Origin: Rhizobium sp. BK399 | GTDB lineage: Bacteria; Pseudomonadota; Alphaproteobacteria; Rhizobiales; Rhizobiaceae | Length of the DNA stretch: 64,000 nucleotides | Reading direction: 5' to 3' | Assembly: GCF_014194695.1 (NCBI RefSeq) | Contig: NZ_JACIAH010000012.1 | Location: 62,001-126,000 of the forward strand | In this document: in pieces, positions 1-64,000 of the stretch | Position numbering within the stretch: the stretch's first letter is position 1 | Layout: every line of letters begins with the position of its first letter | Made by a program: the position numbers and the translations under genes | The notes under the pieces: generated by a model | What the model was told of the DNA's origin: nothing | The model's database searches: none | The model's input: the letters and a program-made list of their open reading frames with translations, nothing else

Positions 1-420
1 GTCAGGGAGAACCTCGAGACCGGCTTTGCCCCGCTCGGACGCCGGGATCGCTCCATTCCCGATGATATCTTCAGCCTTTTTCCGGTGCTGCAGTCGATGC
101 TCGGACGGCGCGGCGGCGATTTGTCAGGCGGGCAGCAACAGCAACTGGCGATTGGCCGGGCGATGGTGACGCGGCCGAAGATCCTGGTGCTCGACGAGCC
201 GACGGAGGGCATCCAGCCCTCCATCATCAAGGATATCGGCCGGGCGATCCGCTACCTGCGCGACTCGACCGGTATGGCGATCCTGCTCGTCGAACAATAT
301 CTCGATTTCTGCCGCGAGCTTGCCGACTATGTCTACATCATGGATCGCGGCGAGATCGTTCATGAGGGAGTTGCCGAAACACTCGACACACCGGAAGCGC
401 GTCGCCATCTGACTGTTTAA
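1..420 (+). CDS. urtE: Urea-type ABC transporter ATP-binding protein, C-terminal part (UrtE-like), partial
   Basis: The frame is already open at the first base, so the 5' end lies outside the window. It reads through an ABC signature (LSGGQQQQLAIGRAM), a Walker B (ILVLDEPTEGIQPSII) and a C-terminal switch His region (LLVEQY). The EGIQPSII stretch after Walker B is typical of the branched-chain amino acid/urea (LivF/UrtE) group; the QQQQ run and the short acidic spacer upstream favour UrtE. Such ATPases energise import of urea or short amides at the inner membrane, as a pair with UrtD. It converges with the nucleoside deaminase gene, 38 bases apart. A LivF-type assignment cannot be excluded because the N-terminus is missing. 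Confidence 0.8.
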   Translation, partial: VRENLETGFAPLGRRDRSIPDDIFSLFPVLQSMLGRRGGDLSGGQQQQLAIGRAMVTRPKILVLDEPTEGIQPSIIKDIGRAIRYLRDSTGMAILLVEQYLDFCRELADYVYIMDRGEIVHEGVAETLDTPEARRHLTV

Positions 421-458
421 GATCTCTACCATCGAGACAATGCGCCAGGCAGAGCCTC

Positions 459-1064
459 TCAGTTCAGCGGGATTGAATTGTCACCCTTGCTTGCCTGGTA
501 AATTGCGGACAGCTCGTCGTACTTTTGCCGGATGGCCTCGGCACGGTCCGCCAGCTCCGAGCGCTGCGGCTCGGGAAGGTTCTCAATCTCGCCATGGATC
601 GAAACGCCTTTCCAGAACGCATTTGTCCTGTTGTAGCCTCCAGGATCCAGGGTAAAGACCTCCTTCAGGATCTTCAGGTCGTGCGGGATCGAAAACGCGT
701 CGCGCGAGTCCTCGTGACTGAAGAAGTAATAAAAATTGTCGAAGCCTGCCCAGGTGATTGCCGAGAGGCACATCGAGCACGGCTCGTGTGTCGACAGGAA
801 GATCAGATCGCGCGTATCGGGACGATCTGTGCCTGTGATCTCGTAGAAGCGCTTCAGCGTGTGGACTTCACCGTGCCAAAGCGGGTTCTCTGTCTCGTTG
901 TTCGTCTCGACAAGGATTGTCGAAAGGTCGGATTTCCTCATCAGCGCGGCGCCGAAAATCTTGTTGCCGGCGGAAACACCTGCTTCCGTCGACGGAATGA
1001 TGCCGTTCTCCATGGTGCTGAGAAGAGCGCAGAGAAGTCCATATTGGTCTATTGGCTGTGTCAT
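459..1064 (-). CDS. Nucleoside/guanine deaminase family protein (CDA fold)
   Basis: A 201-residue cytosolic zinc deaminase. The zinc site is visible as His64 with the catalytic Glu66 (WHGEVH) and Cys96/Cys99 (PCSMC), the cytidine-deaminase-fold signature. It is larger than a typical guanine deaminase and has a long charged C-terminal helix region. The start is supported by a GGAG eight bases upstream of ATG. It begins 11 bases after the stop of the nucleobase permease, so the two are almost certainly one transcript, and the transported base or its nucleoside is the likely substrate (for example guanine to xanthine). The exact substrate is inference; cytosine or another purine is possible. Confidence 0.75.
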   Translation of the reverse strand: MTQPIDQYGLLCALLSTMENGIIPSTEAGVSAGNKIFGAALMRKSDLSTILVETNNETENPLWHGEVHTLKRFYEITGTDRPDTRDLIFLSTHEPCSMCLSAITWAGFDNFYYFFSHEDSRDAFSIPHDLKILKEVFTLDPGGYNRTNAFWKGVSIHGEIENLPEPQRSELADRAEAIRQKYDELSAIYQASKGDNSIPLN

Positions 1065-1075
1065 GTTGTCTCCTG

Positions 1076-2596
1076 TCAGACAGCGTGTGTGGCGATAGCT
1101 TTTCCGTCTGTCCTTCCGCTCCGGTGATGTGGTTCCGCAACGACCAGCGGCACCTCATTTCCTTTGGCGTCGTAGAGTTTTCCGTCGAGGAAATAGTCGC
1201 CATCGTGCAGACGGGCGATGTCCTGGTAACGGATTGTGCGTTCCGTCGCGGCGACGAAGACCGACTGCTGATCGGAATTCCCGAACGTCAGGTGGTTGAA
1301 TAGAAGGTTGAGCGCGATCGCCATTAACGCCGCAGAACTGATCCCGGAATGGAAGATCGTGGCGAACCAGGCCGGGAAATGCTCGTAGAAGCCGGGCGCT
1401 GCGATTGGGATCATGCCGAACCCGATCGACGTCGCAACGATGACGAGGTTCATGTTGTTTTCGTAATTGACCTTGGAAAGGGTGCGGATACCGCTCGCTG
1501 CGACCGTTCCGAACAATACCACGCCGGCACCGCCAAGAACCGAGCTCGGCACTGAGGCAACGACGCGTCCCACGACCGGGAGCAGGCCCAGTGCAACGAG
1601 AAAGATCCCACCGGTGGCAACGACGTACCGGCTCTTGACGCCGGTGACGGCGACCAGGCCGACATTCTGGGCAAAGGCGCTCTGCGTGAACGAGCCGAAG
1701 ATCGGTGCAAGGATACTCGAAAGCATATCGGCCCTGAGCCCGTCGCCCAACCTTCGGGAATCCACCTTCGTTCCAACGATCTCGCCGACAGCGAGAATGT
1801 CCGCCGACGTTTCGACGAGTGTCACCATGATCACGATGAACATCGAGATGATGGCGGCGAGTTCGAAGGTCGGGTAGCCGAAGTGGAAGATCTGGGGCAG
1901 GCCGAAGAATGGGCCGTCACCCACGTGCGAGAAGTCCGTCATGCCCACCGCGTAGGCGATGCCCGTGCCGATAAGAATGGCAAGCAGGATCGATAGCCGT
2001 GATATCGATGCACTTCCGAGTTTGCTCAGGACCAGCACGATGACCAGTGTCACAGCTGCGAGCTTTATATTCGCCGTACTGCCGAAGTCGGGCGCGTTCC
2101 GATTGCCTCCCATCGCCCACATCGCCGCCACGGGCAGGAGCGTCAGGCCAATGGTCGTGATGACGATCCCCGTCACCAGCGGCGGAAAGAAGCGAGTGAT
2201 GCGCGAAAAGACGGGCGTAATCAGGAGGCCAATCAGCGAAGCCGCAACGACTGCACCCAGGATGGAGGGAATGCCGCCATTGCCCGAGATGGCAATCATC
2301 GTCGCTACACCCGAGAACGAGACGCCCTGGACGAGCGGCAGGCGGCTGCCGAAGAAGGGAAGCCCGACTGTTTGCAGGATGGTTGCCAATCCCCCGGCGA
2401 AAAGCGATGCCGTGACAAGCAGACCGATGTCGCCAGACGTCAATCCTGCCGCCTGACCAAGGATCAGCGGCACCGCGACAATGCCGCCATACATTGTCAG
2501 GACGTGTTGCAGGCCAAATGTTATATTTGCCCAAATGCTGAGCCGTTCGTCTTCCGGGTTGGGCTTTCTTACGTTTTCCTCGATGATTGCTGCCAA
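1076..2596 (-). CDS. NCS2-family nucleobase (xanthine/uric acid-type) permease
   Basis: A 506-residue polytopic membrane protein with about 12-14 hydrophobic segments and NCS2 family features: an N-terminal segment GLQHVLTMYGG, a central QNVGLVAVTGVKSRYV motif and a FGTVAASGIRTL stretch. These proteins import purines or pyrimidines with a cation. I chose a TTG start because GGAGGAGACGACC lies directly before it and the protein then begins at AAIIEENV; the open frame extends a further 47 codons upstream with no family similarity. It lies upstream of the deaminase gene in the same operon. The QNVG..VTGV core suggests the xanthine/urate branch rather than uracil, but substrate is not decided by sequence alone. 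Confidence 0.85.
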   Translation of the reverse strand: MAAIIEENVRKPNPEDERLSIWANITFGLQHVLTMYGGIVAVPLILGQAAGLTSGDIGLLVTASLFAGGLATILQTVGLPFFGSRLPLVQGVSFSGVATMIAISGNGGIPSILGAVVAASLIGLLITPVFSRITRFFPPLVTGIVITTIGLTLLPVAAMWAMGGNRNAPDFGSTANIKLAAVTLVIVLVLSKLGSASISRLSILLAILIGTGIAYAVGMTDFSHVGDGPFFGLPQIFHFGYPTFELAAIISMFIVIMVTLVETSADILAVGEIVGTKVDSRRLGDGLRADMLSSILAPIFGSFTQSAFAQNVGLVAVTGVKSRYVVATGGIFLVALGLLPVVGRVVASVPSSVLGGAGVVLFGTVAASGIRTLSKVNYENNMNLVIVATSIGFGMIPIAAPGFYEHFPAWFATIFHSGISSAALMAIALNLLFNHLTFGNSDQQSVFVAATERTIRYQDIARLHDGDYFLDGKLYDAKGNEVPLVVAEPHHRSGRTDGKAIATHAV

Positions 2597-2966
2597 GGTC
2601 GTCTCCTCCGTACCTCTGCAAATGTCCCGTCTCCCGAGGGACAAACTGAACGGTAGGGTAAGAAGGAACCGTTGGCTTCCATAAAAAAACTGAAACACCT
2701 TATCGAAAATCAAAAGGGTCGCTGAGCGAGATGCCAACCACTTGTTCAGCTTTGCAACGGCGATCCTAGAAAATACGCGATTGTAATCCGGTCAGGGCGG
2801 TTGTCGTAGCTGTTGCTTCACAGCTGGTAAGTGGAGGTCGACCAGGCTTGTCTCACACGGGCCGTCAAGGCGCAGAATCCATAGTCAACAAGTTGTAAAG
2901 AATACTGTGCGTATCTTTACCACGACTGCACAGTCAAAAGACATTTCGCTTATCAAGGAGTTTCAC
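2597..2966. other. Intergenic region between divergent permease and SyrB-like genes
   Basis: About 370 bases with no convincing gene. It must hold the promoters of the leftward permease-deaminase operon and of the rightward SyrB-like gene. AAGGAG at 2955-2960 is the ribosome binding site of the latter. I see no clear operator or riboswitch fold. Confidence 0.4.
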
Positions 2967-3380
2967 ATGGCTGACGAAATGAATGCCACTGCCAACAGCG
3001 CTACTGCACCTGCAAATGCACCAAAAGAAAAGAAGACTCGCGCGCCGCGCAAGCCGAAAACGGTCGCTGAAGCGGCCGTCTCCACTTCGGTGAGTGAACC
3101 GGCGAAGAAGCCGCGGGGTCGCCGAAAGAGCGTAGAAAAGGCGGAGGCCGTTGCTCCGGTAGTGCCTGTGGCAGCGAAGAAAGCTGCTTCGGTCAAAACG
3201 GCTGAAAAGAAGCTACCCGCAAAGCGTGGGCCCCGCAAGGCTCAGGCAGTTGCGCCTGCGTCGGACGACTTTGCAGATCTGCTGAAGCTTGAAGAGGAAA
3301 ATCAGAAGCTCCGCAAGGCGCTGGCCGAGAAACTTCGTGCGGAGAATGCAGACCTGCGCAAGAGGCTCGGCGCTGCGTGA
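2967..3380 (+). CDS. SyrB-like regulator, Lys/Ala/Pro-rich with C-terminal coiled coil
   Basis: A 137-residue protein in two parts: a basic, Ala/Pro/Lys-rich N-terminal two thirds with repeated KKPRGRRK/KRGPRK patches (AT-hook or histone-H1-like), and a C-terminal heptad-rich helix with LEEENQKLRKALAEKLRAEN and DLRKRLG. That C-terminal block is the signature of rhizobial SyrB proteins, annotated as transcriptional regulators affecting symbiotic genes. The start at ATG 2967 has AAGGAG six bases upstream; an upstream in-frame start lacks one. A second, larger SyrB-like gene follows 130 bases downstream. DNA binding is inferred from composition only. Confidence 0.65.
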   Translation: MADEMNATANSATAPANAPKEKKTRAPRKPKTVAEAAVSTSVSEPAKKPRGRRKSVEKAEAVAPVVPVAAKKAASVKTAEKKLPAKRGPRKAQAVAPASDDFADLLKLEEENQKLRKALAEKLRAENADLRKRLGAA

Positions 3381-3510
3381 TTTGAACGTCTTAGCTGTGA
3401 TAGAATACTAACTTCTCCACAGCGATCAGACTGATGACCGGGCTGGCATTGCAAGCCCGGTCTCCCGCCCGGTATCATACTTGTGGGGCACCGAGTCGGG
3501 AGGCGGATCG

Positions 3511-4248
3511 ATGAGATCACCGTGGAAACTGATCACCGGGATCGTATCCCGGGGCAAGCCGGAACTGTCTGATGAGGCCGAGCGTGAAATCCAGGCTTTG
3601 CCAGGGTCCAATGCGGGAGAGGCTGCCGGTCCGCTTCCGGCAACTCAGGCATCGCCACATTCCATTATACATCCCGCCGAGGAGGGGCCGTCCGTCGCGC
3701 CTTCAATCGGCTCAGTCGATGGCCTTGCACGACTGACGTCATTACCTGAGTTGAGGCCGATTTCCGGGCTTGCCTCGACGGACGATATCGAGCCGGTGCT
3801 GGCGACAACGATCAGGTTGGTGACGAAGGACAGGTTGAGCTTGCGCGCGGAGCTGGCGGCTTCGACCGCAGCCCTTGACGCGCTTGAAACGCATGCTCCC
3901 GACATTTCTCTCATTGCCAATGTCAATGGAGATGAAAAGCCGACCGAGCCCGCCGAGTTGTTGAAGACTGATGTGGGCAACAAGCCGGACGGCACGGGCC
4001 AAACAACACAAATCGAGCGAACGGACGTACAGGCGCCAGCGCATCAGACAGCAGGTGCGAAGCCTCCCATAAAGGTGAGACGGCGCAATACGCGCGGAGC
4101 AGCCAAGGTATTGCCGAAGATGGATTCCATCGTCGAACCAATACGCTTGGAAGATGAGATAAACGAACTGAGAAAGCAGCTGGCTCAAAAGCTTCGTATC
4201 CAGAACGAGCAACTAAAAGCGATGCTATCCCGATTCGACGCTTATTGA
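3511..4248 (+). CDS. Second SyrB-like protein, larger paralogue
   Basis: A 245-residue mostly disordered protein ending in a helix (EDEINELRKQLAQKLRIQNE then QLKAML) that matches the C-terminus of the gene before it. A basic patch (KVRRRNTRGAAK) sits just upstream of the helix. The middle of the protein shows no recognisable domain. ATG 3511 is preceded by GGGAGG. Two adjacent genes sharing this helix suggest an old duplication with divergence of the linker, and possible hetero-oligomerisation through the coiled coil; that is inference. Confidence 0.55.
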   Translation: MRSPWKLITGIVSRGKPELSDEAEREIQALPGSNAGEAAGPLPATQASPHSIIHPAEEGPSVAPSIGSVDGLARLTSLPELRPISGLASTDDIEPVLATTIRLVTKDRLSLRAELAASTAALDALETHAPDISLIANVNGDEKPTEPAELLKTDVGNKPDGTGQTTQIERTDVQAPAHQTAGAKPPIKVRRRNTRGAAKVLPKMDSIVEPIRLEDEINELRKQLAQKLRIQNEQLKAMLSRFDAY

Positions 4249-4445
4249 GCAGGACGGTCGTTTAACGCTGGCGAATTGATCACCCCTCACTTCAGGTGAA
4301 CCACCAGCTTGAAACAAGGACTATTTCCAGGTCGGTGAAGACGCCCATTCTTCATCTATTCCTTGAGAAGACTAAACACGAAGCGCGTGGACAACTCTAA
4401 AGGCAGCGCTAGATTCTTGACGATCACCAAAAGGATGGATCGCAC

Positions 4446-4676
4446 ATGACCAGACGTGATGGACAGTCAGCTTTGATCTCGAAAGCGGTGAAACAGTGGT
4501 ATTCATTCTACGAAATTCAGCCGGATGAGGCGTCGTCCGAAACACTCTGCAAGGCCGCGATAGGGCTTCTTGAACAGGGCTTCGACAGTGAAGACATTGC
4601 GACGCTCCTGATCGGCAAGTACGTCGGCAAATGGGCAACCAGGATCAATGCGCCATCGTCCAACACGGTACACTGA
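4446..4676 (+). CDS. Small hypothetical protein (76 aa)
   Basis: A 76-residue mainly helical soluble protein (alternating acidic and hydrophobic residues, SETLCKAAIGLLEQGFDSEDIATLLIGKYVGKWA). No family recognised. The next small gene starts 28 bases downstream, so the two may be co-expressed. Codon usage is like the neighbours. Real-gene status is likely but not certain. Confidence 0.45.
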   Translation: MTRRDGQSALISKAVKQWYSFYEIQPDEASSETLCKAAIGLLEQGFDSEDIATLLIGKYVGKWATRINAPSSNTVH

Positions 4677-4704
4677 CCTGGTCTTGCACTTCAGGATAGA
4701 TGCG

Positions 4705-4956
4705 ATGGTCGATCATATTGAAACCGCCCCCTCCACATGGCGCGCCGACCTTGCGACGCAGATCGCAGATCTTGTCGATCAGTACGTCGCACTGGGCGTG
4801 AAGCAACAGGATGTTTTTCAGGAGATCATGAAGGAAGTAGGACGGCTTCGGGACGAGCTCGAACACGATCCGGATCCTGCCGACGATGTTTTAGCATCTG
4901 ACGTCATCGATGAACCATCAAACGATTGGCCCGCCGCCGACCGGGGCAGCCCTTAG
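4705..4956 (+). CDS. Small acidic hypothetical protein (83 aa)
   Basis: An 83-residue acidic protein with an N-terminal amphipathic helix (DLATQIADLVDQYVALGVKQQDVFQEI) and a disordered Asp/Pro-rich tail. No family recognised. It follows the 76-residue gene closely; AGGA lies upstream of ATG 4705. An in-frame start at 4648 would overlap the preceding gene and is less likely. Confidence 0.4.
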   Translation: MVDHIETAPSTWRADLATQIADLVDQYVALGVKQQDVFQEIMKEVGRLRDELEHDPDPADDVLASDVIDEPSNDWPAADRGSP

Positions 4957-5141
4957 CGACGCATGTCGTCAAATCTGCTCTGTGCAAAGCGCGGGGGTAA
5001 CGCTCCGGTCGCGTTTTCCCTGATAGTTACAGGAGAGCCTAAACCTGCGTTGCTCTTCTCCCTATTCGCCGTAACGGGTGGTCGTTTTTCAAGCGCCAAA
5101 ACTGTGCCGGCAACGGACGAGCATCACGCAACTGTTATTTG

Positions 5142-5419
5142 TCAGGACGTATTCGACGGTGAGGTTCGCGCGCCAAGCGGTTTGACCGACGATTGAATGA
5201 GTTCGCGAACGTATTTCGAGAGTTTGCCCTCGCGACTGGCGTCTTCGGCCTCCCAACCGAATTTCCAGGCATCGTGACGCGCCGTCCAATCTCCAGGAGA
5301 GTTATCGTCCCGTTCGGCAAGCGCTCCTGCTGAAGGTATGGATTTTCATGTGCCTTAAGACAGAGTATCCGGGCTCTTGAGCCTGCCTCCTGAAGGTCTA
5401 ACAACTCTTCGATCGTCAT
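5142..5419 (-). pseudogene. Rmf/CrpP-like small protein gene with a frameshift
   Basis: Translation begins MTIEELLDLQEAGSRARI and continues to about residue 34 (NPYLQQE). The original frame then loses any pattern, while the next frame continues with DDNSPGDWTARHDAWKFGWE and AEDASREGKLSKYVRELIQ before a stop at 5142. Together the two parts match the layout of the Rmf/CrpP family of small ribosome-modulation-like proteins, with a W-x-A-K/R-x-D-A-W-x-x-G-W-E core. One missing base near 5319 would join them. Either the gene is broken or the base was lost in sequencing. An in-frame reading of the first frame gives 94 residues with an implausible tail. Confidence 0.5.
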
Positions 5420-5523
5420 GCGCTAATTCCTACACCCTGGAGGCATGCTACCTACCGGAATGATGGACTAAGTCCGTTTCCGACAGTCGTCGAGATATGA
5501 CCGCACGCCCTGCCGTCGCGACG

Positions 5524-6804
5524 TCAGAGATCCTCCCACGGAAAGCTATCCAGACGTTCCGCGCCATGGCGTGTGACAAGCGCCTGCGTCTCGAGTTTGA
5601 TGCTCTCGGAACCGTCCTCGGCAATGAGGCTCTCGATATTGAGGACCATTCCTTCTTCGATCAAGCCGCTGAATGCGTCATCGTAGTCGGGATGGAGAAG
5701 GATTCCGGGCCACTCGTCGGCCATGCCGGTTCCGTGCGCCGCCAAAGTGTAGCGATAGGGAATGTACGTCTCTGGAATGCGCCAGCTCTTGTCGTTGAAT
5801 TCGCCGAAGGACATGCCGGCTCGGATGATCGACAGGTTGTGGTCGATCTGGTCCCTCGCTGCCGAATAGAGTTCCTTCTGCTTTGTATTCATCGCAACGT
5901 GCCCACAGGTCCATGAGCGGGAAAGATCGGCGCAATAGCCGTACGGACCGATCATGTCCGTGTCGAAGGAGATCATGTCACCGCGTTTTATGATGTAATC
6001 GGAGCATTCCTGGTACCATGGGTTCGTGCGGGGTCCCGCTGTCAGGAGCTTTGTCTCGAGCCATTCTCCGCCGCTGCGCGCATTCTCGAAGTGAAGTTCG
6101 GCCCAGATCTCACGCTCCGTGCGCCCCGGTTCGGAAACCTCGTACATTCGTGCCATGCCGGCCTCGCAGACCCGGATCGTCCACCGCATGAGCTCAATTT
6201 CTTCCGCACTCTTGATCGAACGTGCGCGTTCCGCAAGCTCCTGACCGTCCAGCAAGGTAAAGCCATGGCTCTGAAGCTCGTGGGCAGGCGCCGGTTCGAG
6301 CCGGTCCACACCGATCCGGCCGTTGCTGCAGTGAGAGCGAACGGTGTCGGCAATCTCCTCCGCCCACGCCTTCATCCGGGCTTCGACAAGATTGCCCGAA
6401 GTGAAGAAGAGGAAGGACTTTGACGTCCGGACCTCGTCGATGCCAGGCAGCCCACCATTGACGTGCTCCGATCCTTCGAATTCGAACATGATCGCCGGTC
6501 CGTTCGCGAGGATGAGCGCATATCGAGAAGGGTTATGCATGGTCCAGATGCTCATGTTCGAACAATCGAACGCATATCGAATGTTGACGGGATCGTAGAG
6601 CAGAAGGGCTGCACAATCCGATTCCTCCATCTTCGCTCGCAGGCGCCCGAGACGATACCGCCTGGCGCTGTCGAGGGTCGATGGAGGGATCGGACTGATC
6701 AGCGGACGGTCCGCTCCCTCTGGGTTGAGATAGGTCAGCTTGCGATCGTCTTTGAAGACGGGCGCGGCTGATGATTGCGACGACTTCTCCTCGCTACGCA
6801 GCAT
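5524..6804 (-). CDS. dddP: DddP-like M24-fold enzyme (putative DMSP/onium lyase)
   Basis: A 426-residue creatinase/prolidase-fold protein. The metal site seen in DddP is conserved with matching spacing: Asp281, Asp283 and Asp293 (DTDMIGPYGYCAD), His357 (LAAHGTGMADEWP), Glu391 (NIESL) and Glu405 (KLETQ). The residues reported as catalytic in DddP, a Tyr five before and an Asp six after that His, are Tyr352 and Asp363 here. DddP cleaves dimethylsulfoniopropionate to dimethyl sulfide and acrylate. The gene starts 26 bases after a ferredoxin reductase gene and follows a betaine-demethylase-like oxygenase, which supports a methylated sulfonium or ammonium substrate. A peptidase or creatinase-like role on another betaine remains possible. 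Confidence 0.65.
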   Translation of the reverse strand: MLRSEEKSSQSSAAPVFKDDRKLTYLNPEGADRPLISPIPPSTLDSARRYRLGRLRAKMEESDCAALLLYDPVNIRYAFDCSNMSIWTMHNPSRYALILANGPAIMFEFEGSEHVNGGLPGIDEVRTSKSFLFFTSGNLVEARMKAWAEEIADTVRSHCSNGRIGVDRLEPAPAHELQSHGFTLLDGQELAERARSIKSAEEIELMRWTIRVCEAGMARMYEVSEPGRTEREIWAELHFENARSGGEWLETKLLTAGPRTNPWYQECSDYIIKRGDMISFDTDMIGPYGYCADLSRSWTCGHVAMNTKQKELYSAARDQIDHNLSIIRAGMSFGEFNDKSWRIPETYIPYRYTLAAHGTGMADEWPGILLHPDYDDAFSGLIEEGMVLNIESLIAEDGSESIKLETQALVTRHGAERLDSFPWEDL

Positions 6805-6830
6805 CTGTATGCCCTCGGATCAAGCCTCTA

Positions 6831-7913
6831 TCACCGTTCGATCACAAGATCGCTCAGTGGCTTTGAACAGCACGGCAGAAACATCCCCGCGTCGATCTCG
6901 CGCTGCCTGATGCCGCCATTATGGTTCATCTCGACCGAACCGGAGACCAGCTTCGACTTGCAGGTGCCGCAGACGCCGTTCGCACAGGAGGACGGAAGCC
7001 TGATGCTGCCCTTTTTCGCAGCAGCAAGCACTGTCTGATCTGGACAGACTGCCAAGGTTTTCTTCTGCTTAGAGAACTCGACCTGATAGATCTTTCCGGC
7101 AGGCTGCACCTCGACGTTGAGGCCCGGCTCGTCGATGACAGCTGCGTCGAAGCTCTCTTCGATATAGTTCGATGAGGGGACACCCAGGGCGGCTGTGATC
7201 GAACGGGCAGCCGCCATGAAGGGTGCAGGCCCGCAGCACATGACCACGCGCTCGGCGATATCTGGAACTGCCAACTTCATGAACTCCGGAGAGATCCGTC
7301 CGGTCAATCCGGGCCAGCTGAGTTCACCAGCAACCGTTTCCGGCAGCAACTGCAGGCGCAGTCCTTTCATCCGCGTAGCAAGCCCAGACAGGTCATTGCG
7401 GAAGATGAGATCTGCAGGGGTGCGAGCTGCATGAAGGAAAACGATGTCCAAGGGTTCGTAGCGGTCTGCCAGATCACGCGTGATCGACATGACCGGGGTG
7501 ATGCCCGAGCCGCCGGAGAGCAGCAAAAGCTTCGTCTTCTGCCCCTTCGGACGGATGAAATGACCGAGCGGCCCCTGTCCCTTGACCGTCGTGCCGGGGA
7601 CCAGGTTGTCGTGCAGCCAGTTCGAGACCTTGCCGCCCAGCACTCGTTTGACCGTCACGGTGAACGCATTTTCGCGATGAGGCGATGACGAGATGCTGTA
7701 ACAGCGCGACTCCCCGTCCGGGCCGATCGGGAAGTCGAACAGAAAGTACTGCCCGGCGTCGAAGTTGAAACGCTTGCCCTCCGGAGACGCGAAGGTGAAG
7801 CTCTTCACGTCGTGCGTCTCCTGATGGACATCGAGACAGACAAGCGTCTCGTCGGTCTCAGGGTCCCAAACGACGGTTTCGGCGGGGATCATCTTTTGGA
7901 ACTCAATACCCAT
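6831..7913 (-). CDS. Ferredoxin reductase-type electron transfer protein (FAD/NAD/2Fe-2S), GbcB-like
   Basis: A 360-residue three-domain reductase. An FAD-binding domain carries SRCYSISSSP, an NAD-binding domain carries GGSGITPVMSI and a CCGPAPFM motif, and a plant-type 2Fe-2S domain closes the protein with SCANGVCGTCKSK and a late Cys (LPCC). It passes electrons from NAD(P)H to the partner Rieske oxygenase. ATG 7913 overlaps the end of the oxygenase gene by 11 bases, indicating translational coupling; the longer open frame upstream lies inside the oxygenase gene. The same arrangement is known for glycine betaine (gbcAB), carnitine and stachydrine demethylases. Confidence 0.85.
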   Translation of the reverse strand: MGIEFQKMIPAETVVWDPETDETLVCLDVHQETHDVKSFTFASPEGKRFNFDAGQYFLFDFPIGPDGESRCYSISSSPHRENAFTVTVKRVLGGKVSNWLHDNLVPGTTVKGQGPLGHFIRPKGQKTKLLLLSGGSGITPVMSITRDLADRYEPLDIVFLHAARTPADLIFRNDLSGLATRMKGLRLQLLPETVAGELSWPGLTGRISPEFMKLAVPDIAERVVMCCGPAPFMAAARSITAALGVPSSNYIEESFDAAVIDEPGLNVEVQPAGKIYQVEFSKQKKTLAVCPDQTVLAAAKKGSIRLPSSCANGVCGTCKSKLVSGSVEMNHNGGIRQREIDAGMFLPCCSKPLSDLVIER

Positions 7914-9156
7914 GAGCGCGCATCCTATCAACGTACCAGGTGGCGAACTTGTCGAGGTTGGTTTCGGAGAACTTGGAATAGGGCCCAGGCTGGTAAGCCG
8001 GGTCGAGGGCGCCTGCATGTGAGCGGGCGACTAGATCCGCGTCCTGGTCAGTGGTTGCGATCCAGACATCGGTCAGTTTGTCGAGGTCGTAGTCCTTGCC
8101 TTCGACGGCGTCCTTGTGCACGAGCCACTTGGTTCTGACGAGCGTTTGCCCGGCGGAGAGCGGGATAACGATCGCGACGACCGCGTGGTCGCCCATGAAA
8201 TGGTTCCAGCTGTTGTGACCCCACAGATGCGTGTCGCCGAGATCCTTGCGTGTCATCTGACCGAGCAGCTTGGAAGACGCTGCAGTCGCATCGTGGGTCT
8301 GGGATTCGCCCGCACCTGCGATGATGAGCCGCTGGGTGCGGAAGTTGGTGGCGCAATCGACCAGCTGTTCGACTGCAGCCGATGGGAAGCCGTCGGCCTC
8401 CCAAGCTTTCGTCCGCTCCTCGTACAGCCGGAAGTGTTCCTCGGCCTGCTCGCGGTCCTCGGGGCTCAGCGTCTCGGGGTCGAAGCCGAAGTCGAGATCG
8501 ACGAAGGATACGCACAGTTCAGGATGATTGGCCGAACAGTGGTAGCACTCGCGATTGTTTTCCAACGTGAGCTTCCAGTTGCCATCTTCGACAATGTCGG
8601 TCTGATACGCGACCTTGGCATTTCGAATGTCATAAGGTGCAAGGCGCTCGATCATCGCCTTTTCCAGACCTGCGATGTCCTCCGGCGGATTGTCGGACAA
8701 ACATACATAGATCAAGCCACCGATCGACTTGAAGTTAACCGACTTCAGGCTGTGGCACCACTTGTCCAGCTCCTTGCCCATGTGCGGGGCATAGCTCAGT
8801 TCGCCCGTCAGTTCATAGGTCCAGGTGTGGTAGGGACAGACGAGCTTCGAAACGATTGTCTTTCCAGCGCCGAGCAGGCGCGAGCCGCGATGACGGCAGA
8901 CATTGTGAAGCACGCGCAGTTCGCCGTCGTCGTCACGCAGCAGGATGAGGCTTGTCTTGCCGATGTCGACAACCGTCGCATCGCCCGGCTCGGGGACGTC
9001 GCAGTCAAGACCGACGCAGATCCAGTGTTTATGGAAGAAGACGTCGATATCAGCCTCGAAGACGTCCTCTCGCGTGTAGAGGCCGGCCGGCAGCGAATAT
9101 CCATCGGCACGTGCTTCGAGAAGTGCAGAGATGCCGGATGGGAGCCTGTTTAGCAT
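7903..9156 (-). CDS. Rieske non-heme iron oxygenase, GbcA-like (betaine-type demethylase)
   Basis: A 417-residue oxygenase large subunit. The Rieske motif is CRHRGS followed after about 17 residues by CPYHTW. The mononuclear iron site is NNRECYHCSANHPEL with two His. The motif wording NNRECYHC..NHPEL and the single-component terminal oxygenase organisation are typical of the GbcA/stachydrine/carnitine branch that oxidatively removes N-methyl groups, rather than ring-hydroxylating dioxygenases. It is the first gene of an operon with its reductase and the DddP-like enzyme, and is divergent from a LysR regulator. The actual substrate (glycine betaine, proline betaine, DMSP or another) is not fixed by sequence. 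Confidence 0.8.
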   Translation of the reverse strand: MLNRLPSGISALLEARADGYSLPAGLYTREDVFEADIDVFFHKHWICVGLDCDVPEPGDATVVDIGKTSLILLRDDDGELRVLHNVCRHRGSRLLGAGKTIVSKLVCPYHTWTYELTGELSYAPHMGKELDKWCHSLKSVNFKSIGGLIYVCLSDNPPEDIAGLEKAMIERLAPYDIRNAKVAYQTDIVEDGNWKLTLENNRECYHCSANHPELCVSFVDLDFGFDPETLSPEDREQAEEHFRLYEERTKAWEADGFPSAAVEQLVDCATNFRTQRLIIAGAGESQTHDATAASSKLLGQMTRKDLGDTHLWGHNSWNHFMGDHAVVAIVIPLSAGQTLVRTKWLVHKDAVEGKDYDLDKLTDVWIATTDQDADLVARSHAGALDPAYQPGPYSKFSETNLDKFATWYVDRMRAHGY

Positions 9157-9264
9157 GATGACCTCTTATGGTTCGATGCGTGGCAGTTTGCACTTGCATC
9201 GCATAGCCCTCAACGGCATTAATTCTCACGCATGCATAACTTTGTGTAATGCGTAGGGACGATC
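9157..9264. promoter_or_regulatory. Divergent promoter region with LysR-type inverted repeat
   Basis: The 108-base spacer between the oxygenase operon and the LysR gene. It contains an inverted repeat ACGCAT (9228-9233) ... ATGCGT (9249-9254), about 10 bases before the LysR start. The spacing and position fit a LysR-type autoregulatory and activating site. This is inferred from symmetry only. Confidence 0.45.
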
Positions 9265-10164
9265 ATGAGTTTTCGCAGACGCATACCGTCGCTGACGGGC
9301 CTGATGATGCTCGAAGCCGTCCTTCGGTATCGGAGCTTCACCGCGGCGGCCGCAGAACTGGGCGTTACTCAAGCCGCGGTCAGCCGACAGATCGCGGCGC
9401 TGGAGCAGGAACTCGGGGTTCCGATGTTCGTCCGCAAGCACCGCGCGATCGAGCCGACCCCTGCGTGCCTGATCTTGGGAGCAACACTTGCACAAAGTCT
9501 TTCCAACATCGCCGACACGGTCGATGTGGTCAGGTCGTCGCAGCAGGACGTCGTATCGATTGGCGCGACGGTTGCGTTCTCCTCCTTCTGGCTACTCCCC
9601 CGATTGGCAGACCTCCGACGACAGAACCCTGGCGTTCAAATCAGGGTCGTCTCCCAGGACGCCAGGATCGACCTTGATGCCGGCGGCATCGACATTGCCA
9701 TTCGCTATGGAATACCGCCGTTCACTGATGCGAAGGTTGTCGCCTCGCAGGCTGATGTCATTATCCCGGTGTGCTCCCCGGACTACCTCGCGCGCCGTGC
9801 CGCGCCCGGACTTTCTGATGCCGACGAATTTATCGAAACCGATGCCCAGGACCGGTCATGGCTTTCCTGGTCGCAATGGTCGGACGAAACGGGCCGGAAT
9901 TTGCGGGTAAAGCCAACGCTACGCTTCAATCACTACACCGAGTCGATCGCGGCCGCCCGCGCCGGGCAGGGCGTAGCACTCGGGTGGAGTCTCCTGATCC
10001 AAACCTTCCTCGACGATGGCACGCTGGTCGCGCTTGAGGCAGATGAACTACCGACGGCGGATCGATACAACGTCCTTTTGCCATTAAGGACGAGAAGAAC
10101 GTTTGCCGCTGAACACGCGGCAAAATGGCTGGGCGAGGCTCTAACCTGTGCGCAACCACACTGA
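9265..10164 (+). CDS. LysR-family transcriptional regulator (GcvA-like)
   Basis: A 299-residue regulator. The N-terminal winged helix reads LEAVLRYRSFTAAAAELGVTQ then AAVSRQIAALEQELGVPMF; the rest is a periplasmic-binding-protein-like effector domain with IDIAIRYG, a hallmark of the GcvA/AmpR subgroup. It is transcribed divergently from the Rieske oxygenase-reductase-DddP-like operon with a symmetric site between them, so it most likely controls that operon in response to the substrate or a degradation product. ATG 9265 fits the family N-terminus. Confidence 0.85.
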   Translation: MSFRRRIPSLTGLMMLEAVLRYRSFTAAAAELGVTQAAVSRQIAALEQELGVPMFVRKHRAIEPTPACLILGATLAQSLSNIADTVDVVRSSQQDVVSIGATVAFSSFWLLPRLADLRRQNPGVQIRVVSQDARIDLDAGGIDIAIRYGIPPFTDAKVVASQADVIIPVCSPDYLARRAAPGLSDADEFIETDAQDRSWLSWSQWSDETGRNLRVKPTLRFNHYTESIAAARAGQGVALGWSLLIQTFLDDGTLVALEADELPTADRYNVLLPLRTRRTFAAEHAAKWLGEALTCAQPH

Positions 10165-10442
10165 TCCAGCATCGTGGGGCGACGGTTTCGATCCCTCCGC
10201 ACGACGCATCCTCGTGCACCAGGCTGAAATCTTTCGTTTCTGTATCAATGCGTCCAGATGACATCGCGCCTATGCCTGTTCTCACTCCATCGAGCGGAAC
10301 TCCTTTGAGCGGAGGAAAAGCCGATTGCGTATTGATCTCAGCACGACGATAGTGGGTCTCGGTGGCATCGGAAGGGCGAGGTCTAAGCCTCCTGCAGCAC
10401 CGCCGGTTTTTTGAACAACACATAAACACTGGGAGAGTTCAG

Positions 10443-10835
10443 ATGCAGTTTGCGGACTTATTCTCCAAGCGTGTGCTCGTGGTTGAGGACGATTACTTGC
10501 AGGCAAGCGACGTAGCCCTGACGCTCGAAGAGCATGGCAGCGAGGTTGTCGGGCCATACCCTGATCTGGAAACCAGCCTGCGAAACCTAGAGGCTACGAC
10601 CGTCGATCTTGCCGTCCTGGATATCCGTCTCGGCAGCTGCGAGCTGGTTTACGAGGTCGCAGACAAGCTGGATCAAGCGCGGGTACCGTTCGTGTTTACT
10701 TCAGGTGGAAATCCAAACGACATTCCGGACCGTTTCAGCAGCGTTCGATGCTTCCTGAAGCCTTTCAGCCTTGGACAACTGGCTGCGGAGCTGGCGCTCT
10801 TGGTGGCCGAGAAAGAAGAGCGCAGCGACCGTTAA
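10443..10835 (+). CDS. Stand-alone response regulator receiver protein
   Basis: A 130-residue single CheY-like domain: acidic pocket VLVVEDDYLQ, phospho-acceptor Asp in LAVLDIRLG, switch Thr/Ser in VFTSGG and Lys in FLKPF. It has no output domain. GGGAGAG lies upstream of ATG 10443. It belongs to the large set of rhizobial receiver-only proteins that usually partner with HWE or HisKA_2 kinases; no kinase is adjacent here. Confidence 0.8.
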   Translation: MQFADLFSKRVLVVEDDYLQASDVALTLEEHGSEVVGPYPDLETSLRNLEATTVDLAVLDIRLGSCELVYEVADKLDQARVPFVFTSGGNPNDIPDRFSSVRCFLKPFSLGQLAAELALLVAEKEERSDR

Positions 10836-11226
10836 TATCGCGCACGGCCTGCCGGGAGCCGCTACCGACCCAGGTAAGTAGAAACACGAACAGCCAACGA
10901 GACCTCTGCCCGGCACAATGAAAATCGCCAGTGGCCAGACAATGATAGGACCTAGCGATGATGAGGATCGGAGCAAACGTCGTCTGCTTCCTGATGATCC
11001 TGACTGGCGCATGTTATTGCTTCGGACATCACGCACTCCTTGCTCGCCACTGTCCTGTCGTAGGGTCTTGAATGGGTTTGGGATGAGCGCTCTGCTTCTT
11101 TGGCATGAGGGTCCTGGTAATTCTATGGGCAGCGTGACACCTGCGAAGGAGAAGTAAGCGGGTGACCTAACCATCCTTCACCCCCAAGGTCGTTCTCGAT
11201 CAACGAGACACGGTCGGGTCGTCGGA
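10836..11226. other. Intergenic region with a possible 37-residue peptide gene
   Basis: About 390 bases without a recognised gene. On the plus strand ATG 10958 opens a 37-codon frame (MMRIGANVVCFLMILTGACY..., stop 11069-11071) that looks like a hydrophobic signal or membrane peptide with AGGA seven bases upstream. I give it low weight because nothing else supports it. Confidence 0.25.
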
Positions 11227-11418
11227 CTAGGGTAATTCGATCTCGCCCTCGACCACGTGGTGTAGATCGGTGTCATCCGCAGTCAACGTCATTCGAACCT
11301 TCAGGGTCTTGCCGCCGATTCTCCCATTGCGGACGGTCTCCTCGATCTTGCGCTGTGAGGTCACGCCGACCTCCTTCAAGAACTTCCGGATCGACATGTT
11401 GAAAGCGTCGTCGCTCAT
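11227..11418 (-). CDS. DUF6494 family protein
   Basis: A 63-residue small protein (AFNMSIRKFLKEVGVTSQRK ... LKVRMTL ... VVEGEIEL) that matches the conserved DUF6494 family of alphaproteobacteria, including the NMSIRKFLKEVGVTSQ core and the acidic EGEIEL end. The family has no known function. The length is the family norm. It stands alone. Confidence 0.75.
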   Translation of the reverse strand: MSDDAFNMSIRKFLKEVGVTSQRKIEETVRNGRIGGKTLKVRMTLTADDTDLHHVVEGEIELP

Positions 11419-11722
11419 GACGGAAACTCCTCTTGATCGGCCGGAATTGTAAGAGAATGCAAATCGTCAGGGAAGCGCGACAGACGGTGGCGACAAATCG
11501 TCGAAGCCAACCGGGGCTGGCCGTTGCAGCTGCGAAGTCCGACGGATCGTCGGTCGCGCGACGCTTTTTTTGAGAGGATGCGTTGCCCTCATTGCTGTTG
11601 ATGATCAGCATTTGCCCGGCAACACCGCCCGTCGTTCGGGGCCTTTCGCCCATTGTTGGCTCTGCGAGGTTTAAGCGTCAGGCAGTTCGAACTGCCGTCA
11701 GGAATGCATTCGAGTGCTTGTT
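11419..11722. other. Intergenic region upstream of DUF6494 gene
   Basis: About 300 bases with no recognised gene or motif. Open frames here lack family similarity. Confidence 0.3.
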
Positions 11723-12538
11723 TCAAACGGCCTCGGCCGTTTTCAAAAGAAGTACAAGTCCGCAGACGATGAGCGCTCCGCCCATGATCCGTGAGACCCA
11801 CTTTCCACCCGGAGCGAGTTTCTCGACGGCGATGTAGGCGGTGATGGCTGCAATCCACCAGATGTTCATGATTCCGCCGACGAACAGAAGCGCCATCAGT
11901 GCCCAGCAACACCCTAGACAATATCTGCCGTGGAGAAGACCCATGCGGAATGCGGCCGCTCTCCCGGTCCGCCGATGCTTGGTCAGAGAAGCGACCGGAC
12001 TCCGGCAGTGGTCAAGACAGACTGATTTCAAAGGTGAGAGTTGGAACAGCCCCGCGCCAATAAGCACCACCGCTCCCATGAAGGCCGTTGCCAGGCTCAT
12101 GTACATCACGGAAATCATGCCTCCCGCGCCCAGGATTGCCTGGATTATCGTCGCCGCAAAGCTGAACAAGGCCCAGATCGCGAGGTATCCAGCCAGGAAT
12201 TCCAGGGGTGGCCCCGCACCTCGTTCCCGTTGCAGCGCTCCGTAGAGAAGTACGGTTGGCGCGGCGCTTGGCACCATCATGGCGACCATCATAAGCCACC
12301 ACATGATGAAGACGGTTACCGCGTATCGAAGCGACCACATATGAGGGCCAATCATATCCGGAATGCCCGCAAGAAGCGCTCCCGCTGGGCCGGTTTCGGC
12401 CGACATGTCTGTCGGGGACATGCCCGTTCCCGCGCCCTGGAGGATGTACCAGGCAGATATGAACACGGAAAGGGCAAGCGCCGCGACCACGATCATCCGG
12501 TCGCGGGCGAGGAGGCGTTCGACGGTCGATCGTTGCAT
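11723..12538 (-). CDS. DUF2182 integral membrane protein
   Basis: A 271-residue polytopic membrane protein. After an N-terminal segment it has about seven hydrophobic helices, with the DUF2182 landmarks WWLMMVAMMVPSAAP, YLAIWALFS, a CLDHCRSP cysteine pair and HGRYCLGCCWALM. The family is annotated as predicted metal-binding. It starts eight bases after the DUF1326 gene, and such pairs recur in proteobacteria, so the two probably act together; the Cys/His content suggests metal or thiol chemistry at the membrane. No activity is established here. Confidence 0.75.
   Translation of the reverse strand: MQRSTVERLLARDRMIVVAALALSVFISAWYILQGAGTGMSPTDMSAETGPAGALLAGIPDMIGPHMWSLRYAVTVFIMWWLMMVAMMVPSAAPTVLLYGALQRERGAGPPLEFLAGYLAIWALFSFAATIIQAILGAGGMISVMYMSLATAFMGAVVLIGAGLFQLSPLKSVCLDHCRSPVASLTKHRRTGRAAAFRMGLLHGRYCLGCCWALMALLFVGGIMNIWWIAAITAYIAVEKLAPGGKWVSRIMGGALIVCGLVLLLKTAEAV
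11725..11742. terminator. Palindrome at the end of the DUF2182 gene
   Basis: AAACGGCC-TC-GGCCGTTT is a perfect eight-base-pair hairpin overlapping the last codons and stop of the DUF2182 gene, flanked by T/A runs on both sides. It may act as a bidirectional terminator; the U tract is short. Confidence 0.4.
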
Positions 12539-12546
12539 GGCGGTTC

Positions 12547-13188
12547 TCAGGCGGCGTGTTCGATGACACCCTTGCCGTTCATGTATACCCGGCAGATATG
12601 AACATGCGTGTCCTTGTTGTTCTCGAGTGAAATCGCACCGGAGGTGCGAGTCGTGCCGCTAGCCATTTCGGCGACCCGATATTCGAATCCGTGCGGAAGA
12701 TTGATCCGCGCGCGATGCTCGGCCCCTGTCACGGGATTGCGGATCGGCTGAACCTCCATCTCGAAGAAATCGGGCACACGGACGTGACCCGTGCGCTTGT
12801 CGACATCCACCTCAAGATCGATCGGCTTGGACAACACGTCGAGTTTGGTCGGAGACATCTTGCTGAACACCCAGAACATGGTCGCCATGTCTTCGGTATC
12901 GCCGCCCGAGACAATCGTCGCGACCGCATCGCGTTGCGCCGGGGTCGCGTTCGAATCCACCACGAGCTGTATCGTTCCGTTGCCGAGATGGATCGGACCC
13001 GGCCATTTGGCGGTCATCGCCATCTTCACACCATCAAGGCGGACATCGCCGTGAAAGCCGGATTTTATGACAAATCCTACTGCTGCCTCGCAATTGCCGT
13101 TCGTCGGCAACGAGTTGAACTGACAGGGGCATCCGAAGCTGCAATTGCAATTCGCGATCTCGAGGGCATCGATCTCCCAAGGTGTCAT
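12547..13188 (-). CDS. DUF1326 cysteine-rich protein
   Basis: A 213-residue soluble protein. The N-terminus carries CNCSFGCPCQF, a C-x-C-x3-C-x-C cluster that is the DUF1326 hallmark and a plausible metal or disulfide site. The rest is beta-rich. ATG 13188 has GGAGG immediately upstream; a GTG four codons earlier overlaps that site and is not used. It is the first gene of a two-gene operon with the DUF2182 membrane protein. Function is unknown in the family. Confidence 0.75.
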   Translation of the reverse strand: MTPWEIDALEIANCNCSFGCPCQFNSLPTNGNCEAAVGFVIKSGFHGDVRLDGVKMAMTAKWPGPIHLGNGTIQLVVDSNATPAQRDAVATIVSGGDTEDMATMFWVFSKMSPTKLDVLSKPIDLEVDVDKRTGHVRVPDFFEMEVQPIRNPVTGAEHRARINLPHGFEYRVAEMASGTTRTSGAISLENNKDTHVHICRVYMNGKGVIEHAA

Positions 13189-13509
13189 GATTGCCTCCAC
13201 AAACGGTCATTATGGCCGCTAATACAGATAGCACTAATATAGCGGTGGAGGTAGTGGAACAGCCATAACGCGGGGGCGTCACCTTCGCAAAAGCGCTTCG
13301 GGCGAGGTCACGCGACGCCATCCCTGTGTCACGCAGCGGCGTGCATCTGAAGCAAAAGATTCCTGTTGGCCCAAACAAGCAAGCCGCGAGCCGATTGTTT
13401 CGGTTTTATTGAATATGTTTATTTCCGCATAGTGGGAATGATTTCCATTTCTGGGTTGCTTCCTCAGGCCGATCGGCTACGCTTGCAGTCAAGAAATGGA
13501 GGATTTCCC
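13189..13509. promoter_or_regulatory. Upstream region of gcl operon with weak IclR-like repeat
   Basis: About 320 bases between divergent DUF1326 and gcl genes. A weak inverted repeat TTCC-GCATAGTG-GGAA (about 13426-13441) resembles an IclR-type operator, which would fit known control of glyoxylate genes, but symmetry is short. GGAGG at 13498-13502 is the gcl ribosome binding site. Confidence 0.3.
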
Positions 13510-15294
13510 ATGGCGAAAATGCGAGCTGTCGATGCAGCGGTTCTGGTTCTGGAGAAGGAGGGCATCGACTGTGCCTTCGGTGTTCCGGGCGCGGCAATCA
13601 ACCCCTTCTACTCCGCCCTGAAGGCCCGCGGCTCGATCCGCCATATCCTGGCTCGCCATGTCGAGGCCGCAAGCCATATGGCAGAGGGCTACACCCGGGC
13701 CCGCGCTGGCAACATCGGCGTTTGCGTCGGGACATCAGGACCGGCCGGGACCGACATGATTACCGGTCTCTACTCGGCATCGGCGGATTCAATTCCAATT
13801 CTCTGCATCACCGGCCAGGCGCCGCGCGCCCGGCTCGACAAGGAGGATTTTCAGGCGGTCGATATCGCAAAGATCGCGGCGCCCGTCACCAAGTGGGCGG
13901 TGACAGTCATGGAGCCGGCGCTTGTCCCCTTCGTCTTCCAGAAGGCGTTCCACGTCATGCGGTCCGGACGCCCGGGTCCGGTTCTCATCGACCTGCCAGT
14001 CGATGTCCAGCTCGCCGAAATCGAGTTCGATATCGAAACCTACGCATCGCTCGAGCCCTACAAGCCAACTGCGACGCGTGCCCAGGCCGAAAAAGCCCTT
14101 GCGATGTTGAATGCATCCGAGCGACCCTTGATTGTCGCCGGCGGCGGCATCATCAACGCCGACGCCTCGGATCTCCTTGTCGAGTTCGCCGAGATAATCG
14201 GTGTTCCTGTCATCCCGACGTTGATGGGCTGGGGTACGATACCGGATGATCATCCCCTGATGGCCGGCATGTGCGGCCTGCAGACGTCGCATCGCTACGG
14301 CAACGCCACGCTTGTTGCTTCCGATTTTGTCTTCGGCATTGGCAACCGCTGGGCAAACCGGCATACCGGCAACGTTGCGACCTATACCGAAGGGCGGACG
14401 TTCGTCCATGTCGATATCGAGCCCACGCAGATCGGCCGCGTCTTTGCTCCGGACTTCGGCATCGTGTCCGATGCGGGCGCCGCTCTGAAGCTCCTCCTCG
14501 ATGTGGCGACGGAGTGGAAGGTTGCCGGCAAGTTGCGTGACTGGTCTTCCTGGGCAGAAGAATGCCGGGAACGCAAGCGCACGATGCTGCGAAAGACCCA
14601 TTTCGATCAGACGCCACTGAAGCCGCAACGCGTTTACGAGGAAATGAACAAGGCGTTCGATCGCGACACCTGCTATGTCTCGACCATCGGTCTGAGCCAG
14701 ATCGCCGGCGCTCAGTTCCTGCATGTCTACAAGCCGCGCAACTGGATCAATTGCGGCCAGGCAGGCCCGCTTGGCTGGACGTTGCCGGCAGCGCTCGGCG
14801 TCCGGGCTGCCGATCCCGATCGACCCATCGTCGCACTTTCCGGCGACTACGATTTCCAGTTCCTCATAGAAGAGCTTGCGGTCGGAGCGCAACATAAGCT
14901 GCCCTACCTGCACGTGGTCGTGAACAACTCCTATCTCGGCCTGATCCGCCAGGCCCAGCGGGGGTTCAACATGGATTTTGAGGTGAGCCTTGCCTTCGAA
15001 AACATCAACGCTTTAGACGATGCCGAACCAGGCTACGGCGTCGACCACGTAGCGGTCGCCGAGGGTCTGGGCTGCAAGGCGATCCGTGTTCGCAGTCCGA
15101 ACGAGTTCCAGGAAGCGTTCACCGCGGCAAAGGCACTGATGAAGGAGCATCGGGTCCCTGTTGTCATCGAGTTCATCCTCGAGCGCGTGACCAACATCGC
15201 CATGGGCACCGACATCAATGCGGTCGTCGAATTCGAGGAACTCGCCGAGCGGGGCGAGGATGCGCCGACTGCCACGCTTGCCCTCCTGGATTGA
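13510..15294 (+). CDS. gcl: Glyoxylate carboligase (tartronate-semialdehyde synthase)
   Basis: A 594-residue ThDP enzyme, the family's normal length. It condenses two glyoxylates to tartronate semialdehyde and CO2. The diagnostic replacement of the usual ThDP-activating Glu by Val is visible at Val51 ([13 protein letters not shown]), as in characterised Gcl. The ThDP-Mg motif is [20 protein letters not shown] followed by NNSYLG. ATG 13510 is set by GGAGGATTTCCC upstream; an in-frame extension of 48 codons lacks family sequence. It heads the gcl-hyi-glxR-glycerate kinase operon that converts glyoxylate (from purines, glycolate or similar) to 2- or 3-phosphoglycerate. Confidence 0.95.
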
Positions 15295-15365
15295 AACAGG
15301 CGATCAACCAAAACCAGATGCAGTGAGACCGCCGCATCAAATTGCCTCCAACAGAGAGACGACCC

Positions 15366-16181
15366 ATGCCGAGATTTGCGGCCAATCTAACCATGCTCTT
15401 CAACGAGGTGCCGTTCCTCGAACGCTTTTCGCATGCCGCCAAAGCAGGATTTGAGGGCGTCGAGTTTCTCTTTCCTTATGACTTCGACAAGGAGACGCTT
15501 CGCAGTGCTCTTACCCGTCATGGCTTGACCCAGGTGCTGCACAACCTGCCAGCTGGCAACTGGGCGGCTGGGGAGCGCGGCATTGCGATCCTGCCTGATC
15601 GCATGGACGAGTTTCGTCGCGGCGTCGCCTCTGCGATCGACTATGCGACTGCGCTCGGATGCAGGCAGGTGAACTGCCTGTCTGGCATCATTCCAGCTGG
15701 CGTACCTGACGACGTGCTTCGGGCGACCTTTGTCAAAAACCTTACCTTCGCTGCCCGCGAATTGGACAAAAGCGGAATCCGGCTTCTGATTGAACCGATC
15801 AATCGCTTCGATATTCCGGGCTTCTACCTCAATACGCCCGATCAGGCGGCATCGATCATCGCTGAAGTCGACAGTGAAAATCTCTTCATTCAATACGACC
15901 TCTATCACCAGCAACGCACGCAGGGTGAACTGATCGCCACCTTCAGGAAACACCAGGGACGGATAGCCCACGTCCAGCTGGCCGATAATCCAGGCCGTAA
16001 TGAACCGGGCACGGGCGAGATCGCCTACCCCTTCCTCTTCGATGCGCTGGACAGCCTCGGCTACGACGGCTGGATCGGCTGCGAATACAAACCGCGCACA
16101 ACTACCGAGGCAGGCCTGGCATGGCTCGCCACTGCAAGCAAAGCGACCGAAAGCGCAAGCATTCTTAAGATCAGGAGCTAG
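15366..16181 (+). CDS. hyi: Hydroxypyruvate isomerase
   Basis: A 271-residue TIM-barrel xylose-isomerase-like enzyme. It interconverts hydroxypyruvate and tartronate semialdehyde. Landmarks are FAANLTMLFNEVPFLERF at the N-terminus, the metal-binding Glu in LLIEPIN, the IQYDLYHQQR strand, HVQLADNPGR and the C-terminal GCEYKP. It lies between gcl and glxR, four bases before the latter, which is the standard glyoxylate-pathway order. Confidence 0.93.
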   Translation: MPRFAANLTMLFNEVPFLERFSHAAKAGFEGVEFLFPYDFDKETLRSALTRHGLTQVLHNLPAGNWAAGERGIAILPDRMDEFRRGVASAIDYATALGCRQVNCLSGIIPAGVPDDVLRATFVKNLTFAARELDKSGIRLLIEPINRFDIPGFYLNTPDQAASIIAEVDSENLFIQYDLYHQQRTQGELIATFRKHQGRIAHVQLADNPGRNEPGTGEIAYPFLFDALDSLGYDGWIGCEYKPRTTTEAGLAWLATASKATESASILKIRS

Positions 16182-16184
16182 AAA

Positions 16185-17069
16185 ATGGCAACAATCGGAT
16201 TTATTGGCCTGGGCATCATGGGCACCCCCATGGCACGTCACCTGCAGGACGCCGGGCACACGATCGTCACCTCAAGGTTTTCCATCCCGCCGCGACAGGA
16301 ACTCGTCGATAACGGCCTGCAGTTCGTCGAAACACCGCGGGCGCTTGCTGAAGCCGTCGACACGATCATCCTGATGCTGCCTGATACGCCCGAGGTCAAG
16401 GATGTGCTCTTCGGAGAAAACGGCGTTGCCTTCGGTCTGTCGGCCGGCAAGCTTGTCATCGACATGAGTTCGATCTCGCCGATCGAAACGAAAGACTTCG
16501 CGACGAAGATACGCAAGACAGGTGCCGAATACATCGACGCCCCCGTCTCAGGTGGCGAGGTCGGCGCGAAAAACGCCACGCTCTCCATCATGGCGGGTGG
16601 TTCGGAGGCAAGCTTCGAGCGGGCGCTACCGTTATTTGAGCTGATGGGAAAGAACATCACCCTTGTCGGCGATTGCGGCGATGGCCAGGTCACAAAGGTC
16701 GCCAATCAGATCATCGTCGCATTGACGATCGAGGCCGTTTCTGAAGCGCTCGTCTTTGCGTCGAAGGCGGGAGCGGACCCTGGACGTGTCCGGTCAGCCC
16801 TCATGGGAGGCTTTGCGTCGTCGCGCATCCTTGAAGTGCATGGAGAGAGGATGATCAAGCGAACCTTCGACCCGGGCTTTCGCATCTCGCTCCATCAGAA
16901 GGACCTCAATCTTGCGCTGCAAGGCGCCAAGGCACTCGGCATCTCGCTTCCGAATACCGCCGCGACACAGGAACTCTTCAACCAGTGCGTCGCAAATGGT
17001 GACAGCGGGCTCGATCATTCCGGGCTCGTCAGGGCGCTCGAGCGCATGGCGAACCACGCTGTCGCGTGA
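16185..17069 (+). CDS. glxR: Tartronate semialdehyde reductase (2-hydroxy-3-oxopropionate reductase)
   Basis: A 294-residue beta-hydroxyacid dehydrogenase. The NAD(P) site is FIGLGIMGTPMARHL, the substrate motif DAPVSGGEVGAKNATLSIM and the catalytic Lys is in KVANQIIV. It reduces tartronate semialdehyde to D-glycerate. It starts four bases after hyi. Length and motifs are standard. Confidence 0.93.
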   Translation: MATIGFIGLGIMGTPMARHLQDAGHTIVTSRFSIPPRQELVDNGLQFVETPRALAEAVDTIILMLPDTPEVKDVLFGENGVAFGLSAGKLVIDMSSISPIETKDFATKIRKTGAEYIDAPVSGGEVGAKNATLSIMAGGSEASFERALPLFELMGKNITLVGDCGDGQVTKVANQIIVALTIEAVSEALVFASKAGADPGRVRSALMGGFASSRILEVHGERMIKRTFDPGFRISLHQKDLNLALQGAKALGISLPNTAATQELFNQCVANGDSGLDHSGLVRALERMANHAVA

Positions 17070-17125
17070 CCGTGACCTGGCCGGGGAACGAGGTTCCCGG
17101 CCGTTCTGACCAGTGGAGAATCCCG

Positions 17126-18394
17126 ATGCCGGCCATTGCCGACCCCCGCGCCTTTCTGGAGGGACTGTTCGATGCCGCGGTCGCGGCCGCCGATCCGGAC
17201 CGGATGCTCGAACGCTGCCTGCCGGAAACGCCGAAAGGGCGGACCGTGGTGATCGGAGCCGGCAAAGGAGCCGCGCAGATGGCGCGCGCCTTCGAGAAGC
17301 TGTGGGACGGGCCGCTTTCTGGTGTCGTGGTCACGCGTTACGGCTTTGCCGTTCCATGTGATCGCATCGAGGTCCTCGAAGCGGCTCATCCGGTACCGGA
17401 TGAGGGCGGGCTTGCCGCCTCGGCCCGACTGATGTCGACTGTCCGTGGGCTGACGGAGGACGACCTGGTCGTCGCGCTGATTTGCGGTGGCGGTTCTTCT
17501 CTCCTTCCAGCACCTGCCGGGGATCTGACGCTTTCCGACGAAGTGGCGGTCAACAAGGCATTGCTTGCCTCAGGTGCCCCGATCGGCGCCATGAATGCCA
17601 TCCGCAAGCAGATCTCACGCATCAAGGGGGGCCGCCTTGCTGCACTTGCCTATCCGGCACGTGTTGTTTCATTGGTTGTGTCCGATATTCCAGGCGACAA
17701 CCTCGCTCTTGTCGCGTCTGGACCGACCATCGCTGACACAACATCCCGCCTCGACGCACTCCGTCTCATCGATCAATATCGCCTCGATTTGCCTGAGGCC
17801 GTTCTCCGCCATATCCGCAACGGCAAGGACGATGCGCCGCTGCCCAACGATCCCCGCTATGCCCGGAATGATACAAGGCTCGTTGCATCCGCTGCCACCT
17901 CGCTCGAAGCCGCCGCTGAGGCAGCGCGCAGATCTGGGGTCGAGGCTGTCATCCTCTCTGACGCGATTGAAGGGGAAGCTTCGGTCGTTGGCGCGGTGCA
18001 TGCAGCGATTGCCGCCGAAGTCGCGCGCCGGAACCGCCCGTTTCGAAAGCCGATCGTCATTCTTTCCGGTGGCGAGACCACCGTGTCGATCAGAGGTAAC
18101 GGAAAAGGTGGGCGCAACAGCGAGTTTCTGCTGTCCCTGGCTCGTCGCATAGATGGTCTGGAAACCATCTCGGCACTTGCCGCCGATACCGATGGTATCG
18201 ACGGTTCCGAAGACAATGCGGGAGCTTTTGCCGACGGTACAACGGTGAGGCGACTCCTCGAAAAACAAAGGGATCCAGCCCAGCTCCTCGCCAACAATGA
18301 CAGCTGGTCTGCCTTCCACGCACTCGGGGATCTTTTCCTACCAGGACCGACCGGCACCAATGTCAACGACTTTCGCGCCATCCTTGTCCAGTAG
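17126..18394 (+). CDS. Glycerate kinase, MOFRL type (GckA/TtuD)
   Basis: A 422-residue enzyme with an N-terminal glycerate-kinase domain (VVIGAGKGAAQMA, LICGGGSSLLPAP, VVSDIPGDNLALVASGPT) and a C-terminal MOFRL domain (GGETTVSIRGNGKGGRNSEF, ADTDGIDGSEDNAGAF, GPTGTNVNDFRAI). It phosphorylates D-glycerate and completes the glyoxylate route. ATG 17126 has GGAG eight bases upstream; a longer reading overlaps glxR and lacks family sequence. Class II kinases of this type usually make 2-phosphoglycerate. Confidence 0.9.
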   Translation: MPAIADPRAFLEGLFDAAVAAADPDRMLERCLPETPKGRTVVIGAGKGAAQMARAFEKLWDGPLSGVVVTRYGFAVPCDRIEVLEAAHPVPDEGGLAASARLMSTVRGLTEDDLVVALICGGGSSLLPAPAGDLTLSDEVAVNKALLASGAPIGAMNAIRKQISRIKGGRLAALAYPARVVSLVVSDIPGDNLALVASGPTIADTTSRLDALRLIDQYRLDLPEAVLRHIRNGKDDAPLPNDPRYARNDTRLVASAATSLEAAAEAARRSGVEAVILSDAIEGEASVVGAVHAAIAAEVARRNRPFRKPIVILSGGETTVSIRGNGKGGRNSEFLLSLARRIDGLETISALAADTDGIDGSEDNAGAFADGTTVRRLLEKQRDPAQLLANNDSWSAFHALGDLFLPGPTGTNVNDFRAILVQ

Positions 18395-18438
18395 TCCGGA
18401 TCCATGAAACAGGACGCCACTCTGCGAGAGGAACAGGT

Positions 18439-19038
18439 ATGACATCCCCCCAGAGTTCGGCGCAGACGATCATCGAAATGCGCTTGATCGCGAAGCAACT
18501 GTTTGCGGCTGGTGTAAATGCGCTATCGTCGGCCGTAACGGGCCCGGTTCACCTTCATCCGCGGACCGCCCAGCTTGCCTGTCTTGGTGCGGTCAGCCGT
18601 GCCGCATTCAGGTATTGCCAGACCGTATTGGCGCCCTACGCATCCCTGGCGCCAGCGACATCGGCCTCTGCAACAGAGTTGGTCGCACGCGCAAGAAATG
18701 CTGCTCACCTGGAAGGGCCTGTTGCAATCATCGTCGGCCGGACGGGAAAAGGGCACAGCAACGAACATCATGCGCTGAGCTTTGCGCTCGCAATCGAACA
18801 GTCACCGCTGCAGCGGCCGTGGATCTTTCTGAGCGGTGCGACCGGTCGTCGTCAATGCCGCTTCCGGTCCGCGGGGGCCATCGTCGATGCCGGCACGTGC
18901 TCCTGGATCTGGCCATCTGGAGAGAGACCTCGCGTACCCAGCGACGTTTCATCGTTCCTTGCCGCATCCGGTGACCTCCTGCCGGCTGGCGTCATGTCAC
19001 CCTATTCGATGAATGTCGATCTGATCATTTTGGCATAG
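18439..19038 (+). CDS. Shrunken, diverged glycerate kinase-like protein
   Basis: A 199-residue open frame right after the glycerate kinase gene. The C-terminal half aligns by eye with the MOFRL domain of that kinase: GKGHSNEHHALSFALAIE against GKGGRNSEFLLSLARRID, AGAIVDAGT against AGAFADGTT, and SGDLLPAGVMSPYSMNVDLIIL against [21 protein letters not shown]. The N-terminus resembles the kinase start (LIAKQLFAAGVNAL). The whole middle with the CGGGSS and SDIPGDN motifs is missing, and the conserved Gly/Asn residues of MOFRL are replaced. It is probably a decayed or repurposed tandem duplicate; glycerate kinase activity is unlikely. Confidence 0.5.
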   Translation: MTSPQSSAQTIIEMRLIAKQLFAAGVNALSSAVTGPVHLHPRTAQLACLGAVSRAAFRYCQTVLAPYASLAPATSASATELVARARNAAHLEGPVAIIVGRTGKGHSNEHHALSFALAIEQSPLQRPWIFLSGATGRRQCRFRSAGAIVDAGTCSWIWPSGERPRVPSDVSSFLAASGDLLPAGVMSPYSMNVDLIILA

Positions 19039-19056
19039 GCGGCCAAATTCCGCGGT

Positions 19057-19647
19057 TCAAGCCCTCGAGACTGCTGAGGCCATCAAGCCCCAGTCGGCCG
19101 GCTTGAGGAAGGTGGGAACCGACCGATAGAAGGCCGGAACCTGCCGCCCCTCATATCCTGTGACAAATGCAAACGGGATCTGCTTCATCGCCAGGAAGGC
19201 GGCGACTGGGTAGACGGTCTGCCCGTTGAGTACGATATCAAGAAGCGCCCCATCCAGCGGTTCATCATCGGTGTCGACAATTCTGAGCGCGTCGCTCACG
19301 GTGCTGACCGGCCCCACAACGGTCACGCCCAATTCCCTTAGCCGTTCTTCTGCGTCCAGTGCGACGAGAAATTCATCCTCGACAAGCAAGATCCGTTTTC
19401 CCGACAACTCACAAAAGCGCTCCTCGCGGCTAAATTGTTTTCTCGCGACCACACGGCAAAGGCTCTCGAGCCGATCAGGAATGATAAGGCCCCGTCCATA
19501 CATAACGATGACAAATCGGGCAAATTCCTCGCGCTGATCCTGCTGCGATGTAAACCAGCTCTCGGCACTGATGCAGTCGAATACACCTTGCATGATTGCA
19601 AGATCATTTCCGTCAAACGTCCCATACAAGAAGCCAGGAATCGACAT
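19057..19647 (-). CDS. Response regulator receiver protein with N-terminal helical domain
   Basis: A 196-residue protein. Residues 1-75 form a helical domain (GNDLAIMQGVFDCI ... EEFARFVIVMYGRGLIIPDRL) seen in front of receivers in many rhizobia. The rest is a CheY-like domain (ILLVEDEFLVALDAE, phospho-acceptor Asp in GALLDIVLNG, Thr in FVTGYEG, Lys in FLKPADW). ATG 19647 has GGAG eight bases upstream; an earlier in-frame start lacks one. It is likely a non-DNA-binding signalling protein. Confidence 0.75.
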   Translation of the reverse strand: MSIPGFLYGTFDGNDLAIMQGVFDCISAESWFTSQQDQREEFARFVIVMYGRGLIIPDRLESLCRVVARKQFSREERFCELSGKRILLVEDEFLVALDAEERLRELGVTVVGPVSTVSDALRIVDTDDEPLDGALLDIVLNGQTVYPVAAFLAMKQIPFAFVTGYEGRQVPAFYRSVPTFLKPADWGLMASAVSRA

Positions 19648-20346
19648 GAATGGTGCTCCGAACCTTGCGACAAGCAGAGCTCCATTTTGTTTCATGCTGT
19701 GATTCGCGAATCAACAGATCATCTGCCTTTCGGAAGAACTGTACGCTAGCGCTCAATCGGTCCAACGTGCCCTCCTCGGGGGTGGTCAGCAGATTAATCG
19801 GTATAGTCAGCAAGCGTATCTGTGCGGCAGGCCTGCATGCGGCGAGCCACCCGGTGCATGACCATAGCGCGTTCGTAGGCAAAAAAATCATGGCCCTGTG
19901 CGGGCACGCAGCAATGCAACGATGCGGCGAAGATCATTTGCGGCCCGTCATTTCGAGCGAGCGGACCACTTCTTTGCTGTGCGCCACCTCGACCAGACGC
20001 TGTACCGGGCAGGGGGATGGGGCAAGGAAGTCCGCCGCTCCGGTCGCAATCGCATTCTGTGGCGTTGCATTGAAGCCCGCCTCCCAAGGCTCCTGCGTCC
20101 TTGACGAGAAACGCCAATGCCGCCCTGATGTCGCCGACGACATTCGCACACGCTTTTCCGACAGTGTCGTTGGACGGCCGGACGGAATGATCTGTTTCCT
20201 GCACCTCGAGAGGATGTTTGGTCGGGATGACAAGCTGACGGCCAGGGCCGCCTGACCTTTGCGGCTTTGCGGCCGGCCCGCCTGATGTTGCCGGCAACCT
20301 GCCGAAATGGAGCGCGATACTCGGCCTGACATATTAGGGATTGCTT
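19648..20346. other. Mostly non-coding region with a broken DUF982-like gene
   Basis: About 700 bases. The only recognisable content is the frameshifted DUF982-like stretch listed separately. A palindrome GATTCGCGAATC lies near 19704. No other gene is supported. Confidence 0.35.
19934..20230 (-). pseudogene. Frameshifted DUF982-like gene
   Basis: One minus frame reads VVGDIRAALAFLVKD, which resembles the DUF982 core (small rhizobial proteins of about 80 residues). The neighbouring frame then carries GFNATPQNAIATG and a plausible C-terminus VEVAHSKEVVRSLEMTGRK before TGA at 19934. Neither frame alone is convincing; a shift near 20090 would join them. The assignment is tentative. Confidence 0.35.
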
Positions 20347-20448
20347 AACCTGTCTTCGCTATCGTCGTCATTGTCACGGACAGGTTATCGTGACAGGCAA
20401 CACGGAAATGACAAAGGCTCGTCTCCCGTTTCGCGTGACGAGCCTTTT
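20347..20448 (+). ncRNA. Structured leader or small RNA with interleaved stems and an intrinsic terminator
   Basis: AACCTGTC (20347-20354) can pair with GACAGGTT (20379-20386), while TGTCACG (20372-20378) can pair with CGTGACA (20389-20395). The stems interleave, so they are either a pseudoknot or alternatives. They are followed by a perfect terminator hairpin AAGGCTCGTC (20414-20423) / GACGAGCCTT (20437-20446) with a U-rich tail. The DUF1127-like frame and the CCTCCTCCC RNA lie just downstream, so this may be an attenuator for them or the end of a separate small RNA. Confidence 0.5.
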
Positions 20449-20450
20449 CT
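20414..20450 (+). terminator. Rho-independent terminator upstream of DUF1127-like frame
   Basis: Ten-base-pair stem (AAGGCTCGTC with GACGAGCCTT), 13-base loop, then TTTTCTTG. The stem is perfect. The opposite strand has only a short T run, so rightward termination is favoured. Confidence 0.65.
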
Positions 20451-20498
20451 TGTTCGGGCGAACTCGAAACCTTCGACGGAAAGCTATGCAATCGAATC

Positions 20499-21032
20499 AT
20501 GGCTGAGATCGCAAGCTCGCGCTCAAAAAGGCGGGTGCTTGTCGCATTGGCGCAAGTACCGTCGGCGGTTTCCAAGCTTGGTCGTATGAGTAAGCGCGAA
20601 CTCGACGATTTCGGTATGGCAGGCTCCGAGATCGCGAATATCGAGAGCCTCGCTGAGCAGCCAAACTCCGAGGTCATGAGTGAACTTCAAAAGGCCCGCG
20701 CTCAAGTCGCGGGCGTTTCATTGTTTTCTGGCGTGTATTTTCGGATATGCGCTGAGCGCATGTCTACGTTGCGAAGATTTGCGTACTATTTGTGCGATCG
20801 GGTTGGTATGATAATTTCAACGACGCACTACACCTCCTCCCGTAGCGCTGCGTTACGTGAAGGGCCAACCCTCCTCCCATGGCTCTTTGCAATGGACAGC
20901 AACAATCCTCCTCCCAGTTGCTGTTCTACTCTTTCAGAAGAGCCTGCCGCACCTCCTCCCGCGGCAGGCTTTTTTGCGGCATTATGGAACAATTGCCACA
21001 AGATTCCGATGAACGCTGATTCTATCTCCTGA
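20499..21032 (+). CDS. DUF1127-like frame running into the small RNA
   Basis: The first 60 codons resemble DUF1127/CcaF1-type small proteins: a basic N-terminus then VSKLGRMSKRELDDFGMAGSE matching the family pattern L-x2-L-x-R-M-S-x-R-E-L-x-D-x-G-x2-x-x-x-I. DUF1127 proteins normally end at 50-75 residues, but here no stop occurs in frame until 21032, so the frame crosses a hairpin (20694-20714) and the whole CCTCCTCCC RNA. The part after about codon 65 is surely not protein-like. A small frameshift near codon 60 is the simplest explanation. In Rhodobacter a DUF1127 gene is co-transcribed with the CcsR RNAs, which is the same order. Confidence 0.5.
   Translation: MAEIASSRSKRRVLVALAQVPSAVSKLGRMSKRELDDFGMAGSEIANIESLAEQPNSEVMSELQKARAQVAGVSLFSGVYFRICAERMSTLRRFAYYLCDRVGMIISTTHYTSSRSAALREGPTLLPWLFAMDSNNPPPSCCSTLSEEPAAPPPAAGFFAALWNNCHKIPMNADSIS
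20694..20725 (+). terminator. Hairpin between DUF1127-like region and small RNA
   Basis: GCCCGCG (20694-20700) and CGCGGGC (20708-20714) form a perfect seven-base-pair stem with a seven-base loop, followed by GTTTCATTGTTTT. It could terminate or process the DUF1127 message upstream of the RNA. Confidence 0.45.
20820..20976 (+). ncRNA. Cuckoo/CcsR-like small RNA with four CCTCCTCCC-loop hairpins
   Basis: CCTCCTCCC occurs four times, at 20833-20841, 20870-20878, 20907-20915 and 20952-20960, each time in the loop of its own stem: CTAC/GTAG extended by ACGCA/TGCGT; AGGGCCA/TGGCTCT; ACAGCAAC/GTTGCTGT; and GCCTGCCGC/GCGGCAGGC followed by six T, the terminator. The motif is an anti-Shine-Dalgarno sequence and is the hallmark of the cuckoo RNAs (CcsR1-4 of Rhodobacter, and rhizobial relatives). 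A TATGATAAT-like -10 element is at 20807-20815. The four different stems with identical loops look like tandem hairpin copies or one four-armed RNA. Confidence in an RNA is high; whether it is one transcript or several is open. Confidence 0.85.
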
Positions 21033-21299
21033 GGGTGCCTCGGGAGGGCTGCGTATGGTCGAAGGTGCAGGGGAGTTGGAAGCGAAGCTGGGCGTGATCG
21101 GCGCCCTTACGGAAGAGCTGCAGCGGGAGATCGCAGTCCTCGTGTAATCAGCTTGGTGGCAACACCTCCTTCATGCCGCTCTTTTGCTTTCTGGCATAGC
21201 AGAACGATGTGGGCTGCGGGCCTTCCGACACCGCTCCGGTGGTATGTTCAAATTGTTTTTTGGCCTCAATGTCTTCGCAGGGCTGCGGTCACACCGCGG

Positions 21300-21324
21300 G
21301 GAACAGAGCCTTATGTCATCCGTT
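21300..21324 (+). promoter_or_regulatory. EcfG/RpoE2-type promoter
   Basis: GGAAC (21300-21304), 16 bases, CGTT (21321-21324): an exact match to the alphaproteobacterial general-stress consensus, 32 bases before ATG 21356. Confidence 0.75.
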
Positions 21325-21355
21325 CTTCAATGACATATTTTATTGGAGTAAGTTC

Positions 21356-21538
21356 ATGAAGACGAACGACACGAACGCTACGGCCGAACAACGTCGACCA
21401 AAGGGTGTCAAACCGGTCCCTGAAAAACCAGAGCCCGCGGACAGGGAATCCCTTGCGCCGACAACGGTTCAGCCTTCGGGCGCCAAGGACGAAAGTGAGC
21501 GTCCTGTGGTAAATCCCGTAACGGGGGCGCCATTCTAA
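21356..21538 (+). CDS. Small Pro/Glu-rich hydrophilic protein (60 aa)
   Basis: A 60-residue, probably disordered protein (Pro, Glu, Lys, Ser rich; ends VVNPVTGAPF). GGAG lies seven bases before ATG 21356 and an exact EcfG-type promoter lies just upstream, so it is probably a general-stress gene. No family recognised. Confidence 0.6.
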   Translation: MKTNDTNATAEQRRPKGVKPVPEKPEPADRESLAPTTVQPSGAKDESERPVVNPVTGAPF

Positions 21539-21640
21539 GAGCCATCATATGCAAAGGCCTGTCGCGTCGACAATGCCAGTCTCATTTCAACCTCGCTTTT
21601 TCACGTGCATGAAAAGAATGGCTCAACCGGAGGCAGACCA

Positions 21641-22051
21641 ATGCGTGAACGTCTAAAACTTATCTGCCTTTGTACCATGGCATCCCTTTGGTCCTCCTCC
21701 CTGGTCTCGGCTGAGGAGACAACCGATCAGATTGTGAACGGAAAGATATCCGATCCCCGAATCGCTGAGTGCGGTGTTCGTATCTCTTCCGGCCTGATCG
21801 TTCCATTTCTGGAGGCGAATGCCGATTTTGACGGGTCATACGAAATTGCGGTGTCCAAACACTCGTCCTCCGGTACGTCTCAGACCCGTCAAACCAATCA
21901 GATCAAAGGTGGGGCGATGGCAGTGGTGCAAATTGCCGTCGATGTGCCCGCTACCGCTGAATTGGACCTGCAGGTGAGCGACAAGGAGGGCCGTATGGTA
22001 TGCGTTTTACAGCAGACGGTTAATCTCGAAGCGGGGCCGCTCAGGATCTGA
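21641..22051 (+). CDS. CsgH-like curli/amyloid chaperone, exported
   Basis: A 136-residue protein with a signal peptide (LKLICLCTMASLWSSSLVSA) and a mature beta-sandwich-like domain containing ECGVRIS, GSYEIAVSKHSSSGTS, QTNQIKGG and a C-terminal VCVLQQTV. This resembles CsgH, the periplasmic inhibitor of curli subunit aggregation in alphaproteobacteria: paired Cys, the S/Y-x-x-x-V-S/K strand and the Ser/Gly-rich hairpin. ATG 21641 is preceded by GGAGG; an upstream in-frame start would spoil the signal peptide. No csgAB/EFG genes are next to it, so it is an orphan here. Confidence 0.55.
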   Translation: MRERLKLICLCTMASLWSSSLVSAEETTDQIVNGKISDPRIAECGVRISSGLIVPFLEANADFDGSYEIAVSKHSSSGTSQTRQTNQIKGGAMAVVQIAVDVPATAELDLQVSDKEGRMVCVLQQTVNLEAGPLRI

Positions 22052-22125
22052 CAGGCAGCACGCTGCGTCCTTAGCAAGGCTTAAAAAAAACGTAAGAGCA
22101 CCCTTCGCTGAGCAGGTTGTTCCCT

Positions 22126-22428
22126 TCAATGCCTCGTTGTGCACTTGCCTGCCGCGGCCGCCACAGCGGCGATCTCGGATTCGACCGCGTCCATCATAGT
22201 CAGTGCACGTTGCAACAATCCAGCACCATCGGGATCGGACAGAAAACTCGCGACGTGAAGGCCCTCACAAATCTTGTCGAGAAGTTCAACGATATCGTTT
22301 CTGCCAATGCTCCGCATGTTGCGTGACAGCTCCCGCATGCGATCACGGGCTTCGGCTACCACGACCTTCCGCTGTTCCAGCGAAAGGTCGTGAAACTCAC
22401 GTACACTCTGATGTTTTGGAGATTCCAC
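22126..22428 (-). CDS. Hypothetical helical protein (100 aa)
   Basis: A 100-residue, mostly alpha-helical soluble protein with a positively charged middle (EQRKVVVAEARDRMRELSRN) and an Ala-rich end. GGGAGG lies upstream of ATG 22428. No family recognised; the length and layout resemble another small gene at 27884. Likely real. Confidence 0.45.
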   Translation of the reverse strand: MESPKHQSVREFHDLSLEQRKVVVAEARDRMRELSRNMRSIGRNDIVELLDKICEGLHVASFLSDPDGAGLLQRALTMMDAVESEIAAVAAAAGKCTTRH

Positions 22429-22708
22429 GCCTTGCCTCCCGCAAACCGCATTCTACGAGACAGGGAAAGCTATGGTCACTTTAACCCCGTTCGTCGCCCT
22501 CTGAGCCGGTCCCGAGCGTTTGTCTGAGATGGGTAATCAGGATGCGAGCAAGACCCTGAGATCCGCCTTTCTGCGAACAAGATCGGCAGCGGTATATCGG
22601 TCAAAGACCGATACGAAAGCCGGGTGGCCTCGGAAAGAATGGGGGCATCCTGCACGCCAGGGAAACAAGGCACTCCGGGCGCTCGAGCAACTTCCATCCT
22701 TTTGAAAT

Positions 22709-22936
22709 TCACGCCGAAATCTGTTCATCCGTGGGTCCGAACAGGATATGCTTTCGATCGATGCCGGCGTCGCTCAGTCCACCGACGAGGGCCTGGAGGA
22801 ACGGCCGTGGCCCGCAAGGATAGAAGCATGCCTCAGCCGAAACGGTATTGGACTGTCGCCCCGGCACATGAGGCGTAAGCGAAATCATGTCGGGGCTTGC
22901 CTGGTGGGTTGCTTCGCAGACTGATCACTCAATTGG
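22709..22936 (-). pseudogene. Flavohemoprotein (Hmp)-like C-terminal fragment
   Basis: The minus strand reads ATHQASPDMISL, then EACFYPCGPRPFLQALVGG and LSDAGIDRKHILFGPTDEQ before a stop at 22709. This is the C-terminal NAD-binding end of ferredoxin-reductase-like flavohemoglobins (Y-x-C-G-P-x-P-F ... R-I-H-Y-E-x-F-G-P), with a residue missing in the IHYEFFG motif. An in-frame stop near 22936 ends the readable part and no globin domain remains. Confidence 0.6.
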
Positions 22937-23235
22937 GAAGGAAACAGGCCTGAGTCGGCGGGCCTGCAGGTGAGATCGAGTGCATGGCAGCATGCGAAGA
23001 CCGGATCGCTGAAACCGTGGGCATCGACATGGGGCCCGGCAACGGCGAGACCAGCATTCCATCAGTGCGTCGAGGACATGAACCGCGTCGCTTGCGGCCG
23101 CGGCGCTGATCTCTATGAAAGAGCCCTTATCGGCCCGAGACCGCAGTGTTGATGGTTGGATTCATGCCGCACCGCCCGCGGTCGAACGGCGGGCGCTTTT
23201 TATGACAACGGCGAAAAACTGCGCCTCGTCCGGGC

Positions 23236-23340
23236 TGCCCTGGGCCTAAGGCGAAGGCCGCCGACTTTTGCGCCGAGCTCGGCGTCACCAGGCAGACAAG
23301 GTATCGATTTGTTGGCGCTAAGGGCCAATTCTTGGTCGTG
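23236..23340 (+). pseudogene. Serine recombinase (resolvase) C-terminal HTH fragment
   Basis: One frame reads KAKAADFCAELGVTRQTRYR followed by FVGAKGQF. This matches the C-terminal helix-turn-helix of Tn3-type resolvases and invertases (A-x-L-C-x-E-L-G-I-x-x-x-T-L-Y-R-Y-V-G-P-x-G). No catalytic domain is found upstream. It is a mobile-element relic. Confidence 0.5.
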
Positions 23341-23545
23341 AAAATTCCTCGCCGGTCACAAGCGTCAGGTGGGGCAGAGAACTTCGCGCCTTCTGCGGGG
23401 AATCTTTGCCGTTGCCCGAAAGAAAACATCGCGGCGAACACGCTGTAGGTTGCATCCACCGGAGAATTCATCTCAGCCCAGATCGCTCCGTGCAGAAGTT
23501 CCCCTAACTCTGTCTTCCTGCTATCCTGGAAACGAGGGACGGCTC

Positions 23546-25319
23546 ATGAGTGAGAACCGCAAGCTCGCCGCAATTCTGGCCGCGGACGTAGTCGGATACA
23601 GCCGGCTCGCCAGCGAGGACGAAGATCGCACCCTTGCAAGGTTGCGGGCACTGCGCAGCGACCTCATCGATCCAACCATCGCCGTGCACCACGGCCGTGT
23701 CATCAAGCGCACCGGAGACGGAGCGCTGGTTGAATTCCGCAGCGTTGTCGATGCCGTGCGCTGCGCCATCGAGGTGCAGCAACGGCATGGTCGAGCGCAA
23801 TGCCGGCGTTCAGCAGGATCGGCGCATAGAGTTCCGGATTGGCATCCATCTGGGAGATGTAGTGGAGGAAAGCGATGGCGACCTGATGGGCGACGGCGTC
23901 AACATTGCCTCGCGTCTCGAGAGTATCGCTGCCCCCGGAGCCGTTTGCCTGTCCGAAGACGCCTATCGCCAGGTCAGGGCGAGGCTCGATCTCTCCGTCA
24001 GCGATCTCGGCAACACGCATCTAAAGAACATAGCCGAGCCAATCCGGATCTATTCGCTCCAGATCGGCGCGGCCGCGGAGGCAAAGCCAGCAGTGACCGC
24101 CGGCGCTGTTGCTCGTGCGCCGGCCCCATTGCCACCCGAGCTCTCGATTGCCGTCCTGCCCTTCGTCAACATGAGCGGCGATGCCGAGCAGGAGTACTTC
24201 GCCGACGGCATCTGCGAAGATATCATCACCGCTTTGTCGAAGCTGTCGCAGTTGTTCGTCATCGCTCGCAACTCGTCGTTTACGTTCAAAGGCCGGAACG
24301 TGAACGTGCAGGAGGTGGGCCACAGCCTCAATGTGCGCTACGTGCTGGAAGGGAGCGTGCGCAAATCAGGCAATAAGGTGAGGATCACCGCGCAGCTCAT
24401 CAATGCGATCACTGGCGGCCACCAGTGGGCTGAGCGTTTCGACCGTGACCTCAGCGATATCTTCGCGGTGCAGGATGACGTCACCCAGCAGATCGTCGGT
24501 GCTCTGCAAGTCAAGCTCGCGGCCGGGGATCAGCAGCGGCTCGCAACCGAGCAGACCCAAAATCTGGAAGCTTATGACTTCTTCCTCCGGGGGCGTGAAC
24601 AGATGTGGCGACTGACGAGAGAGCAGAACATTCAGGGCCGCCAATTGTTGCAACGCGCCATTGATCTGGATCCAAAATTCGCCCCGGCCCACGCGTTCCT
24701 CGCCGTCGCGCACGCGCTCGCCTACGTCAACCAGTGGAGCGAATCGCCGTTGAGATCGCTGGAACAGGCGTCCGGATCTGCGACGCAGGCGGTGGCGATC
24801 GACGATCGATATCCGTACGCCCATTGGGCGATGGGCGTCGTCAATTTATACCTGCGACGGCTTGACGTGGCCATCCGGGAGGCTGAATGCGCGATCGCGC
24901 TTGCTCCCAACCTTGTCGAGGGTCACGAGAGCCTCGGGAACGCGCTTCACTATGCGGGCAGGCCCGACGAAGCCCTCGTTTGTTTCGAGCGGGCAATGGC
25001 CCTAAATCCATATTATCCGGACATCTTCCTGCACTTCCACGCACAGGCAATGTTCCAGCTGGGCAGGTACGAGGAGGCCGTTGCCATCCTGAAGCGACGG
25101 CTTGTCCGCAATCCATTCACCGACATCTCACGCGTGTTGCTGGCGGCGAGCTATGGTCACCTGGGCCGCTTCGCGGAAGCGCGCGGGGAGTGGGAGGAAG
25201 TGTTCCGGATCAATCCCGATTATTCCCTGGAGCACAGGCGAAAAGTGCTACCCTACAAAAACCCTGCCGATTTCGAGCGCATTGTCGACGGCTTGCGCAA
25301 GGCTGGCCTCACCGACTGA
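23546..25319 (+). pseudogene. Class III adenylate cyclase with TolB-like/TPR C-terminus, frameshifted
   Basis: Read across one shift, the product is about 590 residues: a cyclase homology domain (KLAAILAADVVGYSRLASED, metal Asp; RTGDGALVEF; then FRIGIHLGDVVEES and DGVNIASRLE in the next frame), a TolB-like segment (SIAVLPFVNMSGDAEQEYFA) and several TPR repeats. The frame breaks at about 23780, where CAGCAACGGC has one C more than the CAGAACGGC expected from the conserved EVQNGMVERNAG motif. Upstream and downstream reading frames are both clean for hundreds of codons, so the event is recent or a sequencing error. If real, cyclase activity is lost. The family makes cAMP and is abundant in rhizobia. 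Confidence 0.8.
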
Positions 25320-25513
25320 TTGTCATCGCCCGGGATCGTCGCCAGCTTTCATGCGGCTCCGCCAATCGGCCAGTCTCTCGCGCATATCTGTCCCGCGTCC
25401 TGTTCAGGCGCGTGATAGCGTCATCAATGAGCCGGCCCCACGATGGCCGGTCGAAAGGATTTGGCTTGAAGACAGGGCGCTACAATGATCAGACGCGTGC
25501 TACACAGCCGACG

Positions 25514-27067
25514 TCACTTGATGAGGTGCAGGCTCGCAACAAAATGAGTGCCGTTGGATCTGGTATATTCAAACGATCCTTTGAGCTGTTTGACGAAGGC
25601 AGCGATCAGCCGCGTTCCCATGCCTGGTTTTTTCGTCTGTCCACCGTAACCGATGCCGTTATCGGAGACGACCAGTTGGCAGACCTCATTGTCGAGAACC
25701 TTCAGCCCCACGTGAATTCGCCCAGTCTGCCGGCCCCTGAACGCATATTTCATGCTGTTGGCAACGAGTTCGTTGAGAAGCAGGGCGAGCGGGGTAGCCT
25801 TGTCGGCGGCGACAACAAAATCATCAACATCAAACGTCGTTTCAATGTTGAGGGCGTGCATGTTGACAAGCTTCCCGACAAATCCCGGTACGAAATCACG
25901 AGCCGCCACTCCCGCGAATTGGTCAAACCCGTACATTTGCTCATGCACTGCCGACATCGCGGAGATCCGTTCATTGACCTTGCTGACAGCTTCGGGCTCG
26001 AACCCCTGCATGCGAATGAGTGCTATAACAGTCTGGAGATTGTTTTTGACGCGGTGGTGGATTTCTCGCATCAACATCTCGTTCGCCTTCACTGCGTCCG
26101 CGAGTTCCAATACGTGCACCGCATCGACGCGAATGAGGCCGCGTATCCAGTAAGCTGCAGCAAGCGCGCCGATGACGGCCAGAATGATCATGGCGATCGC
26201 GATCTCCACGTCATTCCAAAAGGGCTGCATGATCAGCGCCATATCTGCGGACGCAATAGCCACGAAGGGGGTGCGTTCGATTATTCGATAGGCGACCAGC
26301 CGGTCCTGGTCATCCACCGGGGAGCGCGCGCGGTAGACGCCTGTCGTCGATTTTTTCATGTAGTCGGTGAAGAGCACATAGTCCTTCATGTTGACCGGCC
26401 CGTCAGGTTCCGGATGGCGTGCGACAAGCTGCCCGTCGCGCCGGATCAGGCTCACTGTCGAGTTTTTTCCCAGCGCCACGGCGTCCCACACCGGCTTCAG
26501 GATGCTCGCATCAAAAGCAATGACGGCCGCGCCGGCAAACATGCCATTGCGCTCCAGTCTGCGGCTGAAAACGAAGATCTGGCGACCGGAAAGACGGCTC
26601 TGGATCAACGCGGACGTGTAGTCATCCGCCCCGTTGCGAAGTCGCACGAAGTAGTCCCGGTCGGTGACATCGACCTTGCGGATGTTGGGGTCGTTGGAAA
26701 ACAGTGTCCGCCCGTCCGGTCCAAGCACATAAGCGGTCACCTGCGAGGGCAGATCCGCGACAGCCGCGTTCAGGTCGTGGACACGGTCGGGGCCCGGCAC
26801 TGGAATGTTTGCTCCAAGACTATCATCGATCCGGTGCAGCGTTTCCCGTGCCAGCGAATTCATCCATATGGCATTCGCCGCCACAATCTTCGACGCCGCG
26901 ATGATCCGTTCGTCGCCGCGATGGACGGTCGTTCGATAACTCGTTATCAGCCAGACAGACAAAACGCCAAGCAGGGCAAAAAACATCAAAACGATGATCG
27001 CAACTGATGCCTTTCCCAGTGAAGTCTCAGCTTTGTCGCGCTTCGTCATCAATCCTGTCTTGCTCAT
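25514..27067 (-). CDS. Membrane sensor histidine kinase, Cache domain plus HisKA_2
   Basis: About 517 residues. An N-terminal transmembrane helix (VAIIVLMFFALLGVLSVWLI), a long extracytoplasmic PDC/Cache-like region (residues about 45-290), a second membrane helix (IAIAMIILAVIGALAAAYWI), then a HisKA_2 dimerisation motif with the phospho-His in MREIHHRVKNNLQ and an ATPase domain (ELVANSMKYAF, DNGIGYGG). This is the kinase type that usually feeds receiver-only proteins or PhyR-type regulators in alphaproteobacteria. The exact start is uncertain among GTG 27070, ATG 27067 and ATG 27049. Confidence 0.8.
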   Translation of the reverse strand: MSKTGLMTKRDKAETSLGKASVAIIVLMFFALLGVLSVWLITSYRTTVHRGDERIIAASKIVAANAIWMNSLARETLHRIDDSLGANIPVPGPDRVHDLNAAVADLPSQVTAYVLGPDGRTLFSNDPNIRKVDVTDRDYFVRLRNGADDYTSALIQSRLSGRQIFVFSRRLERNGMFAGAAVIAFDASILKPVWDAVALGKNSTVSLIRRDGQLVARHPEPDGPVNMKDYVLFTDYMKKSTTGVYRARSPVDDQDRLVAYRIIERTPFVAIASADMALIMQPFWNDVEIAIAMIILAVIGALAAAYWIRGLIRVDAVHVLELADAVKANEMLMREIHHRVKNNLQTVIALIRMQGFEPEAVSKVNERISAMSAVHEQMYGFDQFAGVAARDFVPGFVGKLVNMHALNIETTFDVDDFVVAADKATPLALLLNELVANSMKYAFRGRQTGRIHVGLKVLDNEVCQLVVSDNGIGYGGQTKKPGMGTRLIAAFVKQLKGSFEYTRSNGTHFVASLHLIK

Positions 27068-27471
27068 CACATGGAGGCGGTAATAAATGTTGTAACGTGT
27101 TAGGTGTTCGGCGCAACGGGTTTGCGGTCAGCGTCGTGACTTCCCTGGAAACGAGGAGCTCTCAAGGCGGTGGGAGACCGGCAGGGGAACGCGAAATCCT
27201 TGCCAATTCAGAAACATAGGGAGGGTTGTAAATAATCTCTTATCGTTTGTACGGTTTTTGACCAAGACGCGGGAAGCTGAGGGGCCCCGATCTCTCTTCT
27301 GTGCGTTATCAGGGATGTCCAGACCATCCGGAGGGTCAATCAGGCCGGATTTCCGTGTAACGTCGGGCGAGCGAGGGACTTCGCCCGAGGAGGGTGCATG
27401 GACGTCGTCCATCGGCATTCAGGACCGGTCCCGCTTAGCCGGTTAGGTTCCCTGTACGTTCCCATCTCCTC
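27068..27471. other. Intergenic region with two consecutive perfect hairpins
   Basis: About 400 bases. No gene recognised. ATCCGG (27326-27331) / CCGGAT (27345-27350) and TCGGGCGA (27363-27370) / TCGCCCGA (27381-27388) are perfect stems, the second followed by GGAGGG. They may belong to an untranslated RNA or be chance in GC-rich DNA. Confidence 0.3.
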
Positions 27472-27496
27472 GGAACCGGACGACTCCTTGACCGTT
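27472..27496 (+). promoter_or_regulatory. EcfG/RpoE2-type promoter
   Basis: GGAAC (27472-27476), 16 bases, CGTT (27493-27496): exact consensus, 28 bases before the start of the 66-residue gene at 27525. Confidence 0.75.
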
Positions 27497-27524
27497 GTTG
27501 ATTACAGTCGACAGGGAGTAAAAG

Positions 27525-27725
27525 ATGACGTCGAGGACAAAATTGGTCGAGGTTGCGGTCACTTCGAAAGGCGAGCGTCTGGCCCTGGGGATCATGAACG
27601 CAAAGCAGGCCCTTTCCCTTGCCGAAGCTATCGAGATCGAGATTTCCCATCCTGATCACGAGACAGGCCACAGGTACATTTATCGATCGGGAGAGTTGAA
27701 AGCGCGCACCAGCCGCGACATGTAG
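27525..27725 (+). CDS. Small hypothetical protein (66 aa), stress-promoter linked
   Basis: A 66-residue soluble protein (LVEVAVTSKGERLALGIMNA ... YIYRSGELKARTSRD), likely a small alpha/beta fold. An exact EcfG-type promoter lies directly upstream and AGGGAG precedes the start. No family recognised. Confidence 0.6.
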   Translation: MTSRTKLVEVAVTSKGERLALGIMNAKQALSLAEAIEIEISHPDHETGHRYIYRSGELKARTSRDM

Positions 27726-27883
27726 CATTTGCAGGGGATGTGGCGGTTCAACCCATGCATCCGACGCTTGACTGGTATGATTTGTGTCTTCGTGCCGCAA
27801 CCAGTATTTGCGGAGTAATCAGTTGACTTCACCTTGGAACAAACGCCGCGACCCGGCAATCGGGCTGCACGTAAGGAGGCATC

Positions 27884-28165
27884 GTGAACATCATTTCGAA
27901 GACATTGGACGAGATGACGCGGGTTGAACGTTCCAGCTTGCTGGAAGCGGTCGCCAGCGCGCTCGAGGCGACGGCAAGTGAGGCAGAGGAAAACGGTGAT
28001 GCACGTTTCGTTGCCAACTCCACCTGCTTGGCAAACACCATTCGCGGTTTATCCGGAGATCTCGCACCCCGAGAGATGGCGGCCGCAGAATTGCTTCTTG
28101 AGCAGGGTATTATGCTGATGCACCAGTTTTCCAACAGATCGAAGCCCGAGACTCTTCTCAACTAG
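27884..28165 (+). CDS. Hypothetical helical protein (93 aa)
   Basis: A 93-residue helical acidic protein (SSLLEAVASALEATASEAEE). The start is GTG 27884 with AAGGAGG five bases upstream, which decides the start. No family recognised; similar size and composition to the 22126 gene on the other strand. Confidence 0.5.
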   Translation: MNIISKTLDEMTRVERSSLLEAVASALEATASEAEENGDARFVANSTCLANTIRGLSGDLAPREMAAAELLLEQGIMLMHQFSNRSKPETLLN

Positions 28166-28300
28166 GCCCGTGCCCCGGCGGGTCCAGGATCTCGGGGCAA
28201 CGCTCTCGGAACCCGAGCCAACCCAGATGGCGTTCCCGGCGCCGTGGGCGGTCGACGACGCGCTGCTTTTCCAATGCCCATCGATATGCGAAAACATTGG

Positions 28301-28337
28301 TTGACTACGAAACGAATTCGTCTAGTTTCCTAGTCAA
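28301..28337. promoter_or_regulatory. MarR-type operator palindrome
   Basis: TTGACTACGAAAC (28301-28313) and GTTTCCTAGTCAA (28325-28337) are 13-base inverted arms with one mismatch, 11 bases apart, ending 18 bases before the MarR start. The position fits autoregulation. Confidence 0.65.
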
Positions 28338-28355
28338 CGAATTGGTTGCCGCTCA

Positions 28356-28802
28356 ATGGTATCTGACCTTACCTCCCATACAGGCTATTGGATGAGAATG
28401 ATATCCAATGCCGTTTCACACGGGTTCGCTCGACGCCTTGCCGTGGAGGACGTAACGGTCGCCGAGTGGGTACTCATGCGTTCGCTCTATGATGAGGGGC
28501 CAATCTCTCCGTCAGTCCTGGCAGAGAAAATGCACATGACCAAAGGCACGGTCAGCAAGCTCGCTGATCGCCTCGCGACAAAAGCCTTCATCGACCGCAT
28601 CGGGAATGATCGGGATCGGCGCGCCCACAGCTTGGTCCTGACTGTGGCGGGACGTGAAAAGGTTCCGCGCCTGGCGGCTCTGGCGGATCAAAACGACGCA
28701 GAGTACTTCGACGTGTTAACCGGGCAGGAGCGTGTCGCGCTTGATGAGATTTTGAAATCACTCGTCCAGAGACGAGGACTGAAGACCGTACCGGTGAAGT
28801 AG
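28356..28802 (+). CDS. MarR-family transcriptional regulator
   Basis: A 148-residue winged-helix regulator: helix-turn-helix in LAEKMHMTKGTVSKLADRLA, the wing RIGNDRDRRAHSLVLTVAG and flanking dimerisation helices. The palindrome directly upstream is the probable operator. The DUF1398 gene follows 43 bases downstream and may be its target or co-transcribed partner. Confidence 0.88.
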   Translation: MVSDLTSHTGYWMRMISNAVSHGFARRLAVEDVTVAEWVLMRSLYDEGPISPSVLAEKMHMTKGTVSKLADRLATKAFIDRIGNDRDRRAHSLVLTVAGREKVPRLAALADQNDAEYFDVLTGQERVALDEILKSLVQRRGLKTVPVK

Positions 28803-28845
28803 GGGCCGGACAGACCAATCTATCAACTCGAACAGGAGAGCTGCC

Positions 28846-29244
28846 ATGGATGCGGAACAGATTTCTGTTGCACGGACCTGCCTCAAGGCGGCGCATGACG
28901 GCGACCTCAGTTTCCCGGATATCGTTGGCAAACTCATCGACGTCGGCTTCGAAGGCTATGCGGTGGATTACCGGCGCCACTGTCAGTCCTTCTATCTGCC
29001 GGACGGGGACAGCCTGACCCTTGACATGGATTCGTCGGGTCCTGTTGCAGCGCGGTTTGACCCGGCCCGGATCGAGCGACTCGTCCGTTGGGCGCAGGCC
29101 AATGGACCGGACTATAGCTACAAGGCCTTCTCAGAGCAGGCAAAGGCAGCCGGTTGTGCTGGCTATCTCGTATCCTTCCTGGGGCGCAGGGTCGTCTATT
29201 TTGGTCGCACGGCTGAAACTCACATCGAATTTTTTCCAAGCTGA
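28846..29244 (+). CDS. DUF1398 family protein
   Basis: A 132-residue protein with the DUF1398 (YbcV-like) layout: VGFEGYAVDYRRHCQSFYLPDG, the middle helix AQANGPDYSYKAFSEQAKAAGC and the C-terminal strands YLVSFLGRRVVYFGR, THIEFFP. The family is small, soluble and uncharacterised. It lies downstream of marR with a GGAG ribosome binding site (AACAGGAGAGCTGCC). Confidence 0.8.
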   Translation: MDAEQISVARTCLKAAHDGDLSFPDIVGKLIDVGFEGYAVDYRRHCQSFYLPDGDSLTLDMDSSGPVAARFDPARIERLVRWAQANGPDYSYKAFSEQAKAAGCAGYLVSFLGRRVVYFGRTAETHIEFFPS

Positions 29245-29520
29245 CGCAGTTGGGGTGCCGGAAATGCCCTCGTTGCCGTGGGTCATGACGCACAAGCCCG
29301 GGCGCATGGGTGTGGGGGGGGAGGACGCAACGTCTAAATTCCTACTATATGAGCAGGCATAAAGTATATGCCGGCGTTTATATAAGAGTCATTTTAGTAG
29401 ATCTTTTTTGGTGATTTGTACGAGAAAGAAATCGAAAGAAAAAATTGCTAACCTTTCGATAACCTGATGCTGAAATTCTATGCAGGGTTTTCCGGACAAT
29501 TGGGAAAAGGCACTACAAAC

Positions 29521-29727
29521 ATGTTCATCGTGGCAGTCTCAGACAATGGGCAGGAAAGAAATATTGTCGCCAACGAAGTCATTCTGTCGAACGGTAAAGT
29601 CCTTGTTCAGGCTGGGGGCCAGCGGCACGAATTTGCAATCGCCGCACTGATTGATGTCGTGCCTGTCCAGGCAGGCATCATCCGTTGTGGCCATACGCTT
29701 CTCCAGCGCGGCCCGGTGCTTAACTGA
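29521..29727 (+). CDS. Small hypothetical protein (68 aa)
   Basis: A 68-residue beta-rich small protein (FIVAVSDNGQERNIVANEVI, VLVQAGGQRHEFAIAALID). An earlier in-frame ATG at 29467 is possible. The AT-rich 276 bases upstream hold no other gene. No family recognised. Confidence 0.4.
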   Translation: MFIVAVSDNGQERNIVANEVILSNGKVLVQAGGQRHEFAIAALIDVVPVQAGIIRCGHTLLQRGPVLN

Positions 29728-29807
29728 AGCGCCAGGGATGCCGGCCTCAGGCCACGCTCGTCAGTTGAGTGTTTCTCCGTTCCTTCTAGGCGCAAAGCCG
29801 CGAAAGA

Positions 29808-30196
29808 TCATGCCCCGGTCAAAAGCCGGACCGCAGAGGCAACCTCATTGGCAACGTAGGGCTCGCTCATGAAAGGCGTGCCGATGGGAAGCTGGCTACT
29901 ATCGGGGACACAATGCCCCGATGTGACGATGATTTTGATTGGTGGCCACCGACCCGTACGAAAGCCGCCAACAACAATCCATCCATTGTTCCCGGCATGT
30001 CGATATCGGTAAACAGCAGCGTGATCTCGGGATGATTTTCGATGATGCCTATCGCCGCGGCGGCGCCCGAAGCCTCGAGGACGGTAAAGCCCTCATCCTG
30101 GAGATTGGCCACGATCGCAAGGCGCAGGAGCGGTTCGTCCTCCACGACAAGGACCGTCGCTGATGGGCGAGGCAGGGGTTCACTTCTCGATGACAT
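29808..30196 (-). pseudogene. Response regulator receiver, frameshifted
   Basis: The first frame gives a receiver start (VLVVEDEPLLRLAIVANLQD, Asp in LLFTDIDMPGTMDG) up to FVR; the next frame continues with WPPIKIIVTSGH, FMSEPY and VRLLTGA before TGA at 29808. Joining them at about 29952 gives a full 128-residue receiver closely like the intact one at 46901 (which has VRDRWPP at this point). One missing base in GTACGGG(A)TCGG explains the break. As written the protein loses the Thr/Ser and Lys switch residues. Confidence 0.7.
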
Positions 30197-30406
30197 TAAT
30201 CAACTTTTCCGCCAGGAGTTGGTACGCTAGAAGACATAACTGGTTCATGCGGCATTTATCTCAAACGTGTTATTTTCACTCGGAAATTGGCGCCAGCTTC
30301 TGACGCCAATGTTGATTCCACAGGCGGCCATCAACACGTTTTGTTTTGATCCAGTAGAAGAAGGAATGTTGGGATTCGTCATCCATCAGGCTTGGAGGAG
30401 GAAAAT

Positions 30407-32146
30407 ATGGCCCTTAACGACCAGATCTTTCAAACTCCATTGGGGAGCTTGACCAGAGCAACGACGGCGATCGCGCGTGCACGTTCAGTGAAAGAGGTCA
30501 TCGAGACAATTCGCAGAACGGCGCGCTCTCTGGTTGGCTGCGACGGCATTACGGTCATCCGACGGGAAGGGGACCTTTGCCGCTATGTGGAGGAGGATGC
30601 GATCGAGCCACTCTGGAAGGGGCAGAAATTCCCCGCGATCGCATGTATCTCTGGTTGGGCAATGATCAATCGCCAGACAGTTGTTGTCCCCGATATTGCC
30701 CAGGATGACCGCATTCCAATCGAGCTCTATGCCGGCACCTTTGTCCGGGCACTCGCAATGGCTCCTGTTCGCCCGAGCGATCCTATCGGCGCGATTGGCG
30801 CCTACTGGTCGCAGGCATACACTCCCTCGCGGTGGGAGATCGAGACGCTCGAAGCACTCGCAGAAGCCGCCGCGGCAGCTATCGAGAATGTCGACTTTAT
30901 CGCGTCCCTTTCGGATCAACTGGTGAACGCGAAAGGCACCGATCTGGCTGGCCGCCAACAGTTCGTCGATGATTTCGCAAGGGATATCGAATTCGTCGGC
31001 AGTATCGATGCCGTTCCGATTATCCTCGATATCGTGCTGCGCATGACTGGCATGGGGTTTGCCGCCGTGGCACGGGTTACCGAGACGAAATGGATCACCT
31101 GTCAGGCTCTGGATCACGTCGGTTTCGGCCTCAAGCCAGGCGATGAGCTGCCAGTAGAAACAACGCTCTGCAACGAAATCCGTGATCACCGCCAGCCTAT
31201 CGTATTTGATGACGCCGAGGTTGACCCACGTTACCGCGACCACCATACGCCGCAGATCTACGGGCTGCGGAGCTATATCTCGATGCCGATCATATTGGCG
31301 AACGGAACGTTCTTCGGTACGCTTTGCGCAATCGACTCCAGTCCGGCCAAGGTCAACGACCCAATGGTGATTGGAACATTCAAGCTCTTTGCCGAACTGA
31401 TTGCGCACCATCTCGACGCCGGCGAAAGGTTGCAGGCCGCGCAAGAATCTCTTGAACGTGAGCGGGAGCTTGCCGAGCTTCGCGAGCAGTTCATCGCGAT
31501 ACTTGGACACGATCTGCGCAATCCGCTCGCCGCCGTCGACGCAGGCGCAAGCCGCATGCTTCAGGAAGGATGGACCAACCGAACCCCAGCTATCCTGAAG
31601 CTCATGAAATCGAGCATATCGAGGATGGCAGGGCTGGTCGATAATCTTATGGATCTGGCCAGGGCACGGCTTGGAGGTGGAATAACCCTGACAGTTTTCC
31701 ATGGTGATCTGACCGTTACGCTGCAGCATGTCGTGGGCGAGCTTCAGGTGGCGCATCCGGAAAGGCGTATCTCAGCGTCGTTCAATTTTTCGTCGCCGGT
31801 CGTTGCGGACCACCCTAGGATTGCGCAGATGTTTTCGAACCTGGTTTCGAACGCCGTCACGCACGGATCCGCCGACAAACCGATTGTCATCACCGGAATT
31901 ACGGCTGAGGGTGCAATTGAAGTTTGCGTTTCGAATGGAGGTCGGCCGATTCCTAAAGATCGGATCGACAGACTGTTCATGCCCTTCACCGGCGCCGATG
32001 GGATGGCGCCTGCCCATGGGCTTGGTCTCGGCCTTTATATTTCGTCGCAGATCGCAAAAGCCCATGGAGGGCAGATCGATGTTTTCTCCGACGAAATCGA
32101 AACGCGTTTCACCTTCCGTATGCCGATGCTCGTGATGGATCCCTAG
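30407..32146 (+). CDS. Soluble GAF-GAF sensor histidine kinase
   Basis: A 579-residue soluble kinase: GAF domain 1 (residues about 20-165), GAF domain 2 (about 190-330; CALDHVGFGLKPGDELPVET, DDAEVDPRYRDH), a coiled linker, HisKA with the phospho-His in ILGHDLRNPLAAV, and HATPase (NLVSNAVTHG, GLGLGLYIS). GGAGGAGG lies before ATG 30407. It lacks a membrane anchor and a receiver. The phospho-acceptor protein is unknown; receiver genes flank it on both sides. Confidence 0.85.
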   Translation: MALNDQIFQTPLGSLTRATTAIARARSVKEVIETIRRTARSLVGCDGITVIRREGDLCRYVEEDAIEPLWKGQKFPAIACISGWAMINRQTVVVPDIAQDDRIPIELYAGTFVRALAMAPVRPSDPIGAIGAYWSQAYTPSRWEIETLEALAEAAAAAIENVDFIASLSDQLVNAKGTDLAGRQQFVDDFARDIEFVGSIDAVPIILDIVLRMTGMGFAAVARVTETKWITCQALDHVGFGLKPGDELPVETTLCNEIRDHRQPIVFDDAEVDPRYRDHHTPQIYGLRSYISMPIILANGTFFGTLCAIDSSPAKVNDPMVIGTFKLFAELIAHHLDAGERLQAAQESLERERELAELREQFIAILGHDLRNPLAAVDAGASRMLQEGWTNRTPAILKLMKSSISRMAGLVDNLMDLARARLGGGITLTVFHGDLTVTLQHVVGELQVAHPERRISASFNFSSPVVADHPRIAQMFSNLVSNAVTHGSADKPIVITGITAEGAIEVCVSNGGRPIPKDRIDRLFMPFTGADGMAPAHGLGLGLYISSQIAKAHGGQIDVFSDEIETRFTFRMPMLVMDP

Positions 32147-32161
32147 GCTCGACGACAACTG

Positions 32162-32383
32162 ATGCTACGGTCCCCGTAGTGCGTATAATCATGATCCACG
32201 CCCACGGCCTTTAAGACAAGATCGACCACCACCAGGAAGATGATGGTACCGATGCTGAGCCCGCCACCGCGACGGCCGACTGGAAGGCTGAGGCCTCCAG
32301 CGCGACCGGACCGGTTCCATGAGTCCCACCTTCGTCGCGCCGTCCTCGACATTGTCAGACTGACGACGTCCCTGCCATTTCAT
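32162..32383 (-). pseudogene. YpfJ-type zinc metallopeptidase, N-terminal relic
   Basis: The start MKWQGRRQSDNVED is the conserved N-terminus of the YpfJ/KPN_02809 neutral zinc metallopeptidase family. The frame then shifts: the expected Gly-rich linker and membrane helix (GRRGGGLSIGTIIFLVVV) continue in a neighbouring frame, after which coding stops. No HEXXH domain follows. It is a truncated, frameshifted relic. Confidence 0.6.
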
Positions 32384-32398
32384 TTAAACCTCCGAGAA

Positions 32399-32923
32399 TC
32401 AACGGTTGCCTGGTCGATCAACATGGGCCCGAAGCATCCCGATCAGCGCGTCATGCGCATATGGTTTCGAAATGAAGGAGACGCCGCTCGCGAGGTCAAA
32501 GGCGCCAAGTCGGACGTGCCCGGATGTTACGATAACCCGCGTCCGGGGAAACTGTGCCCGCACTCGGCTCACCAAGCCAAGGCCGTCCGTAGAGCCAGGC
32601 ATGTTGACGTCGGTAAAGACTGCGTCGATCTCGTTGCTTTGAAGAATGACCAACGCCTCATCGGCGCTTCCCGCTTCCAGCACATCGAAGCCCTCTGCCT
32701 CGAGGGCGTCCACCGCCGCAAAACGGATCAGCGGCTCATCATCGACCACGAGAACCTTTTTGACAGTCGTCTCAATTGTTTGCGCCGAATAGCCTTGACC
32801 GAGTGTCCCCCATTCCGCCACGGCTTGTGACCAGTGATCGCGGTCGCGCCCGTGCGGGCATCCTTCGCCTTGCCACAGGGCGTGAGCGCGCCTGCTGATC
32901 CAGTTGTATGCTTCCTGATCCAT
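32399..32923 (-). CDS. DUF2934-receiver fusion protein
   Basis: A 174-residue protein. Residues 1-40 are a DUF2934 motif (ISRRAHALWQGEGCPHGRDR ... HW), the rest a CheY-like receiver (VLVVDDEPLIRF, Asp in AVFTDVNMPG, Ser in VTSGH, Lys in FISKPY). A perfect EcfG-type promoter begins about 50 bases upstream. A longer in-frame start exists but the DUF2934 start at 32923 is where family sequence begins. The fusion is unusual; function of DUF2934 is unknown. Confidence 0.75.
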   Translation of the reverse strand: MDQEAYNWISRRAHALWQGEGCPHGRDRDHWSQAVAEWGTLGQGYSAQTIETTVKKVLVVDDEPLIRFAAVDALEAEGFDVLEAGSADEALVILQSNEIDAVFTDVNMPGSTDGLGLVSRVRAQFPRTRVIVTSGHVRLGAFDLASGVSFISKPYAHDALIGMLRAHVDRPGNR

Positions 32924-32946
32924 GTGCTGCCTCTTTTGGGAAGGCG

Positions 32947-32971
32947 AACGCCGCAGGCGGGAGCCGGTTCC
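32947..32971 (-). promoter_or_regulatory. EcfG/RpoE2-type promoter
   Basis: On the minus strand GGAAC (32971-32967), 16 bases, CGTT (32950-32947): exact consensus, reading into the DUF2934-receiver gene. Confidence 0.75.
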
Positions 32972-33079
32972 GTTGCGCAAAAAAAATCAAAAACAGCGAG
33001 CAAAGAAGTGGTGTGGGTTGCTTGGTTGTTCTGGCGACAAGGGGCTTTGGAGGCGCGGCTGCAAGGCCGCGCCTTCCGC

Positions 33080-35239
33080 TCAAACGATCGGCGAAGACGC
33101 CTTGCCGAGCTTCACAGCGGGTTCGCGAGCCCAAACGCGCAGCTTACCGATCTCCTGCACGAAGTCCGACACGCTCTTGTCGCCCGGCAGGGCGATGGTG
33201 CCTTCGTCAAGCGCGCCAGAGATTCCCGATTTCTCAAGCAAGGGGAGGGCCGACTGGTCGTAGCCTATGAACTTGCAATGCTGAAATGCATCAGCAACGA
33301 AGTCTCGGGCAGTGGCTTCATTGACGAGATCGTCCATGGCCTGATGTGCGGTCAGCAGTGCCACGGCATCGAAGAGCACGGACGGTCCGCCGTCGATCAT
33401 GTGGTGCGCCTCCACCCAGCTTCCGTCTGAAGCCGTCACGCCTCCCACTTTTGGTGCGATGATTTCAAAGACTGCTTTCTCCGTGGTGACAGCTTTGCTA
33501 AGAGCCTTCAGAAGCTTGGCATCTACACCGTCGGTGACAAGAATACCAAGCTTGCGGCCTTCGAAGCGTTTCGGACCACGTTCCACAATGCTCAGCGCTG
33601 GCGACGGCTCGAGATCCTGACGGGTTGGGACCGCCGCCTCCGCGGGTGTGGGCATCGACTGAAAACCGAGCTTTTCCGCAACCGTTGTGGCAAGCGTATC
33701 GTCGATGTTCATCAGATGCGAAACCATCCGTTCCCGGATTGCCAGTGTCTCTACCTTGCTCAACTCGAACGTCAGAGCCATGGCAATGTGTCGCTGCTCA
33801 GGTGGCGTCTGACTGATGAAAAACTGGCGCGCCTGGCTATAGTGATCCGCAAAACTCTCTGACCGAAGCCTGACCATCGATCCCTGTTCTTCGGCTGGAA
33901 AATGGCGATAGCCCTGCAGCGGGGATTCTCGCGGACCCTGATTGAACGAGTTTGGCTGATAATTCACACGTCCAACCGGGTTACGCATGGCCATGTGGCC
34001 ATCCTGCTGGAAGGTGTGGAAGGGGCACTTCGGGGCATTGATCGGCAAATGCGTGAAGTTCGGCCCGCCGAGCCGCTTGAGTTGCGTGTCGAGGTAGGAA
34101 AAATTTCGACCTTGCAGCAGGGGATCGTTGCTGAAGCCAATACCAGGAGGCACGTTCTGCGTCATGAATGCGACCTGTTCGGTCTCGGCGAAGAAATTAT
34201 AGGGCATCCGGTCGAGCACCAGTCGACCAATCGGTCTGACCGGTAAAACCTCCTCAGGAATGATTTTCGTCGCATCAAGGATGTCGAAATCAAAATTATC
34301 CGCGAAATCCTGATCGAAAAGCTGGACGCACAGTTCCCATTCGGGGAAATTGCCCGACTGGATCGATTGCCAGAGATCGCGGCGGTGGTAGTCCGGGTCC
34401 GCCCCGTTTATCTTGACAGCCTCATTCCAGGCGACCGACTGAAGGCCGAGCTTCGGCTTCCAATGGAACTTGACGAATGTCGATTGATCATTGGCATTGA
34501 TGAAACGGAACGTATGAACGCCGAACCCTTCCATGAACCGGAAGGACCTTGGGATCGCACGATCCGACATGATCCACATGATCATGTGCATGCTCTCCGG
34601 CGTGAGGCTGATGAAGTCCCAGAAATTGTCGTGAGCGGTCTGTGCCTGCGGAAATGCCCGATCTGGCTCTTGTTTGGCAGCGTGGACGAGATCCGGGAAC
34701 CTGATCGCATCCTGGATGAAGAAGACAGGAATGTTGTTGCCGACGAGGTCCCAATTGCCCTCCTTCGTGTACATCTTTACCGCAAAGCCGCGGACGTCGC
34801 GCGCAAGATCAAACGAGCCCTTGTTTCCTGCAACAGTCGAAAAACGCACGAAAGCGGGGGTCTTCTCGCCGGCGCGTTGGAAAATGTCGGCGCGGGTAAG
34901 ATCGGTGAGAGGCTCGTATGTTTCGAAAAAGCCATGGGCGCCATAGCCGCGGGCATGCACAACGCGCTCCGGAATGCGTTCATGATCGAAATGAAAAATT
35001 TTCTCGCGAAAATGAAAGTCTTCAAGAACAGCAGGTCCGCGAGCCCCGACGCGCAGCGTATTGTGGTCATCGGCGACGGGCGACCCCTGAGCGGTAGTCA
35101 GGATTTCATGACCGTCCTCCGAAAATTGATGCAGTTCACCACCGACGCCGCGGTGGATATTCTGGTCATGAATCGTGACATTGTCGGAGACGGTGGTTTT
35201 CTTGGATGACGTTGGCGATGCCGATGGCTTCTTGGCCAT
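33080..35239 (-). CDS. katE: Large-subunit catalase HPII with C-terminal DJ-1/PfpI-like domain
   Basis: A 719-residue monofunctional heme catalase. The distal His is His95 ([11 protein letters not shown]), the distal Asn lies in GNWDLVGNN and the proximal heme Tyr in [14 protein letters not shown]. The last 150 residues form the class-II-type flavodoxin/DJ-1 domain ([16 protein letters not shown]). It disproportionates H2O2 in the cytoplasm. ATG 35239 begins [14 protein letters not shown] after a GGAGGGAACC ribosome binding site; the open frame upstream (118 codons) overlaps the DUF892 gene and is not family sequence. The DUF892 gene is 74 bases upstream on the same strand, so both may share a stress promoter. 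Confidence 0.93.
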
Positions 35240-35313
35240 GGTTCCCTCCGATTGGTGAAAGGCAAAGGAGGGCCGCTCGTCTGAACGACCTTCCCTAGTG
35301 ATCGCGATTTGGA

Positions 35314-35814
35314 TCAGGCGGCTTTCGTGCCCTTGGGGTTCGCAGAGGCCTTGGCGAGCTGGGTCAGCTTCTGGTCGGTTGCTTCCTCTTCCTTGAGGCT
35401 GGTCTGCAGAAGCGGGATGGCGTTCTTGAGACCAAGCTGGCTCGCCCAAGCAATCAGGGTGCCGTAACGCGCAATTTCGTAATGTTCGACCGCCTGCGCG
35501 GAGGAGATGAGACCGGCGTCGAGAGCAGGCGATCCCTTGAACTCTTCCATGATTTCCTCGCCTTCTGCGATGATACCCTGGATCGCTTCGCAAGTCTTTC
35601 CCCGGGCAGGCTTGCCGATAATCTCGAATACCTGCTCAAGACGATCAATCTGGCCCTGCGTTTCATCGCGATGCTGCAGAAATCCTGCCCTGCCTTCTTC
35701 CGACTGCGCCGCACGGGCCATCTTAGGCAGGGCTTTCAAGATCTGCTTTTCGGCGTAGTAGATGTCCTTGAGGGTATCGAGAAAAAGATCGTCCAGGGTT
35801 TTCGTCGTTGCCAT
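35314..35814 (-). CDS. DUF892 ferritin-like protein (YciF family)
   Basis: A 166-residue four-helix-bundle protein: [20 protein letters not shown], the middle helix [28 protein letters not shown] and [16 protein letters not shown] match the YciE/YciF (DUF892) family with its Glu/His residues. Such proteins are stress-induced and often next to catalase or Dps genes, as here with katE. An EcfG-type promoter lies upstream. Confidence 0.88.
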
Positions 35815-35849
35815 GCTGTGGTCCTTTCACTTTAATGGTAGCGCGATTA

Positions 35850-35874
35850 AACTTTGACCTGCGCCGATTGTTCC
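35850..35874 (-). promoter_or_regulatory. EcfG/RpoE2-type promoter upstream of DUF892-katE
   Basis: Minus strand GGAAC (35874-35870), 16 bases, AGTT (35853-35850); one base off CGTT but matching GGAAC-N18-TT. It ends 35 bases before the DUF892 start. Confidence 0.65.
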
Positions 35875-36334
35875 ACATGGCACGAATCCTTTTCATGCCG
35901 GAGGCATCTTTTTGGAGCGAGGACCCGGTGCTGTAGCGCGTTCTTGCCAAGTGACGAAATTCGTCCGGCCTGCTCAAACTAAGCATGAGTGGCCAGTCGT
36001 TTGGCGAGTTCCTTCGCCTTTTCGACAGCGACTTCTTCGTTTCTCCGAAGAAGGTTTTCCATGCCCTGACCGGCTGCTCGCGGTTGTCGAAGGCTCTTAC
36101 ACGATCGAGGTAAACGCGCCGGGCATCGTTGTCAGGCCGAACCACGCTGAGGCTTCTCGACCTGGCTGGGAGCGCGTGGAGTCAAATCGAGTTGATGGTG
36201 GTAAGAAATGTTTGTGTTGTCGTCCATTTTCGCTTTGCGTGTGCCCGGTAGAAAGAACAAATAGGAGAACAGAAGGTTCCCTGGATAACTCGATCAATCG
36301 GGCAACGAATTGAGCGCAATCTGGCTTTGCGTCC
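35875..36334. other. Intergenic region without recognised gene
   Basis: About 460 bases. Open frames exist on both strands but show no family sequence, ribosome binding site or codon bias. Nothing else seen. Confidence 0.3.
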
Positions 36335-36568
36335 TTACTCAAACCGGATAACGTCACGAAAATAAATTGTCTCCACCCGGTTGCCAGCGTGGTCCGCGAT
36401 TTCGAAGCGCATGCCGTCGATCTTGCGATCCTCGAGAACAAGTTCGGCGACCATTTCTCTCGCAGCACGGTTTGCTTCCCGTCTCGCATCGTCCAATGTT
36501 GGTAAGTCTAAGCCTTGCTGATCGAGATCAATTCCGTCGTCGGAGCAAAGGTTGAAGTAATACAGCAT
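36335..36568 (-). CDS. DUF6894 family protein
   Basis: A 77-residue protein matching DUF6894: YYFNLCSDDGIDLDQQGLDL, LDDARREANRAAREMVAE, MRFEIADHAGNRV, IYFRDVIRF. The family is a small alpha/beta protein common in rhizobia, function unknown. ATG 36568 has GGAGGTCC upstream; an upstream in-frame start does not fit the family. Confidence 0.8.
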   Translation of the reverse strand: MLYYFNLCSDDGIDLDQQGLDLPTLDDARREANRAAREMVAELVLEDRKIDGMRFEIADHAGNRVETIYFRDVIRFE

Positions 36569-36803
36569 CTTGGACCTCCACCTAGAGCAGGAAACCCCCA
36601 AACTCTGGTCGTTGTTCCGACCGTTCAGTCAGCGAGTGGAAGAAAGCGCCTCGATCGCAACTCGGGAAGATGGGGTCCCGGCTGCAGTGGGTGTCTTTTC
36701 CTCTCATAGATCGCTTCCACTGCGCTGGTCACGATTCTCCCTCAAGGTCCTCAGACGTCAGTTCATCGGTATTGCGGTAATTCTTGCGTTCGGTCACGAG
36801 GAC

Positions 36804-37030
36804 TTACTCGGGGTTGGAGAATTGGGGCGGCGGAATGGGATCCATGGTCTCCGCCCGGACTGTCTCGGGATCCGTGTCGGTTACGCCATCATGGGTTTCG
36901 AGCATTTTATCCTGACGGGCGGCTTGCGCTGCTTGTAACGATTGATGTCGGGAAGCTCGTCGCCTTGGGTATCCTCGTTCAACGACTTCGGTGGAAGCTT
37001 GGCAGAATCGGGATTGGCTTGTCTGTCATG
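36804..37030 (-). pseudogene. Small rhizobial hypothetical gene, frameshifted
   Basis: One minus frame reads NPDSAKLPPKSLNEDTQGDE and LPDINRYKQ; the next frame continues ARQDKMLETHDGVTDTDPET and VRAETMDPIPPPQFSNPE to TAA at 36804. Joined by one missing base near 36925, this is a coherent Pro/Asp-rich small protein. The 5' end is also uncertain: ATG 37030 is in a third frame. Listed because the two halves read well, not because a family is known. Confidence 0.4.
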
Positions 37031-37639
37031 GCTCGGGCTCCGTTTCCGGAGGCAAACTCAGAACCATTGCACGAGTTCCAGTTGAAGACTTGAGCTCAAT
37101 CGCGCCTTTCGAAACCGAATCGGCTCACAGTTCGTCATTGAGAAGTTGGGCCGGATGCCTTGCGCGATGCGCCCGCGGTGGCCGCCATTCGAAGTTTTCG
37201 CAGTCGTGCGGTCTTTCCTCGCACTGGCGCCGCTCCTGTTCCGCTGTTCCATGACAAACCTGTTTGTACCTTCGAACGCATGCGTGCGTTGCTACACGGT
37301 CAGGGTTCTTCTGATCCTGCTTACCATTTCAATCATCTTTTTATGAGGATATCTAAATATATGATGGTAGGAAGCCGTGGCTTCTACGTGTTCGACTTTA
37401 AGCCGGCAGAGGCTTCTTGAACGATCGCCGATGCAGTTCCCAGCGCGGCTGAGAGTTCGAAGATATGGCGCCTTCATTTGTCTATCAGCAACACCGGAAT
37501 GCCGGTGTCCGTAAAGTGGATCGAAGATCGTCGGGGCTGCAAGATGGGGGCCAAGTCGCCGCGCCTATCTTCTGCCCAAATGTGGCGTTGTAGTCCGGCT
37601 TTCCGGCGCCTGCGTCGCACTTGAGGTTCAAGGAAGTAG
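37031..37639. other. Intergenic region without recognised gene
   Basis: About 610 bases before the L,D-transpeptidase gene. Open frames on both strands lack family similarity. No clear promoter motif of the EcfG type. Confidence 0.3.
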
Positions 37640-39130
37640 ATGATCCGAAAAACGACCAAATGGGTTGCCCTTGTCAGTGCGATGGCTCTTGCTTCCGCTG
37701 TGGGAGACCTCCGTGCAGAGCCTCAGCCCGTCCTGTCGAAAGAAGTCATTTCGAGCATTCCATACACCGTCCCAACGCGCCGTCCGGCGCACATTTCCCC
37801 GCGTAACAGCGCCGGCCCACTCACGACGCTGTTTGCCGTCGGGAACAATCAATCGAGGGTTCTGCAGGAGATGGGCGGCCTTTTGAAAGTGATGAATACC
37901 GACATAGCCGATGCTGTCGAGGCCTATTACAGCGACCAAAAAGCCAAACTGATCTGGGTTGACGGCAGGGGTCCGAACGCAAAAGCCGTTCAGGCAATCA
38001 GCCTGTTGAAGCAGGCTGGCGATTGGGGACTAAATCCGGCCGACTATGAGGTTGCCTTGTCATTTCAAGGCGCTCCCAGGAATTCCTCAGACTATGCCAG
38101 AGCGGTAGCCCTGTTTGAAGCATCCCTGTCAGAGAAGCTTCTGATGTTCCTTCAGGACAATTTTCGCGGTCGGATCGATCCGAACAAATTGTCCAACTAC
38201 TACGACTTCAAACGCAAGCAGGTCGATCTCAGGGCTACCCTCTATCAACTGTCCAAGACGCCCGACCTGATGGGGATTTTTGACCGCTTGATGCCGAGCA
38301 ACCCAAAATTCGCTCAGCTTGCCGCTGAACTTCACTGGCTACGCACATCGGGGGAAGGCGATGCATCCGCGAGCGTCAACAAGGTCATCGTGGCAATGGA
38401 GGAAATGCGGTGGCTCCCGCAGGAATTTCCCGAAAAGTACGTGTTCATCAACCAGCCTGCTTACATGGCCTACTATTTCGACCGAGGTGAATTGGCACTG
38501 TCAATGAAAGCGGTCATCGGCCAACAAGACCACCAGACAAACTTCTTCGATGCCACGATAAAGACCGTGCAATTCAATCCTGATTGGGGTGTCCCGCAAT
38601 CTATCATTCGAAATGAAATGCTGCCGCACTTGAAGCGCGACCCGTCCTATCTGGACCGAGAGGGCTATAAGGTAGCCGTGAAGGGGAAGGAGATGTCTTC
38701 TGCAAAGGTCGACTGGGCCCAACCGCTGGAGAACATCTCGGTTGTCCAGCCACCAGGGCCGGACAATGCTCTTGGCCAACTCAAGATCCTTTTCCCCAAT
38801 CCTCATGACATCTACATGCATGACACGCCGGCACGAGGAAAGTTCGCGTCGCAGGATCGCATGTTCAGTCATGGGTGCGTTCGACTGGAAAATCCTCGCG
38901 CCATGGCCGCCGCCGTCCTGCACACCTCCGTGGAATTTGTTGATCAGGAAATTGCCGGCGGCGAGAAGAAAGACATGCCGGTGCCTGAGGAAATTCCTGT
39001 CTATGTTTCCTATTTCACGGCATGGCCGACCGCCGACGGCGTCATTCACTACTTCGATGACATTTATGGTCGCGATGCGCAGACGTTGGCTGCGATTGCC
39101 GCAACAAGCGCCAGTCGCGCTCAGCCGTAA
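37640..39130 (+). CDS. L,D-transpeptidase of the YcbB type
   Basis: A 496-residue exported peptidoglycan cross-linking enzyme. It has a signal peptide (MIRKTTKWVALVSAMALASA), a peptidoglycan-binding/scaffold region (AVQAISLLKQAGDWGLNPAD) and a YkuD catalytic domain with the active-site SHGCVRL motif (His411, Cys413). The insertion between the YkuD strands and the total length fit LdtD/YcbB. It makes 3-3 meso-DAP cross-links and is resistant to most beta-lactams by mechanism. It is monocistronic as seen here. Confidence 0.88.
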   Translation: MIRKTTKWVALVSAMALASAVGDLRAEPQPVLSKEVISSIPYTVPTRRPAHISPRNSAGPLTTLFAVGNNQSRVLQEMGGLLKVMNTDIADAVEAYYSDQKAKLIWVDGRGPNAKAVQAISLLKQAGDWGLNPADYEVALSFQGAPRNSSDYARAVALFEASLSEKLLMFLQDNFRGRIDPNKLSNYYDFKRKQVDLRATLYQLSKTPDLMGIFDRLMPSNPKFAQLAAELHWLRTSGEGDASASVNKVIVAMEEMRWLPQEFPEKYVFINQPAYMAYYFDRGELALSMKAVIGQQDHQTNFFDATIKTVQFNPDWGVPQSIIRNEMLPHLKRDPSYLDREGYKVAVKGKEMSSAKVDWAQPLENISVVQPPGPDNALGQLKILFPNPHDIYMHDTPARGKFASQDRMFSHGCVRLENPRAMAAAVLHTSVEFVDQEIAGGEKKDMPVPEEIPVYVSYFTAWPTADGVIHYFDDIYGRDAQTLAAIAATSASRAQP

Positions 39131-39393
39131 GAGAAGGACTACAGCAGCTGGACTAGATGGTTCTGCGATCGAGACAGCGCACCGCTCGCTGTTCCCTGCA
39201 CACCCTTCCTTGGGCTGCCTGCGATTTTGCAGCAAGCATAGCGTGTGCTGCTTGTGGCCAAACGCCTTGCAGGGGTTGTGTTGGTTGCTCGGGGCCTGTA
39301 CCACATCGAACAAAACTGATTTTTCGGCTTGCTGGGCACTTCCCGAACGGAATGTTCCGACTACATAAGTCGCGAAAAACGACTGTGGTTTCA

Positions 39394-42300
39394 ATGATAG
39401 CTGACGATTTTGATTTTCTTGCTCATGGTGGCGAGCTTGCCAACCTGATCCGTAATTTCGAGTGGGAAAAGACGTCGCTAGGACCGCCGTCGGCCTGGCC
39501 GCAAGCCGTCAAGGTGACTACGAGTACCATTCTTCAATCCCCCGTTCCCATTGTCACTCTGTGGGGAACTGACGGGATCATGATTTACAACGACGCCTAT
39601 TCCGTGTTTGCGGGAGGCCGCCATCCCCAGTTGCTCGGCTCCAAGGTGCGTGAGGGCTGGGCCGAGATTGCCGACTTCAACGATAATGTCATGAATGTCG
39701 GGCTGGCCGGCGGAACTCTTGCCTATCAGGACCAGGAACTGACGCTACACAGGCAGGGGAGGCCGGAACAGGTCTTCATGAATCTCGACTACTCGCCGAT
39801 CATGGACGAGGACGGCAGGCCGTGCGGGGTCATCGCGATTGTTGTGGAGACGACGGCGAAAGTCATGGCCGAGCGGTGGCGCCACGGCGAGCAGGACCGG
39901 TTGCGGCGGATGTTCGAGCAGGCCCCCGGCTTCATCGCGATGATGCGGGGTCCAGAGCACGTGTTCGAGTTAACCAACGCTGCCTACCAGCAACTGGTTG
40001 GGCATCGTGACATTGTCGGAAAGACGGCCAGGGATGCGCTCCCTGATCTCAGGGGGCAGGGGTATTTCGAGCTCCTCGACAAGGTCTACCAAACAGGCGT
40101 TGCCTATGAGGGGCAGGCTCTGGCCGTTGATTTTCAACCGTCCGCACAATCGAACGTCGAACGGAAATATGTTGACCTCGTCTACCAGCCTGTACTCGAT
40201 GCTGACGGAGCGATCGTCGGGATCTTCGCTCAGGGCACCGACGTGACCGACCGCGTGACTGCGGAAGAAGCCTTGCGCGCGAGCGAGCGGCAGTCTCGCC
40301 AGATTCTGGACGGAGCGATCGATTATGCAATTCTCGCATTGGATTTGAATGGTCGGATTCTTCGCTGGAACGAAGGCGCAAGGCGGATTTTCGGTTGGAC
40401 GGAAGAGGAGACTGTCGCAGCCCACTGGGACATGTTGTTCACGCCGGAAGACCGAGACGCAGGCAAGGCGCGTGAGGCCATGGACGCCGCGCTCAAAGAT
40501 GGTAGCGCCCATCATGATCGATGGCACGTTCGAAAATCCGGTGAACGTTTCTGGGCGAATGGCGAGATCAGTGTTATTCGCGACGAGCAAGGCCGGCCTG
40601 TGGGTCTCGTCAAAGTCTTGCGTGACAGGACAGAGGAACACTTGGCGGCTCAGGCTCTGAAGGATACGGAAGCGGGATTGAGACGTGCGCAGGAAGCTGG
40701 AGGCGTCGGCGTTTTCTCGCTCGACCTCGTCACAAATGTGCTCAGTGCGACGCCGGAATTCTGCAAGATTTACGGATTGCCCGAAGACAAGGATGTCTCG
40801 ATCGAGCAGGTTGAAAAGCTTGTTCTCGAGGAAGACCGGGAAACAGCGTCCAATGAGAGGACACGCAGTGTCGGAGACTCTCCCTTGAACGTCGAGTACC
40901 GCATTCGTCGCGCAGACACCGGGCAGAAGCGGTTCATCGCCCGGCGCGGCGAATTTGAACGAAATGCGGACGGCGTGCCAGTCCGTTTCGTGGGGGTCGT
41001 GCAGGATGTTACAGATCGGCGAAAGGCTCAGCGCGACCTGAGGGAAAGTGAAGCCAGGTTCAGGGCGCTTGCCCAAGCTATTCCGAACCACGTGTGGACG
41101 GCAAGACCCGATGGCCAGCTCGATTGGTTCAATGAACGGGTCTACGAATATGCCGGAACTTTGCAGGGGGATCTGGACAACGACCAGTGGACGAAGATCG
41201 TCCACCCCGAGGATCTTCCTGGTGTCCTGAGTGTCTGGCAGGCCTCGCTCAAATCGGGGCAGCCATACGAAACCGAATTCCGTTTGCGCCGGGCTGACGG
41301 AAACTATCGCTGGCACATTGTCCGCGCCGTCCCAACAAGTGATGAGGAGGGACGGGTCGTCCGCTGGATCGGAACCAATACGGATATCGAGGAACAGCGT
41401 GAGACACGCGCAAAGCTGGAGACACTCAATGAGACGCTCGAGCAACGTGTCGCTGAGCGTACCGCAGACAGGGATCGGATGTGGCGCCTGTCCACCGATA
41501 TCATGCTCGTCGCTGATTTCGATGCAAGGATAATGGCGGTCAACCCCGCCTGGAAGACGATCTTCGCCTGGGACGAGCAAGACCTTGTAGGCATACCCTT
41601 CGTGGATCTGGTTCACCCGGATGACCGGGCGGGGACGCTCAGAGAGGTCGCAAGGCTGGGCAAAGGTGCAACCACGTTTTCCTTCGAGAACCGGTATCGG
41701 GCACGGGATGGCAGCTACCGTATCATTTCGTGGACCGCGGTGCCGGACGAGACCTTCATTCATGCCGTCGGACGCGACGTCACGGACGAGCGGGAAGCCG
41801 CCGCAGCTCTCAGAAAAACCGAGCTCGCGCTTCAGCAGGCGCAAAAAATGGAAGCGATCGGAAACCTGACGGGAGGTGTTGCACACGACTTCAACAACCT
41901 TCTCCAGATCGTGGGAGGAAACCTGCAGCTGCTTGCCAAGGACACAGCCGGAAACGACAAGGCGCAAACCAAGATTGCGAACGCACTGGCCGGGGTTGAC
42001 CGAGGGTCCAAGCTCGCGTCGCAGCTTCTGGCCTTCGGACGCCGGCAGGCCCTCGATCCTCGGGTCGTCAACGTCGGACGGCTTATTCGTGCGATGGACG
42101 AAATGCTTCGTCGAACGATTGGAGAGGGGATAGAAGTCGAGACGATTATTTCCGGAGGACTTTGGAATACGCTCATTGATCCCATGCAGATCGAGAACGC
42201 TGTCCTCAATCTTGCTATCAATGCCCGTGACGCCATGGATGGCTTCGGAAAGCTGACGATTGAGGCGGGGAATACTTTCATTGACGACATTTATGCGAGA

Positions 42301-43389
42301 CAGCACCAGGATGTAGAGCCCGGGCAATATGTTTCCTTGTCTGTCACCGATACGGGCACCGGAATGTCGCCCGAACTGGTCGAGAAGGTGTTTGAGCCGT
42401 TTTTCTCGACGAAGCCGGAAGGAAAGGGAACAGGCCTCGGGCTCTCCATGGTCTACGGTTTCGTCAGGCAGACAGGTGGTCACGTCAAGATCTATAGCGA
42501 ACCTGGTCATGGGACCACCGTAAAGATCTATCTGCCCCGTTCAATGCAGCAGGAGGATCTTGAGGTCGGAAATATGGATCTGCCAGTTGAAGGCGGCCCT
42601 GAAACCATTCTCGTCGCCGAGGACGACGAAGGCGTGCGCATGACGGTTGTCGAGATGCTGCAGGATCTCGGCTACCGAGTCCTCAAGGCTCCTGACGCTG
42701 CTGCCGCGCTGTCCATCATCGAAAGTGGCGTTCATATCGATATGTTGTTTACAGACGTCGTCATGCCGGGGCCATTGAAAAGCAGCGAAATGGCACGCAA
42801 GGCGAAGGAGCGGTTGTCACATCTCGCAGTGCTGTTTACGTCAGGCTATACCGAGAATTCCATTGTCCATGGAGGCCGCCTGGATCCCGGCGTGCAACTT
42901 TTATCAAAACCCTACACCCGCGAAGCGCTTGCCCGGAAGATACGTCACGTCCTCAACAACGAAAAGCAGGCGAGGGCAGCGCTGGATCGAAAGCGCCCCG
43001 TCGAATCGGCGCAACTCGAACCCATTGCTCGCACCGAGGAACGGCCAAGGCGTGTACTCCTTGTTGAAGACGATATGCTCATACAGATGGCCGCGACTGA
43101 CATGCTCACGGAACTTGGCTGCGAGGTGTTGGAAGCGGGGTCGGCCGAAGAGGCTTTGGCGCTGCTCGAAAAGAGCGTTCCGGACATACTGGTAACCGAT
43201 CTTGGGCTGCCCGGGATGTCAGGACACGACTTTTGCAGGGAGGTGCGCAAGCGTTGGCCGGGCCTCGGCATTGTCTTTGCAACAGGATCCAATCGCACTC
43301 CCGAAATGGAGGACGCGTCCAGAACCGCCCTACTTCTGAAGCCTTACAGGACAGAAGACCTCGAAAAGGCTTTGAGCCTGGCCGGTTGA
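39394..43389 (+). CDS. Large hybrid sensor histidine kinase with multiple PAS domains and two receivers
   Basis: About 1331 residues. Domains in order: an N-terminal PAS-like domain of the LIRNFEWEKTSLGPPSAWPQ type, four or five further PAS/PAC repeats (for example DYAILALDLNGRILRWNEGA, HRWRADGN-like PAC segments), HisKA with phospho-His in GGVAHDFNNLLQ, HATPase (LNLAINARDAMDG, GTGLGLSMVYG), receiver 1 (ILVAEDDEGVRM, Asp in LFTDVVMPG) and receiver 2 (VLLVEDDMLIQ, Asp in VTDLGLPG). No membrane segment. ATG 39394 begins the conserved N-terminus; a longer frame upstream is not family-like. A terminator follows. Signal unknown; PAS domains may bind a cofactor or small molecule. Confidence 0.85.
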   Translation: MIADDFDFLAHGGELANLIRNFEWEKTSLGPPSAWPQAVKVTTSTILQSPVPIVTLWGTDGIMIYNDAYSVFAGGRHPQLLGSKVREGWAEIADFNDNVMNVGLAGGTLAYQDQELTLHRQGRPEQVFMNLDYSPIMDEDGRPCGVIAIVVETTAKVMAERWRHGEQDRLRRMFEQAPGFIAMMRGPEHVFELTNAAYQQLVGHRDIVGKTARDALPDLRGQGYFELLDKVYQTGVAYEGQALAVDFQPSAQSNVERKYVDLVYQPVLDADGAIVGIFAQGTDVTDRVTAEEALRASERQSRQILDGAIDYAILALDLNGRILRWNEGARRIFGWTEEETVAAHWDMLFTPEDRDAGKAREAMDAALKDGSAHHDRWHVRKSGERFWANGEISVIRDEQGRPVGLVKVLRDRTEEHLAAQALKDTEAGLRRAQEAGGVGVFSLDLVTNVLSATPEFCKIYGLPEDKDVSIEQVEKLVLEEDRETASNERTRSVGDSPLNVEYRIRRADTGQKRFIARRGEFERNADGVPVRFVGVVQDVTDRRKAQRDLRESEARFRALAQAIPNHVWTARPDGQLDWFNERVYEYAGTLQGDLDNDQWTKIVHPEDLPGVLSVWQASLKSGQPYETEFRLRRADGNYRWHIVRAVPTSDEEGRVVRWIGTNTDIEEQRETRAKLETLNETLEQRVAERTADRDRMWRLSTDIMLVADFDARIMAVNPAWKTIFAWDEQDLVGIPFVDLVHPDDRAGTLREVARLGKGATTFSFENRYRARDGSYRIISWTAVPDETFIHAVGRDVTDEREAAAALRKTELALQQAQKMEAIGNLTGGVAHDFNNLLQIVGGNLQLLAKDTAGNDKAQTKIANALAGVDRGSKLASQLLAFGRRQALDPRVVNVGRLIRAMDEMLRRTIGEGIEVETIISGGLWNTLIDPMQIENAVLNLAINARDAMDGFGKLTIEAGNTFIDDIYARQHQDVEPGQYVSLSVTDTGTGMSPELVEKVFEPFFSTKPEGKGTGLGLSMVYGFVRQTGGHVKIYSEPGHGTTVKIYLPRSMQQEDLEVGNMDLPVEGGPETILVAEDDEGVRMTVVEMLQDLGYRVLKAPDAAAALSIIESGVHIDMLFTDVVMPGPLKSSEMARKAKERLSHLAVLFTSGYTENSIVHGGRLDPGVQLLSKPYTREALARKIRHVLNNEKQARAALDRKRPVESAQLEPIARTEERPRRVLLVEDDMLIQMAATDMLTELGCEVLEAGSAEEALALLEKSVPDILVTDLGLPGMSGHDFCREVRKRWPGLGIVFATGSNRTPEMEDASRTALLLKPYRTEDLEKALSLAG

Positions 43390-43483
43390 GCCGCTTCGGT
43401 AGGATCGACCGGCGACGGGTCGGATAGGGAAACACGGTATGCCTGTTCGATCAGCGCGTCGCGCGATCGCCAAGTATTGGAAA

Positions 43484-43512
43484 AGGCCGGTGCGCTTGCC
43501 CGGCCTTTCTTC
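43484..43512 (+). terminator. Rho-independent terminator after hybrid kinase
   Basis: AGGCCGG (43484-43490) pairs with CCGGCCT (43500-43506), nine-base loop, then TTTCTTCTTT. About 95 bases after the kinase stop. Confidence 0.65.
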
Positions 43513-43987
43513 TTTCATCTGCAACCAGTAGGTCAGGGATCGAAGCCGATGTCACGTTTGAGCCAGCGAGAAAGATCCGGTACTGTTGCCAGCTTTCTGC
43601 CCGGCCGTCGCATCAGGACGGCGACGCACCCGACGATGCGCAGTTTGAATTTCGACCGGTGCCTTTTAGTGGCGAGCGGTGATTGGGCGCTCAGCAAAGC
43701 GATTCTTTTCATGGTGATTTCGCGGCCAATGCGCCGCGCCTTCTTCCAATAATGGGAAAGCAGCCGCGCCGTATCCAAAACTGAAATGGCCGCGCTGCGT
43801 GAAGACGCCAGACCGCGAAAGAAAATGATTGGTGACGGGCTAGCCGGACCTGGGCCGGAACGTCACTTCGATCTCAGACAACGGTGGCGTAAGGGACAAA
43901 AAGTCTGCCATTGCACGCCTCCTTCTCCGGTTCGAACGTGGCGAAGACATAATCGAAGCAGAGCCTTCACGCAAGCAGGGCGCGAAC
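43513..43987. other. Region between terminators with one doubtful small frame
   Basis: About 475 bases. A minus-strand frame (43533-43712, or 43778 with TTG) encodes a strongly basic peptide (MKRIALLSAQSPLATKRHRS ...) without a ribosome binding site or family. I do not regard it as established. Confidence 0.3.
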
Positions 43988-44012
43988 AAAAAGCCCGACG
44001 TCACGTCGGGCT
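43988..44012 (-). terminator. Rho-independent terminator for leftward YsnF-like gene
   Basis: AGCCCGACGT (43992-44001) and ACGTCGGGCT (44003-44012) form a perfect stem; on the minus strand it is followed by TTTTT. It lies 27 bases after the stop of the broken YsnF-like gene. Confidence 0.75.
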
Positions 44013-44038
44013 CTCTGGATGCGGCAATCATCTGAAGT

Positions 44039-44679
44039 TCAATCTTTGCGGAAACCCTGGCTCTGTCCGCCTTGGGATTGCGACAGGCCCTTGGAACGTT
44101 CGTCGTCGATCTCAAACTCAGTCTTGCGAACGCCGTCATCGATGGTTTCGGTGCGGTGCGAGGCAGTCTTTCGGATGCCAATCTCTCCTCGACGACACGG
44201 GCTTCCTTCTGCACGAGCGCCTCCTCATGATGCTCCTCGGCCGAAACCGTCCCATCCTCGAAGCCGCGATCGGCGTCGGTCAGTGGGCGGTCGACTGGAC
44301 GTCTGTCGACTTCAACAAGGGTATCATTCAGATTGGAAACGGAAACCAGAAACCCGCCGCGACGGAGACCTTCGGCGTAAATCGCGCGATCTTCATCAGG
44401 AAGGAAGAAATCCTCAAGCATTGGCCAGAAGCCGCTTACATCGGCTTCTGTCCTGACCTTCGGAAAATCGTCCACAAACCGGTCCACCGACACGCGTTGG
44501 ACCTGCACGTCATCCTGCGCGGAGCTCGACTGCGACACTCGCGACGCTCGCTTCCGTCCGGGTGGTAACCGAAACACTACCCTCTCTGATGATTTCTGAC
44601 GCTCCTCAACGACATCCAGTTTCCGTCCATGGTGCTGCATGTGCCACCTTTCGAACAGCAAACGGATGCGGTTCCGCAT
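44039..44679 (-). pseudogene. YsnF/DUF2382 stress-protein gene, deleted and frameshifted
   Basis: Recognisable parts, in order: FLPDEDRAIYAEGLRRGGFL (N-terminal general-stress-17M-like end), then directly VEVDRRPVDRPLTDADRGFE, EEHHEEALVQKEARVVEE, which is the DUF2382 region. The first half of DUF2382 is missing between NLNDT and VEVDRR. After VVEE the original frame fails; the next frame gives IGIRKTASHRTETIDDGV, DDERSKGLSQSQGGQS, FRKD and a stop at 44039. Two extra bases in GAGGAGAGATT explain the shift. The strong terminator behind it shows it was once a functional unit. Confidence 0.65.
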
Positions 44680-44943
44680 GGTCCCGAAATTGGATGAACT
44701 GTTAGGTGGCGGACCATGGATATAGCAGCAGATCGTGTCCCAGGTAGTGGTGTAGGTGGCGGCCAGTCCTGGTCACCGGGTGCTGAGCCGCTGAAGATTT
44801 TCCAACGCGCTCACCACAAGTCAGCAGGCTTGAAACGAGACGTCGGGTGCACTCCGTACGTCCCCTGGCGTACAGAGCTAATGCCAAGGGGAACTGTTTC
44901 TGTAATCACGCGTTTGTGATGGGCCGGCAACAGCGAGACCTCC
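44680..44943. other. Intergenic region with stress promoter for iron-permease-family gene
   Basis: About 260 bases with no gene seen. It holds the EcfG-type promoter listed at 44890-44914. Confidence 0.4.
44890..44914 (+). promoter_or_regulatory. EcfG/RpoE2-type promoter
   Basis: GGAAC (44890-44894), 16 bases, CGTT (44911-44914): exact consensus, 29 bases before the start of the iron-permease-family gene. Confidence 0.75.
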
Positions 44944-45366
44944 ATGAGCGAACACGAAGCGTCAAAAATCTTTTCGAAATTCTCCACTGCCATTTCTGAG
45001 TTTTCCGGCAAGCCGGCCACTTTCGTTGCGGCGGTGTTCTTGGTCGTTGTGTGGGCCGCATCTGGACCACTCTTCGGCTTCTCTGAGAATTGGCAGCTTG
45101 TCATCAACACTGGTACCACGATCATCACATTCCTCATGGTGTTTGTTCTGCAGAACTCGCAGAACCGCGATGGTAAAGCCCTGCAAGCCAAGCTTGACGA
45201 ACTGATCCTGACATCTCAGGCGCAGAATAAATTTGTCGGGATCGAGAAACTCGACGAGCAGGAACTACGCGAATTGAGCCGGACCCTTTCCGAACGAGCG
45301 GAATGCGTAGAAGACAAGGCAACCGACAAAGCGCAAGAACGCAAGCTTGATCAAACGCAACTTTGA
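44944..45366 (+). CDS. Low-affinity iron permease family protein
   Basis: A 140-residue membrane protein with two or three transmembrane helices: PATFVAAVFLVVVWAASGPL, the family motif FGFSENWQLVINTGTTIITF and FVLQNSQNRDGKALQAKLDE, which define the low-affinity iron permease family (PF04120) in bacteria. The C-terminal tail is acidic and helical. An exact stress promoter lies upstream. Iron transport is assigned by family name from fungi; the bacterial role is unproven. Confidence 0.85.
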   Translation: MSEHEASKIFSKFSTAISEFSGKPATFVAAVFLVVVWAASGPLFGFSENWQLVINTGTTIITFLMVFVLQNSQNRDGKALQAKLDELILTSQAQNKFVGIEKLDEQELRELSRTLSERAECVEDKATDKAQERKLDQTQL

Positions 45367-45697
45367 TTTTTTGGACCGACATGCAAGATCGAAGCTCGGA
45401 GGATGGCTCCCAGACGGTCTGTCAAACAGGATCGGGAGATCGGAGCGAACTTGTTCGGGGCCGCTTTGGCTTGCATTTGCGTAGCCCTTGGGAACCACTT
45501 CTTTGCACACGCATTTCTATCGTCAGCCGTTCCGGCATCGCTTTCTCCAAAGTGAGCGGATTTCTCCCAGTCCGCCGGAACGGCGATTGACCGTTCTCGC
45601 ACCACGGCAGTCTGCTGCAGGCAGTGCCGTGAGCGCGGATCTGCTGAGGATTGTCGTCGTGCCGGAACCAGCTGTCTTTTCGAAGGTTAACGTTTCC

Positions 45698-46882
45698 ATG
45701 GCCACCCAAGACACGTCGCAGGACCCCGGAATAGTCACCGAGATCGATCTCAGGCTTGGGAAAAGCCGCATGGCAAATGCCATCCGGACTTTCGATTGGT
45801 CGCATTCCAGTTTGGGCCCTCCGGGCACCTGGCCGCATTCCTTGGTCGTCAGTCTGCGTTTGGTGCTCAATACGACGCAGCCGATCTGCTTGTGGTGGGG
45901 AACCGACCTGATCAATTTCCACAATGACGCCTATGCACCAATGCTCGGAGCGAGAGCCCCCGGCGCGCTCGGCCAGCCGGCGCAGAAATTGTGGCCGGAT
46001 GTCTGGGACGACGTCCACCCTTTGGTCCAAGAAGCACTCGCCGGGCGTTCTGTCCGCAGGGAGGAGCTGCCATTGCTTATGACGCGCAATGGCTATGAAG
46101 AGCCAACCAGCTGGAGCTTTTCATACTCCCCAGTCTTCGATGACGACGGAACCGTCGCAGGTATAATGAATATCGTGGTTGAGGCGACGGAGCATGTCCT
46201 TCTACGCCAGCGGCTGAGGCAGGCGCTGGAGGAGGCGCGGGAGCATATCCGCGTCCAGAGCGAGCTCGAGCATCGCCAGCGTGAGCTGCAGTCCGAACTT
46301 ACGCACCGGATGAAAAACACGATCGCAATAACGCAGGCTGTTGTCTCCCAGACGCTGAGAACCGCATCGTCTACACAGGAGGCGAGCGAAACGATTAGCG
46401 GTCGCCTGATTGCAATGGCAAGGGCTCAGGACCTCCTGCTTCAGGGCAGCACCTCCAGAATGGGCATTCGTTCTATTATCGACCGTGCTCTCGACGGTCA
46501 TGCAGATGGTGATGGCAGATTTTCCATAGAGGGACCGGATCTTTTGCTGGAAGGGCAGCGCGCCCTCGGACTTTCGCTTGCCATACATGAGCTCGCAACA
46601 AACGCAGCCAAATACGGGGCGCTGTCTTCTGACAAGGGCGTTGTCCATATGCAATGGGCATTGGAAGGCAGCCGTTTCAGGTTTGAATGGAAGGAAAAGG
46701 ATGGACCACCACCGAAACCTCGCGAGCGAACCGGATTTGGATCGCGACTGACCGAAAGGATCGTTGCCTCGTATTTCAAGGGCACCGGGCAAACCTTATT
46801 CGAGCCAGATGGCATTCGCTTCGTTCTCGATGGATTTCTCGAGAACGTCGAGAGCAATACGCATGGCTTTCACGCGCTCTAG
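45698..46882 (+). CDS. PAS-HWE histidine kinase
   Basis: A 394-residue soluble kinase. The N-terminal PAS-like domain (ANAIRTFDWSHSSLGPPGTW) is homologous to that of the large hybrid kinase upstream. The HWE kinase core shows the phospho-His in ELTHRMKNTIAITQ, the N-box HELATNAAKYGALS and the W-x-E motif in FEWKEKDG. ATG 45698 is the start of conserved sequence; frames opening earlier are not family-like. The receiver gene 18 bases downstream is its likely partner. Confidence 0.85.
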   Translation: MATQDTSQDPGIVTEIDLRLGKSRMANAIRTFDWSHSSLGPPGTWPHSLVVSLRLVLNTTQPICLWWGTDLINFHNDAYAPMLGARAPGALGQPAQKLWPDVWDDVHPLVQEALAGRSVRREELPLLMTRNGYEEPTSWSFSYSPVFDDDGTVAGIMNIVVEATEHVLLRQRLRQALEEAREHIRVQSELEHRQRELQSELTHRMKNTIAITQAVVSQTLRTASSTQEASETISGRLIAMARAQDLLLQGSTSRMGIRSIIDRALDGHADGDGRFSIEGPDLLLEGQRALGLSLAIHELATNAAKYGALSSDKGVVHMQWALEGSRFRFEWKEKDGPPPKPRERTGFGSRLTERIVASYFKGTGQTLFEPDGIRFVLDGFLENVESNTHGFHAL

Positions 46883-46900
46883 ACTAGGTACCAGGCCAGA

Positions 46901-47263
46901 ATGACCGCAGCTATTTCGCTTCTAGTCGTTGAGGACGAGCCCCTCCTACGGCTTGACATTGTTGATTTCCTGACGGACGAGGGCTTCATCGTCTGGGAGG
47001 CAGATAATGCAGCCAAGGCGATGGATACCCTCGTTCACCATCAAGAAATCAGGCTTGTCCTGACCGATGTTGACATGCCTGGCGCAATGGATGGCATCAA
47101 GCTTGCCACCTACGTCAGGGATCGGTGGCCGCCTCTGAAAATCATCGTCGTTTCAGGCTACCGAACGGTCCACAGAGATGAGATCCCTCCAGAAAGCCGT
47201 TTTGTGAGCAAGCCCTACGACCCGCGACAGATTGTCAGGACAATCCGTGAAATGCTGGCTTAG
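46901..47263 (+). CDS. Stand-alone response regulator receiver protein
   Basis: A 120-residue intact receiver: VVEDEPLLRLDIVDFL, phospho-acceptor Asp in LVLTDVDMPGAMDG, VRDRWPPLKIIVVSGY with the switch Ser, Lys in FVSKPYD. It starts 18 bases after the HWE kinase and is the probable phosphate acceptor. It is the intact homologue of the frameshifted receiver at 29808. Confidence 0.85.
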   Translation: MTAAISLLVVEDEPLLRLDIVDFLTDEGFIVWEADNAAKAMDTLVHHQEIRLVLTDVDMPGAMDGIKLATYVRDRWPPLKIIVVSGYRTVHRDEIPPESRFVSKPYDPRQIVRTIREMLA

Positions 47264-47311
47264 AGCAGTGGTTTTCTTTGCGAAACAGTGTGGTTCGATG
47301 TTCTCAGTCAG

Positions 47312-47500
47312 CTACGGCAGCACAATCAAAAGTACGATCATGATAGCGGCGGTCAGCAAGCAAAGTACATCAAGCCCAACGGTCACGATATCAGACGCGC
47401 GACGTCGTCTCGATCGCTCGAACGTGGCGGCAATGCCCGCACCCATGAAGCTCATGACAGCGACTATACCCAGCACTAGCGGTAAATGGGCTGTTTCCAT
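47312..47500 (-). CDS. Small two-helix membrane protein (62 aa)
   Basis: A 62-residue protein with helix 1 (LPLVLGIVAVMSFMGAGIAA), a basic loop (FERSRRRRASD) and helix 2 (VLCLLTAAIMIVLLIVLP). GGGAGG precedes ATG 47500 and an EcfG-type promoter lies just upstream. No family recognised. Confidence 0.6.
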   Translation of the reverse strand: METAHLPLVLGIVAVMSFMGAGIAATFERSRRRRASDIVTVGLDVLCLLTAAIMIVLLIVLP

Positions 47501-47528
47501 CTCTAACCTCCCTTCTCTGGAAACCCCA

Positions 47529-47553
47529 AACCAGAATAAGGGCTCTAGGTTCC
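47529..47553 (-). promoter_or_regulatory. EcfG/RpoE2-type promoter (GGTT variant)
   Basis: Minus strand GGAAC (47553-47549), 16 bases, GGTT (47532-47529); fits GGAAC-N18-TT, 28 bases before the 62-residue membrane protein. Confidence 0.55.
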
Positions 47554-48423
47554 TTCGCCTACCACGGAGCAAGCTGCGCTGGTGGATGGCGACTGTCGTT
47601 GGCTGCAGATGAACCGGAGAGTGCCTGGCCGATCTGAAGCGAGGCTCGCCTTGCAAAGCCGAGATGGCGTCCGGAGAAACATGTTGGCATTGTTAGCCAC
47701 GCCCCCCGCTGAAGTGCTCGGCGTCGCCTGTTCGCCTGAAAGAAACCTGCGACCAGTCGATGTTGATCGTGTTTCTTCATGGAATTGGCGCATGGGGGCG
47801 CAGCTGATGCCTTTGGCATCCTCGTGGCGCCCCCACCTCCCGCATGCTCGGTGTTTGGCGGCCATGAGTGGTTCAGCGTAGGAGGAAATCCATTGGACCC
47901 GGACCGCATATGGGGGCTGCCCGGACGCGGTTGGACGATTTGATAAACGAAATCATTCACCGAGAAGGGTTGTGAGCTGTCTGCACCGCACTGCGTTCGT
48001 TGGGTGTCGCAAGCCGCAATCGTTGCACTCGATGGTCTTGCGTTTGGCCGCTGGAAAATCGGTGCATTGATCTCAGGAAGATTGAGCTCCAAGGGATTCA
48101 GCAGCGCAGACCCTGCTTACCGCGCAATCCTGTCGAGTGACTACGGACCGCCGCAACAATTGCCATTTCGCCGGAGGAACCCGCAACGCGGCGCAGAAAA
48201 CGTGTGTCGTTGAGATCAGCAGCAAATAGGGGATCACCGCATTGACCTCCGCCAGACTGTAGAATGTTTGATGGCGAAGGCCGCCCAACAGCCAGCGCGC
48301 GACGATGCGAACCGCCGCCTCTACTCGAGAACGGCGTGGCCGCGTCGGCACGACGGCGCTCCCATAATGCGCCGCATTTCCAGCGGTCAAATGCCACGGC
48401 CCATGGAACCGCTAGCTTCCGGA
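47554..48423. other. Relic region with IS21-type fragment
   Basis: About 870 bases without an intact gene. An IS21-type transposase fragment lies at about 48167-48324. The remainder gives nothing recognisable on either strand. Confidence 0.4.
48167..48324 (-). mobile_element. IS21-family transposase (IstA) fragment, decayed
   Basis: Minus strand reads VEAAVRIVARWLLGGLRHQT, FYSLAEVNAVI, then after a frame shift DLNDTRFLRRVAGSSGE. This matches the IstA segment V-x-x-W-x-L-x-x-L-R-x-x-x-F-x-S-L-A-E-x-N-x-x-I ... L-N-x-R. No ends or IstB are visible. Confidence 0.55.
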
Positions 48424-48630
48424 TTATTCACTATCGCCCCGTTGCTTGAGACCATCTGAGAGATTCTTGACGCGCGGATTGGCGTTGGTCTCACCTTGGG
48501 AATCCGGTGTTTTGTCAGGATCATCCTTGGCCGGCAAATAGCCGCGCGGTTTATTTTCTCGAGGGCCTTCCCAACGCGGTGACTGGTCAGTCGTACCTGG
48601 TGTTCCGTCTTTAGGGGTGTTCATTCCCAT
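48424..48630 (-). CDS. Small hydrophilic Pro/Asp-rich protein (68 aa)
   Basis: A 68-residue disordered protein (TPKDGTPGTTDQSPRWEGPR ... GETNANPRVKNLSDGLKQ). GGAG precedes the start and a stress-type promoter lies about 26 bases upstream. Composition resembles the small protein at 21356. No family recognised. Confidence 0.55.
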   Translation of the reverse strand: MGMNTPKDGTPGTTDQSPRWEGPRENKPRGYLPAKDDPDKTPDSQGETNANPRVKNLSDGLKQRGDSE

Positions 48631-48655
48631 TGTTCATCTCCTTTGATCCCTGTAA

Positions 48656-48680
48656 AACAAACCAGAGAAGCTTCGGTTCC
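48656..48680 (-). promoter_or_regulatory. EcfG/RpoE2-type promoter (TGTT variant)
   Basis: Minus strand GGAAC (48680-48676), 16 bases, TGTT (48659-48656); fits GGAAC-N18-TT and sits 25 bases before ATG 48630. Confidence 0.5.
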
Positions 48681-48905
48681 TCTCATTATCGGTCTGTCTG
48701 CTCGCAAGTTTGTGGCATCGAGACAGGATCAATACGCTCACTACAATCTTAAATGGCAGAGGTCTCCAAGGGGGCGGGGTTTGGGTTCCACAGCTATCGA
48801 CTGTTTGGGGGTCGATCACGGAACCAAACAAGCGCGTCGCAGTTGGGTTCCAAGGAGAGGGGTATATCTTCTCTCGTCGACGCGTTGTTAGCTTTGCGGG
48901 AACGA

Positions 48906-49859
48906 ATGAGTGCCCTCTCAACATCCATGTCATGGGTTGGCCGTATGCCGAGCAAGGTTGCAATATCTGTCCTTGTGTTCGGTCTCGTCGCCGTTTTCTG
49001 TCTCGTCACTTGGAACTTCACGAAAGCCGTCCCAACGTTTCTGCCTGGTGACGAACGGCTTGAAGGGGGTGATGAACGGCGCGGCGCCCTGGTCTTTGCC
49101 GCGGCCAGTTGTTCGTCTTGTCATGCTACGCCGGGACAAACCGACCGTCATAAGCTCGGAGGCGGCCTAGCGCTTGCCTCGCCGTACGGTACTTTCCGTG
49201 CCCCGAATATATCCTCGGATCGCACTGACGGTATAGGCTCTTGGTCTGCATCCGACATCGGGAATGCATTGGTGGCCGGAATATCGCCTGACCGGGAGCA
49301 CTACTACCCAACGTTTCCCTACACTAGCTATACCGGCATAACGCTGGCGGATCTCAGAGATCTCATTGCTTATATGCGCGTTCTTCCACCTGTGACGGGA
49401 CGCCCGCCGCCGCACGACATTCCGATCCTACTGCGGTTCCGACCTTTTATCGCGTTCTGGAAGCTGCTCTACTTCAGCGAGGGACAAACTCAAGGCGAAA
49501 AAAACGGAGATGCTTTACACGATCGCGGCGGCTACCTCGTGGAGGCACTCGTACATTGCGCCGAATGCCACTCGACACGAAACGTTATGGGCGCGATCCA
49601 GCCTTCAACGCGCTTTGCCGGCGGCCCAGACCCCGAAGGAACGGGCTTTGTTCCGAATATCACGCCAAGCAGGATAGGAAGCTGGACGGAAAACGATATC
49701 GCAACAATGTTGGCGACGGGAGAAACACCTAACCACGGCCGTGTCGGCTCCTCAATGGCAGACGTAGTCGAAAATACATCAACCCTCCCGGAAACCGACC
49801 TACAAGCGATTGCCCGCTACATCAAAAGCCTCCCATCTCGTCACACCCCCAAGCCCTGA
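48906..49859 (+). CDS. Membrane-anchored diheme cytochrome c
   Basis: A 317-residue protein: an N-terminal membrane anchor (KVAISVLVFGLVAVFCLVTW) and two cytochrome c domains with CSSCH and CAECH heme sites, each with a distal Met candidate region (NISSDRTDGIGSWS and NITPSRIGSWTEND blocks). It resembles the cytochrome subunits of periplasmic dehydrogenases. It converges directly with the respiratory operon (stops adjoin at 49859/49860). The start is taken at ATG 48906; ATG 48945 is also possible. Confidence 0.8.
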   Translation: MSALSTSMSWVGRMPSKVAISVLVFGLVAVFCLVTWNFTKAVPTFLPGDERLEGGDERRGALVFAAASCSSCHATPGQTDRHKLGGGLALASPYGTFRAPNISSDRTDGIGSWSASDIGNALVAGISPDREHYYPTFPYTSYTGITLADLRDLIAYMRVLPPVTGRPPPHDIPILLRFRPFIAFWKLLYFSEGQTQGEKNGDALHDRGGYLVEALVHCAECHSTRNVMGAIQPSTRFAGGPDPEGTGFVPNITPSRIGSWTENDIATMLATGETPNHGRVGSSMADVVENTSTLPETDLQAIARYIKSLPSRHTPKP

Positions 49860-50270
49860 TTATTTGCCGTAGAGGTACGCCGAAAGATGCCGCGCCTCGG
49901 CCTCCGTCACGCCGGTCGCTGGCATCGCGGACTGCGGTGAAAAGCGCTGCGGCGATACAATCCAGGCCGTAAGATTGTCTGGCGTGTTGTTGATGACACC
50001 GCCAATATAGACCTGCTGGGACAATTGCTCCAAGGGAGCCCCTACTTTTCCATCTGCTCCGGGAACACCAGAAATGGTGTGACACCCACCACACCCGTAC
50101 CGACGGAAAATGGGCAATGCGAGCGTTGAATCGCCGCCTGTAAGTGCCTCGGCGATCGTTTGTCGTTTTGATTGTTCCTTGAACGCATTCGTCAGGTATC
50201 CGACAAGCAACACTGCAGCGACCATTCCGGTTATTGCCGTGAGCCTATACGACATCAAACCCAGGGGCAT
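49860..50270 (-). CDS. Monoheme cytochrome c, membrane-anchored
   Basis: A 136-residue protein with an N-terminal membrane helix (LTAITGMVAAVLLVGYLTNA) and one heme site CGGCH, with a late Met (SAMPATGVTEAEARHLSAYL). ATG 50270 has GGAGG upstream and overlaps the end of ctaG by 26 bases. It is the last gene of the oxidase operon and may feed electrons to the CuA domain. Confidence 0.85.
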   Translation of the reverse strand: MPLGLMSYRLTAITGMVAAVLLVGYLTNAFKEQSKRQTIAEALTGGDSTLALPIFRRYGCGGCHTISGVPGADGKVGAPLEQLSQQVYIGGVINNTPDNLTAWIVSPQRFSPQSAMPATGVTEAEARHLSAYLYGK

Positions 50271-51132
50271 CCTTTCCTCCCTTACCCGCCCTATGGATCC
50301 AGATGGCCATCAGCCAGAGCGCAGCGCCCCCATAGATCAGTCCCCCTGGTACCCACATGATGGCGCCCGCGAGTTGCTGATCCTCCAGCGGGGTCATCCC
50401 CCAGTGAGGGGCCGAGCGCGTTTGGACAACATAGAGGACGCGTGGGGCAAAGGTGATCAATGCGCCGAGCATGGTCGTATGCATCATCGTGACGAAGAGG
50501 TGCCAGGCTGCGGCACCCCCGTCGCAACGCCAGATGACGGCCCACCAGAAAAAAACCCCCGTCAGGAAAAAACTCAGATGCTGCAAGCGGTGGACCAGGG
50601 GACTTGTAACCGCAGCATCGAATAAGGCAGGCACATGCCAGCTCCAGATCGCCAGACCATGGAGGACAGTCGCGACGAAGGGTACGGTTAGTAACCGCCA
50701 GCCAGTCTGAAGAAAGCGGGTGACAAGGACCTTTCCGACGAGATGGCGCAATCGGCGCGGCATGCCCCACATCAATGATCCAATCGGCCTTGCCAGCACA
50801 AGACATGGTGCTGCAACGATCATGACCAGCTCATGTTCAACCATATGAACCGAAAAAAGGTGTTCACCGAGCTCGTGTAGAGGTGAGACCAACGCAACGA
50901 CAAGGGTCGCGAGGCCTGCCCAGAAGAGCGTTGCTTCCCCCAGGTGATACGAGCCGCGAGGTCTGCGACTTGTGAGGGCGAAGACGCCAGCGCTGTAGAG
51001 GAGAACGAGAATTGTCAACGGCACCATAATCCACGGATCGATGGGCCACGGTGCAACCGTATGCTGGTCGGCGTCATGCGCCACCGCAAAGTGGGGGTTG
51101 ATGAAGATAAAGATCGCTATTAGTGCACGCAT
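50245..51132 (-). CDS. ctaG: Cytochrome c oxidase assembly protein, caa3_CtaG family
   Basis: A 295-residue seven-helix membrane protein of the caa3-CtaG family: LVSPLHELGEHLFSVHMVEH, the His-rich helices VHRLQHLSFFLTGVFFWWAV and HLFVTMMHTTMLGALITFAP are family landmarks that probably bind copper for CuB insertion. The N-terminus (MRALIAIFIF) is preceded by a region inside the previous gene; the start at 51132 overlaps it by 13 bases. Confidence 0.9.
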   Translation of the reverse strand: MRALIAIFIFINPHFAVAHDADQHTVAPWPIDPWIMVPLTILVLLYSAGVFALTSRRPRGSYHLGEATLFWAGLATLVVALVSPLHELGEHLFSVHMVEHELVMIVAAPCLVLARPIGSLMWGMPRRLRHLVGKVLVTRFLQTGWRLLTVPFVATVLHGLAIWSWHVPALFDAAVTSPLVHRLQHLSFFLTGVFFWWAVIWRCDGGAAAWHLFVTMMHTTMLGALITFAPRVLYVVQTRSAPHWGMTPLEDQQLAGAIMWVPGGLIYGGAALWLMAIWIHRAGKGGKDAPGFDVV

Positions 51133-51422
51133 GGGTCTAACAGCACGGCAGCTGCCCCCTGCAAGATGAGCGCAAATGTAAAACTCATGCCTAGAAGCAC
51201 TTCGGATCTGCTGCCAAAGATGCCAATGCGTGACGTCGCCCGCCTTCTCAAAGCGATCGTTGTCGCGATTGAGACTGCCACGATCGCCAACGCTGCGAGC
51301 AGCGTCCAATCCGTGCCCAACTGACAATCCCTGTACGGAAGTAAGAGGCCGAGCTGGGTGTTAAGCGCCCATAAAAACGGAGGCAGAACGACGAGACGGT
51401 GTCGGAGTGAAGATGATGTCAT
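51120..51422 (-). CDS. Small membrane protein of oxidase operon (100 aa)
   Basis: A 100-residue protein with two or three membrane helices (LVVLPPFLWALNTQLGLLLP, WTLLAALAIVAVSIATTIAL, LLGMSFTFALILQGAAAVLL). ATG 51422 overlaps the coxC stop by four bases. Its place between coxC and ctaG suggests a small structural subunit or assembly factor. No family recognised. Confidence 0.65.
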   Translation of the reverse strand: MTSSSLRHRLVVLPPFLWALNTQLGLLLPYRDCQLGTDWTLLAALAIVAVSIATTIALRRRATSRIGIFGSRSEVLLGMSFTFALILQGAAAVLLDPCVH

Positions 51423-52021
51423 AGACGTGGAACCCAATAAATACAGCCGTAAATCGGCAACCAAATGAGGACCACGAAGTTCCAGTAAAGCGCGTTGTCC
51501 TGGACGTCGCCGAAGCGGCGCGTGTTGTTCCCGTGCCGAGTGAACATCAGACAAGTGAGGACGACAGTATCTGCGAGGTCCGTTACAATATGGGTGGTGT
51601 GCAGGCCGAGAAGTGTCCACACGATCGACCCGTAGGCATTCTGGTCCCACATCGTATGAAGGGCGTAGAATTCGAAGACGCGAAACGGCAAGGGGATAAT
51701 TCCAAGAAACGTCATCACGATCAGACCAATTTGCACGCGCCGTAACTGTTTTCGCTCAGCCCATCGTGAGAGAAGAACATTCGGAACAACGCTTGCCAGA
51801 AGGATGGCTGTCAACCAGGTGCCTGCCTGGAGATCGGGCGGGGGCGCATCAATCGGCCATACCGGCGCGAGGCCCATCAGGTAGAAGTAGACAGCGATCC
51901 CTAGCGCAAATCCGGTCCCTTCGATGAGCATGAATGCACAGGTCGCCCACCACGTGGGGCTAGCCATCCCCATCCCATGAAGGGGCAAGTTGGACGTGTC
52001 GAGTACAATACGATCCCTCAC
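51419..52021 (-). CDS. Cytochrome c oxidase subunit III
   Basis: A 200-residue five-helix subunit III of the shorter (caa3/bo3-like) type: WWATCAFMLIEGTGFALGIA, the lipid-contact motif FEFYALHTMWDQNAYGSIVW, LGLHTTHIVTDLADTVVL and WNFVVLIWLPIYGCIYW. The start is GTG 52021, which overlaps the coxA stop in GTGA; the longer open frame lies within coxA. It is needed for oxidase stability. Confidence 0.85.
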   Translation of the reverse strand: MRDRIVLDTSNLPLHGMGMASPTWWATCAFMLIEGTGFALGIAVYFYLMGLAPVWPIDAPPPDLQAGTWLTAILLASVVPNVLLSRWAERKQLRRVQIGLIVMTFLGIIPLPFRVFEFYALHTMWDQNAYGSIVWTLLGLHTTHIVTDLADTVVLTCLMFTRHGNNTRRFGDVQDNALYWNFVVLIWLPIYGCIYWVPRL

Positions 52022-53925
52022 GCCTCGTCCTCCGGATCTCCCTTTGGCCAGAACCATCCGATTAAGGTTACCACGATCGGTATCGCGCCCCAGATGACTG
52101 CCCAGGGGGAGAAGATCGACCAGATCAGCATGACAGCAGTCGCAACAGCGGTCCAAAAGGGCCATAGTGAATTTCGTGCCGACGATTCCCGTGCCTCAGG
52201 CGCGGCATCCACCACTCGTGTTACCAGAAGTTCGCGACGGTCCACGCGAAGCCCGGCCGCGACGGGCAGAAGATCCTGGTCAGCTGATAGTGGAGCCAAG
52301 CTGTTGACCACGGGGATGCGGCGGAAATTAAAGGCTGGGGGAGGCGACGACGTCGCCCATTCCAAAGTCGTCGCGCTCCATGGGTTTGGCCCGGCTAACG
52401 ACCCCATTCGCCAACTGCACACCATGTCAACAAAAAAGATAAAAAAACCGGCAGCCAGGACGACAGAACTAAAACTGATAAAGAGATTCAGCCCCGCCCA
52501 AGGCAGCTCCGGCTGATAAGTGTAGACCCGTCGGGGCATTCCCGCTAGGCCGAGAATGTGCATCGGAAAAAAAGTAAGATGAAAGCCGATGAAGATGAGC
52601 CAGAACGCCCACCGTCCGAGGCGTTCGCTCATCATGTGGCCGGTCGCTTTGGGATACCAGTAATAAATGGCTCCGAGCAATGGGAAAACTGCGCCACCGA
52701 TCAGCACGTAGTGAAAGTGTGCTACGACAAAGTAGGTGTCATGGACTTGCGTGTCCAAGGGAACGGAAGCGACCATCACCCCCGTCAGCCCACCCATCAC
52801 GAAGGTCACTATGAAGCCGAGAACAAACAGAAGGGGCGTCTTGAATACGGGCTTTCCGGCCCAAAGGGTTGCAATCCAACAAAAAATCTGAACGCCGGCT
52901 GGCACGGCAATTGCCATGCTGGAAGCCGTAAAAAAGCTTTCTCCGACCCTTGGCAGGCCAACGGTGAACATGTGATGCACCCAAAGACCGAATGACAAAA
53001 TTCCGGTCGCAATCAACGCGGTGACCAAAGCCAGATAGCCAAACAATGGCCTTCCAACGAATGTCGGCAAAATCGTGGAAACCATGCCGACAGCAGGAAG
53101 GAAAATGATGTAAACCTCGGGATGGCCAAAAAACCAGAACAGATGCTGCCAAAGAAGCGCGTCGCCCCCTTTGGCCGGGTTGTAGAACTGCGTTTCAACC
53201 AGCCTGTCCAGTATTAGTGTTGAGCTGGCGAACATGATCGCAGGCATCGCCATGATGATGAGGAACGACATGACGAGCATCGCCCAGACAAGGACGGGAA
53301 TTCGGTCCAGCGACATTCCCGGTGCCCTCTGCTTGAAGACGGTAGCGACGATCTCTACAGCGACAGCGAGTGCGGCAAGCTCCGTGAAGGTAATCATCTG
53401 CGCCCAGAGATCGGCTCGCTTTCCGGGGCTGTATTGCGGGCCGGCGAGCGGGACGTAGGCAAACCATCCGACATCAGGCGCTGTGTCTAGCGCAAATGAC
53501 AGCCAGAGCAGGATGCCACCAAACAGGAATATCCAATACGAGAACGCGTTCAGGCGAGGGAAAGCAATGTTTCGCGTTCCGACCATGAGAGGAACAAGAT
53601 AGACCGCCATTGCCTCCATGATCGGGACGGCAAAAAGGAACATCATGTTCGACCCGTGCATCGTGAAGATCTGATTATACCGGTCAGGGCCGATGTAGCG
53701 CGCCTCCGGCCGCGATAGCTGAAGGCGCATCGCAAGTGCCAGGATTCCCCCAAGAATGAGAAACACAAAGGCGGTGACGACATAGCGTCGCGCGATGATC
53801 TTGTGATCCACGGTCGCTAGAATGCCCCTTACACCAGAAGGAGAAGCCCATGTTCTGGCTAACCGCGATTCCAGATCTGCGTCACTGAGGTCGATATCTG
53901 TCAAGGCTCGCTGATCACCGGTCAT
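52018..53925 (-). CDS. Cytochrome c oxidase subunit I, caa3-type, non-canonical proton channels
   Basis: A 635-residue 12-plus-helix heme-copper oxidase subunit. Active-site residues are present: heme His in TMHGSNMMF, CuB His and cross-linked Tyr in FFGHPEVYIIF with the adjacent Glu, WVHHMFTVG and the heme ligands in AHFHYVLIGG. The D-channel entry Asp is replaced by Asn (GTRNIAFPRLN where A-type enzymes have GAPDMAFPRLN) and the K-channel Lys by Gln (AVPAGVQIFCW for AVPTGIKIFSW). The C-terminus has two extra helices, as in caa3 CtaD. It overlaps neighbours by four bases on both sides. Confidence 0.9.
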   Translation of the reverse strand: MTGDQRALTDIDLSDADLESRLARTWASPSGVRGILATVDHKIIARRYVVTAFVFLILGGILALAMRLQLSRPEARYIGPDRYNQIFTMHGSNMMFLFAVPIMEAMAVYLVPLMVGTRNIAFPRLNAFSYWIFLFGGILLWLSFALDTAPDVGWFAYVPLAGPQYSPGKRADLWAQMITFTELAALAVAVEIVATVFKQRAPGMSLDRIPVLVWAMLVMSFLIIMAMPAIMFASSTLILDRLVETQFYNPAKGGDALLWQHLFWFFGHPEVYIIFLPAVGMVSTILPTFVGRPLFGYLALVTALIATGILSFGLWVHHMFTVGLPRVGESFFTASSMAIAVPAGVQIFCWIATLWAGKPVFKTPLLFVLGFIVTFVMGGLTGVMVASVPLDTQVHDTYFVVAHFHYVLIGGAVFPLLGAIYYWYPKATGHMMSERLGRWAFWLIFIGFHLTFFPMHILGLAGMPRRVYTYQPELPWAGLNLFISFSSVVLAAGFFIFFVDMVCSWRMGSLAGPNPWSATTLEWATSSPPPAFNFRRIPVVNSLAPLSADQDLLPVAAGLRVDRRELLVTRVVDAAPEARESSARNSLWPFWTAVATAVMLIWSIFSPWAVIWGAIPIVVTLIGWFWPKGDPEDEA

Positions 53926-54905
53926 TTCAGGCTTTCCATATAGGCTGAGACCTGTCGCAGCTCATCGCTTGTCAATGGAACGAGTGGCATGTTATTCCCT
54001 GGCTTTATTGTCTGAGGGTCTGCTATCCATGCGGCAAGCGAGCCGCGTGTGGTCTCGAGCACGCCAGCAGCAATTGTCTGCCGGCTACCGACATGGGTCA
54101 GATCTGGACCGCTTGTTCCAGCCGCAGGCGTTCCCCGAACCGTGTGGCAGGCAGCGCAGGGCTTGTTGTTGAACACCGTCTTGCCTGCATCTGCCTCCTG
54201 CATACTTGGTTCGATTGCTGCTGCTGCCTGATTGACTTGCCACCGTTGGAAGTCGGCCTCCTCCTGTGCTATCACGAGCAAGGCCATGTGGCCGTGCTGC
54301 AAGCCACAAAACTCCGCGCATTGCCCGCGATATACCCCTGGTCGCTCTGCTCGAAGCGTCAGGAGGTTGCGGCGACCAGGGATCAAATCCAGTTTCCCAG
54401 CGAGACTTGGTACCCAAAATGAGTGGATCACATCCATGGATTCCAGCTCCAGCTGCACGTCCTTCCCGACAGCGACATGAAGTTCGTTGGCGGTCTGAAA
54501 CAGCGTCGCGCCGTTCTGGTCCTTGTAGATAAACTGCCACCACCACTGCTGTGCCTTGACTGTGACAAAGTCGGCGGGATGCCCAGGGGCATCCAGCGCC
54601 CGCGTCGTGTAGAAGCTGGTTAATGTGAGTGCCACGACGATGACTACCGTCGCAGTTGCCGCTGCCTGAACAAATATTGTCATTCTACGGGTGTTAACGC
54701 TGTCGTCTGGGATCTGTCCTCGGCGAAGCAGGGCCCACACAAGAAAACCCGTCACCGAAATCCAGATCACAGAGCAGATAATGACCATGACGATGATGAG
54801 CTGTTGAAGGGCAATGGCGGCGTGGCCATGGGCATTGAGTGCGGCCTGGTTTCCGCTACAGCCAGCGATAAGGAGCAGAAGGGCGGCCACGAAGAGGGCT
54901 TTCAC
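53922..54905 (-). CDS. Cytochrome c oxidase subunit II with fused cytochrome c (caa3-type)
   Basis: A 327-residue lipoprotein-like exported subunit (LLLIAGCSG). Two membrane helices, then the CuA domain with QWWWQFIY and the CuA ligands in GQCAEFCGLQHGHM, then a C-terminal cytochrome c domain with CAACH and a late Met in NNMPLVPLTSDE. This fusion defines caa3 oxidases. It overlaps coxA and the upstream cytochrome gene by four bases each. Confidence 0.92.
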   Translation of the reverse strand: MKALFVAALLLLIAGCSGNQAALNAHGHAAIALQQLIIVMVIICSVIWISVTGFLVWALLRRGQIPDDSVNTRRMTIFVQAAATATVVIVVALTLTSFYTTRALDAPGHPADFVTVKAQQWWWQFIYKDQNGATLFQTANELHVAVGKDVQLELESMDVIHSFWVPSLAGKLDLIPGRRNLLTLRAERPGVYRGQCAEFCGLQHGHMALLVIAQEEADFQRWQVNQAAAAIEPSMQEADAGKTVFNNKPCAACHTVRGTPAAGTSGPDLTHVGSRQTIAAGVLETTRGSLAAWIADPQTIKPGNNMPLVPLTSDELRQVSAYMESLK

Positions 54906-55492
54906 GGTGATGGTCCCTGGTCGGGTCTCACCGGTGTCGGCCCCTCATCGAAAAGGATTATCGCTGGCGCGCGGTTTTCTGCTGGTCGATTGGTCTTGTC
55001 ATCGTTGCGGCTGGGAGCCACAACGCTGGGAGAATAGGCCCCAATTGACTTCACGTAGCCGGCCAGCTGCCAGATTTGAACGCTCGTCATCTTGCCCTTG
55101 AACGCTGGCATGCCATGCGGGCGCCCGTCTCGGATGGAGGCAACGATCGATATCATCGAAGGCCCGTAAAGCCACCAACCATCGAGAAACGATGGTCCAT
55201 TCTTTCCCTGGCCATCGCCATGGCACTGCGGACACCCGAACCACGCATAGAGCCGCTTGCCTTGGCTCAGATTATAGGCCGTGCTTTCATAGGGCTTGCC
55301 CATTTTAAAATAGACCTCAGGCGGCGTGCCCCCGATGGTGTTCGGCATCAAACGAAGATGGTCAAGCGCTGCCGCCGTCGGGGGATCAGCACGGAATTGA
55401 CGGGGCTCTCTCGCCCATCCGATAAAAGTTGCAGCGCCGCAAAGGCAGAAGAACCCCGTTGTAGCAGCGATCGTTGTGGTGATGCTCGACAT
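54902..55492 (-). CDS. Membrane-anchored cytochrome c
   Basis: A 196-residue protein with an N-terminal membrane helix (TTTIAATTGFFCLCGAATFI) and one heme site CPQCH, distal Met candidate in GMPAFKGKMTS. The C-terminal tail is Pro-rich. It lies between the molybdoenzyme and the oxidase genes and is the natural electron link between them. Confidence 0.85.
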   Translation of the reverse strand: MSSITTTIAATTGFFCLCGAATFIGWAREPRQFRADPPTAAALDHLRLMPNTIGGTPPEVYFKMGKPYESTAYNLSQGKRLYAWFGCPQCHGDGQGKNGPSFLDGWWLYGPSMISIVASIRDGRPHGMPAFKGKMTSVQIWQLAGYVKSIGAYSPSVVAPSRNDDKTNRPAENRAPAIILFDEGPTPVRPDQGPSP

Positions 55493-55518
55493 GGCCTCCC
55501 GCCAAAAATCGATAAGAC

Positions 55519-57918
55519 TTACTCAACAGGTACCTTGTCCGATCGACTGAGCCGGATCGGCAGCAGCTTGTAGGACGGCGTCTTCGCTCTCGGGGCGTGA
55601 TGGCCCAGCGGAAACAGCGGATTTGCTTCGGGGTAGTAGGACGCACAGCATCCTCTGGGAATGTCGTATTCGACGATGCGGAAGCCCTGGATGCTGCGAA
55701 CAATTTCCGGTTCAATCGCCGTTGTCATGTCGACGAACTCACCTGGTTTGAATCCAAGCCGCTCAATATCTTCCCCGTTGAGAAAGACAACCTGTCTTGT
55801 TCCATCAACACCACGGAACCGGTCGCTGTATCCGTAGATGGTCGTGTTGAACTGGTCGTTCGAGCGTAGCGTAGCAAGATTGAGTACCTTGTCGTCGACG
55901 CTGCTGATGTCGAATTCGGGAAAGAGGCGGGATGGCGTTATGAAGTTTGCCTTCTTGTTCGCCGTGACCCACTTTCTCTCCCTAGCTGGAACAGGTCGCG
56001 CGAAGCCCCCAGGTTGAAACAGCCGCTCATTGAATTTCTTGAAGGTTTCTGGATAGGTATTTTCGATAGCATCTCGGATCAATGAATAGTCTGCGACCCA
56101 TTCGTCCCAGGGGACGATACCCCTCGTTAAAGTAGCCTTCGCCAGCCCTGCAATGATAGCTGGTTCGGACAAGAGATGAGGACTGGCCGGTTGGACGCGT
56201 CCTCTTGATCCGTGGAAATGGGCAACGGAGCTTTCCATTGAAACAGCTTGGGGGCCCGTGGCTTGTTGATCGATCTCAAGCCGTCCGAGACAAGGTAACA
56301 GATATGCAATTTCACCGTGAATCAGGTGACTTCGGTTGAGCTTGGTTGCGATCTGCACGGTTAGACGAAGCTTCGCCCAGGCGGCCTCCATTATTTTTGT
56401 GTCTGGAACGGCCCGGATGAAGTTGCCTCCGAGGCTCACGAAAGCCCGGCTCTTTCCCGACAGTACGGCCTCACAGACGTCCACGGTGCTCCGCCCCTCC
56501 CATCGCGGAGGATCAAAACGGTACAGTTCCGCGAGCTTGTCTAGGGGAACTAGGGCCGGCTTTTCGGTAATCCCAACTGTCCGCTGACCCTGGACGTTGG
56601 AGTGGCCCCGCACGGCGCAGATGTTGGCACCGGGTTTGCCGATGTTGCCCCGAAGAAGCGCGAGATTTGCGACCATATGGATGTTTTCAACGCCCATTAC
56701 CTGCTGAGTAAGCCCCATTCCATAGACGAGCACGACCGCGTCCGACTCTGCGTAAGTTCTGGCAGCTGCGATCATTTGCTCGCGTGTAAGTCCGGAAGTC
56801 CCCTCCAGGTTCTCCCAGGAATGCGCGCGGGCTGCCGTTGCGAATGCCTCGAAACCAGAGGTGTGCTCTTTGATGAAATCGTGATCGAGTACATGCTTCT
56901 TGTCTGCTGCAGTCATCGCTGCGGCGAAGGCGACAGCTGCGGCGCTTTCGCTCCTCGCCTCTCCATCGGATCCTGCAACCTTGCTCAAGCCGAGGCTCTG
57001 CTTGGCATCGTCGGCCTCAATCAACGCCTTGCACACTCCAAACAATGCTGCGATGTCGCCGCCATTTCGGACCTGATAATACTCACTCGAGATCGGGGTT
57101 TCGGACCCGGTAATCATCTCGCTTGGGGCCTGAGGGTTGATGAAGCGTTCCAGGCCGGGCTCTCTCAACAAATTGAACGTGACAATCTTAACGCCGCGAT
57201 GCACGGCATCCTGAAGATCGTGCAGGAGTCTTGGCGACGATGTGCCGACATTTTGTGCTATGTAGAAGATACAATCGCAGTTCTGAAAGTCTGAGAGAAC
57301 TGCCGTGCCGACGGTGGCGCCAATACTTTCAGGCAGCCCAACAGACGTGCTTTCGTGGCACATGTTCGACGAATCCGGCAGGTTGTTACTGCCGAAGATA
57401 CGAGCAAAGAGCTGGTACATGTAACATGTCTCCAGCGAAGCGCGGCCAGATGTGTAGAAATCAACCATTTCCGGGGCAATCTGCTTCAACTCACGACCAA
57501 TTTCGTCGAATGCGGTGTCCCAGGCCACCGGAATGTATTTGTCAGAGGCGGAGTCCCAGCGCATCGGATGGGTAAGGCGACCTTGCTCCTCGAGGTCGTG
57601 ATCCAACCAAGTCTCGAGTTCGCCAAGCGTATGCGAGGCGAAAAAGGTTTCGTCTGCGCGCTTGCTGGTGACTTCCCAGGCGGTTGCCTTCGCGCCGTTC
57701 TCGCAAAATTCCAGCGGGTGTGATTTGGCCGGCTTTGCCCAGGCGCAGCTTACGCACATATAGCCTTCGGGTTTGTTCTGGTGCCTGAGCAGCGACGGTC
57801 CGGACAGCGGGATATGTTCCCGCAAAACGATCTCCGTCACTGACTTGGCTGAGCCCCATCCACCGGCCGGGCCACTGTCGAAGCCAATATGAGGCTTATC
57901 CTGGGGGCGAGAGGTCAT
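55519..57918 (-). CDS. FdhF/YdeP-family molybdopterin oxidoreductase
   Basis: A 799-residue molybdenum bis-MGD enzyme of the FdhF/YdeP group. An N-terminal Cys set (MCVSCAWAKP and EFCENGAKA) suits one Fe-S cluster; the NLPDSSNMCHESTSVGL motif provides a Cys-His in the active-site position; MGD-binding segments GANICAVRGHSNVQGQRT and SLGGNFIRAVPDT follow; a C-terminal beta-barrel ends it. No twin-arginine signal is seen, so it is cytoplasmic. It is the first clear gene of the operon with cytochromes and caa3 oxidase. Formate is the family's nominal substrate but many members have unknown substrates; no fdhD or small subunit is present here. Confidence 0.85.
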   Translation of the reverse strand: MTSRPQDKPHIGFDSGPAGGWGSAKSVTEIVLREHIPLSGPSLLRHQNKPEGYMCVSCAWAKPAKSHPLEFCENGAKATAWEVTSKRADETFFASHTLGELETWLDHDLEEQGRLTHPMRWDSASDKYIPVAWDTAFDEIGRELKQIAPEMVDFYTSGRASLETCYMYQLFARIFGSNNLPDSSNMCHESTSVGLPESIGATVGTAVLSDFQNCDCIFYIAQNVGTSSPRLLHDLQDAVHRGVKIVTFNLLREPGLERFINPQAPSEMITGSETPISSEYYQVRNGGDIAALFGVCKALIEADDAKQSLGLSKVAGSDGEARSESAAAVAFAAAMTAADKKHVLDHDFIKEHTSGFEAFATAARAHSWENLEGTSGLTREQMIAAARTYAESDAVVLVYGMGLTQQVMGVENIHMVANLALLRGNIGKPGANICAVRGHSNVQGQRTVGITEKPALVPLDKLAELYRFDPPRWEGRSTVDVCEAVLSGKSRAFVSLGGNFIRAVPDTKIMEAAWAKLRLTVQIATKLNRSHLIHGEIAYLLPCLGRLEIDQQATGPQAVSMESSVAHFHGSRGRVQPASPHLLSEPAIIAGLAKATLTRGIVPWDEWVADYSLIRDAIENTYPETFKKFNERLFQPGGFARPVPARERKWVTANKKANFITPSRLFPEFDISSVDDKVLNLATLRSNDQFNTTIYGYSDRFRGVDGTRQVVFLNGEDIERLGFKPGEFVDMTTAIEPEIVRSIQGFRIVEYDIPRGCCASYYPEANPLFPLGHHAPRAKTPSYKLLPIRLSRSDKVPVE

Positions 57919-58208
57919 GGGACATGGCCTTTAGGAACTGAAAAAGAACGCTCGTGAGCATTCCCGCTGTCCAGGGCTGATTCCTCCTCAGCAAGAGAAA
58001 ATCGGAAGGGAGAGGGGGCTGTTATTTGCATTCGGCTCCTCCGTGACCAAGCCTCCCATGGGACGTACGCGGTCCTTATCGAGGAGTGAGCTTCTAACCG
58101 TGGACGAAGGTCATTTGTTCCAATAGGGACGTGACGGGCCCACGTCTTTCGATCCGCTTTCGATGGTGCGAACTGGCCTTTGGCGTCTGTAATGACCTTC
58201 GGCTGCAT
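57915..58208 (-). CDS. Doubtful small frame upstream of molybdoenzyme (97 aa)
   Basis: A 97-residue open frame whose stop overlaps the molybdoenzyme start in ATGA. Composition is basic and unstructured and it has no family. A possible EcfG-type promoter lies inside it at 58096-58121, which argues that the frame is a leader rather than a gene. I keep it only as a possibility. Confidence 0.2.
   Translation of the reverse strand: MQPKVITDAKGQFAPSKADRKTWARHVPIGTNDLRPRLEAHSSIRTAYVPWEAWSRRSRMQITAPSPFRFSLAEEESALDSGNAHERSFSVPKGHVP
58096..58121 (-). promoter_or_regulatory. Possible EcfG/RpoE2-type promoter for molybdoenzyme-oxidase operon
   Basis: Minus strand GGAAC (58121-58117), 17 bases, GGTT (58099-58096); fits GGAAC-N19-TT. 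A start about 170 bases before the molybdoenzyme gene would put the respiratory operon under general-stress control. Confidence 0.4.
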
Positions 58209-58280
58209 CGGCTTTCCTCCGTACTTCCAGGGCCAAATGATAGGCCGCCACTTTGTTCTTTTGACTTGACCCTCACGCGG

Positions 58281-58919
58281 CTATCCGTCCTCGAGAAGCG
58301 TGGCTATGGCTTTCAGATCATTGACGAAGCGCGCCCTGTCTTGCCGCCCCGCCGCTTGGTCGAGCACTCGCAAAAGCGCCGAGGGATGAATGGTCACGAA
58401 CACCGACAGTCCGACGGGTGAACGAAAGACGGAGCCTCGGTCGCGGGTGACCTTAACTTGTGGCCCGAGCAGGGAGTACGCCGCCGTCGCTCCGAGCGCC
58501 ACGACGAGCTTCGGCCGCACGAGGCGCAATTCGGCTGCGAGCCACCACGCGCACACCTGAACCTCTCCCCTGGTGGGCTTGGCATGGATACGACGTTTGC
58601 CGCGGGGTTCGAACTTGAAGTGCTTGACCGCGTTGGTGACATAGCAGGATGCGCGCTCGATACCGGCTTCCTCCAGACAGCGATCTAGCAGCTTTCCCGC
58701 AGGCCCGACGAACGGCTGTCCGGCAACATCCTCCTTGTCGCCCGGCTGCTCGCCAACGAAAACGACTTCGGCTCCTTTCGGACCTTCCCCGAACACCAGC
58801 TGCGCTGCGTGTTTATAGAGTTCGCATCGCGTGCAGATGGTCGCTTCTCTATGAATCTCATCGAGGCTCGCGCCGGGAGCGCCCGGCTGCGTCAATGCCG
58901 GGCCGACTAATTCTGCCAT
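58281..58919 (-). CDS. UdgX-type uracil-DNA glycosylase
   Basis: A 212-residue family-4-like uracil-DNA glycosylase. Cys residues for the 4Fe-4S cluster (CTRCELYK), motif A GEQPGDKEDVAGQPFVGPAG, and the UdgX-specific loop KRRIHAKP with the His known to form a covalent bond with uracil-excised DNA are all visible; motif B is TIHPSALLR. UdgX stays cross-linked to the abasic site. ATG 58919 has GGTGGAG upstream; an upstream in-frame start is less suited. Confidence 0.88.
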   Translation of the reverse strand: MAELVGPALTQPGAPGASLDEIHREATICTRCELYKHAAQLVFGEGPKGAEVVFVGEQPGDKEDVAGQPFVGPAGKLLDRCLEEAGIERASCYVTNAVKHFKFEPRGKRRIHAKPTRGEVQVCAWWLAAELRLVRPKLVVALGATAAYSLLGPQVKVTRDRGSVFRSPVGLSVFVTIHPSALLRVLDQAAGRQDRARFVNDLKAIATLLEDG

Positions 58920-58995
58920 GCCTGTTTCTCCACCTCGGACGCTAGGCCAAGGGTTGCGCATTAGAGTGCAGAGCGCGCTTATATCTTTGCGGCGC

Positions 58996-59175
58996 CTAGA
59001 GGATTGGCTTGCCGCCGGTAACCGCGATTGTCGCCCCCGACACGTAACTTGAGAGCGGATCAGCGAGCATCACATAGGCCGTCGCCAGTTCTGCGGGTTG
59101 CCCCGGCCGCTGCATAGGAACCTGCTTGCCGAAGTTCTTCACACCGTCAGCCGGCATCGTCGACGACCGCGTCCT
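58996..59175 (-). pseudogene. SDR oxidoreductase C-terminal fragment
   Basis: Minus strand reads MPADGVKNFGKQVPMQRPGQ then PAELATAYVMLADPLSSYVS, GATIAVTGGKPIL and a stop at 58996. This is the C-terminal end of a short-chain dehydrogenase of the YghA/YhdG type (RPGQPAELA..YV.LAS...SY..G..I.VTGG). The Rossmann core is absent. Confidence 0.65.
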
Positions 59176-59195
59176 TCCCGCTTACGCCGGCGGCT

Positions 59196-59489
59196 TTAGT
59201 TGTTGTTGTCGGCGCATGTGTCTTCGGCATTCTGCGTGTTGCTGTTGCCCCCTTGCGTCTGAAGCGAGTTCTTGCCCATGATAGACTTGCAGTTCTGCTT
59301 GTTGAAAGTCTGCGTGCTGCCGGTGGTGGTTTTATCGGCTTTCTTCATCTTCATTCCGTTGGTCGTGCTGCTGGAGGCACCATGGTTCTTGTCCATGGTC
59401 GAGCCTGCCGGCGCCGGGTTGGACTGGGCGAATGCGGATCCTGCGAGCCCGATGGCGAGAAGTGATGTTCCGATGATCTTGAAGCGCAT
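59196..59489 (-). CDS. Small exported Ser/Thr/Asn-rich protein (97 aa)
   Basis: A 97-residue protein with a clear signal peptide (FKIIGTSLLAIGLAGSAFAQ) and a mature low-complexity part rich in Ser, Thr, Asn and Lys with two Cys (QNCKSIMG, EDTCADNNN). ATG 59489 begins MRFKII with GGAGGAG upstream. A stress-type promoter lies upstream. No family recognised; likely periplasmic or cell-surface stress protein. Confidence 0.65.
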   Translation of the reverse strand: MRFKIIGTSLLAIGLAGSAFAQSNPAPAGSTMDKNHGASSSTTNGMKMKKADKTTTGSTQTFNKQNCKSIMGKNSLQTQGGNSNTQNAEDTCADNNN

Positions 59490-59531
59490 TGTCTCCTCCT
59501 TTGGAGCTTTGCTTGGTTGCACTTCCTTTGA

Positions 59532-59556
59532 AACTGCGGGCTTTCGTCATTGTTCC
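59532..59556 (-). promoter_or_regulatory. EcfG/RpoE2-type promoter
   Basis: Minus strand GGAAC (59556-59552), 16 bases, AGTT (59535-59532), 43 bases before the small exported protein. Same AGTT variant as the DUF892-katE promoter. Confidence 0.6.
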
Positions 59557-60080
59557 ACGCCTGCCAGAGCCCGATGTCGTTGCAGAGAGGGAAAGCGTTG
59601 GACTGAGCGAGCGCCATATTCGGGTCCATCGGAAGCGGGCAATTCCCGCTGATGGCTCCTCAAAGGAACAGGAACGGTTGCGATCACCCGGAGGCGAAGA
59701 CGGAGCGGCGGCAGCTTGCTAGCCAACCCATTGAGATTGATCGACGGAGATCCGGACCGGATCCAGGACGCCATTTTCAAAAGCGGGGTTGGACTGCGTC
59801 CGAGTTGTGCTGACGGGCCGCTCGATTCTGAGCGGCTGCATTGACCCGTGACCGCCGAGTGTGTGACTTGACGTCAAAACTCAGAAACTCAAAACCGCGC
59901 GCAATTTTTTTCCACCTGACCGGGACCATCAATGGCTTCTTGTCACCGGAGGCGTCGGTCAGGCTCGCTTTCGGGAGATGGCGCGAAGTCAGCCATGCGA
60001 GAGAGAACGCAGTCCGGAGCGAGGATGCCAAGCATGCCATCGCCGCTCCGCAACGGGAAACGCCTTTGTCGTCACCTCCG
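59557..60080. other. Intergenic region without recognised gene
   Basis: About 520 bases between the small exported protein gene and the receiver gene. Nothing recognisable on either strand. Confidence 0.3.
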
Positions 60081-60416
60081 CTAGCTGGTTGCGACAAGCT
60101 TACGGATGGCGTCGATCATCTGGCTTCGATCCGTCGGTTTGCCGAGGTTGACCGCATTGGCGAGAATGGGAAAGGGCGCAAGCTCGAGTGCGACCGGGGT
60201 GACCTTCTCCCGCCCGAGATGGACGTCGAGCACGGCCGCGTGTGGCCGCGCTGCTTCAAGCAAATCGAGGGCGTCCTGAACCGAAGAAGCAGGCCCAAGT
60301 ACCTCGAACCCAGCATCCACTAGGACGCGTCGAAGGGCGTCGGCAATAAATAATTCGTCCTCAACGACAAGGACGGCTGTCCGCCCTTGGGGTTTCTCTC
60401 GGTAAGGATCTCTCAC
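60081..60416 (-). CDS. Receiver-only protein lacking the beta-4 switch region
   Basis: A 111-residue CheY-like protein: VLVVEDELFIADALRRVL, phospho-acceptor Asp in AAVLDVHLGREKV, then LELAPFPILANAVNLGKPTD. Compared with normal receivers about 15 residues between the Asp strand and the Lys strand are missing, including the conserved Thr/Ser of beta-4. The Lys is kept (NLGKP). It follows the HWE kinase gene by six bases, so it is part of that operon. It could be a phosphate sink or an inactive receiver. Confidence 0.7.
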   Translation of the reverse strand: MRDPYREKPQGRTAVLVVEDELFIADALRRVLVDAGFEVLGPASSVQDALDLLEAARPHAAVLDVHLGREKVTPVALELAPFPILANAVNLGKPTDRSQMIDAIRKLVATS

Positions 60417-60422
60417 GTGTCC

Positions 60423-61433
60423 TCACACCGGGATCTTGATCACCGCAGCCAAACCTTCAGTCCTGTAAACCAGTTCCGCCGATCCAGCGATATGTGCTCC
60501 GAGGCCTTCAATTAGCTCGGTTCCGTAACCTTTCCGCTTGGGGGCGGAAACCGACGGGCCGCCTTCCTCTTGCCATTGGCAGGCGAGCAGTTGACGACCA
60601 TTTGGTCCGGTCTCCATACACCAGCTCACACGAATGCGCCCCGCCGAGGTGGAAATGGCACCATGCTTGACAGCATTCGTGGCAAGCTCATGAAAAATCA
60701 TGCTCACTGGAAGCACCTTTGCGCTCGGCATCTCCACGGCCGGGCCGGAGCATTCCAGCCGTTCCGAAACGGTGGTGCCGACCGCCTGTGTCACAAGGAA
60801 CTCGAAATCGGCTGTTTTAGCGCGCGCGGCGATGTCCTGCGCCTTGAACGTGGCGTCCAGCCGCCCGACAAGCGCCTCCTTGAAAATCGCCACCGCCGGC
60901 TGGTCGGCACGCGTGTTAATAACCACAGACCGGACGACCGCCGCCATGTTTTTCATCCGATGGCGCAGTTCCGCGACGATGAAATCCATTTCGGCATCAT
61001 GACGGTGGCGCTCTGTCACGTCGTCGAAGATGATCAGGATGTTGGGACTATTGTCGTTCGGATGCAGGAGGCGGCGGGCGTCAATGAGAAAGGTGCGGGG
61101 CCCGATCGCGGGGAAATCGTGCGTCACCTCGAAACCAATGACGGCCGCCGCCCGCGGAATGATCGCCGAGATGAGCTGCCGCAGCTCGGGAATATCCCAC
61201 TGCCCATTGCCGAGGCCGAAGAAGCTCTGCGCGATGATGTCGTCCCGCTCGACCTTGAATGCCTTGATGAACGCATTGTTGGCCGTAGTGACACAGAAGT
61301 TCTCATCGATGACGACGACAGGCTGTGTCATCGTGTCGACAACACCCTGAGCCTGGACGTGTCCCGTCTTCATCAGGCGGTATAGGTCTTCAAGCTGCAT
61401 CTGCGTCATCCTCGGCAATTGCGGTCTATCCAT
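60423..61433 (-). CDS. PAS-HWE histidine kinase
   Basis: A 336-residue soluble kinase. A PAS domain (residues about 25-140; TQPVVVIDENFCVTTANNAF) is followed by an HWE core with phospho-His in ELRHRMKNMAAVV, N-box HELATNAVKHGAIS and W-x-E in CQWQEEGG. It sits between two receiver genes (20 and 6 bases away) in one operon. The two receivers are the likely partners. Confidence 0.88.
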   Translation of the reverse strand: MDRPQLPRMTQMQLEDLYRLMKTGHVQAQGVVDTMTQPVVVIDENFCVTTANNAFIKAFKVERDDIIAQSFFGLGNGQWDIPELRQLISAIIPRAAAVIGFEVTHDFPAIGPRTFLIDARRLLHPNDNSPNILIIFDDVTERHRHDAEMDFIVAELRHRMKNMAAVVRSVVINTRADQPAVAIFKEALVGRLDATFKAQDIAARAKTADFEFLVTQAVGTTVSERLECSGPAVEMPSAKVLPVSMIFHELATNAVKHGAISTSAGRIRVSWCMETGPNGRQLLACQWQEEGGPSVSAPKRKGYGTELIEGLGAHIAGSAELVYRTEGLAAVIKIPV

Positions 61434-61453
61434 CTGCGGATCACACGGCGAAC

Positions 61454-61804
61454 TTATTGATTGGAATTGGTGACACGCGTGATCAGTTCCATCAGCGCGA
61501 CTTCGTCGTATGGCTTCTGAAGCACAGGATGGCTGTAGCGGCCACCGACCTCAGCCTCGCCGAATCCAGTCGAGAAGATGAATTTCTTGCCGAGCTCAAC
61601 GAGTTTGTCCGCGACGGGAAAGGTCATTTCCGACCCGAGCTTCAGATCGAGAACGGCGACATCGAAGTCAAGCGAGCCGACCATGTCCAGCGCCTCGTCG
61701 AGGCGTCCAGCGATACCGACGACCTCGTGGCCAAGTTCAGCGAGCATTGCTTCAAGCGTCACCGCTATCAGCATCTCATCTTCGATAATAAGGATACGCG
61801 CCAC
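61454..61804 (-). CDS. Receiver-only response regulator
   Basis: A 116-residue intact CheY-like protein: ILIIEDEMLIAVTLEAML, Asp in VAVLDLKLGSEM, Thr in FSTGFGE, Lys in VLQKPYDE. First gene of the receiver-HWE kinase-receiver operon. Confidence 0.88.
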   Translation of the reverse strand: MARILIIEDEMLIAVTLEAMLAELGHEVVGIAGRLDEALDMVGSLDFDVAVLDLKLGSEMTFPVADKLVELGKKFIFSTGFGEAEVGGRYSHPVLQKPYDEVALMELITRVTNSNQ

Positions 61805-62195
61805 GGGTGTCTATCTCACGTCAGCACCCCGAGGATCGAGATGGCTTTAACCGCGGCTGGTGCCGCTTCAGGCGCACAATTGCAGATGTGTGGCGCCCTG
61901 TCCATGAAGGCCCAGAAATGTACGGCAGCAGACAATGACTCGCCGCCGGCGCCGCCGTGACCGACGCCCACTGCTTCGGGTTCGAACTAGCTCTCCATCC
62001 CAAATTGTTCTCCATCGGCCGCCGGGGAACTAACTACGGAAGGGTTCGTTCATTTGATCATCCACCCAGGGCGTCGACCGGATGGCGAGATCCCCATGCA
62101 ATCACTGGCAGTGAAGCGCCATATGTCGTAGCATCTCACGATCTACCGTTGCATTTAGTGACGATCGAGGGAGTTTTCGACATTGCTAACGCGCA
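61805..62195. other. Intergenic region without recognised gene
   Basis: About 390 bases upstream of the receiver-kinase-receiver operon. No gene, promoter consensus or fold recognised. Confidence 0.3.
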
Positions 62196-62551
62196 TTATG
62201 CCAAGCGCATAAGATGCTCGCTGGTGAACTCATCAATTGTCGAAATGCCGAGGAGCGCCATATTCCGATGAAGTTCCGCTTGGAAATCTCTGCTGCTTTC
62301 ATGATACCGGGCAGTCCGGCAACCGTGGCCGCGTAAAGGAAGGGGCGGCCGGCAAAAACGAAGTGCGCACCGAGAGCGAGCGCTTTCATGACATCGGTAC
62401 CACGTCGAAATTCACCGTCGACCATTACTGCCCGCCAACACGTTCAACGATCGCTGGGAGTGCGGCCAGAGGATATGGCACCATCGAGCTGCCGTCCGCC
62501 GTGGTTCGAGACGATCACTCCGTCGGCGCCTACCGGCGGCGCAGGAACTTG
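62196..62551 (-). pseudogene. Lactate dehydrogenase (LldD)-family C-terminal fragment, frameshifted
   Basis: Across frames the minus strand reads GADGVIVSNHGGRQLDGAIS, then MVDGEFRRGTDVMKALALGA and HFVFAGRPFLYAATVAGLPG, then ELHRNMALLGISTIDEFTSE and HLMRL to a stop at 62196. This is the FMN-binding C-terminal third of alpha-hydroxy-acid dehydrogenases (SNHGGRQLD, DGGxRRGxDV.KALALGA). At least two shifts are needed and the N-terminus is absent. Confidence 0.7.
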
Positions 62552-62829
62552 GTGTGGTTCAATCGATGCCAATTACAGAAACCGAAATAAGCACCACCAC
62601 CGCGTTTCGGTGGTTTTCGTGGGGACGCCCAAAGTTGCCTCGCCTTGCATTGAGCGACGCAGCACCCTTGGTTTGTGCTGATGGCGCTGACGCACGACTG
62701 TGAGGAACAGGTCCACAAGCGGTAGCTTTTCTCTCCCGCCACCGTACTACTACCGGCGCATCGCCAAAAGATGTTCTTGTCTTCCGAGCGACAACAATTG
62801 AGGCTTCGGCCGGGCATTGCAGCTTTGTC
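62552..62829. other. Intergenic region without recognised gene
   Basis: About 280 bases. No gene supported. Confidence 0.3.
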
Positions 62830-63234
62830 TCAGTGTGTGCTGCCTGCTGGCGCTTTCTCCGTCGCCATGACGATGCCCGCGTAGTGGACGGGATTGTCAT
62901 TGCGATCCCTGAAACAGCGACCAAATGCCGAAACATGAATGTATGAGCCATCTGCCTTGCGTGATCGATATTCTTGCACCGTCGGGTGTTCCGCAATGAT
63001 GGCGTCGTTTATCTGCTTGGCCAATGTCGGTGCATCGTCCGGATGCACGCGATCAAGATAGGTCTGGACGGGCAGTCCACGTTCGGTTTCAACCGGGTCG
63101 AGACCGAAAAGCTCGGCCAGCGCGCTGTCGGCGTAGACAAGGTTGCTATTCAGATCCCAAGTGAACAACCCTGCATCCGGCATTCGCTCAGTCGAGATTT
63201 GCGTAAGAAACAGCCGCTCCGCGCGCCGTACCAT
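62830..63234 (-). CDS. Single PAS-domain protein
   Basis: A 134-residue protein made of one PAS/PAC domain: AGLFTWDLNSNLVYADSALA, ELFGLDPVETERGLP, YLDRVHPDDAPTLAKQINDA, QEYRSRKADGSYIHVSAFGR. GGGAGG precedes ATG 63234; a GTG five codons earlier is inferior. There is no kinase or output domain, so it is a stand-alone sensor or a fragment of a kinase. Confidence 0.7.
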   Translation of the reverse strand: MVRRAERLFLTQISTERMPDAGLFTWDLNSNLVYADSALAELFGLDPVETERGLPVQTYLDRVHPDDAPTLAKQINDAIIAEHPTVQEYRSRKADGSYIHVSAFGRCFRDRNDNPVHYAGIVMATEKAPAGSTH

Positions 63235-63938
63235 GGTTCCTCCCATTCAAAAGCCTCCACCAGAATGGACCCGCACCGAGTATCCATGCAAGCTGTCTTT
63301 TGAGAGGATCGCCTACGTCCAGAGGTTTAAGGAAGGATTGATCCTCTCACAATGCTTCGCCAGGCCTACTAAAGCTCCCCTTGCCATGGAAGGCAGGTTT
63401 TGTCTGCCGACGCGGATCGCTCTGCGGCAACGACTAGCCCGAAGCTTTGCCCCGCCAAGAATCACGGTCTGACGGTGTTCGCTGGCAGGGTTCATAGTGA
63501 ATGAGTAAACAAGTCATGTTCGGGAGCCTCAGATCGGCTGCCCGGCCATCTCCCGAACAGCGCACGAAGCCGAAATCACGCGGGGTAACTTTTCCTTTCT
63601 CGTCATTGTTCAATCCTCCTCAACGCGAATATCTCAGAGCCCCTTCAGTTGCCACCCGCCGCAAGAGACAGTCCGGCGGGATCATCGCCGACCCATGTAC
63701 GATATCGTACGGGTGTTCCTGGTTGACCTCCGGTACTGCAGAGCTAGGATCAGAAAGAAGGCGACGCAGACCGCCGGAGTCATATTAAACTTATCTACGC
63801 CTTTAAAAAATGTCCGGCGCGGCACCGCACGTGCGGCTCGCGCTCCAAACTTGAAACTTTCGGTATCCTGAGCGGTTCTAGGGAAATCTAGCAAAGCAAT
63901 CTGCCGCGCGTAGCCGGCACGTTCAACCGGAGTAACGA
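63235..63938. other. Intergenic region without recognised gene
   Basis: About 700 bases. A palindrome TACGATATCGTA lies near 63697-63708. Open frames on both strands lack family similarity and ribosome binding sites. Confidence 0.3.
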
Positions 63939-64000
63939 ATGTCCCTCTCGAATGCCCAAGCCCTCAATCCAAATGAACTGAAGCTTGTCACCAAGGTGGT
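63939..64000 (+). CDS. N-terminal start of a gene cut by the window end
   Basis: ATG 63939 opens MSLSNAQALNPNELKLVTKV, running off the window. GGAG lies six bases upstream. The ELKLVTKV helix start resembles the helical domain in front of the receiver at 19057, but 20 residues are too few to assign a family. Confidence 0.45.
   Translation, partial: MSLSNAQALNPNELKLVTKV

Follow-up and report, generated by a model that had tools for sequence, protein, structure and literature searches.

A four-hairpin anti-Shine-Dalgarno RNA of the ar14/cuckoo family, with a predicted LsrB-type promoter, beside a DUF1127 gene remnant in Rhizobium

Does the row of hairpins beside a DUF1127-like gene in Rhizobium sp. 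BK399 encode an anti-Shine-Dalgarno (anti-SD) small RNA, and would such an RNA be carried on the DUF1127 transcript or made from a promoter of its own? A motif scan of the window, i.e., the whole 64-kb stretch of DNA analysed, placed CCTCCTCCC on the + strand at 20833, 20870, 20907, and 20952, with spacings of 37, 37, and 45. Over both strands of the window the motif occurs five times against 0.79 expected, a count that none of 100 shuffles reached. The minimum free energy structure of 20818-20976 (-64.8 kcal/mol, z -8.16; equalled by none of 200 shuffles) consists of four hairpins in which the motif is unpaired, the last being a terminator with a T run. All lie on the + strand: hairpin 1 (20819-20854, anti-SD loop 20833-20841), hairpin 2 (20857-20890, loop 20870-20878), hairpin 3 (20894-20926, loop 20907-20915), and hairpin 4, the intrinsic terminator (20935-20976, loop 20952-20960). 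Fold, covariation, and loop accessibility define all four, and an Rfam match additionally defines hairpins 2, 3, and 4. The loop motif CCUCCUCCC is exact in every hairpin of 20819-20976, with mean unpaired probabilities of 0.998-1.000 for the four loop motifs; the stem sequences are unlike one another, and the stem of hairpin 1 contains mismatches in the window copy. The motif positions, the fold z, and unpaired probabilities of at least 0.998 bear out the description in the earlier note of CCUCCUCCC exposed in four successive loops on differing stems, the last of them a terminator.

Several other features were recorded in the window. An open frame at 20499-21032 spans all four hairpins; as a real protein it was rejected, with no Pfam match and with the loop motifs falling in three different frames. 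The fifth CCTCCTCCC, at 21693, lies outside the array and inside another ORF (21605-22051), whose product is small, looks secreted, and weakly resembles CsgH (E 0.0071, short of the cut-off). On the - strand, a small ORF (22126-22428) weakly resembles the bacterial death-like domain bDLD3, at 20.3 bits against a cut-off of 27.1. The gene at 23369-25319 is seemingly split by a frameshift, such that its start shares the frame of ORF 23369-24376 and its remainder that of ORF 23634-25319; we take it to be class III cyclase-like, with a TPR-rich C-terminal part.

Comparison across relatives indicates that the stems are maintained as structure and the loops as sequence. From 110 rows with four exact motifs and the matching spacing, reduced to 35 loci at <90% identity, we derived a consensus of 35 base pairs. 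Thirty of these pairs are changed on both sides (15.2 in shuffles), with both-sided changes in 142 cells (32.9 in shuffles), and standard pairs occupy 92.1% of cells, compared with 82.0% after shuffling and 33.9-51.3% after sliding. None of 500 shuffles reached the observed number of paired cells, both-sided pairs, or both-sided cells. Hairpin 1 takes part fully, all 6 pairs of its two helices (helices 1 and 2) showing both-sided changes. Since the 35 rows had been picked by their exact motifs, we assessed how constant the loops are in 29 relatives retrieved purely by DNA similarity: loops 1-4 are exact in 27, 24, 29, and 28 of them, and mean majority identity is 0.98-1.00 in the loops, 0.85 in the stems, and 0.81 in the linkers. 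The stem covariation around constant loops that the earlier note had proposed looking for is present: both-sided changes affect 30 of the 35 pairs, and each loop is exact in 24-29 of 29 relatives. The opposite pattern, variable loops on conserved stems, which that note had named as refuting, is not seen.

These data bear directly on the idea that the region is simply a strong terminator or a chance repeat in which the loop motif is incidental. Hairpin 4 is indeed a terminator, and tandem repeats of the same pattern occur in unrelated bacteria (L139, L152, and L178). Nevertheless, this explanation is almost certainly wrong given stems that covary around constant loops in 35 divergent loci, a DNA match in each of 60 genus genomes (own included), and a published experimental function for the loops of the related RNA NfeR1, as reported in PMC10746234. 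Chance repetition in particular was excluded by the excess of motifs over shuffles, the fold z, and the stem covariation.

We then asked to which family the array belongs. A 2015 paper on the cuckoo RNAs reportedly gives a range of two, three, or four hairpins. The covariance search suggested by the earlier note returned ar14 (RF02344) at 20851-20976 on the + strand with 94.8 bits, over a gathering cut-off of 58.8 and covering model positions 1-123 of 123; this is the sole Rfam match above cut-off in the window. The score supports the assignment to anti-SD RNAs of the ar14/cuckoo kind. Hairpins 2-4 fill the three-hairpin ar14 model, so that hairpin 1 lies almost wholly outside it, on its 5' side. 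The array also has the features that characterize the cuckoo family, namely exact unpaired CCUCCUCCC loops (here four), stems that vary yet stay paired while the loops are constant, and a hairpin number, four, within the range of two, three, or four given in PMC3927594. In that 2011 report, RNAs of three or four hairpins with CCUCCUCCC in their loops are described in several copies per genome and are proposed to block ribosome sites. Its four-hairpin cuckoo RNA, SmelA099 (RFMSmelA099), resembles the window RNA by its description: four consecutive hairpins, CCUCCUCCC loops, variable stems, several copies per genome, and relatives in both Rhizobium etli genomes. We accordingly reject the reading of the array as a new category of RNA, as four-hairpin forms have been in print since 2011 (PMC3927594), and the locus is a well-conserved but ordinary member of a described rhizobial small-RNA family. 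NfeR1 of Sinorhizobium meliloti is the best-characterized relative for comparison, with three hairpins, activation by LsrB, and anti-SD-dependent silencing as reported in PMC10746234; the window RNA shares the above-gathering match of hairpins 2-4, an LsrB-type box, and the anti-SD loops, and differs from NfeR1 by one more hairpin at the 5' end.

The genome contains four ar14 loci, of which the window copy scores lowest. The other three are three-looped, and in two of these a single loop is a variant; hence only the window copy is four-looped, and a pattern scan of the genome likewise gave a single four-loop pattern. One of the three-loop copies (G000:C11:59997-61115, L002) has two DUF1127 genes downstream and none preceding on the same strand.

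Four-loop arrays are widespread in Rhizobium. Nine loci from genomes of the genus have 100% identity, over 1.6-3.2 kb, with Rhizobium records that include R. cauense (L019), R. tubonense, R. phaseoli, R. bangladeshense, R. calliandrae, R. hidalgonense, and R. leguminosarum. A search with the stretch from the window gave a DNA match in 60 of 60 genus genomes (own included), and the first three motifs stand at the four-loop spacing in 114 of 148 Rhizobium genomes. At the family level, ar14 was found in 146 of 151 genomes at E 0.001 and over the cut-off in 137 of 151. Among the matches listed, named records with the pattern include Shinella, Agrobacterium, Ensifer, Brucella/Ochrobactrum, Mesorhizobium, Paracoccus, and others, from a scan that returned at least 119 stretches, some of them tandem repeats in unrelated bacteria. 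Within the collected loci, 220 arrays contain at least three exact motifs (136 with four, 75 with three, and nine with five to eleven), a count in which some places appear twice and a few are unrelated tandem repeats. The Mesorhizobium loci (L111-L113, L118, L121, L129, and others) mostly have three exact motifs at spacings of 35-37 and 37 and no exact fourth, and the named ones mostly lack DUF1127 within 700 nt; three motifs there and four loops in Rhizobium is a difference between the genera. Rhodobacterales arrays with 8-11 CCTCCTCCC motifs (L215:5589+, L120:5591+, L184:1604+, and L202:6996+) have the end of a DUF1127 domain 31-135 nt upstream. Pattern matches in Lachnospiraceae, Hungatella, Deltaproteobacteria, Clostridiales, Planctomycetota, and Stenomitos records (L139, L140, L152, L165, L178, and L192) are mostly evenly spaced (24-29 or 36) and are probably unrelated tandem repeats.

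What, then, is the relationship of the array to the adjoining gene? A DUF1127-like gene is present upstream, as the earlier note had claimed, but as a remnant. At 20546-20657 (+ strand) the reading frame shifts inside the domain, with WRKYRRR in one frame and SKLGRMSKRELDDFGMAGSEI in another, as seen against the intact gene of a relative (L019). A custom profile of five DUF1127 proteins, four from this genome and one from a relative, recognized the remnant (E 8.9e-6), the DNA of which is 83% identical to an intact copy in G008 over query 67-141. In contrast, a Pfam search of the window open frame did not detect DUF1127, and a PF06568 search of the genome listed nothing on contig C12 up to E 1. 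L019, the closest DNA match, encodes an intact 48-aa DUF1127 protein (61.1 bits) followed by a terminator-like hairpin and then by four hairpins. DUF1127 as a frequent upstream neighbor is confirmed more widely: the gene is upstream on the same strand in 20 of the 35 non-redundant four-loop loci (window remnant included). Redundant counts give 35 of 52 four-loop arrays for L001-L106 and 51 of 75 for L107 onward. For the 37 three-loop arrays of L001-L106, DUF1127 is downstream in 20 and upstream in 7.

Such an arrangement recalls the CIN1 locus of Rhodobacter sphaeroides, in which CcsR1-4 and the DUF1127 gene ccaF1 are made as one RpoHI/RpoHII-driven transcript that is cut into four RNAs (PMC10253847). 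The likeness is that a DUF1127 gene precedes RNAs with anti-SD loops on one strand. If the window locus worked in the same way, the RNA would be the 3' part of the DUF1127 mRNA, released by RNase E with the help of the DUF1127 protein as for CcaF1-CcsR1-4. The frequent upstream DUF1127 gene in 20 of 35 loci and the published co-transcription of the CIN1 arrangement (PMC10253847) speak for this, as do loci in which loop 1 follows the end of DUF1127 by only 35-61 nt and which look like the Rhodobacter arrangement, namely those of Brucella (L126), Ochrobactrum (L170), Paracoccus (L145 and L203), and Jannaschia (L196). However, this gap is about 164-330 nt in Rhizobium and near relatives, and mostly 164-220 nt in Rhizobium. 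Moreover, a terminator-like hairpin (GCCCGCG-CTCAAGT-CGCGGGC plus a T-rich stretch; 20694-20728, + strand) separates the DUF1127 remnant in the window from the promoter region of the RNA. A strict finder placed a terminator between DUF1127 and the RNA in 32 of 71 loci of all kinds, compared with 1.6% of shuffles; the 39 of 71 without one fit the operon arrangement, and the finder overlooks imperfect stems such as that of L019. Whereas CIN1 has an intact upstream DUF1127 gene, the window has a frameshifted remnant and L019 an intact gene; and whereas CcsR comprises four processed RNAs, the window probably encodes a single RNA of four hairpins that has a separate promoter box and a terminator-like hairpin ahead of it. 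Because this hairpin and an LsrB/VtlR-type box intervene, co-transcription with DUF1127 as in Rhodobacter, which the earlier note had suggested, is unlikely, and we regard the operon arrangement as improbable for this RNA. A single RNA of ~157 nt is instead favored, because there is one promoter-like region, even spacing, and one terminator at the end; for the same reasons a cluster of processed copies, also raised in the earlier note, is less likely. Taken together, that note's interpretation stands as regards an anti-SD ar14/cuckoo RNA with four covarying hairpins and a frequent DUF1127 neighbor, whereas DUF1127 co-transcription is not supported and processed copies are less likely.

The promoter region supports a separate transcription unit. 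The LsrB/VtlR-type box spans 20748-20771 on the + strand and consists of TGCG-N6-GCAT (20748-20761) overlapping CGCATGTCTACGTTG (20757-20771). The latter agrees with the reverse complement of the VtlR motif published in PMC12595884 at 11 of 15 positions. The former, a predicted LsrB box, is one letter off the TGCA-N6-GCAT of the NfeR1 promoter, for which a -35 element CTTAGAC and an NtrC site at -101 to -116 are also reported (PMC10746234). Counting the window among the 35 non-redundant loci, 26 have a VtlR-type box of at least 11/15, which in 25 of them begins 74 to 78 nt before loop 1 (-74 to -78), against a background of 2.1% of shuffles and 2 of 35 loci in a distant control region; the remaining 9 of 35 loci have no box scoring at least 11. 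TGCR-N6-GCAT occurs in 14 of 35 loci, always at -84 to -86 and including the window (0.15% of shuffles), and in its strict form is missing from 21 of 35. Sequence and alignments further point to a -10-like TATGAT at 20807-20812 (+ strand), seven bases from a predicted transcription start at ~20820, which would lie 72 nt past the box T as in NfeR1. A good -35 was not seen upstream of TATGAT in the window copy, a difference from the CTTAGAC of NfeR1. Upstream of the DUF1127 genes of this genome, the best LsrB-type boxes score 9-11/15 and have no fixed position.

The genome probably encodes an LsrB ortholog. On contig C2, trxB is followed by a LysR gene and then by a pair of ar15 RNAs, a succession like that reported for the vtlR locus of Brucella (PMC12595884); the assignment is one of gene order only, and the LysR protein passed the cut-off of none of 25 listed NCBIfam models. 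The AbcR1/2 RNAs (Rfam ar15) and the VtlR/LsrB regulon share their type of promoter box with the window RNA (PMC12595884), and ar15 is a family distinct from ar14. In Brucella, VtlR is reported to control AbcR2 and three DUF1127 genes (PMC12595884), which may explain the DUF1127 company of these RNAs. In a non-exhaustive search of the literature, we did not find an own LsrB-type promoter described for four-loop loci downstream of DUF1127.

The window copy is itself diverged, with a mismatched hairpin 1 and 4 deviations in the 15 box positions, and these features raise the prospect of a decaying, untranscribed array left as a relic beside a dead DUF1127 gene. The DUF1127 frameshift, the degenerate second half of the box, the mismatches in hairpin 1, and the lowest ar14 score in the genome would fit such a relic. 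Against it stand four exact loops, a fold z of -8.2 for the four hairpins, an intact terminator, and a TGCG-N6-GCAT at its usual position; we consider decay unlikely. The copy may nonetheless be weakly expressed, because it is the lowest-scoring of the four. For comparison, only one of six NfeR1 copies of S. meliloti is reported as reliably detected by Northern blot (PMC7143759).

Candidate targets were sought among ribosome-binding sites of the matching type. GGGAGGA-N3-9-ATG occurs at 176 sites in the genome, compared with 24 for the reversed pattern. One candidate is ntrB, a proven NfeR1 target in S. meliloti that is silenced through the anti-SD loops (PMC10746234). The genome contains a dusB-ntrB-ntrC operon, in which ntrB was assigned by its kinase domains, its place, and a best NCBIfam match to NR(II) that is below the model's cut-off. 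Its start, at the dusB-ntrB junction, reads CCCGGGAGGCTGCATG, with GGGAGG four bases before the ATG. Each loop pairs six or seven bases with this site, and the duplex energies are -13.5 kcal/mol for loops 1 and 4 and -12.3 kcal/mol for loops 2 and 3; with the 5% level of shuffled sites at -13.5 kcal/mol, loops 1 and 4 are just at this level and loops 2 and 3 fall short of it. We also sampled 30 of the 176 GGGAGGA loci, 23 of which have an ORF of at least 70 aa. Three of these 23 genes are ABC-transporter binding protein-like (two Peripla_BP_4 and one SBP_bac_1), a plain count for which no enrichment is claimed; the two further NfeR1 targets that have been tested also belong to the transporter-type binding proteins.

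Taking the four hairpins, their covariation and fixed loops, the family membership, the positioned box, and the trxB-LysR-ar15-ar15 locus as observed, we favor, with a probability of roughly 0.8, a trans-acting, LsrB-activated RNA of ~157 nt that has its own promoter and hides the GGGAGG-type ribosome sites of selected mRNAs. The LysR-type regulator LsrB/VtlR would activate the RNA's own promoter, giving one transcript from about 20820 to 20976 that would end at hairpin 4. Its four redundant anti-SD loops would pair with GGGAGG-type ribosome-binding sites, the targets probably being ntrB and genes for ABC-transporter binding proteins, and this pairing would block initiation and promote mRNA decay. 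A more speculative, rather doubtful elaboration is that the four identical seeds form a multivalent scaffold that holds several mRNAs or damps all GGGAGG-type sites when LsrB is active; DUF1127 protein from intact copies elsewhere would then serve in trans, leaving the cis gene dispensable as in the window.

The preferred reading, of a separately promoted trans-acting RNA, gives the ar14/cuckoo family a further well-supported member with four loops, whose 5' hairpin is missing from the Rfam model. It makes a comparative case that the four-loop RNAs of Rhizobium have their own LsrB-type promoter and are not carried on the DUF1127 transcript. Moreover, with a broken DUF1127 gene beside it, this copy is a natural test case for a cis requirement of the protein.
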